From: Pleurocapsales cyanobacterium LEGE 10410
Lineage (GTDB): Bacteria; Cyanobacteriota; Cyanobacteriia; Cyanobacteriales; Xenococcaceae
Reading direction: 5' to 3'
Length of the DNA stretch: 48,637 bases
Assembly (NCBI GenBank): GCA_015207195.1
Contig: JADEXJ010000032.1
Coordinates: forward strand, 1-48,637
The translations under genes and the position numbers were made by a program. Below are positions 1-48,637 of the stretch, piece after piece. Below the pieces are notes generated by a model. That model saw only the letters and a program-made list of their open reading frames with translations. It was not told the origin of the DNA and did not search any database. Numbering within the stretch: the stretch's first letter is position 1; each line of letters opens with the position of its first letter.

Positions 1-602
1 ATTAGAACGTGGAGAGCAAACGCTCCTGCCATCATCAACCCAGGAATCAACGAACCAATAAATAGATCGCCGACGGGAATACCAAGCTGATCCCCTAAAA
101 CTACTAGCACCACGCTAGGGGGGATAATTTGCCCCAAAGTTCCAGAAGCGACAATCACCCCAGCAGCCAGTTCCTTACTATAGCCATAGCGCAACATAAT
201 TGGCAGAGAAATTAAGCCCATCGCTACCACCGTTGCAGCCACTACTCCCGTTGAAGCAGCCAGCAAAGCACCCACGATGACTACCGCTAAAGCCAAACCG
301 CCCCGCACTCTACCAAACAGAATGCCCATTGTCTCTAACAGCTTCTCGGCAATGCCCGTTTTTTCCAGCATCGAACCAAGGAAGATAAAGTAGGGAATAG
401 CTAACAAGGTATAGTTAGCCATGATGCCAAAAATACGGCTCGGCATGGCATTAAAGAAGCTAAAGCTAAACTCCCCCAATGCTGTGCCAATTAGGGCAAA
501 AAGAATCGCTACTCCACCCAGAGAAAAAGCTACGGGAAAACCAAAGGATAGTAAAACTAATGCCCCTGCAAACATTGCCATGCCCAACCAGTCGTAACCC
601 AT
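1..602 (-). CDS. dctM: TRAP transporter large permease DctM (partial, runs off the window)
   Basis: The first 200 codons of a very hydrophobic protein read leftward from an ATG at 602 and leave the window at base 1 without a stop. The start [18 protein letters not shown], a later [15 protein letters not shown] segment and a GQIIPPS segment are typical of the 12-helix DctM/SiaM large subunit of tripartite ATP-independent periplasmic transporters. These import carboxylates and other organic anions using an ion gradient and a periplasmic binding protein. Its start overlaps the dctQ stop (TGATG), so the two subunits are translationally coupled. The substrate-binding DctP is not visible; it may lie beyond base 1 or elsewhere. 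Substrate cannot be inferred. The family call is secure. Confidence 0.9.
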
Positions 603-1129
603 CAGCTATCCTCCCGACTGGTATAGATATTCCAGTTTTTGATTGCCTCGGAAATTCCCTGCAAGATTAATAGGACAAAAGCCAAAATAATCGCAAATTT
701 GATTGGATAGCGTGGTAAACCACCAGGATCGGGAGATATTTCTCTAATTCTCCAAGAATTAGCTACTGTTCCCCAGGAATAATAAATCAGTAAGCTGCTG
801 AAGGGAATTAGAAATAAAAGGTTGCCGAGAAAGTTAGCTAGTGCTTGATGGCGACGACTCCAACCTTTGTAAAAAATATCTACCCGAACGTGTTCGTTAT
901 ATTTGAGGGCATAGGCAGCACCAAGCAAAAACACCACATCAAATAAATACCACTGGATTTCTATTAGAGAGTTAGAAGTAAGGTTAGTGCCAATAATTCG
1001 CCCTATATAACGCCCCAAAACATTCCAAACTCCTACCGCAACCATCAATAACACCAGCCAATAGGTAATGCGACCAACCCATTCATTGAGCAGATCGATC
1101 GCGCCTCCTATTTTCAACAGCTTGTTCAA
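602..1129 (-). CDS. dctQ: TRAP transporter small permease DctQ
   Basis: This 175-residue protein has four predicted membrane helices (about residues 17-40, 60-77, 98-120 and 143-162), the plan of the DctQ small permease. The motif [19 protein letters not shown] followed by HVRVDIFY is characteristic of the family. DctQ forms the membrane complex with DctM and helps couple the binding protein to transport. It precedes dctM with a one-base TGATG overlap, indicating an operon. The 180-bp gap upstream to the hydroxylase gene should hold the promoter. Family secure, substrate unknown. Confidence 0.9.
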
Positions 1130-1310
1130 ATTTCTTCTACCAAGATTTTGTCTAGTAGCTAATGCTAAATCTTTATGAGCTGTAGGTCTAGCTATATTTC
1201 ACTAATTGTTATATACCAAATAGGTTGTGGGAGTGGGAAGCGATCGCCCAAACAACATAAACAGAGATAACCATGGCTATAGTTAAACAGTCTTACTTCT
1301 AAAAGCTGTT

Positions 1311-2096
1311 CTATTTATTTGCCGAAATTGCCGATGGCGATCGCTTGAAGATTTTAGCTATTTTACGATCCCACTTTTGCTGATTTTTTTCGGCATCGCG
1401 AATAAAAGGCGACCAACGAATCAAAGTAATTAGGGTATGATTCAAAATCGAGGCAGGAAAGCTCATGGGACGAACAATATCTAGAAAGAGAACCACTCTG
1501 GTTTCATTAGTATTGTTCCAAGCTTCGTGGGGATAAGAATCATCAAAGACGATCGCTTTTCCCTCTGACCAGTGGCGCACCTCATTATCTACCCTGATTC
1601 CGCATTGTTCTTTTGCTTGAGGGACTTTTAGAGCTAAATGGCAGCGTAAAACACCTTTATAAGGTCCTCTGTGTTCGGGAATCTGCTTTCCTGGCAGCAA
1701 GATCGAAAAGAAAGCGGTTTTTAGTCCAGGAATTTGTTCGATAATACGGGTTGTTTGGGGGCAATAGTCGCAATTTTGCTGCATTTTTGCCCCATAACCA
1801 TAAAGAAAAAAGGTTTTCCAAAGATTGTCTTGGCTAATGTTACGTCCCTGATCGGGAGAAATATCCTGAAACCGAGGTAGCTCATCGGTATATTGCAGAA
1901 CTACGTCTAATTCATCTCTAATGACCTGCCAGTTTTGTTCCAAAGTTGATACCCAAGCAAACTGCTGGGATTCGAGAAAGGGAGTGGTAGCTACCAAAGA
2001 ATAACGGGTAACTAGTTTTTCCAGCCCCCAAACAATTTTTTTACCAACCTTATTTACTATTATTTCTCTAATTTGAGGTTGACTAATCGTTTTCAT
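1311..2096 (-). CDS. Aspartyl/asparaginyl beta-hydroxylase family protein
   Basis: This 261-residue protein carries the Asp_Arg_Hydrox fold of 2-oxoglutarate/Fe(II) dioxygenases in its C-terminal half. The sequence around H153 (GVLRCHLALKVP) and around H190 (FDDSYPHEAWN) supplies the two iron-binding histidines of the AspH type, which lacks the usual acidic third ligand. R200 is placed to bind 2-oxoglutarate. Relatives hydroxylate Asp/Asn side chains or lipid A acyl chains (LpxO). Residues 1-125 are less conserved and the substrate is unknown. There is no signal peptide, so it is probably cytoplasmic. It stands alone, with about 200 bp on each side. Confidence 0.85.
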   Translation of the reverse strand: MKTISQPQIREIIVNKVGKKIVWGLEKLVTRYSLVATTPFLESQQFAWVSTLEQNWQVIRDELDVVLQYTDELPRFQDISPDQGRNISQDNLWKTFFLYGYGAKMQQNCDYCPQTTRIIEQIPGLKTAFFSILLPGKQIPEHRGPYKGVLRCHLALKVPQAKEQCGIRVDNEVRHWSEGKAIVFDDSYPHEAWNNTNETRVVLFLDIVRPMSFPASILNHTLITLIRWSPFIRDAEKNQQKWDRKIAKIFKRSPSAISANK

Positions 2097-2301
2097 AACT
2101 TAAAAACCTGTTACCTAAATCTTGCTATATCTACGAGCAACCGATCGTATCAAATTATTTTTATTCAAGCAGAGGTGTTTGAAGAATAATTACTATATGT
2201 TAATTTCTACATCAATTTTTTACTAGAGATATTTCAAATACTTCTATCCCAAGCCAGCTCAATTAAAAATAACAATATTGTGTAAGGTTGAGTGGTAAAT
2301 C

Positions 2302-2829
2302 CTACTTAAAGCCAGGATCTGTTCCCTTGCCTGCATGAACCAGAGCTAACTTTTCGTATTTTCGAGCGTGTTCTAGCAGTTCTTGGGCTTGTTCATCGCT
2401 AACCTCTTTAACTTTACGAGCGGGGATGCCAACAACAAGCGATCGCCTCATCACATCTTTAGTAACCACGCTTCCCGCGCCAACAATACTACCTGCGCCC
2501 ACTCTTACCCCATCGAGAATGATTGCCCCAATACCGATTAAACATCCCGTTTCGATATGAGCAGAATGAATTACTGCCCGATGACCAACAGTTACATAGT
2601 CTTCTATGATAGTTGGTTTACCAGGATCGCCATGTAGAATTGCCCCGTCTTGAACGTTAGTATATTTACCAATGGCGATCTGCTCGACATCTCCTCTAAC
2701 CACTGCTCCATACCAGACACTAGCACCTTGAGATAATAAAACATGACCCATCACTGTAGCATTAGGAGCAACAAAAGATGTTTGAGATAAATCTGGGACA
2801 GACCAATAAGAATCCTGAGATTGAGTCAT
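2302..2829 (-). CDS. Gamma-carbonic anhydrase family protein (left-handed beta-helix)
   Basis: This 175-residue protein is built of hexapeptide repeats ([LIV]-G-x4), such as the IGIGAIILDGVRVGAGSIVGAG stretch around residues 98-120, that fold into a left-handed beta-helix. H66, H83 and H88 match the spacing of the zinc ligands of the Cam/CcmM gamma-carbonic anhydrases, so metal binding is retained. Relatives are CcmM N-terminal domains, the YrdA/PaaY group and plant mitochondrial gamma-CA. There is no RbcS-like extension, so this is not CcmM itself. Catalytic CO2 hydration is possible but unproven for this subgroup. Confidence 0.85.
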   Translation of the reverse strand: MTQSQDSYWSVPDLSQTSFVAPNATVMGHVLLSQGASVWYGAVVRGDVEQIAIGKYTNVQDGAILHGDPGKPTIIEDYVTVGHRAVIHSAHIETGCLIGIGAIILDGVRVGAGSIVGAGSVVTKDVMRRSLVVGIPARKVKEVSDEQAQELLEHARKYEKLALVHAGKGTDPGFK

Positions 2830-2923
2830 AATTTTAGAATAAGCTATCTAAGAAGATTTAAGAGAATCTAGATCGACTAAGATTATGCCGTGTTATAAGA
2901 AAAAAAAACAAAGTTAATAATAT

Positions 2924-3430
2924 ATGGATTTAGCTCTACAATACCCTGTTTTTGGTCCTGAAATTGTTTGTCCTCATTGCCGACAGACGATTCCCGCTCT
3001 TACCCTTACCGACACCTATCTCTGTAGTCGTCATGGTGCTTTTGAAGCCGATCCTAAAATAAAAGAATTAATCCATCTCCCTTCAGGCAGACGGTGGCGA
3101 CGTTGGGAAAACCAATGGTATCGCCAGCATACCCATCCCGACGGGATTCGCTTTGAAATTCATGAAGCTCTAGACGCACTTTATACCGAAGGCTATCGCG
3201 CCACAAAAGTAATCATTGCCAATCGCTATCGAGATCTAGTTAGCTCTTATCTAAGCCGTACTCACCCTTGGCGAGAAGCACCAGAATTTAGATCTCCTAA
3301 ACTATATGGACTACCAATCTCCTTTAGTCCTGAAGAAAACGCCGAACCCCGTTGGGAAATAATCAATTTTAGCTTAGAAAAAGAGCCAGGAGTTCCCCGC
3401 CATTATCCCTATCGCTTCCTATTTGAATAA
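2924..3430 (+). CDS. DUF2396/TIGR02652 family cyanobacterial protein
   Basis: This 168-residue protein starts with a compact zinc-binding-like motif, CPHCRQTIPALTLTD, followed by YLCSRHGAFEAD. Together C17, C20 and the later C/H pair could form a treble-clef-like site. A conserved Arg/Trp-rich stretch follows (RRWRRWENQWYRQH). I match it from memory to the cyanobacterial family TIGR02652 (DUF2396), whose function is unknown. There is no signal peptide or membrane segment. It is transcribed with the VOC gene 57 bp downstream, possibly in one unit. Confidence 0.7.
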   Translation: MDLALQYPVFGPEIVCPHCRQTIPALTLTDTYLCSRHGAFEADPKIKELIHLPSGRRWRRWENQWYRQHTHPDGIRFEIHEALDALYTEGYRATKVIIANRYRDLVSSYLSRTHPWREAPEFRSPKLYGLPISFSPEENAEPRWEIINFSLEKEPGVPRHYPYRFLFE

Positions 3431-3487
3431 ATATATTCAATTCAATCCAATCGCTTCAATCCAATCGCTCACTGTAACTTTTAGATA

Positions 3488-3925
3488 ATGCACCACGCTT
3501 CAATTCGCACCGCAGATATCCATCAGGCGATCGCTTTTTACGAAAGTTTGGGTTTTACAGTCAAAGAACGCTTTACCACTGGATATACCCTTGCCTGCTG
3601 GATGACTGGACTGGGAGGCAGAATTGAACTGATTCAAATTCCCGAACCCAAACCCGCCCCCGATGCTTTTAACGACGAGCATTATGTTGGCTACTATCAT
3701 TTATCTTTCGACCTGACAAATTTAACCCCCAATTTATCGGGCTGGCTGGAAGAAATCGAGCAAAAAATCGCTACCAAGAGGGATAGTTCTCAACTTCAAC
3801 CTCTAAAAATCCTGCTCGAACCCGAACAGCAAATGATTGGTGACTGCGTTTATGAAGTGGCATTTATCGCCGATACCGATGGTTTACCCTTAGAATTTAT
3901 TCGAGTTCTCGAACCAAAGTCCTAG
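3488..3925 (+). CDS. VOC-superfamily (glyoxalase/dioxygenase-like) protein
   Basis: This 145-residue protein has two beta-alpha-beta-beta-beta modules of the vicinal oxygen chelate fold. H3 (HHASIRT), E47 (GGRIELI), H71 (YYHLSFDL) and E136 (LPLEFIRVL) sit where the H-E-H-E metal ligands of glyoxalase I occur. A metal-dependent lyase, isomerase or dioxygenase activity is therefore possible, but the substrate cannot be inferred. It differs from canonical GloA in its loops, so I do not assign lactoylglutathione lyase. It ends 4 bp from the convergent membrane-protein gene. Confidence 0.75.
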   Translation: MHHASIRTADIHQAIAFYESLGFTVKERFTTGYTLACWMTGLGGRIELIQIPEPKPAPDAFNDEHYVGYYHLSFDLTNLTPNLSGWLEEIEQKIATKRDSSQLQPLKILLEPEQQMIGDCVYEVAFIADTDGLPLEFIRVLEPKS

Positions 3926-3929
3926 CAGC

Positions 3930-4724
3930 CTACTTTCCTAGATCGATGCCCATCCCCTCACGACGTACTCGCAGATCGCAATAAACTACAGCTTTAATCG
4001 ATTGCCAGAAGGGAATTATCAAAGCACTAGTAATGGTGTTGATAATATACGATAGTAAAGTAAAAACAGAAGCAGGAAGAGCCAAATCCGCAGGATCGAT
4101 CAATTGAGGCACCATCTGGAGGGCAAAAACGATCCCCCAAAGCGGAAAACTAACAACGGAAGCGGTAATTAAAATTAGAACTAAATTAACCACATAGCCT
4201 TTGCTCAATTCTTGGCTGCGTCTGATAGCTTTGGTTGCGTTCGTATCATCTTCTATTGCCAGAGGTAATTCTGAGACAAAAAAGCTGGCTAATAATCTAA
4301 TTAAAAAACTAAAAAAGACAACAAAACCTGCAATTCCCAAAACTGTGGTAACAAGTAAAGCAATTTGTTCGGGCAATATGTTTGAAATAAAAAATACTGC
4401 AAACAGAGCTATGGCTAAGATAATTGCGCCCCCAATGTAGGCTAGCAACAACCTTAAAAATACTAACAACGCTGCGCCCAAAAAACTCCACATACGACCT
4501 TTAACATATCGATTGGCATCTTTAACGGTTTCTGGCTTTTCGGTAATCTCGCCATAAGCCAAACGTGAAATTGAACCCTGCATGGCATAGAATTTCGCCC
4601 AACCATAAATCGGAAGCCAACTCCACAAAGCTCCGATAAATGCCAATTTATAATATTTTTTAAAATTGTCGCGATAGATACGCAACCCTGCACTAACAAC
4701 GTTACCAACACTTAAAGGTTTCAT
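3930..4724 (-). CDS. Multi-pass membrane protein (DUF975 / GPDPase-membrane-domain-like)
   Basis: This 264-residue integral membrane protein has about five or six hydrophobic segments (near residues 26-42, 76-100, 100-145, 175-200 and 210-235). It ends in the polar tail YCDLRVRREGMGIDL, a pattern typical of cyanobacterial proteins annotated as glycerophosphodiester phosphodiesterase membrane domain or DUF975-like. No phosphodiesterase catalytic domain is present. Function is unknown; a role in envelope organisation is only a guess. It is a single gene, with a 234-bp upstream gap before the divergent ROK gene. Confidence 0.65.
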   Translation of the reverse strand: MKPLSVGNVVSAGLRIYRDNFKKYYKLAFIGALWSWLPIYGWAKFYAMQGSISRLAYGEITEKPETVKDANRYVKGRMWSFLGAALLVFLRLLLAYIGGAIILAIALFAVFFISNILPEQIALLVTTVLGIAGFVVFFSFLIRLLASFFVSELPLAIEDDTNATKAIRRSQELSKGYVVNLVLILITASVVSFPLWGIVFALQMVPQLIDPADLALPASVFTLLSYIINTITSALIIPFWQSIKAVVYCDLRVRREGMGIDLGK

Positions 4725-4958
4725 AACAGAAAACTTACTCCCTGGGTCGATTTATAATGTAGCAGCTTAGTCAATCAGAGCGACTAGGTACTGATAATCT
4801 ATCTTTATTTTTCCCGAAACAGCTTAATAACTAACTGAGTAAAGCAGAATAAAATTAGCTAGATTCTAAAGTGTTAGACATACTAAAGCTATTGCTAACG
4901 ATTGCTAACAACCTCATTTATTAAACAAACAAATATTAATCTTAAAAGTTAAAGCAAA

Positions 4959-5876
4959 ATGTTTGATGAAATAATTGGTGTAGATTTGGGAGGAACCGCA
5001 ATCAAGATGGGGCGGTTTTTGAAAGATGGCACTTGTCTCGATTCAATTTCTCTAGCTACACCCCAACCTGCTAACCCTGAACCAGTTGTAAAGGCGATCG
5101 CCCAAGGAGTAAAGCAACTCAATCGGCATTTTACCTGTAGTGCGATCGGTCTGGGTATGCCAGGTCCAACGGACAACACCAGAAGAATTGCCAAAAAATC
5201 GATTAACCTTCCTGGGTGGGATGATGTTCCTGCTGCCGACTGGCTTGAGGCTCAAACTGGTTTACCGACTATTTTAGAAAATGATGCCAACTGTGCTGCT
5301 ATCGGTGAAGCTTGGTTGGGTGCAGCCAAAGAGTTTACCGACTTTATTTTGTTGACTTTAGGCACTGGAGTAGGGGGAGCAATTTTTCTCAACAGTCAAT
5401 TATTTACGGGTCGTTTTGGTGCAGCAGGAGAATTAGGCTTAATTACGCTTAATCCCGATGGTTTTCCTTGTCGTAGTGGAAATCAAGGGTCATTCGAGCA
5501 ATATGCTTCAATCGGTTCAATTCGGCGTAATATGGGCAAAGAACCAGCAGAAATAGGTCATTTAGCCAGATCGGGCGATCGCCAGGCTTTAGAGTTTTGG
5601 CAAGATTATGGCAGGCTTTTGGGGGCGGGACTTGCCAGCTTAATTTACGTTTTGACTCCCGAAGCAGTAATTATTGGTGGGGGAATTAGTGCCAGTTCAA
5701 AATTCTTTCTGCCGAGTACTCATGAAGAAATTAAAAAACGTGTCGTACTTCCTTCTCGGACAAACTTGCAGCTACTCACGGCTGAGTTAGGTAATCAGGC
5801 GGGAATGTTGGGCGCAGCCAAACTGGTTTGGAACGAGATGAGAGAGGGAAGATTCAAAGATGGCTTAAATAGATAA
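4959..5876 (+). CDS. ROK-family protein (sugar kinase-like)
   Basis: This 305-residue protein has the ASKHA/ROK signature: the phosphate-1 loop DLGGTAIKMG near residues 9-18, the catalytic-region ENDANCAAIGE and the phosphate-2 LGTGVGGAI. ROK kinases phosphorylate glucose, N-acetylmannosamine and related sugars with ATP. The ROK zinc-binding segment normally CxCGxxGCxE is degenerate here (CRSGNQGSFE), with only one cysteine. The catalytic Asp of the END motif is present, so kinase activity remains plausible; glucokinase is the usual annotation. There is no DNA-binding N-terminal domain, so it is a kinase-type rather than repressor-type ROK. Confidence 0.82.
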   Translation: MFDEIIGVDLGGTAIKMGRFLKDGTCLDSISLATPQPANPEPVVKAIAQGVKQLNRHFTCSAIGLGMPGPTDNTRRIAKKSINLPGWDDVPAADWLEAQTGLPTILENDANCAAIGEAWLGAAKEFTDFILLTLGTGVGGAIFLNSQLFTGRFGAAGELGLITLNPDGFPCRSGNQGSFEQYASIGSIRRNMGKEPAEIGHLARSGDRQALEFWQDYGRLLGAGLASLIYVLTPEAVIIGGGISASSKFFLPSTHEEIKKRVVLPSRTNLQLLTAELGNQAGMLGAAKLVWNEMREGRFKDGLNR

Positions 5877-5929
5877 TTGTAATTGGCATCGGGGAACTAT
5901 AGGTGAAGTAGTCAAATAGACCCAGGTAT

Positions 5930-8380
5930 ATGATTATTTCTTCCCAGTGTTCCAATTTATCCAACAATGTTAACCAAATCTTAGATTTAATACAGCAAAT
6001 ACCTAAGATCGAGCAACAAAATATTTCGGCTGTTGAAGCATCTTTGGCTAAAGCGATCGCGCCCAAATTTGAAATCGTTTTTGCGGGGGCGTTTAGTGCG
6101 GGTAAATCAATGTTGATTAATGCACTATTAGAACGTGAATTGCTTTACAGTGCAGAAGGACACGCCACGGGAACGGAATGCTATATCGAATATGCTGAAC
6201 CAGAAGCCGAAAGAGTAGTGCTAACTTTTCTGAGTGAAGCAGAGATTAAACAGCAAGCCATTAATTTGTGTCAGCACTTGGAATTGTCAGCCAAAGATAA
6301 TATTAGCGAACCAGAAATAATCAATTTACTCCATCAAGCCTGTGCTGCAATTATCGAACAAGAAGGTGGAGCAAGTAAATCGGAAAGGGCAAAAAAGGCT
6401 AATGCACTAACTTTGTTGTTAAAAGGTTATGCCGAAAATCGCGATCGCCTCGATGCTAACAAAAACAACACTTATTCGATGGAGGAATTTAATTTCTCTA
6501 ATTTATCCGAAGCAGCGACTTATGCCCGACGGGGTAGCAACAGCGCAGTACTAACAAAAGTTGAATACTACTGTCATCATCCCCTATTGCAAGACGGTAA
6601 CGTACTGGTAGATATGCCAGGTATCGACGCACCAGTTAAGAGAGATGCGGAACTTACCTACAGCAAGATCGAAGATCCCGATACTTCAGCAGTTATTTGT
6701 GTCCTCAAACCCGCTTCGGCTGGAGAAATGACTTCAGAAGAAACCGAGTTGCTAGAAAAGATGAAGTCTAATCTGGGAATACGCGATCGCGTGTTCTATG
6801 TGTTTAATCGTATCGACCAAACTTGGTATAACGGACAATTGAGGCAGCGTTTGGACAGTCTGATTGAAACTCAGTTTAGAGATACCAAACGGGTATATAA
6901 AACCAGTGGCTTATTAGGATTTTATGGTAGTCAAGTTAAATCTACCAACAGCAGCGATCGCTTTGGTTTGGATTCCATATTTGCCGAAAGCGTCAAAGAA
7001 ATAGGAGGAGAAGAAGAAACACCACAATTTGTTAGCGAATTTAATAACTACTGCGCCAACTCAGGTAAACTTACTCGCACTAACTTCAGAGTATCCGTCA
7101 ATGGTTATGAAACGCCCAACGAAAACTATACTCGCATCCTCAGGGAATTTGGTACGCCGTTAATCGAACAACTGATTGCTGACAGCGGGATAGAAAAATT
7201 TCGGAGTGCAATTACTCGCTATCTAACCGAAGAAAAACGCCCTCAGTTATTTACCAACCTGGCGGAAGATTTACATCCTATTTGTAACGATCTCAAACAG
7301 CATTATTTGAAGCAGTTACAGAAGTTAGATAGTCAACCCCAAGAGATTGAGGCAATGAAAACTCAGGAGTTGACCTTACTCAACCAGAAGCTACAGGAGA
7401 TCGGCAACGAATTTTCTCAGCATCTAGAACACGAAGTTAATTCAGTAGTAACCAATCAAGATTCTGGCTTTGAATCAGACTTCCAAAAGCTTAAAGCGCA
7501 GATGGTAAGCCATCTCGATGAACTATTACAAACCTTTTCCGTAAAAGATGCCTATAGTCGCGCTACTTTGTCTCATCCCCGAAACGCAACTGCACCTTTA
7601 ATTGCCGTTCTGGTTGAAGCCTTGTATCACTTAGCTAATGAACTAGAAGTTACCTTGGTTGCAGCATCAGAAGAATTAGTAAAAAACTTCTGTCAGCGTT
7701 TGCGCGATCGCCTCAAACAACAAGAATATTATCGCAGTTTAGATCGTTTGTTAAGGGAAGATACTGGTATCCAATCACAGATCGACGAGTTAGAAACCAA
7801 ATTAATCCATGCTTTAGTTAGCGAAGCCAAAACCGAATGCGATCGCTATGTTCGAGAAAGCCCCCGCTTTTATGATGAAGGAACTTTTTCGATCTATCAA
7901 TTTCGTCAGACATTACAGCAAACTTCACAAGGTTATGACTGCGCCAGCATGGTTGAAGCTGAACCCGCGATCCGCCAGCTATTAAAGCTGGATTTTGAAC
8001 CAAAAGTTTCCACTACAATTCGCCGTAATTTTCGTCAAACAATCAACCAAACTATCAAGACACATCTGCTACCAATAGCACGACAACAAGCAGACAAAAT
8101 CTTACAGTATTATCCTCAAGCAAGGGCGGTTTTAGAACAAACTTTGGAAGAAGAAGCTATTACCAAAATTGCCCTCAATCAAAAGTTACAGCTAGAACTA
8201 AAACAACAAATAGAACTGTATAACAAGTCTGTAAATGAGTTGAATAATTGCTTGCGATCGCTTAATTTATCCGAACATTTACTACCAGTTATCGAACTCG
8301 TAGAAAAGATATCTGAACCGCTGGAAGATCACGAGAATAATCATTATCAAAATGATGTAATTGATAGTATACAAATTTAA
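5930..8380 (+). CDS. Bacterial dynamin-like GTPase
   Basis: This 816-residue protein has an N-terminal dynamin-type GTPase domain: P-loop GAFSAGKS at 53-60, switch-region threonines around GHATGTE, DMPG at 228-231 and NRID at 293-296. Residues from about 400 onward are long helices with coiled-coil character (neck/trunk). A more hydrophobic stretch near 548-575 (APLIAVLVEALYHL) could act as a membrane paddle. Family members bind membranes, remodel or protect them, and in some cases act in stress or phage defence. It lies 53 bp after the ROK gene and 127 bp before four KGK genes on the same strand. Membrane association is inferred. Confidence 0.88.
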   Translation: MIISSQCSNLSNNVNQILDLIQQIPKIEQQNISAVEASLAKAIAPKFEIVFAGAFSAGKSMLINALLERELLYSAEGHATGTECYIEYAEPEAERVVLTFLSEAEIKQQAINLCQHLELSAKDNISEPEIINLLHQACAAIIEQEGGASKSERAKKANALTLLLKGYAENRDRLDANKNNTYSMEEFNFSNLSEAATYARRGSNSAVLTKVEYYCHHPLLQDGNVLVDMPGIDAPVKRDAELTYSKIEDPDTSAVICVLKPASAGEMTSEETELLEKMKSNLGIRDRVFYVFNRIDQTWYNGQLRQRLDSLIETQFRDTKRVYKTSGLLGFYGSQVKSTNSSDRFGLDSIFAESVKEIGGEEETPQFVSEFNNYCANSGKLTRTNFRVSVNGYETPNENYTRILREFGTPLIEQLIADSGIEKFRSAITRYLTEEKRPQLFTNLAEDLHPICNDLKQHYLKQLQKLDSQPQEIEAMKTQELTLLNQKLQEIGNEFSQHLEHEVNSVVTNQDSGFESDFQKLKAQMVSHLDELLQTFSVKDAYSRATLSHPRNATAPLIAVLVEALYHLANELEVTLVAASEELVKNFCQRLRDRLKQQEYYRSLDRLLREDTGIQSQIDELETKLIHALVSEAKTECDRYVRESPRFYDEGTFSIYQFRQTLQQTSQGYDCASMVEAEPAIRQLLKLDFEPKVSTTIRRNFRQTINQTIKTHLLPIARQQADKILQYYPQARAVLEQTLEEEAITKIALNQKLQLELKQQIELYNKSVNELNNCLRSLNLSEHLLPVIELVEKISEPLEDHENNHYQNDVIDSIQI

Positions 8381-8398
8381 CTGAGGGTAAATGTCTCT

Positions 8399-8422
8399 CG
8401 CAAAGACGCAAAGACGCGAAGA
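8399..8422. repeat. Short tandem repeat CGCAAAGA x3
   Basis: Three head-to-tail 8-mers (CGCAAAGA, CGCAAAGA, CGCGAAGA) lie between the dynamin-like gene and the first KGK gene. This CGCAAAGACGC-type tract resembles dispersed intergenic repeats I know from other cyanobacterial genomes. It falls inside a 127-bp spacer, so the KGK genes may have their own transcription start. Confidence 0.7.
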
Positions 8423-8507
8423 TTACTAGGTTGAGTTGGCGACAGTTTAATCTAACAATAATTATGTTTATCGTACATCTATGTAGTTTGTCGAACAAGA
8501 AATAATC

Positions 8508-8903
8508 ATGATGAAATTCAATAATTATTTAGAGCAATGTCAAGATGATGACGTTTTATGCCATAAAACAGATTTATTCAAAGTTGGAAAAATTAAGGAC
8601 GCAATAATTACTGCATTTGCAACCGTGATACCAAATAAATTACAAGAAGAATTATCAAGACAAAAAATACATATACAACCTACAAAATTAGTTGGAGAAG
8701 GTCGTAAAAGTAGATTAACATATGACAATAATATTTGGTTTAAAGAAGGAGTAAACTTTCAAGTATTAAAAGCTGGTTCTAAAGGATGGCAGAAGGGCAA
8801 GTTAAAAATTAACCTCACTTTGGAATTTATCCCCGATGAACCAGAAGAAGAAAAATCACCTCTGGATGATGTCCGTAAAGAATTAGAGCAAAACAATTCC
8901 TAA
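8508..8903 (+). CDS. KGK-domain protein 1
   Basis: This 131-residue acidic cyanobacterial protein is first of four tandem paralogues. It contains GWQKGKLK with the KGK triplet at 96-98, a following strand LTLEFIPDEPEE and the C-terminal tail LDDVRKEL, all features of the Pfam KGK domain (function unknown). The N-terminal half begins with a short strand after DDDVL and a helix of about 25 residues; the charged central region is unlike the other copies. There is no signal peptide or transmembrane segment. Start ATGATG at 8508 or 8511. It follows the dynamin-like GTPase on the same strand. Confidence 0.75.
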   Translation: MMKFNNYLEQCQDDDVLCHKTDLFKVGKIKDAIITAFATVIPNKLQEELSRQKIHIQPTKLVGEGRKSRLTYDNNIWFKEGVNFQVLKAGSKGWQKGKLKINLTLEFIPDEPEEEKSPLDDVRKELEQNNS

Positions 8904-8908
8904 CTATA

Positions 8909-9250
8909 GTGAGATTAATTGTGAGTAAAGACTTAGAGATTTTAAACAACAATGATGTTATTTCTGTAGTAGGCATAAATAAAGCTAAATTTAACTCTGG
9001 AAATACATTTAAGATCCAGCAAATATTAGAAGAATTTCGAGAATATGCCGACAATAGTAGTCTAAATGACAGTGAACTGAAAATTTTTGACAATAGTATT
9101 GAATGCGAAGTTTTAAGACAAGACGGTGATAAAGGGTGGCGAAAGGGCAAAATCAAATTTGTCGTTCAGTTTGAACCAGACGTAGTAGAAAGTAATAAAA
9201 ATACGAATACTTTAGACGATATTCGTGAACAAATAGACACTGTAAACTAA
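8909..9250 (+). CDS. KGK-domain protein 2
   Basis: This second paralogue is 113 residues from the GTG at 8909, or 109 from the GTG at 8921, which has a weak GTGAG Shine-Dalgarno-like sequence before it. It shows the family pattern: NNDVISV near the N-terminus, a helix, then GWRKGKIKFVVQFEPD with KGK at 79-81, and the tail LDDIREQID. It starts 5-17 bp after copy 1 and is surely co-transcribed with it. Function unknown. Confidence 0.72.
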   Translation: MRLIVSKDLEILNNNDVISVVGINKAKFNSGNTFKIQQILEEFREYADNSSLNDSELKIFDNSIECEVLRQDGDKGWRKGKIKFVVQFEPDVVESNKNTNTLDDIREQIDTVN

Positions 9251-9263
9251 ACAACAATTGATT

Positions 9264-9548
9264 ATGGAAGAAACAAGTAAAAATTTTAATGGCGATGAAG
9301 TAGTTTCAATTGATAATGAAAAAGAAAATATACTAATCAATCATCGCACTTATAAAGTTAAGGATTTTTTAGAAAAGCTATCAAAAAACCTCGATTACAA
9401 CCAAGGCAAAAAATGGATATCAGAGGGAGTAGCTTGCGAAATATTATCTCCCAATCAAAGTTGGCAAAAAGGAAAAATAAAAATCTGTTTACAGTTTATT
9501 CCCGAACAGCCAGAATCGATTCTTGACGATATTAGACAAGCACACTAA
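9264..9548 (+). CDS. KGK-domain protein 3
   Basis: This shortest copy has 94 residues. I start it at the ATG at 9264 (MEETSKNF) rather than the in-frame TTG at 9258. It keeps the N-terminal GDEVVSI strand, the helix with YKVKDFLEKL, the SWQKGKIKICLQFIPEQPE core with KGK at 69-71, and the end LDDIRQAH. It lacks the central insertions of copies 1 and 4, so it may represent the minimal KGK module. It lies 13 bp after copy 2. Confidence 0.72.
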   Translation: MEETSKNFNGDEVVSIDNEKENILINHRTYKVKDFLEKLSKNLDYNQGKKWISEGVACEILSPNQSWQKGKIKICLQFIPEQPESILDDIRQAH

Positions 9549-9585
9549 TAATCGTATTATTTGTAAATTTATTGGAACTATGAAG

Positions 9586-9960
9586 ATGAATACAGAAGCA
9601 AACTTTAAACAAATAGAACATGAAAATTCTAATACAGTTGTTTCTTTTGATAATGGAGCAACATTTAAAATTAGTAAGTTTATGGAAAAGTTAAATAGCT
9701 TTTTTGTACAGTCTGTATTAAACAGTTTATCAGAACAATTAAAACAAACAGGTTTGGGAAATCCTCCAGGTTATGGTGGTACCTGGACTAAAGGCATCAA
9801 AGCTGAAATTTTAGAACCCAAATCTGTAGAATGGAAAAAAGGCAAAATAAGAATGAGAGTGATTTTAGAATTTTGCCCCGACGAACCTGAAGAAATGAAA
9901 AGCGATATTGCCCAACAAAACGGTAGTTCTTTAGATGATATTCGGCAAACTATTTCTTAA
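9586..9960 (+). CDS. KGK-domain protein 4
   Basis: This is the fourth paralogue, 124 residues from the ATG at 9586, where a TTGGAA ribosome-binding-like sequence lies about 9 bases upstream; the ATG at 9580 is also possible. An in-frame TTG at 9523 would overlap copy 3 and is less likely. It has NTVVSFDNG and FKISKFMEKL at the N-terminus, a Gly-rich insertion (GNPPGYGGTW), EWKKGKIRMRVILEFCPDEPEE with KGK at 85-87, and the tail SSLDDIRQTIS. A hairpin just downstream could end transcription. Confidence 0.72.
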   Translation: MNTEANFKQIEHENSNTVVSFDNGATFKISKFMEKLNSFFVQSVLNSLSEQLKQTGLGNPPGYGGTWTKGIKAEILEPKSVEWKKGKIRMRVILEFCPDEPEEMKSDIAQQNGSSLDDIRQTIS

Positions 9961-9968
9961 TTTTCACT

Positions 9969-9991
9969 TGTAGGGGCGATTCACCCCTACA
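9969..9991. terminator. Short palindrome after the KGK cluster (possible terminator or repeat)
   Basis: TGTAGGGG and CCCCTACA form an 8-bp perfect stem with a 7-base loop, eight bases after the last KGK stop codon. No U-run follows, so it is either a weak terminator or one of the dispersed TAGGGGCGATTC palindromes common in cyanobacterial intergenic DNA. Confidence 0.5.
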
Positions 9992-10048
9992 TTAGAGGAC
10001 ATCTGAAAAGTTTTTTTATACATTCAAGTTGTCGAGCTAGCCCCCCTA

Positions 10049-10228
10049 GCCTCACAAGGGTAGGTTTTTAACAAATGGGTGAGTAAGCACTTTAATTTAC
10101 GTATAAGAGGCGCAAATAATAGTGTCTAAATATACCCAAAAGTAACTAAACACTCTCCCCATCTCCCTATCTCCCCATCTCCCCATCACACACAACAGAC
10201 AAATGTAAAAAGTCTACCCTTGTAAGGC
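10049..10228. repeat. Nested inverted repeat inside the candidate MITE
   Basis: GCCTCACAAGGGTAG at 10049-10063 and CTACCCTTGTAAGGC at 10214-10228 are inverted copies with 14 of 15 matches, about 150 bp apart. C-rich CCCCCCTAGC flanks both arms. The interval holds CTCCCCATCTCCCTATCTCC-type short tandem repeats (about 10155-10188). This suggests one element inserted into another, or a large folded RNA. Confidence 0.6.
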
Positions 10229-10266
10229 CCCCCTAGCCCCCCAACTCTGGGGGGAAGATAAATGCA

Positions 10267-10296
10267 AGTCCCCCAAGCTTGGGGGATTTAGGGGGC
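10267..10296. repeat. Dispersed 30-bp palindromic repeat, copy 1
   Basis: The core CCCCCAAGCTTGGGGG is a perfect 16-bp palindrome followed by ATTTAGGGGGC. The 30-bp unit matches the unit at 48466-48495 at 29 of 30 positions in the opposite orientation. A related C/G-rich variant lies just upstream (10228-10254). Confidence 0.8.
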
Positions 10297-10354
10297 GTTA
10301 CAGTAATAATTTATACTTTTCAAACAACCTCTTAAAGATGTCATGTAATTAATA

Positions 10355-10597
10355 ATGTCTAAAACTCCACGAATCAAGCTACCTCAAGCTGTCAGGAAAT
10401 ATGTACTGCAACGTAACAAATATCAGTGCCAAAGTTGTGGAAAAAAGAACACGGAAACGCAATTAAACATCGATCATATTGTTCCTTTGGCAAAAGGTGG
10501 CAGCAACGATATCAGTAATCTACAAGTTCTGTGTAGCCGATGTAACCAGCGTAAGAAACATCATTTTGACTCGCGTTTTCAACGTTATTATGATTGA
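10355..10597 (+). CDS. Small HNH endonuclease-domain protein
   Basis: This 80-residue protein is almost entirely an HNH module. C25/C28 and C60/C63 form the zinc site; D40-H41 in NIDHIVPLAKGG, N55 and N64 form the beta-beta-alpha-metal active site. Such nucleases nick or cut DNA or RNA and occur in introns, restriction systems and phages, and also as stand-alone cyanobacterial genes. The short basic N-terminus may bind nucleic acid. It lies 23 bp beyond the candidate MITE and on the KGK strand, but a shared transcript is unlikely across the repeats. Biological role unknown. Confidence 0.85.
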   Translation: MSKTPRIKLPQAVRKYVLQRNKYQCQSCGKKNTETQLNIDHIVPLAKGGSNDISNLQVLCSRCNQRKKHHFDSRFQRYYD

Positions 10598-10623
10598 CTC
10601 GGATTACTCGCTTCTGATGCTAA

Positions 10624-12117
10624 TCAAGGCAACCAGGGGTTAGGAAGAAACTGCGTCCAATCCCTAATAGTTTTATTAATCGTTCTTCCCATCTGAATAT
10701 GAGGTTCATCGGCTTCGATGGGAATAATGTTTGCTTTCTGACCGCTGCCAAAGCGATCGATAACTAAGTTAGCAGCTTCCAAACCCGTAACGTAGGCTTT
10801 TTCCTGCGACCAAGAACCATGACGGGTAACAATCCAATCGCCACTCATGTATAGATTGGGAATATCGGTTTTTGCCGAGAGTAAATGCTGATAGCTACCA
10901 GGAAAAAAGTGAGTCACACCCTCTTTAACGCGAATTACGCTACTGTCGATTACTTTGGCTGCACTAAAAGCAGGAATGCAGGTAGCAACATCGCGGTGTA
11001 CTTTGTTAATAATTTGCTCGTCAGTCATCGATAACAGTTGGTTAGCGTGATAAAAATCCGCTTCGATGACTGTATTGGGTTCATTCTGATATTCATCGTG
11101 AAGATCGTTGAGATCGAAAAACGTCCAGCCCGTTGTGGCATCAAAACCAAAGCAAGCATTGGAAGGTAAAGGAATATCGATCTTGCGATCGAACCACAGA
11201 CGGGTGGCTAAAACATCAATGCCTTTGAGGTTAGCTAAATCGCGGAATTGTGCGTAATTATTGAGAGTGCTGCTGCTAGAGACAATTTTCTTCATTCCCG
11301 TAATACTGACTCCAGAGATAATCGCATCCGCAGCAAAAAATTCTTCGCCACACATTACCCCCGTGGCTTTCCCAGACTCGTCGATCGCAATATCGCTGAC
11401 TCGTTTATTAGTTAGTACTTTTCCCCCAGCCTGTTCGATTTCTGCAATCCAAGGTTTAAAGATTTTTTCACCGACAGTACCGCGACACCACACCACGTCA
11501 AAGTCGGGCTGATGCGCCAGAATGAAATAATAAAGCATCCCCAAGGCTGCTGCTGCCGAACACTGTTCCCCTGGGGCAAATAAACCTACCAGCAACATCG
11601 GTTCAAACGATTCTTTGTAAAGTCGTTCGGAAACTCCATACTGCTTAAATAACTCCCTGGCGGTTATTTTGTCGTAACGTTGCCAAGCTTCATCAGAGTT
11701 GTCAAAATCTATTACCGAATATAGTAATGGTAAAGCAGAAAGGCGATCGCTTAAAGGTAAACGCTGGAACCTAGTATAGATAAAAGTGCCTAGAGGAGAG
11801 GGCAAACGGGGTTCATCCTGAAAAATGGGCGATTCTACTTCTAACCCCGCTGGGGAATACTGAGACGATCGCGTGAAACGAGTAAAAGGATCGAGTCCCA
11901 ATTCTCTTACCTTGCTAAAAATATTGCGATAGGGATACCAAAACCCGTGAATTCCCCCTTCAACGGATCTTCCCCCTGGAGTTTTCCAACCCGCAACTAA
12001 ACCCCCTGGATACGGTGCTGCTTCTAAAAGAGTTACCTCATAACCCTGCTGTGCTAAATGGGATGTTGCACCCAAACCCGCCCAACCCGCACCGATAACT
12101 ATAATCTTGTCTGGCAT
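10624..12117 (-). CDS. FAD-dependent oxidoreductase, phytoene-desaturase/amine-oxidase-like
   Basis: This 497-residue protein has an N-terminal Rossmann dinucleotide motif (VIGAGWAGLGA, G9-x-G11-x-x-G14) with an acidic residue ending the second strand (LLEAAPYPGG). The segment GGIHGFWYPYRN is typical of the desaturase/amine oxidase superfamily. The C-terminal FAD-contacting part is LYMSGDWIVTRHGSWSQEKAYVTGLEAAN. Relatives include plant and cyanobacterial carotenoid desaturases and HpnE, but it differs enough from CrtP/CrtQ that I give no symbol. An isoprenoid or carotenoid substrate is plausible. It is a single gene, convergent with the HNH gene. Confidence 0.8.
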   Translation of the reverse strand: MPDKIIVIGAGWAGLGATSHLAQQGYEVTLLEAAPYPGGLVAGWKTPGGRSVEGGIHGFWYPYRNIFSKVRELGLDPFTRFTRSSQYSPAGLEVESPIFQDEPRLPSPLGTFIYTRFQRLPLSDRLSALPLLYSVIDFDNSDEAWQRYDKITARELFKQYGVSERLYKESFEPMLLVGLFAPGEQCSAAAALGMLYYFILAHQPDFDVVWCRGTVGEKIFKPWIAEIEQAGGKVLTNKRVSDIAIDESGKATGVMCGEEFFAADAIISGVSITGMKKIVSSSSTLNNYAQFRDLANLKGIDVLATRLWFDRKIDIPLPSNACFGFDATTGWTFFDLNDLHDEYQNEPNTVIEADFYHANQLLSMTDEQIINKVHRDVATCIPAFSAAKVIDSSVIRVKEGVTHFFPGSYQHLLSAKTDIPNLYMSGDWIVTRHGSWSQEKAYVTGLEAANLVIDRFGSGQKANIIPIEADEPHIQMGRTINKTIRDWTQFLPNPWLP

Positions 12118-12528
12118 TTTTAATATATTTGTTTAAGGCGCGATCGCACTTTCTCGATTGGCTAACGGCGATTAACTTACCGCTAAATATTTATTTTCTC
12201 TATAAACAGTGCTTTAAGTCAAACGTCGTAGATTAGTGAGTATATCCATTGTGGGGTTGTATCCAAATCACGAGAGGAAGTTTGCCTAGTGGAGAATTTT
12301 TGCTCCTTTCAATCCTAAAATTCGTTAATATTGTGCTGCTGATAATAATCAATAAAAAACTGAACTGTGATCGACAAGTTGCCTTTCAAGTTCAGCTAAT
12401 AAACAATAGTTTGGTATTAAGAGTTCGGTATTTGGGTTATCAATATAGAGAACGAGATTGCAATGAGAAGTGCTAGATCAAGCTTTACCAGCATATCGAT
12501 ATTTTCTGGCTGGTATGAGAAATAGTTG
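12118..12528. other. 411-bp intergenic region
   Basis: It lies between the start of the FAD oxidoreductase gene and the end of the secreted-peptide gene. It contains one HIP1 octamer near 12140. A plus-strand reading frame at 12249-12476 (75 codons) has no ribosome-binding site, an unusual composition and no recognisable relative, so I do not call it. No tRNA, terminator or strong promoter is evident. Confidence 0.5.
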
Positions 12529-12783
12529 TTAAATATTACGGCTAATTTGAGCTACGCTTTGGGTACACGTTGCACAAGAACAGCCCAAATGATTTGTCAG
12601 AGTATGGCGATCGCTGCTAATTAATTGTAAAGATGGACTAAGAAGATTTAAGCTAGAAAAAGATGGTTCAGCTTGAGCTAAATTGTTTACGGGAGTAATC
12701 ACCACAGCTAGATTGGCGATTAATAATAAGGCTACAAAACTAGTAGAGGTAGCGAGTAGACGCAATAAGTTTTTAATCATCAA
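12529..12783 (-). CDS. Small exported peptide with C-terminal CxCxxC motif
   Basis: This 84-residue protein has a basic start (MMIKNLLR), a hydrophobic core through about residue 30 and an AQA cleavage site at 36-38, predicting a mature peptide of about 46 residues. The mature part is Ser/Leu-rich and ends with NHLGCSCATCTQ, with cysteines at 68, 70 and 73. This could bind metal or form disulfides in the periplasm. I do not recognise a named family. It is divergent from the creatininase-family gene 117 bp away. The signal peptide makes a real gene likely. Confidence 0.65.
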   Translation of the reverse strand: MMIKNLLRLLATSTSFVALLLIANLAVVITPVNNLAQAEPSFSSLNLLSPSLQLISSDRHTLTNHLGCSCATCTQSVAQISRNI

Positions 12784-12900
12784 AGGTGTTGTTTAAATTA
12801 GTAATAAAGGTTTTAAGCAATTATAACGTTTGTCATGTCGCCAATCGGTTGACTAAAACACCTCCTAGACTAACAAAAATAAGATTGACGGTAATTTCTC

Positions 12901-13707
12901 ATGATGCACGGTTTTATTCCGCCTCAAAGATACTTTCCTTACTTGACTTGGCAAGAAATAGAGCAGATGCCCGATAAGCAAAATGTAGTCATTATTCAAC
13001 CCGTGGGGGCGATCGAACAACACGGTCCTCATTTGCCCTTAGCGGTAGATTCTGCGATTAGTGTAGGAGTCTTGGGTAGGGCTTTAGAGCAGCTAGAACC
13101 TGAGGTTGCTGCTTACGCTTTGCCCTGTCTTTATTACGGAAAATCTAACGAACACTGGGGTTTTCCTGGCACGATTACCCTTAATGCCACTACTTTATTG
13201 GCAGTAATTAAAGAAATGGCAGTCAGCATCTATCGTTCGGGCTTCCGCAAGCTGGTACTGATGAATTCTCATGGAGGACAGCCACAGGTTATGGAAATAG
13301 CTGCGAGGGATATTCATCAAGAACATCCAGATTTTGCCGTATTTCCTTTGTTTACCTGGCGAGTACCTCATATTGCTGGAGAATTACTGACCGATAAGGA
13401 ACGAGAATATGGTATCCATGCAGGAGATGCAGAAACCAGTATTATGCTCTCTTTGTTACCCGAACAAGTCAAAATGGAGCGAGCGGTAACGGAATATCCT
13501 CAAGTACCACAAGATAGTTTATTAGACATGGAAGGTAAGCTACCTTTTTCCTGGCTAACCCAAGAATTAAGCCACAGCGGAGTTATGGGGGATGCCACGA
13601 CTGCTACTAAAGAAAAAGGCGATCGCATTTTACAATCCGTTGCCGATGGCTGGGTAAAAGTAATTCGAGATGTCTCTCGATTTCAACAGCCCAACGTTAA
13701 TTGTTAG
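12901..13707 (+). CDS. Creatininase/creatinine amidohydrolase family protein
   Basis: This 268-residue metal-dependent amidohydrolase fold shows GAIEQHGPHLPLAVDS with metal ligands E39, H41 and D50, then HWGFPGTITL, LVLMNSHGGQ and GIHAGDAETSIM. Family members include creatininase, the formamide hydrolase ArfB and MftE. The active-site ligands are intact, so hydrolysis of a cyclic or formyl amide is likely, but the substrate is unknown. Start ATGATG at 12901/12904. Its 3' end overlaps the convergent peptidase gene by 11 bp. Confidence 0.85.
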   Translation: MMHGFIPPQRYFPYLTWQEIEQMPDKQNVVIIQPVGAIEQHGPHLPLAVDSAISVGVLGRALEQLEPEVAAYALPCLYYGKSNEHWGFPGTITLNATTLLAVIKEMAVSIYRSGFRKLVLMNSHGGQPQVMEIAARDIHQEHPDFAVFPLFTWRVPHIAGELLTDKEREYGIHAGDAETSIMLSLLPEQVKMERAVTEYPQVPQDSLLDMEGKLPFSWLTQELSHSGVMGDATTATKEKGDRILQSVADGWVKVIRDVSRFQQPNVNC

Positions 13708-14407
13708 CTGCTAATTGTTCGCTTTCGCTATCACAACACTGCTGGATGACTCTGTAGCATTCTTCAACAGAAGCTCGTTGTTCCATTGCTTCTACTAGGG
13801 CTTCATAAGTTTTTTGATGCCTAGTTAATAGGTTAGCTGCTTGCAGTTGCGCCCAACGTTCTTTGTGAGCATGACCTATTTCTGGTAACCCTGCCATAGT
13901 TAAAGCCTGTCTCAACTGTTGCCGATCTTCAGCACCACCTTGAGCATCGCCATAAGTAATTTTTTCCGCAGCCACTCCTGCCATCCAAACCGTACAAAAG
14001 CGGTCTAGTGTTAAACGCATTTTCTCTAGATCGAAAGGTTCGGCGGTGAGGGTTTGAGTATCAAAATTGACTCCACCTAAACCCAACCGTCCTTGTCTAA
14101 TAGCTTCCCAGGCAGTTAACGTGTAGCCTGCGATGGGAATACCCAAAAAATAGGCGGTGAGAAAATGTCCTGCCTCATGGTTAATAATACGCTGGCGTTG
14201 TTGAGCAGAAGCAAACAAGTCGAGCAACAGAGAAACACCTCGACTGTTCCAACTTAAGGTATCTGCTGTAGCCAGACCCAAAATTCCGAAGGTAACACCA
14301 GCAGGAACTACAGGAGGGATATTAAAGATTGGACCAAGCAAGGAAGTCATGGTCATGAGGAAAATTCCTACCGCAATCAGATTTAAAGCAGTTTGGGGCA
14401 TTATCAA
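13697..14407 (-). CDS. Membrane-anchored FtsH-like (M41) zinc peptidase domain without AAA module
   Basis: This 236-residue protein has two N-terminal hydrophobic segments (about 7-25 and 31-48), then the zinc motif HEAGH at 77-81 and a later GDAQGGAEDRQQL that resembles the third-ligand region of FtsH. The AAA+ ATPase domain of FtsH is absent. Cyanobacteria and plants encode such FtsH-related proteins. An ATP-independent membrane peptidase or a scaffold are the alternatives; because the zinc ligands are intact I favour an active peptidase. Starts at ATG 14407 or 14401 are possible. Confidence 0.78.
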   Translation of the reverse strand: MIMPQTALNLIAVGIFLMTMTSLLGPIFNIPPVVPAGVTFGILGLATADTLSWNSRGVSLLLDLFASAQQRQRIINHEAGHFLTAYFLGIPIAGYTLTAWEAIRQGRLGLGGVNFDTQTLTAEPFDLEKMRLTLDRFCTVWMAGVAAEKITYGDAQGGAEDRQQLRQALTMAGLPEIGHAHKERWAQLQAANLLTRHQKTYEALVEAMEQRASVEECYRVIQQCCDSESEQLAANN

Positions 14408-14545
14408 TATATTTATTTAGAATCTTATACATATGTTAAGTATATTGATTTTAGCTAATAAATCCTATTTAATTGCGCTTCAAGTTGCCAACAGCCAGGA
14501 TACTCAACCAGATTTAGCACGTTCGCTGCTTAACTTTCAACTTGT

Positions 14546-15232
14546 TTAATTATCTGGTGGGGAATTTGGCTCTTCATCTGCTGGAGTAGTGTCGGTTTCT
14601 GTCCGCTCGATCTCAGTTGATTCGTTTACTGGATTGGATTCTGGGGGACGTGTTGCGGGGGGAGGAATTACTAAGAATGCTCCTGCTGCGATCGCCAAAC
14701 TAGTAAAGCCAATTGCCACAGGGGTCAATCTTTCTGTTAGGGGCTGTTCTGGCTTACGATAGCGTCTACTAACCGACTGCAATTCTAAAGTCATATCTGG
14801 TAAAGTAGCGCGATCGACATAAAATTGATCGATCGCATCAACCAAGTCGAATAACTCTACCGTCGTCAAGTCGATTTCTGTTTTAGTTTCTCCCGTCTCA
14901 GGTTCGGGTTCGACAACGAGGCGATGGAGATGTTGGTCGTCAACTTTGGCGAGGGAGACATGAGGATATTCAGCAGTGTCTTTATGATGAGACTGAGGGA
15001 AACCGCTGAGAAATTCCTGGGCATAATTACTAACGGCACGAGATAAGTTTTTTAAAAAGACACTACCACCGCTCAATTTTTGATTAGATTTGAGAAAGTA
15101 ACATTCTGCGTTAATCAAAATAGACATAGGCGATCGCCCATCCAAGATATCAACGCTTTCTGTGTTTGCATCTTCCAAACCTTCTAAAATCAGATTGCAG
15201 TTGGGCAAACTATACTGTCGTTTAGTACTCAT
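14546..15232 (-). CDS. DUF4335 domain protein
   Basis: This 228-residue protein begins KRQYSLPNCNLILEGL, characteristic of the cyanobacterial DUF4335 family. Residues 1-165 form the soluble domain. A single hydrophobic segment (about 170-190) is followed by a Pro/Glu/Thr-rich tail rich in acidic residues, so it is probably a tail-anchored or single-pass membrane protein. It starts two bases after the DUF3038 gene ends, so they are one operon. Function unknown. Confidence 0.8.
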   Translation of the reverse strand: MSTKRQYSLPNCNLILEGLEDANTESVDILDGRSPMSILINAECYFLKSNQKLSGGSVFLKNLSRAVSNYAQEFLSGFPQSHHKDTAEYPHVSLAKVDDQHLHRLVVEPEPETGETKTEIDLTTVELFDLVDAIDQFYVDRATLPDMTLELQSVSRRYRKPEQPLTERLTPVAIGFTSLAIAAGAFLVIPPPATRPPESNPVNESTEIERTETDTTPADEEPNSPPDN

Positions 15233-15234
15233 TT

Positions 15235-15858
15235 TTACGTCACTTCTCCATCAAACAAACTAAACCAAACTCGTTGCATTCCTCTGGTTCCAGTACAAAA
15301 CAGTAGCTTATCTAATAGTGATAAAGCTAATTCATTTAGCTGTTCTTCCGAGGCAATATAGGCTGATACCTTAGCACGACGAGAGTTCATTCGACTACGA
15401 AAATGAGCGCGAAATCTTTCCAAATATTCAGAAAGGCGAAAATGATTATCGAGAGGAAAATTTTTCTCTCGCATTTGCTGTTCTGCCAGCAGTAGCTGTC
15501 TAATAATCACCATGAGATCTCTAGCTCGATAAGCAGCAATAATTACCAATGCCTTAGCCTGATCGAGACTCAAATAATCTCTAGTATAGGAACGTCGCCA
15601 AGGGTTACTACAGCGCAAACGCCAAAGATTAACACGATTTTTGACAATCTCATCCACACCTAATTGTCGTGCGATCGCCAGCATCTGTTCTGAAGCTCCT
15701 AGCTCCAAAGCTTCTAGAGCCAGCAATAGCAGATCGATTTGTTGTTGAGTACGAGGAGAACATCCTTTAGCAGGAATAGATATGTCTGGTAAAGTATTTA
15801 AAATTGAGGCTGGGCTGTCTACTGGAGAAAAATCGGATTCTATTGCAGATTGGCTCAT
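15235..15858 (-). CDS. DUF3038 domain protein
   Basis: This 207-residue helical protein matches the cyanobacterial DUF3038 family: LLLLALEALELGASEQML, the Arg-rich NLWRLRCSNPWRR, and a C-terminal FCTGTRGMQRVWFSLFDGEV. No signal peptide or membrane segment is seen. It is the first gene of a two-gene operon with DUF4335, a pairing I recall from many cyanobacteria, suggesting the two act together. Function unknown. Confidence 0.8.
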   Translation of the reverse strand: MSQSAIESDFSPVDSPASILNTLPDISIPAKGCSPRTQQQIDLLLLALEALELGASEQMLAIARQLGVDEIVKNRVNLWRLRCSNPWRRSYTRDYLSLDQAKALVIIAAYRARDLMVIIRQLLLAEQQMREKNFPLDNHFRLSEYLERFRAHFRSRMNSRRAKVSAYIASEEQLNELALSLLDKLLFCTGTRGMQRVWFSLFDGEVT

Positions 15859-16000
15859 TGTAAACTTAAGTCCATATTCTAGTTATCTATGATTGTTCTT
15901 TGTCGAGGATAACAAATTAAAACAGTAATCTCTGGTGCTATGATGCCATAGCTGTCTTGCTCAAAAACCAGTCTAATCTAATTTTATAGATGTTTAAGAA

Positions 16001-16519
16001 ATGGAACTCAAATCTTTGATTCGTGATATTCCCGATTTTCCCCAGCCAGGAATTCTCTTTCGGGATATAACCACATTACTTAATAATCCCGAAGGTTTAC
16101 GCTACACTATCGATCACCTAACCGAGCAGTGTCAAACAGCAAACTTAATACCCGACTATATAATTGGCATGGAGTCGAGAGGCTTTATTTTTGCTACTCC
16201 TTTGGCTTATCAGCTAAATGCTGGTTTTGTTCCCGTACGCAAGCCTGGAAAGCTTCCTGCTCCAGTACATTCTGCTACTTATGATTTGGAATACGGTACA
16301 GATCGGCTAGAAATTCATCAAGATGCGATCGCGCCTGGGTCAAAGGTATTAGTGGTTGACGATCTGCTGGCTACGGGGGGAACGGCAAAGGCTACTGCCG
16401 ATTTATTAGCTCAAATTGAAGCGGAGGTAATTGGTTTTGCTTTTGTCATTGAATTATTGGGTTTGGGTGGCAAAGAAAAACTTCCTGATGTACCGCTAAT
16501 CAGCTTAGTAAAATATTAA
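16001..16519 (+). CDS. apt: Adenine phosphoribosyltransferase
   Basis: This 172-residue enzyme converts adenine and PRPP to AMP in purine salvage. The start [27 protein letters not shown] is typical of Apt; [14 protein letters not shown] and the PRPP-binding loop [16 protein letters not shown] are intact. Length equals the usual 170-180. Cytoplasmic and probably dimeric. It is a single gene with a 142-bp upstream gap. Confidence 0.95.
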
Positions 16520-16700
16520 AATTGTTGCTGTTTCGAGTTACATATTCGACATAGAAACTGGTTAGGTAACTAAAATTTAATGGTTACATCTTAATTTTAG
16601 AATGGATTGTTCTATTGCTCTGTTTAAGAAGAGTTGACAAAACTAAAGTCACCATCACAATAGCGAGTATAGAATTTAGTATTTTAATGAGGAGTGAGGA

Positions 16701-18359
16701 GTGGTTAAAAATAAATTTATCAAAGTAGTCAGTATGGGCGCAGCGATCGCGTTCGGCAATATCACCTCGGCTACCGCCGAAAATATTGCTAATTTTAAAT
16801 CAAACAAACACAGTCAAGCTAAAAAAGTTTTCTCATCCGCTTCTGCATTATCTTTGTCTGGCAAGCAAGCTGACAAAAACATTCAGCTCTCAAATTCTAG
16901 CGGTAATTTCTTTCCTTTAAACCCCGAACGGGTAGCTCAGTCAACGGACACAGAAGAGGCAGCACCAGAAATTATTAAACCTGCTCAACAGCCAGTTTCT
17001 AATACAGAGCAAATCAATCCTAGTGCTAACCCCTTATCCTTTCCTACCCAGCCAACTGAAGTTGAGGTCAATGTTCAACAACCGATTACTTTAGAGCAGG
17101 CGATCGAACTATCGCTGAAGAATAATAAAGAAATAGAAGAAGCCAGAATTCAGGTAGATCGTGCATCAGCAGTATTAAGACAAGAAAGAGCAGCACTCTA
17201 TCCTACCCTAGACCTGAGTAGCGGATTAACTTATGGTAATAGTGCTTTTTTCGACAGCATAACCGAGCAAAGAATTGAAGGAGGAATACCAGAAGAGAGT
17301 CTGCTAGATACTAGCGATAGTAGCTTTGAATTTAGTACGGGCTTAGGACTCAACTATGATATCTATGACGGTGGACTCAGAGGTGCAAGCATTCGCGCTG
17401 CTGAAAAGCAATTGCGTAGTACGGAGCTAGATTTGGAAACGGTTGTCGAACAGACTCGACTTGAAACCGCAAGCGATTACTACGATTTACAAAATAGTGA
17501 TGCTCAAGTTGAAATTGAGCGGGCTGCGGTGGAAGATGCTTCTCAAACTTTAAGAGATGCTCAACTCTTAGAAAGAGCGGGATTGGGTACCAGATTTGAT
17601 ATTTTGACCGCAGAAGTAGAATTAGCCCAAGCACAAAGAAGACTTACTACTGCCATAGCCAATCAAAATATCACCCGCCGACAGCTAGCAGAAACCCTCA
17701 GCATTGACCATAGTGCCGACCTTTCTACCGCCGATGCGATCGAAGAAGCTGGTACTTGGGATTTGGCTTTAGCAGAAACTATCGTGCAGGCTTTTCAAAA
17801 CCGTGCTGAGCTACAACAGCAATTGCTACAAAGAGAAATTGCCGAAGAACAACAAACAATTGCTCTATCAACTATTAGACCTACAGTGTCTGCTAGTGCT
17901 AACTATTCGACAAGTGATGACTTTGAAGATGACTTTGATATTAGCGATAACTATAGCGTAGGCTTGAATTTGCAGTGGAGACTATACGATGGTGGGGCAG
18001 CTCGTGCTGCTGCCGAACAGTCTCAAAGAGATGCTGAACTTGCTGAAACTCGGTTTGCTAATCAGCGTAATCAAATCCGTTTTGCCGTCGAACAGGCTTA
18101 TTATCAATTGGAGTCCAATCAACAGAATATTGGTACTGCTACCAAAGAAGTGGAATTGGCAGAAGAAAGCCTACGTTTGGCTAGATTGCGTTTCCAGGCT
18201 GGGGTAGGGACTCAAACTGACGTAATTGATGCCCAAACTGAATTAACTACAGCTCGTGGTAATTTGCTTTCTTCAATCACTGACTACAATCAGTCGTTTG
18301 TTGATTTACAAAGACAAGTTTCTAATACTCCTGACAATGGATTACAGGATTTGCCCTAG
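16701..18359 (+). CDS. TolC-family outer membrane efflux protein
   Basis: This 552-residue protein starts at GTG 16701 just after GAGGAGTGAGGA, a strong ribosome-binding sequence. A short N-terminal hydrophobic segment is followed by a Ser/Gln/Pro-rich linker to about 125, then two outer-membrane efflux repeats beginning ITLEQAIELSLKNN. The repeats have long helices (TRLETASDYYDL and RFAVEQAYYQLESNQ) and beta-barrel segments such as YNSVGLNLQWRLYDGG-like stretches. TolC homologues form the outer-membrane duct for type I secretion and drug efflux. Partner transporter genes are not next to it. The linker is longer than in E. coli TolC, as usual in cyanobacteria. Confidence 0.88.
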   Translation: MVKNKFIKVVSMGAAIAFGNITSATAENIANFKSNKHSQAKKVFSSASALSLSGKQADKNIQLSNSSGNFFPLNPERVAQSTDTEEAAPEIIKPAQQPVSNTEQINPSANPLSFPTQPTEVEVNVQQPITLEQAIELSLKNNKEIEEARIQVDRASAVLRQERAALYPTLDLSSGLTYGNSAFFDSITEQRIEGGIPEESLLDTSDSSFEFSTGLGLNYDIYDGGLRGASIRAAEKQLRSTELDLETVVEQTRLETASDYYDLQNSDAQVEIERAAVEDASQTLRDAQLLERAGLGTRFDILTAEVELAQAQRRLTTAIANQNITRRQLAETLSIDHSADLSTADAIEEAGTWDLALAETIVQAFQNRAELQQQLLQREIAEEQQTIALSTIRPTVSASANYSTSDDFEDDFDISDNYSVGLNLQWRLYDGGAARAAAEQSQRDAELAETRFANQRNQIRFAVEQAYYQLESNQQNIGTATKEVELAEESLRLARLRFQAGVGTQTDVIDAQTELTTARGNLLSSITDYNQSFVDLQRQVSNTPDNGLQDLP

Positions 18360-18449
18360 TACCAGCGTCTAACTCTGATTATTTGGTATAAATTTTTCTC
18401 CAGTTATTCAATCAATGCGAGGAATTATTCAATAGATAATCAACAACGA

Positions 18450-19703
18450 TTGGTGCGGACATGGTTGTGCTTGAGCATTAGTGTCCTGCTTCTGCCCCTG
18501 TTTCCCGCAGCAGGAATAGTTGGGCTGTTAGTAGTTTTAATCAAAGTTTGGCACGGTCACTATAGACAAATTATTGCAGAGCGTCTCAACCAAGGTTGGG
18601 TAATTTTGGCTGGCTTACTAATTATTAGTTCTGCTTTTGCTGCTCGACCTCAAGAGTCTTGGTTGGGGTTGGCTAACTTCTTGCCGTTTTTCGCTCTATT
18701 TATGGCTCTGAGAGTTTTAATTCGTAAACCCGTCCAACTCAGGCAGCTATCTTGGCTGTTGATCTTTCCTTCCTTACCAATTGTTATGTTAGGTTTTGGT
18801 CAGCTGTATGCTGCTTGGGAGACTCCTGCTATTATCGAGTCCATTTTGGGCTGGAAACTAGTTTCCCAAGGAGTACCCCAGGGAAGAATGTCGGCAGTAT
18901 TTATCAATTCTAATTTTTTAGCTATTTATCTGACGATCGCCTTTGCCTTGACATTAGGTTTATGGTTAGAAATCTGGCAAAGCTGGCAACAAAAATCAAC
19001 TACCAAACACGCTTACGTAGTGCTAGCGTTATTGAGCCTAATTTTACTGTTCGATTTTGGCGGTTTAGTTCTTACTAGCTCTCGTAACGCCTGGGGACTA
19101 TCTCTCATTATTTTGGTAGCTTATGCTATTTATCTAGGTTGGCGTTACTGCTTATGGATAGCAGGGATTGCTACTACGGTAATTCTCTGGATATTTTTTG
19201 CCCCAAACTCAGACAGTACCCAGCTACGACAGATTGTTCCTGCTTTTATTTGGCTAAGACTATCAAGTCAGTCGTATTCTAGCGTCTCAATTGAAAAGTT
19301 ACGCCTAACTCAATGGCAGTTTTGCTGGGATTTAATCGAACAACGTCCTTTGCTTGGTTGGGGTCTACGCAACTTTTCTCCGATCTATCAATCTAAAACG
19401 AATTTCTGGCTTGGGCATCCCCACAATCTATTTTTAATGTTAGGTGCAGAGACAGGAATTATCAGCACGTTGTTGCTGATGGCGATTGTTGGTTCAATTA
19501 TGACCCAGGCAACAATATTATTCATTAACTGGTCTGATAGTAACTTTAAGCCAATCTTTTTTAGCTATTTGGTCGCCTTTGCCTCCTGCATTCTGTTTAA
19601 TCTGACAGACGTGTCTATTTTCGATTTAAGAGTGAACACTACTATTTGGATACTTCTTTCTGCTATTAGTGGTGTAGTTGCAGAATCTACCAAACCTAGT
19701 TAA
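18450..19703 (+). CDS. O-antigen ligase (WaaL/Wzy-like) family membrane protein
   Basis: This 417-residue protein has about ten to eleven hydrophobic helices and a large loop with GWGLRNFSPIYQ and LGHPHNLFLMLGAETGI, the signature of the Wzy_C/O-antigen ligase family. Relatives join or polymerise surface polysaccharides; the cyanobacterial IctB, once thought a bicarbonate transporter, has the same fold. No ATG fits: the start is TTG 18450 or GTG 18453. The response-regulator gene follows after 23 bp, suggesting co-transcription. Exact glycan unknown. Confidence 0.8.
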   Translation: MVRTWLCLSISVLLLPLFPAAGIVGLLVVLIKVWHGHYRQIIAERLNQGWVILAGLLIISSAFAARPQESWLGLANFLPFFALFMALRVLIRKPVQLRQLSWLLIFPSLPIVMLGFGQLYAAWETPAIIESILGWKLVSQGVPQGRMSAVFINSNFLAIYLTIAFALTLGLWLEIWQSWQQKSTTKHAYVVLALLSLILLFDFGGLVLTSSRNAWGLSLIILVAYAIYLGWRYCLWIAGIATTVILWIFFAPNSDSTQLRQIVPAFIWLRLSSQSYSSVSIEKLRLTQWQFCWDLIEQRPLLGWGLRNFSPIYQSKTNFWLGHPHNLFLMLGAETGIISTLLLMAIVGSIMTQATILFINWSDSNFKPIFFSYLVAFASCILFNLTDVSIFDLRVNTTIWILLSAISGVVAESTKPS

Positions 19704-19726
19704 AAAACGTTTATTCTGAATCTTAG

Positions 19727-20443
19727 ATGGAAATTCTCATTGTTGAAGACGGGCAAGAAATTGCTCAATTAATTGAACAAACTCTAGTTCGAGAAGGCTT
19801 TTCTTGTCGAATTGCCAATGACGGATTGACTGCGTTAGATATATTTAAACAGCAACAACCCGATGTGGTGATTCTCGATCTGATGCTTCCTGGTTTGGAT
19901 GGACTGGAAGTATGTACTCGTATTCGTCAGCAGCCATATAATAAAGATCCTTATATTTTGATGCTTACCGCTAGAGGTGAAGAAATAGATCGGGTAATTG
20001 GACTATCTACGGGGGCAGATGATTATTTAGTCAAACCCTTTAGTCCTAGGGAATTAGTTGCCAGAGTTAGAGCTTTATTGCGCCGTAGCTTACGTCATGG
20101 AGTTCAGGAAGATAGTTCTCATACCTACCGCACCAAGCATTTTGCTGTCGATTCAGACCAACGTTTAGCTACCAGACAGCTAGATTCCCAAACCCTTGAG
20201 GAATTAGATCTCACTACACTCGAATTTAATTTACTCTCTACGTTTCTCAGCTATCCTGGTCGCGTTTGGAGTCGCACCCAATTGATCGATAAGCTTTGGG
20301 GCAATGATTTTTTTGGCGATGAAAGAGTAGTCGATACTCATATAAGAAGACTGCGTAAAAAGATTGAACCTGATACTGCCAATCCTACATTTATCAAAAC
20401 AGTAGTAGGTGTCGGCTATAAGTTTGAAGATGAAAATGTTTGA
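19727..20443 (+). CDS. OmpR/PhoB-family response regulator
   Basis: This 238-residue protein has an N-terminal receiver domain with the acidic pair E7-D8, phospho-acceptor D51, T81 and K103, then a C-terminal winged-helix DNA-binding domain ending in VDTHIRRLRKKIEPD and FIKTVVGVGYKFE. It should be phosphorylated by a sensor kinase and bind promoter DNA. No kinase gene is adjacent, so its signal is unknown. It does not match RpaA or RpaB closely enough for a symbol. Confidence 0.9.
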   Translation: MEILIVEDGQEIAQLIEQTLVREGFSCRIANDGLTALDIFKQQQPDVVILDLMLPGLDGLEVCTRIRQQPYNKDPYILMLTARGEEIDRVIGLSTGADDYLVKPFSPRELVARVRALLRRSLRHGVQEDSSHTYRTKHFAVDSDQRLATRQLDSQTLEELDLTTLEFNLLSTFLSYPGRVWSRTQLIDKLWGNDFFGDERVVDTHIRRLRKKIEPDTANPTFIKTVVGVGYKFEDENV

Positions 20444-20496
20444 AGTAGGGGTTTGTAGACACACCGACTGCTTGTATTAAATTAACATCGAGCAAA

Positions 20497-21084
20497 ATGA
20501 AATATATTCTGTTTTATAAACCCTACGGAGTGTTGTGTCAGTTTAGCGATCGCAGTGAACACCCTCGCCCTACTTTAAAAGACTATATTCCTATTCCTGA
20601 GGTTTATCCTGTTGGTAGATTAGATCTAGATAGTGAAGGATTATTGTTGCTAACTAATAATGGGCAACTACAACATCGTTTGGCTAATCCAAAGTTTGCC
20701 CATCCGCGTACTTATTATGTCCAGGTGGAGCGTATTCCCGACGATTTTGCTTTAAATAGATTACGTAACGGTGTCAAAATCAAAAACTATCGTACCCGCA
20801 AAGCAAGAGTACGTCTATTACCAAGTGAACCCGATCTACCGCCTCGTATTCCGCCAATCCGCGATCGCCAATCTGTCCCTACCTGTTGGCTAGAAATGAC
20901 TCTTACCGAAGGACGTAACCGTCAGGTAAGACGAATGACTGCTGCGGTGGGTTTTCCCACCCTCAGATTAATTAGAGTTTCATTAGGTAGTCATTCACGA
21001 CAAATAAATCTCACGGGTTTGCAGCCAGGACAGTGGCGAGAATTAACCACAACAGAAACTAAAATGTTGCTTGATTTTAAATGA
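20497..21084 (+). CDS. RluE-like 23S rRNA pseudouridine synthase
   Basis: This 195-residue enzyme of the RsuA family has the catalytic motif [13 protein letters not shown] with nucleophile D43, and ends with [20 protein letters not shown]. It begins directly with the catalytic domain and lacks the S4 RNA-binding domain, as in E. coli RluE, which modifies 23S rRNA U2457. The exact site here is inferred. A strong terminator follows. Confidence 0.85.
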
Positions 21085-21153
21085 ATTTGGTTTTTATATA
21101 ATCGTGCCAATTACTTTGGTAATTTAACCGAACTCGCATTTTTTTGATGACAG

Positions 21154-21190
21154 AAAAAACAAAACACTCCTCCTAAGAGGAGCGTTTTTT
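21154..21190. terminator. Bidirectional terminator between the RluE-like gene and ndhD
   Basis: CTCCTC and GAGGAG form a stem with a CTAA loop, extended by C-G and A-T pairs after one mismatch. It is flanked by an A-run on the left and TTTTTT on the right, so it can stop transcripts from both convergent genes. Confidence 0.85.
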
Positions 21191-21239
21191 ATGTAGATGA
21201 GATTTTTGATTAAAAAACTTTTAGCTTATTGGAACGGTA

Positions 21240-22886
21240 TTACTGCATTCTATTGACGCTTGCTACCTGAACCACAGTAGGTTGTTTTTGTTGAGCGATC
21301 GCTATTTGAGACTGGTGGACTTGAGCATTAATTGCTACTATTTTGGCATCGTACATCTGAGTAGCCAGCTTGGGATAAATACCAATACTTACAATTAAGA
21401 CCAAGAAACAGGCTGCAATAAAGATCTCTCTAGGATTAGCATCATCAAAAGGAGCTTCTTCAGGTAAGGCGCAGTTGTTCCCAAAACAAACGGCTGCATC
21501 ATTAGTAGGATTTTTTAGTTTTTCTATGTCAATGTCACAAGCCAAGGCTTCGTTGGAATGAAAGAACACCAGTCTCAACATCGATAGTAAATAGATCGGT
21601 GTCATAATAATTCCCACTGCTGCCAGAAAAACCAGCATGGTAGAAAAAGTGGGATTGTAGACATTGTTGCTGGTAATTCCTAAAAATACAGCAATTTCAC
21701 TGGCGAAACCACTCATTCCAGGAAGAGCCAGAGAAGCCATTGCCCCTGCGGTGAATAGAGCAAAAGCTTTAGGCATTACCAAGGCAATACCGTCCATTCG
21801 ATCCATAAATAGAGTGTGGGTGCGATCGTAAGTTACCCCTGTGAGGAAAAACAGCACCGAGGCGATCAAACCGTGGGATAACATTTGCAGCATTGCTCCG
21901 CTAGTACCTATGTCGGTAAAGGACGCGATCCCCAATAAGACAAATCCCATGTGAGAGACGGAGGAATATGCCAAACGTCGCTTCATGTTGGTTTGCCCAA
22001 AAGAGGTAAAGCCACCGTAAATAATATTAATTACACCCAATGTTGCCAACACAGGAGCAAAGTAAATATGTGCATCGGTCAATAACTCCATATTGAAGCG
22101 AATTAAACCATAACCACCCATTTTTAAAAGCACACCAGCCAAAATCATTGATACTGGCGCAGAAGCCTCGCCATGAGCGTCAGGCAACCAAGTGTGTAGG
22201 GGAAAAATGGCTAATTTGACCCCAAAGGCAATTAATAATCCAGCATACAAAGGAAGCTCTAAAGCCAAAGGATAGTCTTTTAAAGCCAGAGCAGTAAGAT
22301 CGAAGGTAAGATTATCGCCATAAAAAGCCATGCCCAACCCTGCTACCAAAATAAATATGGAAGCTGCTGCGGTGTAGAGTAAAAATTTAGTGGCTGCGTA
22401 ACGACGTTTGGAACCACCCCAAATTGAAACCAATAGATATACAGGAACTAATTCTAGCTCCCACATGATAAAAAATAATAATATATCTTGAGCAACAAAG
22501 ACTCCTATCTGTGCCGAGTACAGCACCAACATTAGAAAATAAAATAAACGGGGTTTTCGGTCTACCTGCCAGGCGGATAACATCGCCAGGGTCGTGACAA
22601 ATCCCGCTAGTAAAACTAGGGGTGCAGATATTCCATCAACGGATACCGACCAGCTAATACCCAACTGAGGAATCCAGCTGTAGTTTTCAGCTAGCTGAAA
22701 CTGAGCATTGTTAGGATCGTAATTATTCCAGAACCCGTAGACCATCAAAACAAAGTCTGCAATCCCGACACCAAGGGCATACCAGCGAACAATTTTACCT
22801 CCTTTATCGGGAAGAAGAGGAATTGCTGTAGCAGCTAGCAGTGGAAAAAAAACAATCGCGGTGAGCCAGGGAAATTGAGCTACCAT
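21240..22886 (-). CDS. ndhD: NAD(P)H-quinone oxidoreductase subunit 4 (NdhD)
   Basis: This 548-residue membrane protein has about 14 helices and the antiporter-like motifs of complex I subunit 4: [43 protein letters not shown] and [12 protein letters not shown]. It belongs to thylakoid NDH-1, which moves electrons from ferredoxin to plastoquinone and pumps protons. Cyanobacteria have several ndhD forms; the sequence looks closer to the respiratory/cyclic NdhD1/D2 type than to the CO2-uptake D3/D4, but this is an impression. No ndhF or cup gene is adjacent. Confidence 0.92.
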
Positions 22887-23368
22887 AGTAAATTTTTGCG
22901 AATAAAAACAATTGTTAATAAAAGTATAATGTATTAAGGTTTGTAAAAAACATTGTATGTATTAAACACAAAAATAAAAGCTACTTATTGGTCGAAGTTC
23001 GTTCGGAGTTTCCAGTTCCCTTGTACCAAAGCATATGCAAAGCCCTAAAGGATTCCCTTCGGTCTCGGTATCCTTAGCGATCGCTCTAGCTGCGGAATAA
23101 TGCGATCGCCTGATAACCCAAGACAACGGAACTGAAGCTCATCATAATTAACGTCAGTTCGGGATAAGACAATTGACTGGTTAGGTTAGCTATTAGCCAT
23201 TAGCTTTTGAAGCATCCCAGATGAAGCCGGCGCCAGTAATTAAACCAGAAAATTCTCGGTGAAGAGTGCTTGTTCAATCAAGGTTTCAGCTTAACCCGAA
23301 CTCAGGTTAATTAACGAACTCAGGTTGAGGCAAAATAATAATATCTTGTTCTCAGATGAAATCTATAC
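22887..23368. other. 482-bp intergenic region
   Basis: It holds two HIP1 octamers (about 23077 and 23101), a small hairpin (AAGGAT 23048-23053 with ATCCTT 23070-23075), and a 12-bp direct repeat CGAACTCAGGTT at 23297-23308 and 23315-23326. The ndhD promoter must lie near its left end, where the sequence is AT-rich; no clear -35 box is seen. No gene is recognised. Confidence 0.55.
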
Positions 23369-24520
23369 TTATTGTTCTTGTTCTAATTGGCTCAGGTCGG
23401 CACTCTGATAATAATGAGCCAGAATTTTGTGGTAATCAACTCCTTGTTTTGCCAAATAATAAGCACCCCACTGACTCAGACCTAATCCATGACCAAAACC
23501 TCTTCCTTTAACTCGAAGATTTTTGCCGTCAGTAGAAACGCGAAATAGGGTACTGCGAAGATCGAGAGCTTGACGTAACTGTTTACCGCTAACGGTTGCC
23601 GTACCGCGATCGCCTGTAACTCTCATTGTGATTACTCGACCGCGAGGAGTCATCTGTTCTGGACGTAAACCTCTAATTCGTCCAACACCAGCAACCAAAT
23701 TCCGAATCCGACTAACTGGAACTATTTGTTGCCACTCAAACACTGGAGATTCATGGTCGTAATCTACTACCGATCTGAGGTAGGGCAAGGGAGAAGACCA
23801 GATATCCTCGACATTTTCTGTATATCCGCCAGAGGAAGAATGGAAGGCTGCCAGAATAACTTGGTTGTTGTAGGTCATAATTTGACCGAGTGTACCGTCA
23901 ACCGCCTCGTGAGTAGTAGTGTATTCGCTGTCTAAACCCTTGTAGACCTGAGTACTAACAGTAGAATCAACATCATAAATACTGTTTGCTGCCGTATTGC
24001 GTTTGTATAAAGCATAGGAACGGGCAGCGACCGCCTGAGCCTTGAGAGCTTCGAGTGGCCAAGTAGAAACTGCTTCTGCCCCGACAACACTATACAAATA
24101 ATGTTCTAGATCGACGTGATTAATTGCAGTCAGTCTATTTCCCTGACGAATTAAACGGGTTCGCCCGCGATACCAGCGATCGCCAATCCAGACATAACCA
24201 TCCCCTTGTGGCTCAATAATTAATTCTTTTGCCTTGACTCGATTGTTAATCGTGATGCCTTGTCCTTTAGGCTTTGCTGCTAGAGAAGACAAAGGAGTAA
24301 GTTCGCCAATTTCCTGACCCGTCCCATCTCTAACTATAGCTGTTGTAGAACTACCGACCTTAAGACTAGAGACTTCCTTTTCAATTGCTACCCTCAACTC
24401 TATTGCTTTAGCAGGTAGGGCGATCGCCATCCAAATCACCCAAGAAACAAGCCAGTAGCGTTTGCGCTTGGGAAGTTTTGTAACAATAAAATTAATAGAT
24501 TTCAGATTAGGAAATGCCAT
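23369..24520 (-). CDS. SpoIID/LytB-domain exported protein
   Basis: This 383-residue protein has an N-terminal membrane segment (about residues 22-38, YWLVSWVIWMAIALPAKA) serving as signal peptide. The SpoIID domain follows: HYLYSVVGAEAVSTWPLEALKAQAVAARSYA-type sequence around 140-170, SSSGGYTENVEDIW and the C-terminal GRGFGHGLGLSQWGAYYLA. SpoIID of Bacillus is a lytic transglycosylase acting on peptidoglycan lacking stem peptides; cyanobacteria keep such proteins without sporulating. A cell-wall role in the periplasm is likely. Confidence 0.85.
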   Translation of the reverse strand: MAFPNLKSINFIVTKLPKRKRYWLVSWVIWMAIALPAKAIELRVAIEKEVSSLKVGSSTTAIVRDGTGQEIGELTPLSSLAAKPKGQGITINNRVKAKELIIEPQGDGYVWIGDRWYRGRTRLIRQGNRLTAINHVDLEHYLYSVVGAEAVSTWPLEALKAQAVAARSYALYKRNTAANSIYDVDSTVSTQVYKGLDSEYTTTHEAVDGTLGQIMTYNNQVILAAFHSSSGGYTENVEDIWSSPLPYLRSVVDYDHESPVFEWQQIVPVSRIRNLVAGVGRIRGLRPEQMTPRGRVITMRVTGDRGTATVSGKQLRQALDLRSTLFRVSTDGKNLRVKGRGFGHGLGLSQWGAYYLAKQGVDYHKILAHYYQSADLSQLEQEQ

Positions 24521-24610
24521 TATTTTGCTCTATTAAATAAAGATTGCCACCAACATCTTGCGATATTTTATCAAGTATGACAACGACAATCTCCACAACG
24601 ATCGACAAAT

Positions 24611-25854
<1,244 letters not shown>

Positions 25855-25874
25855 ATTTAATTTGTGTTAAATAG

Positions 25875-26117
25875 CTATTTTTCTGCGCTAGATTCAGAAT
25901 CGTTACTAGCATCGAGCATACCGTACTTACGCAAAAAGCGATCGACCCTTCCTTCAGTATCAATAATTTTTTGTGTACCAGTATAAAAAGGATGATTGCC
26001 AGACCAAACATCAACATTGATTTCAGGTTGGGTTGAACCTACGGTCATTACGACTTCACCGTTACAAATAACTTTGGCATCTGGATACCAAGTAGGATGT
26101 ATATCGGGTTTGGGCAT
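25875..26117 (-). CDS. rpmE: 50S ribosomal protein L31
   Basis: An 80-residue protein with MPKPDIHPTWYPDAKVICNG, TVGSTQPEINVDVWSGNHPFYTG and FLRKYG, all conserved in L31. Only one cysteine (C18) remains, so the zinc-binding four-Cys site is absent and this is a non-zinc form, as is usual in cyanobacteria. It ends with a short acidic Ser-rich tail. Last ribosomal gene of the cluster; 146 bp separate it from rpsI. Confidence 0.95.
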   Translation of the reverse strand: MPKPDIHPTWYPDAKVICNGEVVMTVGSTQPEINVDVWSGNHPFYTGTQKIIDTEGRVDRFLRKYGMLDASNDSESSAEK

Positions 26118-26263
26118 TTTGTTTTTTCCTCGAATAATTGTTGGTTACTGTGATCGATAGCCATCAACTGACTTGAAAGTGCAGATCATTAATTAAAGGT
26201 ATAGATTCGTACTTAGTTTTTAAGCTACAGCTGATGACCAAGAGCTAAAAACTTTTTTTAAAA

Positions 26264-26671
26264 TTATCGTTTGGAGAATTGAGGAGCTTTACGAGCTTTC
26301 TTCAAACCATACTTTTTCCGTTCCTTACAACGAGGATCGCGAGTCAGATAACCTTCTGTTTTTAAAGGTTGGCGGTTGTTGGGGTCTTGTTGGCACAACG
26401 CCCTGGCTACTCCTAGTTTAACAGCATCCGCTTGACCTGTTAAACCGCCACCATGAGCATTTACCAATACATCGTATTCGTTTTCAAAACCTAAAGTTTC
26501 CAAAGGTCCTTTGATGGACATGAGATAGCTGGGAATCCGATTAAAATAGTCTTCGCCCGCCTTGCCATTAACTATAAGTTTACCTTCACCAGGTACTAAA
26601 CGGACTCTGGCGATCGCTGATTTACGACGACCTGTAGCCCAGTACACTACTTTTTCTTGTGTTCCTTCCAT
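26264..26671 (-). CDS. rpsI: 30S ribosomal protein S9
   Basis: A 135-residue small-subunit protein with [20 protein letters not shown] and the C-terminal [23 protein letters not shown] pattern whose last Lys-Arg reaches the P-site tRNA. It lies 3 bp after rplM, the universal L13-S9 pair. Confidence 0.97.
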
Positions 26672-26674
26672 GTT

Positions 26675-27127
26675 TTAGTTCCTCACGGGAATAGTATTGA
26701 TGTTTAAAGTTTCAGGAGTTTGAGCAGTATGGGGATGATCTGCTCCTGCATAGACTTTTAGCTTGGTAAATAGCTTGCGTCCCATCGCGTTTTTGGGCAG
26801 CATTCCTTTAACAGCTTTTTCAATAATTCGATTGGGAATTCGCTGCTGTAACTGGTCAAAAGTCTCGGTTTTCATCCCTCCAGGTCTGCCAGAGTGACGA
26901 CGATAAAGCTTTTGTTCGTTTTTTCTTCCAGTGACTACGACTTTTTCGGCGTTGATTACAATCACGAAGTCTCCAGTATCCATATGGGGAGTATAGCTAG
27001 GCTTGTTTTTACCGCGTAAAATCATAGCTATTGCTGTGGCTAGACGACCCAGGCGTTGTCCTTCGGCATCAACTACATACCATTTCTGTTCTAGAGTTTC
27101 TTTAGTTGGTAAGGGAGTTTTGTTCAT
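26675..27127 (-). CDS. rplM: 50S ribosomal protein L13
   Basis: A 150-residue large-subunit assembly protein with [35 protein letters not shown] and [12 protein letters not shown]. Pairs with rpsI downstream. A 115-bp gap to truA may hold a promoter; none is obvious. Confidence 0.97.
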
Positions 27128-27242
27128 CTTTTGTACAATAGTATTTCTTAAATTGTTTTCAATAGAATTATGTAGGCGTTCGTGGCATAGTTAAATTAGA
27201 CTAAGGTAGGTTTTAGATAATTTTCCGATGAGGATAATTGAC

Positions 27243-28097
27243 TCAACTCAAAGAATAATCTGTGACCGAGCCGAGAACAAAGTTTGGCTGAGTGTCGAAC
27301 CACAGGTGTCGGTCAAAGGGAAAATCGGGATAGCCAACTCTAAGTAAACACAATCCTTTAGCAGGGGCAGAATATTTAACCTCTTCCCGACGTTGATTTT
27401 GCCAAATCTCGATAAAACTTTCGAGCGATCGCTTTTCCATTCCCACTTCCACTAACATTCCTACCAGCAAACGAACCATGCCATACAAGAAGCTGTTTGC
27501 CTGAATCTCCAGATATAAAAATGCTCCTTGACGATAGCATTCAGCAGCCTGTACCTCTACTAAAGAATCTGTTCTATCTGAACCAGTCCTTTTAAAAGCT
27601 GAAAAATCGTGTTCTCCCAGTAAAGAGCTAACAGCTGTCCGAATTAAAGAATCTTGTAATCTAGACTGATAGTAGTGCCAGCAAGTTTGACTGACAAACA
27701 CATTTGGTCGCTCTCCAGTATAAATGGTATAGCGATAACGTCGCCAGATCGCCGAAAATCTAGCGTGCCAATCGGCAGCAACCCAAGCTGAAGCTCTAAC
27801 TAGTATCCCCTCAGGCAGTCTGGCATTAATGATCTTTGCCCATTTATCAGCTGGTATCGGTCCTTCATATTCAAAGTGGGCTACTTGGGCTGCTGCATGA
27901 ACTCCCGCATCAGTCCTTCCTGCACCATGAATTTTTACAGGATAGCCAACCACCTCTGAAATTGCTTTTTCGATACATCCCTGAACACTAACTCGATCTG
28001 GTTGCCTTTGCCAGCCATGGAAGTTGGTTCCTAAATACTGAATCACTAAAGCTACTCTATTTGTCAACTTTGCTTCAGATTGGCACTTCACAACCAT
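27243..28097 (-). CDS. truA: tRNA pseudouridine synthase A (positions 38-40)
   Basis: A 284-residue enzyme that isomerises U38-U40 in the tRNA anticodon arm. The catalytic motif GAGRTDAGVHA carries the nucleophilic Asp; QYLGTNFHGWQRQ and FLYGMVRLLVGML are the other family blocks. It follows rplQ after 15 bp, a placement common in cyanobacteria. The first dozen residues before RVALVIQYLG are not conserved, so the start could be slightly internal. Confidence 0.95.
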   Translation of the reverse strand: MVVKCQSEAKLTNRVALVIQYLGTNFHGWQRQPDRVSVQGCIEKAISEVVGYPVKIHGAGRTDAGVHAAAQVAHFEYEGPIPADKWAKIINARLPEGILVRASAWVAADWHARFSAIWRRYRYTIYTGERPNVFVSQTCWHYYQSRLQDSLIRTAVSSLLGEHDFSAFKRTGSDRTDSLVEVQAAECYRQGAFLYLEIQANSFLYGMVRLLVGMLVEVGMEKRSLESFIEIWQNQRREEVKYSAPAKGLCLLRVGYPDFPFDRHLWFDTQPNFVLGSVTDYSLS

Positions 28098-28112
28098 TCA
28101 TCTCATGTCCAG

Positions 28113-28463
28113 TTAAACCAGTTCGATAATCGCCATTTCAGCATTATCACCACGGCGACGCTGAGTTCTCACGATCCGAGTATAGCCACCGTTGCGATCG
28201 CCATAACGCTCGTTGACAGCCCTAAACAGTTCGCTGACTAGCTCTTTGTCATAGATATAACCAAGAGCTTTTCTTCTGGCAGCTAAAGAACCATCTTTGG
28301 CGAGGGTGATCATTCTTTCTACCTCGCTACGTACTGCTTTAGCACGATGTTTGGTAGTTTTGATTTGACCGTGACGAATAATTTCTGTTGCCAAGGAACG
28401 CAACAGTGCTTTCCTTTGGTCTGCTGGTAACCCTAGTTTGGCTACTTTACATCGATGACGCAT
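28113..28463 (-). CDS. rplQ: 50S ribosomal protein L17
   Basis: A 116-residue protein with [24 protein letters not shown] and the C-terminal [22 protein letters not shown]. It sits at the peptide exit tunnel. Usual place after rpoA. Confidence 0.97.
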
Positions 28464-28495
28464 GATTAATACTACTGAGAGTTTGCAAACTGTAT

Positions 28496-29482
28496 TTACT
28501 TACCTGATTTTTCTTGGGCTAAGGTAATCCCCAATCTTTGCTGCAAGGCTTCAATTACTTCGTCAGCAGATTTCTGTCCGAAATTTTTAATTTCTAACAG
28601 GTCTTCTTGAGTGTAATCAAGTAAATCTGAGACTGAATTGATTTGCGCTCGCTTTAAACAGTTATAGGCTCTAACTGATAACTGTAATTCTTCAATGGGA
28701 ATTTGACTGGCTGGATCTTCTTCATCTTGATATTCGTCTTGAATTTCTTCAAGAGTTAGATCTTTTAGAGGATTGAACAAGTCAACTACAATTCCTGCTG
28801 CTTGGGAAAGAGCTTCTTCTGGCTTGATACTGCCATTAGTCCAAATCTCCATGAGCAAACGCTCGCGGATAGTTGAACCATCGATTCTTGCGTCTTCAAC
28901 GCTGTAGTTTACTTTGATAACTGGCATAAATACAGCATCAATTTGCAGAAAATCTAAAGAACTGCCTTCTTCTTTACCTCTTTCTACAGCGCGGTAGCCT
29001 TTGCCTTTCTCAACGCGAAACTCCATTTCCAGACTCGTACCTTCGGCAATAGTAGCTACGTACTGACTAGAATCTACGGTTTCTACTTCTGAAGGCAACT
29101 CAAACTGCGCTGCGGTAACCGTTCCAGGACCAGTAGCTACTAACCGACCGATTTGAGGTTGATTGGTGTAGCTTTTGAGGACGATCTCTTTCATGTTGAG
29201 AATAATCTCTAAAACGTCCTCTCTGACCCCTTCAATAGTGGCAAATTCATGGGTGGCAAAGCCAAACTTATGTTCTTGTTTGCTTTCGTCTTTCGCCATG
29301 CCGCCACCGATGCGAATTGCCGTGACTGCTGCTCCCTCTAGATTTGACAGTAGCACTCTTCTCAGGGCATTACCTAAAGTTGTTCCTTGTCCACGTTCTA
29401 GGGGTTCTAGAATAAACTTACTATATTGATGTTGATTTTTTAGGGTTTTGGATTCTACACACTCAATTTGAAATTGCGCCAC
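28496..29482 (-). CDS. rpoA: RNA polymerase alpha subunit
   Basis: A 328-residue subunit. The N-terminal domain (about 1-235) dimerises and nucleates polymerase assembly ([21 protein letters not shown]). After a flexible acidic linker the C-terminal domain (about 255-320) has two helix-hairpin-helix segments ([36 protein letters not shown]) that contact UP-elements and activators. Placement between rpsK and rplQ couples polymerase supply to ribosome supply. Confidence 0.97.
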
Positions 29483-29588
29483 AGACCGATATCCCTCCTA
29501 TTAGACAAGCGGTATAGAAAATCGAAATAGAAATTAATTGGGCTATTGGTTTACAACTTGCTGGTTACCAATAATTGTTGACTGAAGG

Positions 29589-29981
29589 TTATACTCTACG
29601 TCTTTTTGGCGGACGGCAGCCGTTATGAGGTATTGGGGTAACGTCACGGATTAGCGTAATTTCTAGTCCTACACCTTGTAATGCTCTAATCGCGGTTTCA
29701 CGACCAGCACCAGGACCACTGACCATGACCTCCACTTGTCGCATGCCCTGATCCATTGCCCTTCTACCCGCACTATCGGCTGCTGTCTGAGCAGCAAAAG
29801 GAGTTCCTTTTTTAGCTCCTTTAAAACCACTTGCTCCAGCAGAAGACCAAGAGATGACATCTCCTCTAGTGTCGGAAATTGTCACGATGGTGTTGTTGAA
29901 TGTGGACTGGATATGAGCCACACCGTTGGGTACATTTTTTTTGCTTTTCTTTGCGCCGCTTCTTCTTTTGGGTTGCGCCAT
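29589..29981 (-). CDS. rpsK: 30S ribosomal protein S11
   Basis: A 130-residue platform protein with [22 protein letters not shown], and the C-terminal [21 protein letters not shown] invariant across bacteria. Lies 62 bp after rpsM. Confidence 0.97.
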
Positions 29982-30043
29982 GTTACTTTTGTTGTGATGT
30001 GGTTATACTTGATCTGCTTGTTTTAGATCTGCTTTTTAGCTAC

Positions 30044-30427
30044 TTACTTCTTACCTGGAGCTTTCTTTTTACCAGCTACAGTTAATCGTCTACCTCTTCT
30101 CGTACGAGCATTGGTTCTAGTTCTTTGACCTCTTAGGGGTAAGCCCATGCGATGACGACGACCACGGTAAGTACCGATATCAGCCAGACGTTTGATATTC
30201 ATTGCTTCCCAACGTCTCAAGTCACCTTCTACCTGATAGTTGTCTTCAATGTATGCTCTGAGCTTGGTTACATCTTCATCGGATAAATCTCGAACCCTGG
30301 TATCGGGATTGACTCCAGTTTCGGCGATCGCTTTTTGCGCTCGCGATAAACCGACCCCAAAAATATATGTCAGCGCGATTTCCACACGCTTTTCACGGGG
30401 AAGATCTACGCCAGAAATCCTTGCCAC
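30044..30427 (-). CDS. rpsM: 30S ribosomal protein S13
   Basis: A 127-residue head protein starting [22 protein letters not shown] and ending in the basic [14 protein letters not shown] tail that contacts tRNA and the subunit bridge. 76 bp after rpmJ. Confidence 0.97.
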
Positions 30428-30503
30428 GTTGTTAACTCCTTAATTCTAGTTTTATTCGTCTGGTGCCTATTACTTTAATAGTTGGCAATATAATGGTAGA
30501 CAA

Positions 30504-30620
30504 TTATCCCTGACGTTGTTTATGCTTGGGATTGCTGCTACAGATCACCATTACTCGTCCGCGTCTTTTGATTACACGGCACTTTTCACACATTTTTTTG
30601 ACTGATGGTCTAACTTTCAT
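30504..30620 (-). CDS. rpmJ: 50S ribosomal protein L36
   Basis: I translated this short gene directly: 38 residues, [20 protein letters not shown] continuing to a [19 protein letters not shown] end. The Cys/Cys/Cys/His zinc ribbon (C11, C14, C27, H33) is intact. It lies between infA and rpsM, its normal place. Confidence 0.97.
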
Positions 30621-30705
30621 GCCTTACTTTGGCCACACTGCAAGCCTATTATTATATCTATAAGTTGATGTTCTTGTCAAAAAGTAAATTTACTGTCCAA
30701 TAAAC

Positions 30706-30930
30706 TTACTTATTTTTGAGGCGATAGGTTATTCTCCCTTTGGTCAAATCGTAAGGTGTCAACTCAACTTTGACGCGATCGCCTGGTAGAATTTTAATGT
30801 AGTTCCGTCGAATTTTGCCAGAAATATGAGCTAAGACGTTAAAGCCATTATCCAGATCGACGCGAAACATTGCATTAGGAAGAGATTCTGTCACCGTCCC
30901 TTCCATTTCTATCAAATCTTGTTTAGCCAA
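30706..30930 (-). CDS. infA: Translation initiation factor IF-1
   Basis: A 74-residue OB-fold protein with [45 protein letters not shown]. It binds the 30S A-site during initiation. The map gene that often precedes it in other bacteria is absent here. Confidence 0.97.
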
Positions 30931-31092
30931 TATTTATCTCCGCTACTTTTCAATATCAATATACAGTCAGTTGGTTGGTGGTAATTTTTATCTGTTTACT
31001 TAGCAAATTGTTTAAAGTGTACACAGCATTTTTGATGCTGGCTTTTTTACCAAGTTTGATCGCTCCCCTGGGAACATTACTCAAACCAAAAA

Positions 31093-31644
31093 TCATGATA
31101 TTGCTTGACCTAGTAACTCAGTCACTGCTTCCATGTTTTGGTTGCCGTCAATAGTTTTTAAATTTCGTTGTTGATAAAATTCAATTACTGGCACGGTATT
31201 TTGATGATAGACTTCTAGGCGACGACGAATTGTGGATTCATTATCATCTTTACGTTTTCTAGATAACAATCTTTCAACTAAAACATCATCTGGTACTGAC
31301 AAATTCAGAACACAGTCAGCATTTTGACCTAGCTTAGCCAACAATTCTTCCAAGAAAGCAGCTTGATTTACATTTCGGGGAAATCCATCTAAGATCCAGC
31401 CATTAGCCGTATCTTCGTAAGATAAGCGATCTTGAATTAAATTGAGAATTAGAGCATCAGGAACCAACTCTCCTTGATCCATATAGTCTTTAGCTTGTTT
31501 ACCCAGAGGAGTTTCTCTAGCAACGGCTGTTCTCAAAATATCTCCAGTAGATATATGAGGAATCTGATGGTCTTCTGATAGTATTTGTGCTTGTGTTCCT
31601 TTACCCGCTCCAGGAGGACCGAGAAATATTAATCGCTTTGCCAT
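31093..31644 (-). CDS. adk: Adenylate kinase (short form)
   Basis: A 183-residue enzyme that interconverts ATP+AMP and 2 ADP. The P-loop GPPGAGKGTQ lies at 9-18; STGDILR and ILDGFPRN bind AMP; LLSRKRKDDNESTIRRRLE is the lid region. The lid is the short version without a zinc domain, giving about 183 instead of 215 residues. Placed between secY and infA as in other bacteria. Confidence 0.97.
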   Translation of the reverse strand: MAKRLIFLGPPGAGKGTQAQILSEDHQIPHISTGDILRTAVARETPLGKQAKDYMDQGELVPDALILNLIQDRLSYEDTANGWILDGFPRNVNQAAFLEELLAKLGQNADCVLNLSVPDDVLVERLLSRKRKDDNESTIRRRLEVYHQNTVPVIEFYQQRNLKTIDGNQNMEAVTELLGQAIS

Positions 31645-31733
31645 ATTATTTTATTAAAACTTGGATGGGAAATAGCAAACCTAAAGTGAATCAAAAGTTA
31701 AGGCTTGCTATTGTCACTATACATACGGCTTGC

Positions 31734-33062
31734 TTACTGCTTAACCATGCCCTCATAACGCTGAGAGATCACATAAGTCTGGATCTGCTTTGCCGTATCG
31801 ATTGCTACCCCTACCAAAATCAGCAAAGAAGTCGCTCCAAAACCACTAAAGACAGTAGTTCCTGCGGGAATTGCGCTCTCTACCAAGGTGGGAATAGTGG
31901 CTACTAAACCTAGAAAGATTGCTCCCAATAGGGTCAGACGGTTGAGGACTTTCTCTAGATAAGCACTAGTAGCTTTTCCTGGTCTGATCCCAGGGATAGA
32001 CGCACCCATTTTTTTGAGATTCTGAGACATATCAATCGGATTGACGATCAAAGAAGCATAAAAATAGCTAAAGAACAAAATCAGAACCAGATAAACTACT
32101 ATGTAAGCCCAATTCCCAGGCTGGATCGCTGCTGCAATGTTAGTAAATACGTTTTTAACTGCTCCTTCACCAGGTATAAATCCGATTAGCTGGGCAGGCA
32201 AGAACAAGACTGAAGAGGCAAAGATAATTGGCATGACTCCTCCTTGGTTTAACCTCAAGGGAAGATAGTTGCTTCTCTCACGGTATACTCTTTTACCAAC
32301 TTGACGGCGGGCAGAAATAATCGGAATACGACGAGTTCCCTCTTGAATAAAGACGATGCCAACAATCATGGTCAAAAAGACCAGTAGCAGAATTACAACT
32401 TGAGCGATCGCTTCCCTTCCGCCACTTTGAGCATATTCAATAGTATTTCCTAAAGTTTTAGGCAATACAGCTACGATATTGACAAAAATTAGTAGTGAGG
32501 CACCGTTACCGATTCCTTTCTCAGTAATCAACTCAGAGATCCACATGACAAACATCGAACCTGCGGTTAGAGCCAAGACTGTCTCACCAATGGGGAAGAT
32601 GCTTCTTTCAATGATGCCATTATTGACCAGTAATCCTAGAGTGATCCCGAAACTCTGAATAATTGCCCCACCTAGAGCAACATAACGAGTTATCTGAGAG
32701 ATTTTGCGTCTTCCTGCTTCTCCCTCATTTTTTTGCAAATCTTCTAGGCTAGGTATGGCAGTTGCTAACAACTGCATAATAATAGAGGCATTAATAAAGG
32801 GTAAAATTCCCAGGGCAAAAATTCCCAAAGCCGAAATACCACCACCAGTAAAAATATCTAGAAACCCAACTATTGAAGCATTTGACGAACTATTAATAAA
32901 GTTGCCAAAAATATCTCGATTAATCCCTGGCACGGGGATAAATACCCCCAGTCGTACTAATATCAAGAGACCAATCGTAACCAGCAGCCTGCCCCTCAGA
33001 CCTGCTGCCTGCGCCATTTGCAAAAATGTCTCCTGTGCTGATGGAGTCTTTTCTCTAACCAT
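31734..33062 (-). CDS. secY: Protein translocase subunit SecY
   Basis: A 442-residue channel protein with ten predicted membrane helices. GVFIPVPGINRDIF and FTGGGISALGIFALGILPFINASIIMQLL are the first-helix and plug regions. In cyanobacteria the one SecY serves both plasma and thylakoid membranes. It follows rplO, 107 bp apart. Confidence 0.97.
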   Translation of the reverse strand: MVREKTPSAQETFLQMAQAAGLRGRLLVTIGLLILVRLGVFIPVPGINRDIFGNFINSSSNASIVGFLDIFTGGGISALGIFALGILPFINASIIMQLLATAIPSLEDLQKNEGEAGRRKISQITRYVALGGAIIQSFGITLGLLVNNGIIERSIFPIGETVLALTAGSMFVMWISELITEKGIGNGASLLIFVNIVAVLPKTLGNTIEYAQSGGREAIAQVVILLLVFLTMIVGIVFIQEGTRRIPIISARRQVGKRVYRERSNYLPLRLNQGGVMPIIFASSVLFLPAQLIGFIPGEGAVKNVFTNIAAAIQPGNWAYIVVYLVLILFFSYFYASLIVNPIDMSQNLKKMGASIPGIRPGKATSAYLEKVLNRLTLLGAIFLGLVATIPTLVESAIPAGTTVFSGFGATSLLILVGVAIDTAKQIQTYVISQRYEGMVKQ

Positions 33063-33169
33063 ACAGTTCCTCTTGTATATGCTTGGTATTAAATAAGTTA
33101 TTTATGGAGAAATATTATATAAATTTAACTTTCTGCCTCTGTTCCTTATGATATACCAATCGCGATCGC

Positions 33170-33619
33170 TTACTTAGTCACAATTTCACAATTACCACCA
33201 GCAGCCTCGATTTTTTGAGCTGCACTTTTAGTAAATGCTGCTGCTTTAACATTTAGAGCAACTCCAATTTCGCCATTGCCCAAAATTTTAAGCGGTCCAT
33301 TGTTGCTAGTAAGGATCCCAGCTTCTAATAAAGAATCTAGGGTGACTTCTGTATTAGCAGATAATGAACTTAACGCCTCGACGTTGATCGTAGTGTAATG
33401 TTTTTGATTGACTAAAGTGAAATGCTTTAGTTTGGGAACTCGACGATAGAGAGGCATTTGACCACCTTCAAAACCTGCCTTAGTTCCCGTACCAGAACGG
33501 GATTTTTGACCACGCATCCCAAAACCACAGCTAGCTCCCTGACCTGCTGAGATTCCGCGACCCAACCTGCGTCTGCGTTTTTTTGACCCAGACTTCGGGC
33601 TAAGATTTTCTAGTTTCAT
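33170..33619 (-). CDS. rplO: 50S ribosomal protein L15
   Basis: A 149-residue protein; I start at ATG 33619 ([20 protein letters not shown]), the family start, rather than the in-frame ATG at 33640. The Gly/Arg-rich N-terminus [19 protein letters not shown] reaches deep into 23S rRNA. rpmD (L30), which sits just upstream in many bacteria, is missing, as in other cyanobacteria. Confidence 0.96.
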
Positions 33620-33645
33620 CGATTTTCTCCAAACTATCAAAGAAA

Positions 33646-34173
33646 TTAAGCATACAGTTGTTCGATAGGAATATCTCTTTCTCTAGCAACCTCAGCAAAG
33701 GTACGCAGGCTAGCTAAAGCATCAATTGCTGCCCTAGCATTGTTTAAAGGGCTATTAGAACCCAACTGTTTTGCCAGAATGTTTTTCACTCCAGCAAGTT
33801 CGAGTACGGTACGTACCGCCCCACCTGCAATTACCCCTGTACCAGGAGCAGCAGGACGCATAAATACTTTCGCCCCGCCAGCTATTCCATTAGTGACGTG
33901 AACAATTGAGCTAGCTTTAGTTAAAGATACTTCAACTAACTGCTTTTTAGCATCAGCCACACCTTTGCGTACTGCGCCAATAACATCAGCTGCTTTACCA
34001 ACACCTACGCCAACCTGTCCTTTTTCATTACCAACGACAACGATGGCGCGAAAACTAAGTTTTTTACCGCCTTTTACTACTTTACTGACTCGTCGAATTT
34101 GAACTACTCGCTCTTGCCAGTTAGAGTCTTTTTCTTTAGCGCGACTCTTTTTGCGCGAGTTGGATTTAGCCAT
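33646..34173 (-). CDS. rpsE: 30S ribosomal protein S5
   Basis: A 175-residue protein with the double-stranded RNA-binding fold: [40 protein letters not shown] and [16 protein letters not shown]. It shapes decoding accuracy. The Lys/Arg/Ser-rich leader of about 18 residues is typical of cyanobacteria. Confidence 0.97.
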
Positions 34174-34203
34174 AATTATTACTATTATCCTTAATATTTT
34201 GGT

Positions 34204-34554
34204 TTAGAAATCTAAGCCCGCTTCGCGTGCTGCTTCTGCTAAAGCTTTAACCCGACCGTGGTAAAGGTTGCCACCTCGGTCAAACACTACTCTAGAAATT
34301 CCTTTTTCCAAAGCTTTCTGGGCGACTAGTTTTCCTACTTCTGCTGAAGCTTCACAGGTTGCCCCAGAATTTGATTCAATATTAAAATCCGATGCTGCTG
34401 CCAAGGTATGCTGCGCTACATCGTCAATAACCTGTGCGTAAATGTGGTTGTTAGAACGGAAAACACACAAACGAGGGCGTTCGGGAGTACCGTTGATTTT
34501 TTTGCGTACCCGTTGATGACGGCGTTTTACTGATTCTCTGCGTGAAAGCTTCAT
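34204..34554 (-). CDS. rplR: 50S ribosomal protein L18
   Basis: A 116-residue 5S rRNA-binding protein with [35 protein letters not shown] and a [28 protein letters not shown]-type C-terminus. 5 bp from rplF. Confidence 0.97.
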
Positions 34555-34559
34555 GATTT

Positions 34560-35099
34560 CTATTTACCTGTTTTACCAGCTTTGCGTTTGACCTGCTCGT
34601 CAAAGTAGCGAATGCCCTTACCTTTGTAAGGTTCGGGGGGTCTTACCGCTCTAACTCTTGCAGCGACGTTACCCACAACTTCTTTGTTGATTCCGCTGAT
34701 TACGACTTCAACATTTCTGTTTTCAACAGCTACATCAATCCCTTCAGGCATTTCAATTTCCACAGGTTTGCTATAGCCGACGTTAAGAGTTAGCTTTTTA
34801 CCTTGAGCCTGCGCTCGATAACCTACACCCTGAATCAACAGGCGTTTTTGAAATCCTTGGGATACCCCATCTACCATGTTGGCAACCAGAGTACGGCAAA
34901 GACCATGACGTTGACGACCAATACGTGAATTATCGGTAGGTTTGACCACTAGGGTGTCGCCTTCTTGTGCAACCTCAATAGGTGCAGGAATTTCCCGTTC
35001 TAAAGTGCCTTTTGGTCCTTTAACGGTGATGTGTTGTCCTGAAATCTGCGCGCTTACTTTGTCAGGAATTGAGATCGGCTGCTTGCCAATACGAGACAT
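34560..35099 (-). CDS. rplF: 50S ribosomal protein L6
   Basis: A 179-residue protein of two similar domains: [14 protein letters not shown] at the start and [22 protein letters not shown] at the end. It lies at the factor-binding side of the 50S subunit. Confidence 0.97.
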
Positions 35100-35116
35100 A
35101 ATTTGTTCCTCCTAAA

Positions 35117-35518
35117 TTACCAAACATAGCAAAGGATTTCACCGCCAACTCCTTGACTGCGAGCTTCTCTATCTGTCATTACTCCACGAGAAGTAGAGAC
35201 GATCGCAATACCAATTCCACCAAGTACGCGGGGAATATCTTTCTTGCGAGAATAGACTCGTAATCCTGGTTTGCTCACCCGCTTGAGGGTGCTAATGATT
35301 GGCTGACGATTTCTGCCTTTGTACTTCAAAGAAATTTCAATAAATTTTTTCGGGTCTTCCCCTGTTTCCTCAAAACCTTCAATAAAGCCCTCGCTTTGTA
35401 AAACGTGCGCAATAGCACGAGTCATCCGAGTGGAAGGTACTTGAGTTGTTTGATGCTTGACCATACAGGCATTGCGAATGCGGGTCAGCATATCTGAAAT
35501 AGTATCGGTTGCTGCCAT
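35117..35518 (-). CDS. rpsH: 30S ribosomal protein S8
   Basis: A 133-residue 16S rRNA binder with [31 protein letters not shown] and [18 protein letters not shown]. rpsN (S14), which normally precedes it in the spc operon, is absent and must be elsewhere. Confidence 0.97.
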
Positions 35519-35550
35519 TATTTCCTATTTTTATTTAGATACTAAGAATA

Positions 35551-36096
35551 TTAGTTGTCACGGAAAGGCATTCCCATTTCTTTTAGCAAAGCTCGCCCTT
35601 CTTCATCATTAGTTGCTGAAGTGACGATGGAAATATCCATCCCTCTGATTTGATCGATGCTGTCGTAGTCAATTTCGGGAAACATTAGCTGTTCTCTTAC
35701 TCCCAAGCTATAGTTACCCCGACCATCAAAACTTTTAGGACTAATCCCGCGAAAGTCACGAATTCGGGGGAGAGCGAGGTTGATCAACCGTTCGAGAAAA
35801 GCGTACATCCGTTCGCCTCGTAGAGTAACCATGACACCAACGGGCATCCCCTGACGGATTTTGAATCCAGCGATCGCTTTTTTGGCTCTGGTAACTACGG
35901 GCTTTTGTCCCGTGATTACCGTTAGCTCGTTGATTGAAGATTCTAAGGCTTTAGCATTTTGTGATGCTTCTCCTAAACCTCGGTTGACGACAATTTTGAC
36001 TACTTTAGGAACTTCATGTACGTTACCAAAGCTAAACTGTTCGGTCAGTTTAGGAACGATATCTTCTAAATACTGAGTTTTTAGTGGTTTAGGCAT
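35551..36096 (-). CDS. rplE: 50S ribosomal protein L5
   Basis: A 181-residue 5S rRNA-binding protein with [37 protein letters not shown] and [11 protein letters not shown]. 73 bp after rplX. Confidence 0.97.
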
Positions 36097-36169
36097 GATG
36101 GTTAAATTTTCCTGGGCTTGGTCAGGAGTCTATAAATTTAAAATTATCAATGAGTTATGCGCTCAAAGA

Positions 36170-36517
36170 CTAATCGATTATTTCACCCGTTTTTTTGAGC
36201 ATTCGTACTTTGCGACCATCTTCGGTAAAGGTATAGCCGACGCGACTAACCGTCTTTTCCTTGTTAGAGTAGAGCATAACGTTAGAGCTATGGATCGGAG
36301 CTTCAAAAGTCACGATTTGACCCGATTCACCTTCTTGTTGGGGCTTGACGTGTTTAGTACGGACGTTAACGCCTTCAACCACAACTTGACTTGTTTTAGG
36401 AATTACCCGTGAAATTTCCCCTACTTTTCCTTTGTCACGTCCAGAAATTACTTGGATAGTATCTCCTTTCTTGACGTGCATTTTGTAGCGGGTAGGTGCT
36501 TTTTTAGTTTTTGTCAT
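36170..36517 (-). CDS. rplX: 50S ribosomal protein L24
   Basis: A 115-residue KOW-motif protein ([20 protein letters not shown]) that starts 50S assembly. Its start codon follows directly on the rplN stop with no spacer. Confidence 0.97.
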
Positions 36518-36886
36518 TTAAATTACCTCTGGGGCTAGAGAGACAATCTTGGTAAAGTTTCTCTCTCTTAATTCTCTTGCCACAGGACCAAAGACACGAG
36601 TACCTCTGGGGCTACCCTGATCGTTGATAATTACGGCTGCATTGTCATCAAAACGGATACTCATTCCGCTGGGACGACGAACGGACTGCTTAGTTCTCAC
36701 GATCACCGCTTTAACCACTTCGGATTTTTTAACTCCCATATTGGGTAAAGCGTCTTTGACTACTGCCACTACGACATCGCCGATAAAGGCATAGGGACTA
36801 TTTCCTTTGCCGATTACCCGCAAACACATCAGCTTGCGTGCGCCACTATTGTCAGCGACATTTAAATAGGTCTGTTGTTGAATCAT
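36518..36886 (-). CDS. rplN: 50S ribosomal protein L14
   Basis: A 122-residue protein; the real start is ATG 36886 ([19 protein letters not shown]), although the frame stays open another 219 bases upstream. [14 protein letters not shown] and [17 protein letters not shown] complete the family pattern. Confidence 0.97.
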
Positions 36887-36923
36887 GTTCGATCTCGACC
36901 AAAGATATAGGTTAATAAAAAAA

Positions 36924-37172
36924 TTATGTTTGTCTGGATTCGATGATTTCCTCAAGCGTCCAGCGTTTAGTTTTGCTGAGGGGGCGAGTCTCTCTAATTC
37001 TGACGCGATCGCCAATTTTACAGCGGTTTTCTGCGTCGTGAACCTTATATTTTTTGGTTCTGACAACAATTTTGCCGTATTTGGGATGGGGAGAACGGTT
37101 TTCAATTGCCACGACTACGGTTTTATCCATTTTGTCGCTGACTACATCCCCTACTCTTTCTTTTACTGCCAT
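36924..37172 (-). CDS. rpsQ: 30S ribosomal protein S17
   Basis: An 82-residue OB-fold protein with [42 protein letters not shown]-type core. 4 bp from rpmC. Confidence 0.97.
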
Positions 37173-37176
37173 GAAT

Positions 37177-37392
37177 TTATTCTCCTTTTGCAGCAGCGAT
37201 TTCCCGCTCGCGTTCTACAGTTAATAATTGAGCCAAACGATGTTTAGCGTGTTTGAACAGATGGGGTTTTTCCAAACGACGAGTTGCCTGCTCCAGCCTC
37301 AACTGAAATAGCTCTCGCTTAACCGCTAAAATTTCTTCTGCCAGTTCTTCGTCATTCAGCTTTCTGGCATCTTCAACCTTTGGTAAAGCCAT
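37177..37392 (-). CDS. rpmC: 50S ribosomal protein L29
   Basis: A 71-residue helical hairpin protein; I start at ATG 37392 ([14 protein letters not shown]) rather than at the upstream in-frame codon inside rpl[21 protein letters not shown] is the signature. One base separates it from the rplP stop codon. Confidence 0.96.
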
Positions 37393-37393
37393 G

Positions 37394-37813
37394 TTACTTG
37401 TAATCCTCGTCACGAGTGATAAATTTGGTTTTGATCGGTAGCTTCTGGGCTGCTAGGCGCATTGCCTCTTTAGCCACTGGTTCTGCAACACCAGCCATTT
37501 CAAACATAATTCTGCCTGGCTTGACTACCGCCACCCAAAACTCAGGGGATCCTTTACCCGAACCCATCCGAGTTTCAGCAGGGCGCATGGTCACGGGCTT
37601 ATCGGGAAAAATCCGAATCCAGATTTTACCACCCCGTTTGACGTAGCGTGTCATCGCTCGACGAGCTGCCTCAATTTGGCGGGAGGTAATCCAGGATGGT
37701 TCTGTAGCCTGAAGCGCGTAATCACCAAAATTCAGGGTGTTACCGCGATAAGCCATACCTCTCATCCGACCGCGATGTTGTTTACGAAATTTTGTTCTTC
37801 TGGGACTTAGCAT
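37394..37813 (-). CDS. rplP: 50S ribosomal protein L16
   Basis: A 139-residue protein with [47 protein letters not shown]. It helps place the A-site tRNA. Confidence 0.97.
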
Positions 37814-37847
37814 AATAGTAATTTGTGCGTATAAGTCTGGTTAATGG

Positions 37848-38564
37848 TTATTCAGAGCGATCGTCAAATTTTTGACGGCGACGCTGGCGACGGGGAGCTT
37901 GACTGGGAACAGCAGCAGCTTCTTCCTGTCCTGGAATAATTTCGCCTTTAAACACCCAAACTTTGACTCCAAGAATTCCGTAGATAGTCAAAGCAGTACG
38001 ATATGAATAGTCAATGTCGGCTCTTAAAGTATGTAAAGGTACTCTTCCCTCTCTGACCCATTCTGTACGAGCGATCTCAGCACCATTCAATCGACCACTA
38101 ACCTGAATTTTAATTCCCAGAACTTCAGCTCTTTGCGCTCTTTGAATTGCCTGGCGGACAACTCGACGAAAAGAAACCCTTCGCTCTAGCTGTTGGCAAA
38201 TGTATTCGGCAATCAAAGCAGCATCGGCATCTACACGAGGCACTTCAATGACGTTGATGCGGATCTGACGATTGTTACCTACTTTAGTCTGAAGTTCGGT
38301 ACGGAGCTTTTCAATACCCGATCCACCACGACCAACTACAACTCCAGGTCTAGCAGTGTGGATTGCCAGGTCAATTTGATCTGCTTTGCGCTCAATTTTG
38401 ACTTGAGAGATCCCCGCGTTGCCCAGTTCTTTATTGACATATTCTCTAATCGCTCGGTCTTCCTGCAATAGTTCTGGATACCGTTTGGTATCGGCATACC
38501 AGCAAGATTGATGTTCTTTGGTAATTCCCAGACGAAAGCCCGTTGGGTGTATTTTTTGTCCCAC
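37848..38564 (-). CDS. rpsC: 30S ribosomal protein S3
   Basis: A 238-residue protein beginning [16 protein letters not shown] with a KH domain ([13 protein letters not shown]) and ending in an Arg-rich cyanobacterial tail ([16 protein letters not shown]). It forms the mRNA entry site. Confidence 0.97.
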
Positions 38565-38613
38565 AAATGTTTCCTCTTAAACGGTAATTAATTGAATCTA
38601 AAATTAAAAAATT

Positions 38614-38973
38614 CTAATCGGTTACTTCAGGAGCAACAGCCACGGTAATGTGACAGGTTGGCTTACGAATCTGATAAGCTCTACCTTGCGCTCTAGGACG
38701 ATAACGTTTGAGAACGGGACCCCCATCGGCAAATGCCTTGCTGATTACCAAAGTAGCAGGATCTAATCCATTATTGTGTTCTGCATTAGCCACAGCCGAT
38801 CGCAATGTTTTTAAGATTGGACCGCAGGCTTTATAAGGCATAAATTCGAGAATAATTAAAGCTTCTCGATATTGACGACCGCGAATTTGATCTAGTACTC
38901 GTCTGACCTTAAACGGGGACATACGGATGTACTTAGCGATCGCCTTGACTTCATTACTAGTGTCTATTGCCAT
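38614..38973 (-). CDS. rplV: 50S ribosomal protein L22
   Basis: A 119-residue protein with [23 protein letters not shown] and a C-terminal loop [20 protein letters not shown] lining the exit tunnel. Spaced 49 bp from rpsC. Confidence 0.97.
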
Positions 38974-38988
38974 AGTGATATCTCAGAT

Positions 38989-39267
38989 CTAGCGTCTCCC
39001 TTTTTTGTCGCCTTTGGCGTGACCCCTGAAGGTACGAGTGGGCGCGAACTCTCCCAGTTTGTGTCCGACCATCTGATCGCTGATAAACACGGGAATGTGT
39101 TGACGACCATTGTGTACGGCAATTGTATGTCCGACCATTAAAGGCAAAATAGTTGAAGCTCTAGACCAAGTTTTGATTACTTCTTTCTTGTTATTGGCAT
39201 TCAACCTCTCTATTTTTTTGAGTAGGCTGTCGGCGATAAATGGCCCTTTCTTTAAAGAACGACTCAT
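38989..39267 (-). CDS. rpsS: 30S ribosomal protein S19
   Basis: A 92-residue head protein; start chosen at ATG 39267 ([16 protein letters not shown]), the invariant start, instead of an upstream in-frame codon overlapping rpl[24 protein letters not shown] is present. Confidence 0.97.
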
Positions 39268-39286
39268 ATTTTTAGCTCGATGATAA

Positions 39287-40114
39287 TTAACGACGGCGAC
39301 GGACAATTAGTTTGTTGCTGGGTTTATTTTTCTTGCGGGTTTTCTTACCCAACGCTGGTTTACCCCAAGGCGTAACAGGACCACTTCTACCAATAGGAGC
39401 GCGCCCTTCACCACCACCATGAGGGTGATCGCAAGGGTTCATCGCACTACCTCGAACTTCGGGCCTTCTACCCAAGTGGCGCATTCTGCCTGCCTTCCCT
39501 AGCTTGAGGTTGCGATACTCAACGTTACCAACCTGTCCGATAGTGGCATAACACTCTTTGCGTACCATCCTCACTTCTTTAGAAGGAAGACCGATAGTTA
39601 CGTAATTCCCTTCTTTCGCCATCACTTTGGCAGCAGTACCAGCAGCTCGAACAATCTGTCCGCCTTTACCAGCTACTAGTTCGACATTGTGAATAGTTTC
39701 ACCAAGAGGCATTTTGCTTAGAGGTAAAGCATTACCTACTTCAATTGGAGCATCAGGACTGGCAATGATTTGTGTGCCGACTTTCATGCCCACGGCAGCA
39801 AGAATATAGCGTTTTTCGCCATCTTCGTACTGAACTAAAGCAATACGTGCATTGCGGTTGGGATCGTATTCGATCGCAATTACTTCAGCGGGAATATTAC
39901 GCTTGTCACGACGGAAATCGATAATACGATATAGACGCTTATGTCCACCGCCACGACGACGACTGGTAATTACACCGCGATTGTTACGACCTTTTTTACG
40001 GTGTTTGTATTTAGTTAAAGATTTTTCAGGCTTCTTTTTGGTGAGTTCCGAAAAATCGGGAACTATCGCTTGGCGAGTCCCTGGTGTATATGGTCTAAAT
40101 GAACGAGTACCCAT
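39287..40114 (-). CDS. rplB: 50S ribosomal protein L2
   Basis: A 275-residue protein near the peptidyl-transferase centre with [28 protein letters not shown] and the invariant [19 protein letters not shown]. Confidence 0.98.
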
Positions 40115-40150
40115 AAGTTGCTTTTTTGGTTAGCTTTTTCGAGTTCGAGT

Positions 40151-40453
40151 TTATACGTCGGGGAATAGGGCAATAGTATCCCCTTCTTTCAAGGTGACAA
40201 TTGCTCTTTTATATTGAGCTTTGTAGCCGATAAATCTACCTACCCGACGCTTTTTACGCGGTAATGTCAAGGTGTTTACCTTAATCACGGTGACATCAAA
40301 CAGGCTTTCAATTGCTGCTTTAATATCAGGTTTAGTAGCTTTGGGCAATACATCAAAGACGTACTTGCCAAGCTCCATTTGAATCGTGCCTTTTTCGGTA
40401 ATAATCGGCTTGAGGATTAAGTCTGCTAAATCTCTCGCTTGATATTTAGTCAC
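40151..40453 (-). CDS. rplW: 50S ribosomal protein L23
   Basis: A 100-residue exit-site protein ([37 protein letters not shown]) that docks trigger factor and SRP. Its start overlaps the rplD end by 8 bp, implying coupling. Confidence 0.97.
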
Positions 40454-41078
40454 TGTAAACCTCCTGTATTTGTTCTAAAGCGTCCTGGGTTACCACAATC
40501 TTGTTGGCGTGAAGCACATCAACGGTATTCAAATTGGTTGCTTTAATCAACTTGACCTTAGCAATGTTGCGGGTTGACAAATTTACGTTGTCGGAAACTT
40601 CTTTAAGAATCAACAAAACCTTAGCTTCGGGTTCGATGCCCCAACGATCTAATGCTGCGATAACTTCTTTAGTTTTGGGACGTTCGAGTTCGTTAGCAAA
40701 GTTTTCGACGACAATGGTATCTTCCAGACGAGAACTAAAGGCAGTTCTCAACGCCAAACGCCTCTCTTTGCGATTCATCTTGGTGCTGAAGTCTCTGGGT
40801 TTTGGTCCAAAAATTACACCACCGCCACGCCATAGCGGAGAACGAATTGAACCCGCACGAGCGCGTCCAGTTCCCTTTTGTCTCCAGGGTTTGCGTCCAC
40901 CACCGCGAACTTCCGAACGGGTTTTGCTCGAAGCCGTTCCCTGACGAGCGTTGTTTAGCTGCCGAACCAAGGATCTGTGAACTATGTGTTCCGCATTTTC
41001 AGATTTGGCTACTTTAAGTTCTAGGGTTGCCTCGCCGACATCTTCCCCCTGCCAATTTTTAACTACACAATTAACCAT
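40446..41078 (-). CDS. rplD: 50S ribosomal protein L4
   Basis: A 210-residue protein with the tunnel loop region [23 protein letters not shown] and [22 protein letters not shown]. In E. coli L4 also represses its own operon through the leader RNA; whether it does here is unknown. Confidence 0.97.
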
Positions 41079-41127
41079 AGTTATTTATTTGTTATCTATC
41101 TACTTGTTCTTAAATAACCAAAAGTTA

Positions 41128-41769
41128 TTACTGTCCAACAATGTTGCTAGGAGAAATACTGAGCAAAGACCCTGGCTTACCAGGAATTGCACCCTTGATT
41201 AAAAGTAAATTTTGCTCCGCATCAACTTTGACAACTTTTAGCTTGCGAGTAGTTACTTGCTTTCCGCCATAACGTCCAGCCATTTTCTTTCCTGGATAAG
41301 TACGACCAGGGGTAGTACCCGCACCAGTAGAACCAGGCGCACGATGATTTTTAGAACCGTGACTCATCAAACCACGCTTAAAGTTGTGTCGTTTTTGATA
41401 ACCTGCAAAACCACGACCCATAGTTTTGCCACTAACATCAACCGTAGTATCGGTATTAAAAATTTCGGAGATGTCTAAAGCTTTACCTAGCTCGTAACTG
41501 TCCGTTTCTTCAGTTCGATACTCTTTTAGATGGCGCAGAGGATTTGCTCCTGCTTTTTGCAGATGACCCAGTTCGGGCTTAGACAAAGCTTTTTCTTTAA
41601 CTTCGCCGTAGCCAATTTGGATCGAACCATAGCCGTCTGTTTCTTTAGTTTTGATTTGAGTTACGACACAGGGTCCAGCTTGAACCACGGTAACGGGAAT
41701 CGCATTTCCTGTTTCGCGGTCGAAAACTTGAGTCATGCCTACTTTTGTGCCAAGAATGCCGACAGACAC
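41128..41769 (-). CDS. rplC: 50S ribosomal protein L3 (GTG start)
   Basis: A 213-residue protein. I start at GTG 41769, giving [18 protein letters not shown], the family start, with a GAGG ribosome-binding sequence 9 bases before it; no ATG fits. [18 protein letters not shown] and [23 protein letters not shown] complete the family pattern. It is the first gene of the cluster; rpsJ (S10) is not adjacent, as in other cyanobacteria. Confidence 0.96.
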
Positions 41770-42523
41770 AGATTTTAACCTCACTATATTGCAATACAAC
41801 AAGCCATCGAGCCTTTATTTGACCTTTGGCTAAATATACTTACCCTAGATCGCTACACGCTATTATTAGCGGTAAAGCTTTAACTGACGAAAAAATAGCC
41901 ATCCTGCAAGTATTGAAAAATCAGCAAGATGTCCAGCAGTCAGAGATTACTCCGCCTTAAAAAGACGGAGCCTGCTCTGACCGTTGGTAAATATATAATT
42001 TTGTTTTCTAAGATTTACGATTAGAAGAGCTTTAGTTTAGACTGCTGCTGCTTCTAACTTTTAAAGTTACCTTGACCCTCTAAGACTTAAAGAATAAGCT
42101 TCTCCAGTTTCTTAAGGAGGTAGCAAACCCTATAAAATTTTTCTCACTTGCCCCATAACAAGTTTGTTTTTTGCTAATAAGCAGTGAAAACTCCCTTGTT
42201 TAGCCCGTGTAGCTATTGCTAGCAACTTTTAGACTGGGGGATGATTAGACTTTATATCTATATAATGTGAGATTTGCCAGTTTTGACCACAATCACTAAT
42301 GATACATGAATGGGTGGATTTATGGCAAGGATATTTTTAAATAATTTGGATAATGAGGGCAAGGCGATCGCAATTATCAAAATATATCTCTACTCTTTGT
42401 CCCAACATATTTATCTTTACCAGAGAAGAATAATTTATATCGCTAGTTCAGATAACCCTAGGGCAATAATCTTTTAAAATATAATTCTAGATAGAGATAG
42501 ATTGACCTAAATACATAAACAGC
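41770..42523. other. 754-bp divergent intergenic region between rplC and ndhN
   Basis: This is the longest gene-free stretch. It must hold the promoter and leader of the ribosomal cluster on the minus strand and the ndhN promoter on the plus strand. It contains a two-tier stem-loop (41939-41981), an isolated AAGGAGGT at 42114-42121 with no start codon in range, a TATAAT at 42261-42266 without a good -35 box, and one HIP1 site near 42364. A 51-codon frame from ATG 42322 has no recognisable product. Confidence 0.55.
41939..41981 (-). promoter_or_regulatory. Stem-loop in the rplC upstream region
   Basis: GTCAGAG (41939-41945) pairs with CTCTGAC (41975-41981). Inside, CTCCG (41950-41954) pairs with CGGAG (41966-41970), continued after one mismatch by CTT/AAG. 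It lies 170-212 bp before the rplC start, so it could be a leader structure of the ribosomal cluster, or the end of an unseen transcript. Confidence 0.5.
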
Positions 42524-43000
42524 ATGCCACTAATCACTACTGGAAAATCATTTATTCGCGCTTTAGAAAAAGCTGGTGCTTTGGGGTTGTATATGCCCTT
42601 GGAAGGTGGAGCGGAAGGACGTTATCAAAGGCGTTTACGAGCTTATGGCTATCAAACCATCAACATTACCGCCAGAGGATTGGGAGACTTAGCTGCTTAT
42701 TTAACTAGGATACATGGCGTACGCCCTCCTCACTTGGGCAAAAAAACTATTGGACAAGATGCTGCGGTTGGAGATATTTATTATGTACCGCCGATTGCTA
42801 CCTATGAATTGAGTTCATTGCCTGCCGAAGCTAAGGGATTGGCACTGTGGATTATGGAAGGAGCGATATTATCCCGCCAAGAAATTCAGTATTTGATCGA
42901 TCTGACCAAAAGCGAGCCAAAAATTAAAGTTGTCTTAGAAATGGGTGGCGATCGCTATGTGAATTGGAAACCTTTAGTAGATACTTTAGCTGCTGCATAA
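42524..43000 (+). CDS. ndhN: NAD(P)H-quinone oxidoreductase subunit N (NdhN)
   Basis: A 158-residue stromal/cytoplasmic-side subunit specific to cyanobacterial and chloroplast NDH-1. The start MPLITTGKSFIRALEKAGALG, GGAEGRYQRRLRAYGY, and RPPHLGKKTIGQDAAVGD are characteristic. There are no membrane segments, as expected for a hydrophilic arm subunit of subcomplex A. The next gene starts 58 bp downstream. Confidence 0.95.
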   Translation: MPLITTGKSFIRALEKAGALGLYMPLEGGAEGRYQRRLRAYGYQTINITARGLGDLAAYLTRIHGVRPPHLGKKTIGQDAAVGDIYYVPPIATYELSSLPAEAKGLALWIMEGAILSRQEIQYLIDLTKSEPKIKVVLEMGGDRYVNWKPLVDTLAAA

Positions 43001-43058
43001 TTCGTAATATAAATAAAGCTCTAGCTAATTATTGTGAGTAGATCATGGGGTAGGATCG

Positions 43059-43637
43059 GTGTCAGATAATAACATGGATGATTTATTGGCTCAGTTGAAA
43101 ACAGAATTGGAGCCATCAAGCCAAGCATTAAATCGAAATCAAGGTGTTCAAAAATCGCCACCACCCCAGTCTACCTCCAAGCTATCAATTGCCCAGATGT
43201 TAGATGAGTTAAGCAAAGAGATACAATCGGGGAGATTAAGACCAGATAGAGAACCCAAGCAAGATTCTACCCCATCAAAGCAGGTGGTCAGAAATTCGGC
43301 AAAAGAGCGGGATCGCCTTAACGCCTTAATTGATGCAGATTATCAAAAGCAAGCGCAGAAACGCGAAGCCAAACTAGCTGAACTCAAGCGTCAAGAAGAA
43401 GCAAAAATAGCCGAACAACAACGTCGCCAACAAGAATTAATCGAGGCGCAAAAGAGAGAAGAGCTGAGAGAGCGCAGAAGAAAAGAAGCACTACGAGAAA
43501 AAGCGCGACAGTGGCTCAAAAATCTCAATCCACGCTCAGAAGAAGGACAATGGTTTGAAGAGTTTTCCTATTCTTATGAAGATAAGCTACAGGCAGCGAT
43601 CGACTATTTAGAAGCCATGCGCGAAAGTGGACTTTGA
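43059..43637 (+). CDS. Coiled-coil protein, Slr1339-like (salt-stress family name)
   Basis: This 192-residue hydrophilic protein has a short N-terminal motif MDDLLAQLKTEL, a Gln/Ser/Pro-rich linker, a long charged helix (about 85-150, rich in Glu, Arg, Lys and Gln) predicted as coiled coil, and a C-terminal LNPRSEEGQWFEEFSYSYEDKLQAA-type domain. I match it by memory to the cyanobacterial family named after Slr1339 and annotated as salt-stress protein; the function is not established. Start is GTG 43059, or ATG 43074. Confidence 0.6.
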   Translation: MSDNNMDDLLAQLKTELEPSSQALNRNQGVQKSPPPQSTSKLSIAQMLDELSKEIQSGRLRPDREPKQDSTPSKQVVRNSAKERDRLNALIDADYQKQAQKREAKLAELKRQEEAKIAEQQRRQQELIEAQKREELRERRRKEALREKARQWLKNLNPRSEEGQWFEEFSYSYEDKLQAAIDYLEAMRESGL

Positions 43638-43850
43638 ATTTGGTTAGTAGGTAGCAAGTTAGTAGTTTTAACCATCTCAATTCTTTTTTAAGACTTTCAA
43701 GAAATAACGCAAGGCTTGTATAAGATAGAGCAAAAATACTAATAAATCTCAGATTGAAGAAAATTTTTTCGATCCCCTATCGCCTGTACCCTGCACCCGA
43801 CTATAATCACTCTCGAAACCAAAGTAGGGAAGAGCAACAAAAGTAATTAA

Positions 43851-45275
43851 ATGCGGATTTTATTTGTAGCAGCAGAAGTAGCACCTATAGCTAAAGTAGG
43901 TGGTCTGGGAGATGTCGCGGGTGCATTACCCAAAATATTAAAAAAATTAGGTCATGATGTCCGCATTTTTATGCCTTACTATGGCTTTTTACCCAACAAA
44001 ATAGATATTCCTCCCAATCCTATATGGTGGGGATCCGCTATGTTTAATAGTTTTGCGGTTTATGAAACTGTTTTACCAGATAGCGATGTTCCACTTTATT
44101 TGTTTGGACATCCCGCCTTCGATCCCCATCGAATTTATGCAGGAGAGGATGAAGCGTGGCGATTTACTTTCTTTAGCAACGGTGCTGCGGAATTTTGCTG
44201 GAATTATTGGAAACCAGAAATAATTCACTGTCACGATTGGCATACGGGAATGCTCCCCGTGTGGATGAATCAGTCACCTGATATTACCAGCGTGTTTACA
44301 ATTCATAATTTAGCCTATCAGGGTCCTTGGCGGTGGTACTTAGATCGGATTACTTGGTGTCCTTGGTATATGCAGGGGCATAACGTGATGGCTGCTGCGG
44401 TACAATTTGCCAATTGCGTGACCACAGTTTCTCCTACCTATGCCAAACAAATTCAAACCGTTGAGTATGGGGAGAAATTAGAAGGGCTACTTTCGTTTAT
44501 TAGCGGTAAGACTAGGGGAATTCTCAACGGAATTGACACAGATAGCTACGATCCCGCTACCGACAAGGCTTTAGTACAAAATTATACTCAAGACAGTTTA
44601 TCAAAACGTTCTGTAAACAAATCCGCGTTGCAAAAAGAATTAGGTTTGAACATAGACGAAAATGTCTTTTTGATGGGTATTGTTTCTCGACTAGTCGATC
44701 AAAAAGGAATTGGTTTGCTGCTGCAAATTATCGATCGCTTTATGGCATACAGCAATTCTCAGCTCGTGGTTTTAGGTACGGGCGATCGCCAAATTGAAAC
44801 CCAACTGTGGGAATTGGCAACTCGTTTTTCTGGCAGAATGTCGGTACAGTTGCTCTACAGCGATGCTTTGGCACGCCGAATTTATAGTGGTTGTGATGTA
44901 TTTTTGATGCCTTCTAAGTTTGAACCCTGCGGAATCAGCCAAATGTTAGCGATGCGTTATGGTTGCATCCCCATTGTTAGGCGTACAGGGGGTTTAGTAG
45001 ATACAGTTATTCACCACGATCCGATGAATCAAAAAGGTACGGGCTATTGTTTTGATCGCTATGAACCCCTTGATTTATTTACCTGCATGGTTCGAGCTTC
45101 AGAAGGTTTCGTATATAAAGATAGATGGCATCAATTACAACAAAGGGCAATGAGTCAAGATTTTAGCTGGTCAAAATCCGCTCTCGAATATATAAAAACA
45201 TATAAAGAAACCCTGGGTCAACCGACAGATTTGACAGCAGATGAACAAGAAAAACTTAAGCTGTTAACTTCTTAA
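43851..45275 (+). CDS. glgA: Glycogen synthase (ADP-glucose type)
   Basis: A 474-residue GT5 glycosyltransferase that elongates glycogen from ADP-glucose. KVGGLGDV at 15-22 binds ADP-glucose; [13 protein letters not shown] and [10 protein letters not shown] belong to the N-terminal lobe; [18 protein letters not shown] and [10 protein letters not shown] form the C-terminal donor site. Cyanobacteria usually have two glgA genes; which one this is cannot be settled here. Transcribed alone, convergent with the receiver gene. Confidence 0.95.
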
Positions 45276-45313
45276 AGCTTAAATCTGTTGGGTAATTTTA
45301 TAGAAGTTCAGAA

Positions 45314-45706
45314 TTATCTGATTAATTTGCAAACAGCTGGTTTTCTGCTCAATTGTTGAGCTGTACTAATAAACTCTGCTTGGTTTACTGTTTTGGGTAA
45401 ATAAGCATCAGCACCTATAATATCTCCCAAAAAGAAATCTGCTTGAGTTGTTTTTGTCGAACAAATTATCACAGGAATCGAGCAGGTTTGCCTGCTTTTT
45501 TTTAGTTGATGGCAAAACTCAAAACCGCTTTTGCCACCCATGACCACATCTAAAATTATCAGATCGGGTCGATCGCTGTTTAAAGTTTGCTGTGCTTCCT
45601 CAACACTAGAAACTTTTGTAATGCTGCTGAAACCTGCATTGTGTAGATAGGTACTAAAAACCTCTCGCATCATCAAGCTATCGTCCACTACTAAAGCTGT
45701 TCTCAT
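45314..45706 (-). CDS. Receiver-only response regulator (CheY-like)
   Basis: A 130-residue single receiver domain with D8-D9, phospho-acceptor D53 (LIILDVVMGG), the ICSTKTT switch region with Thr/Ser, and K in LPKTV. There is no output domain, so it acts through protein contacts, as in the PatA/PilG/CheY types. VVDDSLMMREVFSTYL resembles cyanobacterial motility and phototaxis regulators. The partner kinase is not nearby. Confidence 0.88.
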   Translation of the reverse strand: MRTALVVDDSLMMREVFSTYLHNAGFSSITKVSSVEEAQQTLNSDRPDLIILDVVMGGKSGFEFCHQLKKSRQTCSIPVIICSTKTTQADFFLGDIIGADAYLPKTVNQAEFISTAQQLSRKPAVCKLIR

Positions 45707-45873
45707 GATTAAAACTTTTAAATGATCTATTGTCTATTATGTCGAGTACTATAAATAGTTCCACCGAGCTTCAAATATAGCTCAACTATTAACAATTAGT
45801 AATAGAACCTTTTTTTAAAAGATAGAGAGAATTTTTGGCATTTTCAAGTAGATCGAGCTACACTATCAGTCTT

Positions 45874-46608
45874 TTAGTGTTTGATTAATACCCCAGGTTC
45901 TTTCTGAATGGGTAAGACATTCAAAATATCCGTCTGAGAACAATATTTGAGATCTTCGTCTCCATCTAATTTCAAGAGACGTTGTCCATGACTGCATAGA
46001 CGGAAGACGTTCAACAGATTATCTTTCCAGCGTTCATAGAGAGCGATCGCTCCGATCACCTCATCATTACCAAACAAATCTATCAAAGATACGTCACTTT
46101 GCTGCAAAATGGATTTGGCGATCGCTCCTGCACAGGCAGTATCTTCTACTGAATAATCTCCTTGCCATCCCGAACCCACCATCCAGACTGTTTTCGGCTG
46201 AGTTTCCAATAAATAGTTAACTGCTGCTCGCCGATTAATTTGCGCTGCGGTAATTACTTGAGGAGATTTTTCGACTCGTTGCAAAGCGCGAGTGCCATTA
46301 GTTGTGGTGAGGAATAATCGTTTACCTTTAACGACTTCTGGTTTACAGGCGAGGGGAGAATTACCCAGATCGAAGCCTTTAACCTTAGCACCCCCTCTTT
46401 CTCCTGCCCGAAGACATTTTTCTGCCGACCAAGAATCGGCTTGACGCATCAGTTCTTCTATGTTACTAAATGCTTGAACAGCTTCTGCACCTGCATCCAA
46501 CGCGGTAGCAATTGTAGTGGTTGCTCGCAAAACATCAATAACTACTGCACAGTCTGGTAGTAGGTCTGTTGGGGTACTTTCGGGAGTATGATAAACAAAT
46601 AATTTCAC
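45874..46608 (-). CDS. comB: 2-phosphosulfolactate phosphatase family protein (ComB)
   Basis: A 244-residue enzyme starting at GTG 46608 ([10 protein letters not shown]), the family start; the frame continues upstream to 46653 without a conserved sequence. [38 protein letters not shown] and [10 protein letters not shown] mark the ComB fold. ComB dephosphorylates 2-phosphosulfolactate in methanogen coenzyme M synthesis. Cyanobacteria lack that pathway, so the substrate here is probably another phosphate ester. Single gene. Confidence 0.85.
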
Positions 46609-46801
46609 GCTAGCACAATTTAATATACGGTCGGCAAATTTAAACTTACGCAATTATACGTTATTTATCTTCTACTTAAATATAGGATTAAGTCACTGGA
46701 GAATCGAGTAGATAGTGCTAAAGGAAAAATTGATCGATACACAGTAGAAGTACTAACATTTTTTCAACCTATAAACGATATTGATTTTTAGGAGCTAGAT
46801 T

Positions 46802-48430
46802 ATGGCAAGCAGAGAAAATCGAGTATATAGAAGTTGCTTCATCAAGCTATTGAAAAAAGACCAATATGTTCCCTGGTTATTAGTAGGACTCTGCATCGCT
46901 TTACCTTGTAGTATTACTCTGCAACAACCAATAGCTCAAGCAGAAACAGTTCAGTCTCTTACTTTAGATAAAAATACTATCTACGTTCATCCTCAACAGG
47001 GAGATGATTCTCAGGGAGGTAAAAAAACATCTCCCCTAAAAACTATTACTCAAGCCTTGAAAATAGCTCCTGCTGGCAGTAAGATTCAATTAGCGTCGGG
47101 AACCTATAGTGAAGAAACAGGCGAGACTTTTCCCTTGATTGTGAAAAACAAAATTACTCTTCAGGGCGATCGCCGTAGCCAAGGACAAAAGGTAATTATT
47201 CGAGGAAACGGTTATTTTACTAGTCCCACTGGTGCAGGGCAAAATGTGGCGATCGCAGCTTTAAACAGTGCAGGTGGTATTACAGGAGTTACCGTGACTA
47301 ACGATCATTCGCGGGGACACGGCTTGTGGATTGAGTCAGCAAGTCCCGATGTAATTGGCAATACCTTTACTCGTAACGGTAATACTGGACTATCCGTGAA
47401 CGGTAATAGTTCCCCACTAATCGAAGGCAACTATTTTTATAATAATTCTGGGAACGGCTTATTGGTTTATGGCACTTCTCAACCAGAAATAGTTGACAAC
47501 ACTTTTAAACAGACGGGTTTTGGCGTTAGTTTAGTTCAAGATACTGTTGCTACGCTGACGGGAAACCTATTTGACAGTAATCGTATTGGAATCATTTTGG
47601 AAGGTAACTCTCAGGGCATTTTACGAGACAATGAAATTATTAACTCAAGCGAATCTGGTTTGACGGCGATCGCCCAATCTCGCGTCGATCTGGGAACCAG
47701 CAGTGAGCCTGGTAATAACGTCTTTCGTAGCAATCGAAAACTAGACATTGAGAACGCCACCCAAGACCGAATCGTTGCTGTTGGTACGGAAACTCAAGGG
47801 AAAATTGTCGGAGAGATTGACTTTGATCGTGGAGAATTCATCGCCACCAACAATACTAAGAATACTTTTGGCGATTTACCACCCTTACTAAGCCAGGATA
47901 ATTTAGACGATCGCCCGATAGGAATAGAAAGAAATACCAATTCCGACAGTATTGCTACCGATAACACCTTTAGAAACTTACCACCCCTACCAAGCCAAAA
48001 TAATTTAGAAGGCGATCGCCCTACGACACCCAGCCAAACAGCCACTTCTTTGCCCTCTCCGCCACCCATACCAGAGAATAACAACAGCAACAAGGAATTA
48101 GTGTTTACTGCCCCTTCAATACCCGAACCCGAACCCGTTCCCTATCTACCCCAAACCAGCAATTCTGCTTTGAGTTCCAATGACTCACGGATTAGCAGTT
48201 TATCCGATGTGTTAGGTTCTTCCGCCAGTAGAGTTAGGTACAAAGTTTTAGTTGAAGCTCTAAACGAATCAGAAGAAAATGAAGTGCGATCGCTCTATCC
48301 TCAAGCTTTTGAAACAGTGTTCGACGGACAATCATGGTTACAGGTAGGCGCGTTTAGTAATCGGGATAAAGCCAAGCAAGCCGAGCGAACTCTAGTTAAT
48401 TTGGGTTTGGAAACCTACCTTTTGGAGTAA
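46802..48430 (+). CDS. Exported DUF1565 beta-helix protein with SPOR-like C-terminus
   Basis: A 542-residue protein preceded by a clear AGGAG. A signal peptide (about residues 22-49, ending IAQA) leads to a DUF1565 region (YVHPQQGDDSQGGKKTSPLKTITQAL) and right-handed parallel beta-helix repeats with N-x-F and G-N-x ladders to about residue 320. A Pro/Ser/Asn-rich linker contains a duplicated unit, NTFxxLPPLxSQxNL. The last 65 residues (YKVLVEALNESEENEVR to LQVGAFSNRDKAKQAERTL) resemble a SPOR domain that binds denuded peptidoglycan. A polysaccharide- or wall-binding surface role is inferred. Confidence 0.75.
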   Translation: MASRENRVYRSCFIKLLKKDQYVPWLLVGLCIALPCSITLQQPIAQAETVQSLTLDKNTIYVHPQQGDDSQGGKKTSPLKTITQALKIAPAGSKIQLASGTYSEETGETFPLIVKNKITLQGDRRSQGQKVIIRGNGYFTSPTGAGQNVAIAALNSAGGITGVTVTNDHSRGHGLWIESASPDVIGNTFTRNGNTGLSVNGNSSPLIEGNYFYNNSGNGLLVYGTSQPEIVDNTFKQTGFGVSLVQDTVATLTGNLFDSNRIGIILEGNSQGILRDNEIINSSESGLTAIAQSRVDLGTSSEPGNNVFRSNRKLDIENATQDRIVAVGTETQGKIVGEIDFDRGEFIATNNTKNTFGDLPPLLSQDNLDDRPIGIERNTNSDSIATDNTFRNLPPLPSQNNLEGDRPTTPSQTATSLPSPPPIPENNNSNKELVFTAPSIPEPEPVPYLPQTSNSALSSNDSRISSLSDVLGSSASRVRYKVLVEALNESEENEVRSLYPQAFETVFDGQSWLQVGAFSNRDKAKQAERTLVNLGLETYLLE

Positions 48431-48433
48431 TTT

Positions 48434-48495
48434 GTTTGCCCCCTGAATCCACTAAACTTACGTTTGCCCCCTAAATCCCCCAAGTTTGGGGGACT
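48434..48495. repeat. Dispersed palindromic repeat, copy 2, with partial duplicate
   Basis: The unit GTTTGCCCCCT occurs at 48434-48444 and again at 48462-48472, the second continuing into the palindrome CCCCCAAGTTTGGGGG. The 30 bases 48466-48495 equal 10267-10296 inverted, with one difference. It lies just after the beta-helix gene stop. Confidence 0.8.
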
Positions 48496-48517
48496 AAAAC
48501 AACAGCCATATAAGTAG

Positions 48518-48637
48518 CTAGGCGGAATTAAATATAAAACGCTCTAAGTGATAATTACCCCTTTCACTTCGGTTTTCCATTCCTTGTATTACCGTCATTG
48601 CTAAATCATACTCATTGTCAAACATTTGCCCCGCAAT
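48518..48637 (-). CDS. C-terminal fragment of an unidentified protein (partial)
   Basis: An open frame enters from the right edge and ends at a TAG at 48518-48520, giving at least 39 residues (IAGQMFDNEYDLAMTVIQGM then ENRSERGNYHLERFIFNSA). Charged and amphipathic composition fits a coding end, but it is too short to identify and could be chance. Confidence 0.35.
   Translation of the reverse strand: MAGQMFDNEYDLAMTVIQGMENRSERGNYHLERFIFNSA

Follow-up and report, generated by a model that had tools for sequence, protein, structure and literature searches.

A SynDLP-type dynamin gene, four KGK genes and a small HNH-type gene in a Pleurocapsales cyanobacterium: evidence pointing to a conserved cassette

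Four small and strongly divergent KGK-domain genes stand in a row behind a dynamin-like GTPase gene in Pleurocapsales cyanobacterium LEGE 10410, which raises the question of what they do there and with which partner. The whole stretch of 48,637 nucleotides that carries them (the window) corresponds to contig 211 of a 6.64-Mb genome in 392 contigs. We searched this genome for further KGK genes and compared the locus with 388 genomes of the class.

The four genes encode proteins of 131 aa (copy 1, 8508–8903), 113 aa (copy 2, 8909–9250, GTG start), 94 aa (copy 3, 9264–9548, ATG start) and 126 aa (copy 4, 9580–9960, ATG start). Scores of 108.3, 40.8, 48.0 and 106.1 bits against the Pfam KGK profile PF08872, all above its gathering cut-off of 25.6 bits, identify the four proteins as members of this family. 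The ATG at 9264 was preferred as start of copy 3 over the listed TTG at 9258, and the ATG at 9580 as start of copy 4 over the listed TTG at 9523, which would overlap copy 3. The elements that the earlier note described as common to the four genes are present in each of them, namely the core (WQKGKLK, WRKGKIK, WQKGKIK and WKKGKIR in copies 1 to 4), the FxP strand (EFIP, QFEP, QFIP and EFCP) and the C-terminal tail (LDDVR in copy 1, LDDIR in the other three), while the insertions it saw in copies 1 and 4 are borne out by the protein lengths. As it had also stated, all four genes lie on one strand, the plus strand, behind the dynamin-like gene, from which copy 1 is separated by 127 bp. Because the gaps between consecutive KGK copies measure 5, 13 and 31 bp, the four genes look like one operon. 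The spacer between the GTPase gene and copy 1 (8381–8507) was inspected for a terminator-like site and none was reported. A short dispersed repeat with three more partial copies in the genome is located in the same spacer (8391–8424). Apart from these four genes, no KGK match was found in the whole genome (E up to 0.001), and none of 14 named control genomes outside the cyanobacteria matched PF08872.

The upstream gene (5930–8380, plus strand) codes for an 816-aa protein that matches the Pfam profile Dynamin_N with 64.9 bits and residues 3–789 of PDB 7zw6 (Slr0869) with 1125 bits over 787 residues. Its extended P-loop, GAFSAGKSMLINALL, is identical to that of Slr0869, and the HPRN assembly loop aligns as SHPRN in both proteins. 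The two BSE cysteines that form the pair C8–C777 in SynDLP (PMC10104851) are matched in the alignment to 7zw6. At the level of sequence, the window GTPase is a clear orthologue of SynDLP/Slr0869.

A gene link between KGK and dynamin has given the 'KGK clade' of cyanobacterial dynamins its name (2018 paper PMC5827413; SynDLP structure paper PMC10104851). The dynamin-KGK link of the window is thus a rediscovery, correct but not new. The window shares with the published clade the GTPase including its P-loop, HPRN loop and BSE cysteines, and a KGK gene downstream. It differs in harboring four KGK genes in a row, as opposed to "a KGK protein" in the published description, and in a further gene behind them that encodes a small HNH-type protein (HNH80); HNH does not occur in the main texts of PMC5827413 and PMC10104851.

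To quantify the known part of the link, the surveyed genomes were searched for both families. SynDLP was detected in 121 of the 388 genomes and KGK in at least 165. Among the KGK matches listed, 96 genomes carried both, 25 SynDLP only, 69 KGK only and 198 neither, which corresponds to an odds ratio of 11 with kinship ignored. The 121 SynDLP genomes contain 123 SynDLP places; the sister species (genome G198) accounts for two of them because its SynDLP gene is split over two contigs, and several further places are broken genes. KGK was found downstream on the same strand at 81 places and was missing at 42, some of which are interrupted by the end of a contig. Of the 109 places with 2.5 kb or more of readable downstream sequence, 74 had KGK and 35 did not. 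No KGK gene was found on the opposite strand in the regions read around the 123 places; in one genome (G050) a KGK ORF overlaps the end of SynDLP and was entered as upstream. The first copy starts less than 300 bp from SynDLP at 68 of the 81 places, which span 80 genomes, 55 genera and 26 families. One copy was counted at 39 places, two at 20, three at 10, four at 7, five at 3 and seven at 2; for one of the latter (G054) seven is an upper count because some ORFs of the array are fragments. Because KGK follows SynDLP on the same strand at 81 of the 123 places, far above chance, a lack of enrichment beside dynamin-like genes can be dismissed. The association proposed in the earlier note is upheld, and its notion of a membrane GTPase with variable small partners appears plausible.

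Comparison with the sister species provided information on the age of the copies. The GTPases of both genomes are 82–89% identical, whereas copies 2 and 3 of the window reach only 54% and 62% identity with their counterparts. In the tree, copies 2, 3 and 4 pair one-to-one with copies 1, 2 and 3 of the sister species (SH-aLRT 97, 99 and 100), and copy 1 has no counterpart among its three KGK genes; deep branches are poorly supported. Among 119 members of 38 arrays, 98 had their best match outside and 21 inside their own array; the numbers changed to 87 and 32 when other genomes of the same genus were ignored. KGK arrays are mostly groups of ancient, rapidly diverging paralogues, to which local duplication has added to some extent. 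Of the tandem duplication with fast divergence that the earlier note had suggested, the fast divergence stood, while a recent duplication did not hold for this locus.

We clustered the genes neighboring SynDLP, and one other gene recurred widely at a fixed place, in 58 of the 123 SynDLP regions, always downstream and on the same strand. In the window this third type of gene lies at 10355–10597 (plus strand), and the earlier note had left it unlinked to the locus. It encodes HNH80, a stand-alone protein of 80 aa that matches HNH_5 (PF14279) with 78.4 bits. The spacer between copy 4 and HNH80 is 394 bp long and contains a MITE-like element (10049–10228, roughly 180 bp) whose 25-nt inverted ends are 84% complementary. 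Positions 10051–10227 of this element have a 98% identical copy on contig 254 of the same genome, in addition to an 85% partial copy and many partial matches.

The features of HNH80 point to a functional enzyme. Among 112 sequences, counted where the residue is present and given as the protein's own numbering plus one, the zinc cysteines C26, C29 and C61 are conserved in 100% and C64 in 98%, D41, H42 and N56 in 99% and N65 in 100%. We take the D-H, N and N positions to be the active-site positions of a Cas9/McrA-type HNH nuclease. The mean column identity in an alignment of 49 sequences was 67%. The predicted structure (pLDDT 84.8) matched EcoKMcrA in Foldseek (E 9.6e-5, probability 1.00), and further fold matches comprised CBASS Cap5, Cas9 HNH domains and the Gme nicking HNH (4h9d). 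With these proteins HNH80 shares the zinc cysteines, the DH, N and N positions and the fold. In contrast to them, it comprises just 80 aa, carries no sensor or targeting domain and has a dynamin as genomic partner. Residue conservation and the structural model together suggest that HNH80 is likely an active nuclease.

In regions containing both KGK and HNH80, the distance from the last KGK gene to HNH80 was between -32 and +70 bp in 31 of 49 cases. For the collection of HNH80 places, at most 14 candidates per genome were scored, so that the counts based on it are lower bounds where a genome is rich in HNH genes. Altogether, at least 112 HNH80 places in 110 genomes were recorded; KGK lies less than 600 bp upstream at 64 of them and within 3 kb at 72, on the same strand in 72 of 72 cases. 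HNH80 is linked to KGK and SynDLP at 61 places, to KGK only at 11, to SynDLP only at 10 and to neither at 30. In genome G091, where KGK was not matched, one of the 30 unlinked HNH80 genes directly follows a broken SynDLP remnant (L185:2558-3391). A second set of 80 SynDLP loci from GTDB-220, at least five contigs of which are common to the first set, gave a similar order: KGK follows SynDLP in 41 and HNH in 37, and HNH was found elsewhere in the locus in none. When the 65 loci with 3 kb or more of downstream sequence are considered, KGK was present in 33, HNH in 34, both in 29 and neither in 27. In the sister species, no HNH80 was called behind SynDLP and its three KGK genes, and only weak HNH relatives were found elsewhere.

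At the genome level (72-bit threshold), HNH80 was present in at least 107 of the 388 genomes. SynDLP and HNH80 occurred together in 96 genomes, SynDLP alone in 25, HNH80 alone in 11 and neither in 256 (odds ratio 89, kinship ignored). Counted by genus with an HNH80 profile built for this analysis and a threshold of 99 bits, the corresponding numbers were 51, 14, 5 and 89 of 159 genera (odds ratio 65, kinship ignored). Among the matches listed, 25 of the 121 SynDLP genomes are without KGK and likewise 25 without HNH80. The HNH partner and its co-occurrence with SynDLP are new in that they were not found in the literature searched.

These numbers bear on the simplest reading of the published clade, in which KGK serves SynDLP alone by regulating the GTPase or its assembly at thylakoids, while HNH80 is a conserved neighbor with no common role. 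The clade itself (PMC5827413, PMC10104851) fits such a reading, as does the KGK tail described below, which persists in SynDLP genomes devoid of HNH80. HNH80 nevertheless follows SynDLP even where the genes are apart: 21 of the 30 unlinked HNH80 places, 11 of them in one genus, are in SynDLP genomes, compared to SynDLP in 121 of 388 genomes overall. Counts restricted to KGK-positive genomes, meant to remove lineages lacking everything, gave HNH80 in 81 of 96 listed genomes with SynDLP versus 5 of 69 that lack it; the numbers for the order of the window were 41 of 49 versus 3 of 13, kinship again being ignored. Moreover, HNH80 is also paired with KGK away from SynDLP. Taken together, a role of KGK for SynDLP alone seems rather doubtful.

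The gene order allows a second reading, in which KGK proteins are antitoxin-like inhibitors of the HNH nuclease and SynDLP is a mere neighbor. Antitoxin genes often precede toxin genes, and KGK directly precedes HNH80, whose start overlaps the KGK stop as ATGA (gap -1) in 5 of 49 cases. The charges would match as well, with pI values of 4.7–6.7 for the window KGK proteins versus 10.0 for HNH80. In addition, SynDLP is not in place at the 11 KGK-HNH80 pairs mentioned above. Four of these are true separations (G266, a near-complete genome, G271, G225 and G342), two represent the same locus divided by contig ends (G124 and G068), and others stem from incomplete genomes without a SynDLP match (G260, G291 and G330, the last one twice). 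A toxin, however, should never be found without its antitoxin. A simple antitoxin role for KGK appears unlikely because at least 21 of the 107 HNH80 genomes are without KGK among the matches listed, and HNH80 is evidently tolerated there. Furthermore, HNH80 tracks SynDLP more tightly than KGK (odds ratios of 89 versus 10 in the 388 genomes). Overall, we consider this second reading very improbable.

One KGK protein was examined by structure prediction. The AlphaFold2 model of copy 1 (mean pLDDT 93.3; 108 of 131 residues at 90 or above) displays a compact mixed core, a less certain linker and a separate C-terminal helix (residues 120–129) that corresponds to the LDDVR tail. Fold comparison of this model gave no informative match. 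Mean column identity in an alignment of 91 KGK sequences was 20%, as compared to the 67% of HNH80. The tail was counted in KGK ORFs of 80–299 aa in the loci fetched, which are a part of all KGK genes. Genomes that contain SynDLP, HNH80 or both contributed 186 KGK proteins, of which 141 had the strict tail motif and 160 the relaxed one; among 26 KGK proteins of genomes lacking both genes, the strict motif was present in 1 and the relaxed motif likewise in 1. The 26 proteins are a part of those encoded in 64 such genomes and mostly represent one KGK lineage, and kinship was ignored. Among other small genes, the relaxed motif occurred in 25 of 591. Split by genome class, it was found in 141 of 161 KGK proteins from genomes with both SynDLP and HNH80, in 16 of 22 from genomes with SynDLP only and in 3 of 3 from genomes with HNH80 only. 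PF08872 members in SynDLP or HNH80 genomes thus mostly carry the LDDIR tail, whereas the examined members from genomes with neither gene lack it with one exception. This distribution is new with respect to the literature searched. From it, the tail would seem to be a plug that fits some component of the module, and SynDLP is slightly favored as its partner because the tail persists without HNH80.

Several other KGK arrangements were observed in the course of the survey. A second, SynDLP-independent KGK family (loci L213, L224, L229 and similar ones) has the core WQRG[RK]VRIRLEF and, in place of LDDIR, an extended charged tail whose last residues are frequently DDEY or a similar sequence. Proteins of about 500–570 aa near KGK arrays (L067:4938-6635, L069:6646-8148, L071:7211-8911 and L075:4255-5940) consist of several degenerate KGK-like units (W-x-x-G-x-L); in scans of those from L067, L069 and L071, KGK alone exceeded a Pfam cut-off. 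One KGK gene (L392:3971-4408) resides on the mobilizable Nostoc plasmid pNPM6, where it adjoins an integrase gene and is two genes away from a PIN-domain gene.

A dynamin next to a putative nuclease calls to mind a chromosomal anti-phage module, in which SynDLP would protect or seal membranes, the KGK copies would act as variable sensors and HNH80 would cut DNA. The best fold matches of the HNH80 model include the defence DNases EcoKMcrA, CBASS Cap5 and Cas9 HNH, and KGK proteins diverge fast and vary in copy number. Phage lysis is reported to be delayed by a Bacillus dynamin (PMC8844932), and SynDLP is dispensable in Synechocystis under standard growth conditions (PMC10104851). Unlike typical mobile defence genes, however, 94 of 103 SynDLP and 82 of 100 HNH80 genes had their best match within the same family, suggesting largely vertical inheritance of both. 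Against a defence role, too, SynDLP matched none of 72,556 plasmid records (E 1e-60), and KGK copy 1 matched two plasmids and none of 50,697 phage records. PADLOC profiles, evaluated by raw bit score, matched the GTPase weakly (39 bits for LeoBC, and 28 bits), did not match KGK and gave low scores for HNH80 in many HNH-bearing families (best 36 bits). The window GTPase shares the dynamin GTPase domain with LeoABC and DynA-type defence dynamins but differs from them in these weak profile matches and in its gene context. Finally, visual inspection of the 25 recurring neighbor clusters listed revealed no recognisable defence gene. We therefore regard the anti-phage module as improbable.

Published expression data from Synechocystis point to joint regulation. 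In Table 1 of PMC4759255, the lexA mutant/wild type ratios at OD 0.5 and 1.0 were 7.95 and 6.67 for slr0869, 6.28 and 7.48 for slr0870, and 8.01 and 11.53 for slr0871. The same table lists slr0868, raised 16.14-fold at OD 0.5, and ssr1473 at 6.89. By locus-tag order and the joint 6- to 12-fold rise of slr0869–slr0871 in this table, SynDLP is co-expressed with its neighbors, of which slr0870 and slr0871 are presumably KGK genes. The rise in the lexA mutant may reflect direct or indirect control. A search with a cyanobacterial LexA-box pattern gave no match upstream of any of the 123 SynDLP genes.

The account best supported by all these data, which we put forward tentatively and rate slightly below an even chance, combines a dynamin, KGK adaptors and a small nuclease in one module that is regulated by stress and passed on mainly by vertical descent. 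The four KGK genes would be part of a cyanobacterial cassette in the order SynDLP, a variable number of KGK genes and HNH80. SynDLP would act as membrane-remodelling GTPase. Each KGK protein would be a small adaptor in physical contact with its partner, having a compact core with a surface that varies among the copies and a flexible acidic linker that joins this core to the short common C-terminal helix (LDDIR). The helix would dock on a module-wide partner, for which SynDLP oligomers are the most probable candidate and HNH80 is a less probable one. HNH80 would be a compact McrA/Cas9-type nuclease of the same pathway, and the module would thereby link the remodelling of membranes with a step involving DNA when cells are stressed.

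This proposal can be extended to an unrecognised three-part machine of SynDLP, diversified KGK adaptors and HNH80, in which a dynamin of the thylakoid or plasma membrane is coupled to a DNA nuclease, the variable KGK cores are responsible for recognition and the LDDIR helix provides the plug common to all copies. Such a machine, possibly a bacterial counterpart of the antiviral Mx dynamins, is a speculation that we think unlikely to be correct.

The co-occurrence of a nuclease-type gene with SynDLP in 51 genera provides a concrete lead beyond membrane biology, and the LDDIR tail is a precise site for removal or mutation. Together, HNH80 and the LDDIR tail make the statement that "the function of the KGK domain is enigmatic" open to binding and deletion tests.
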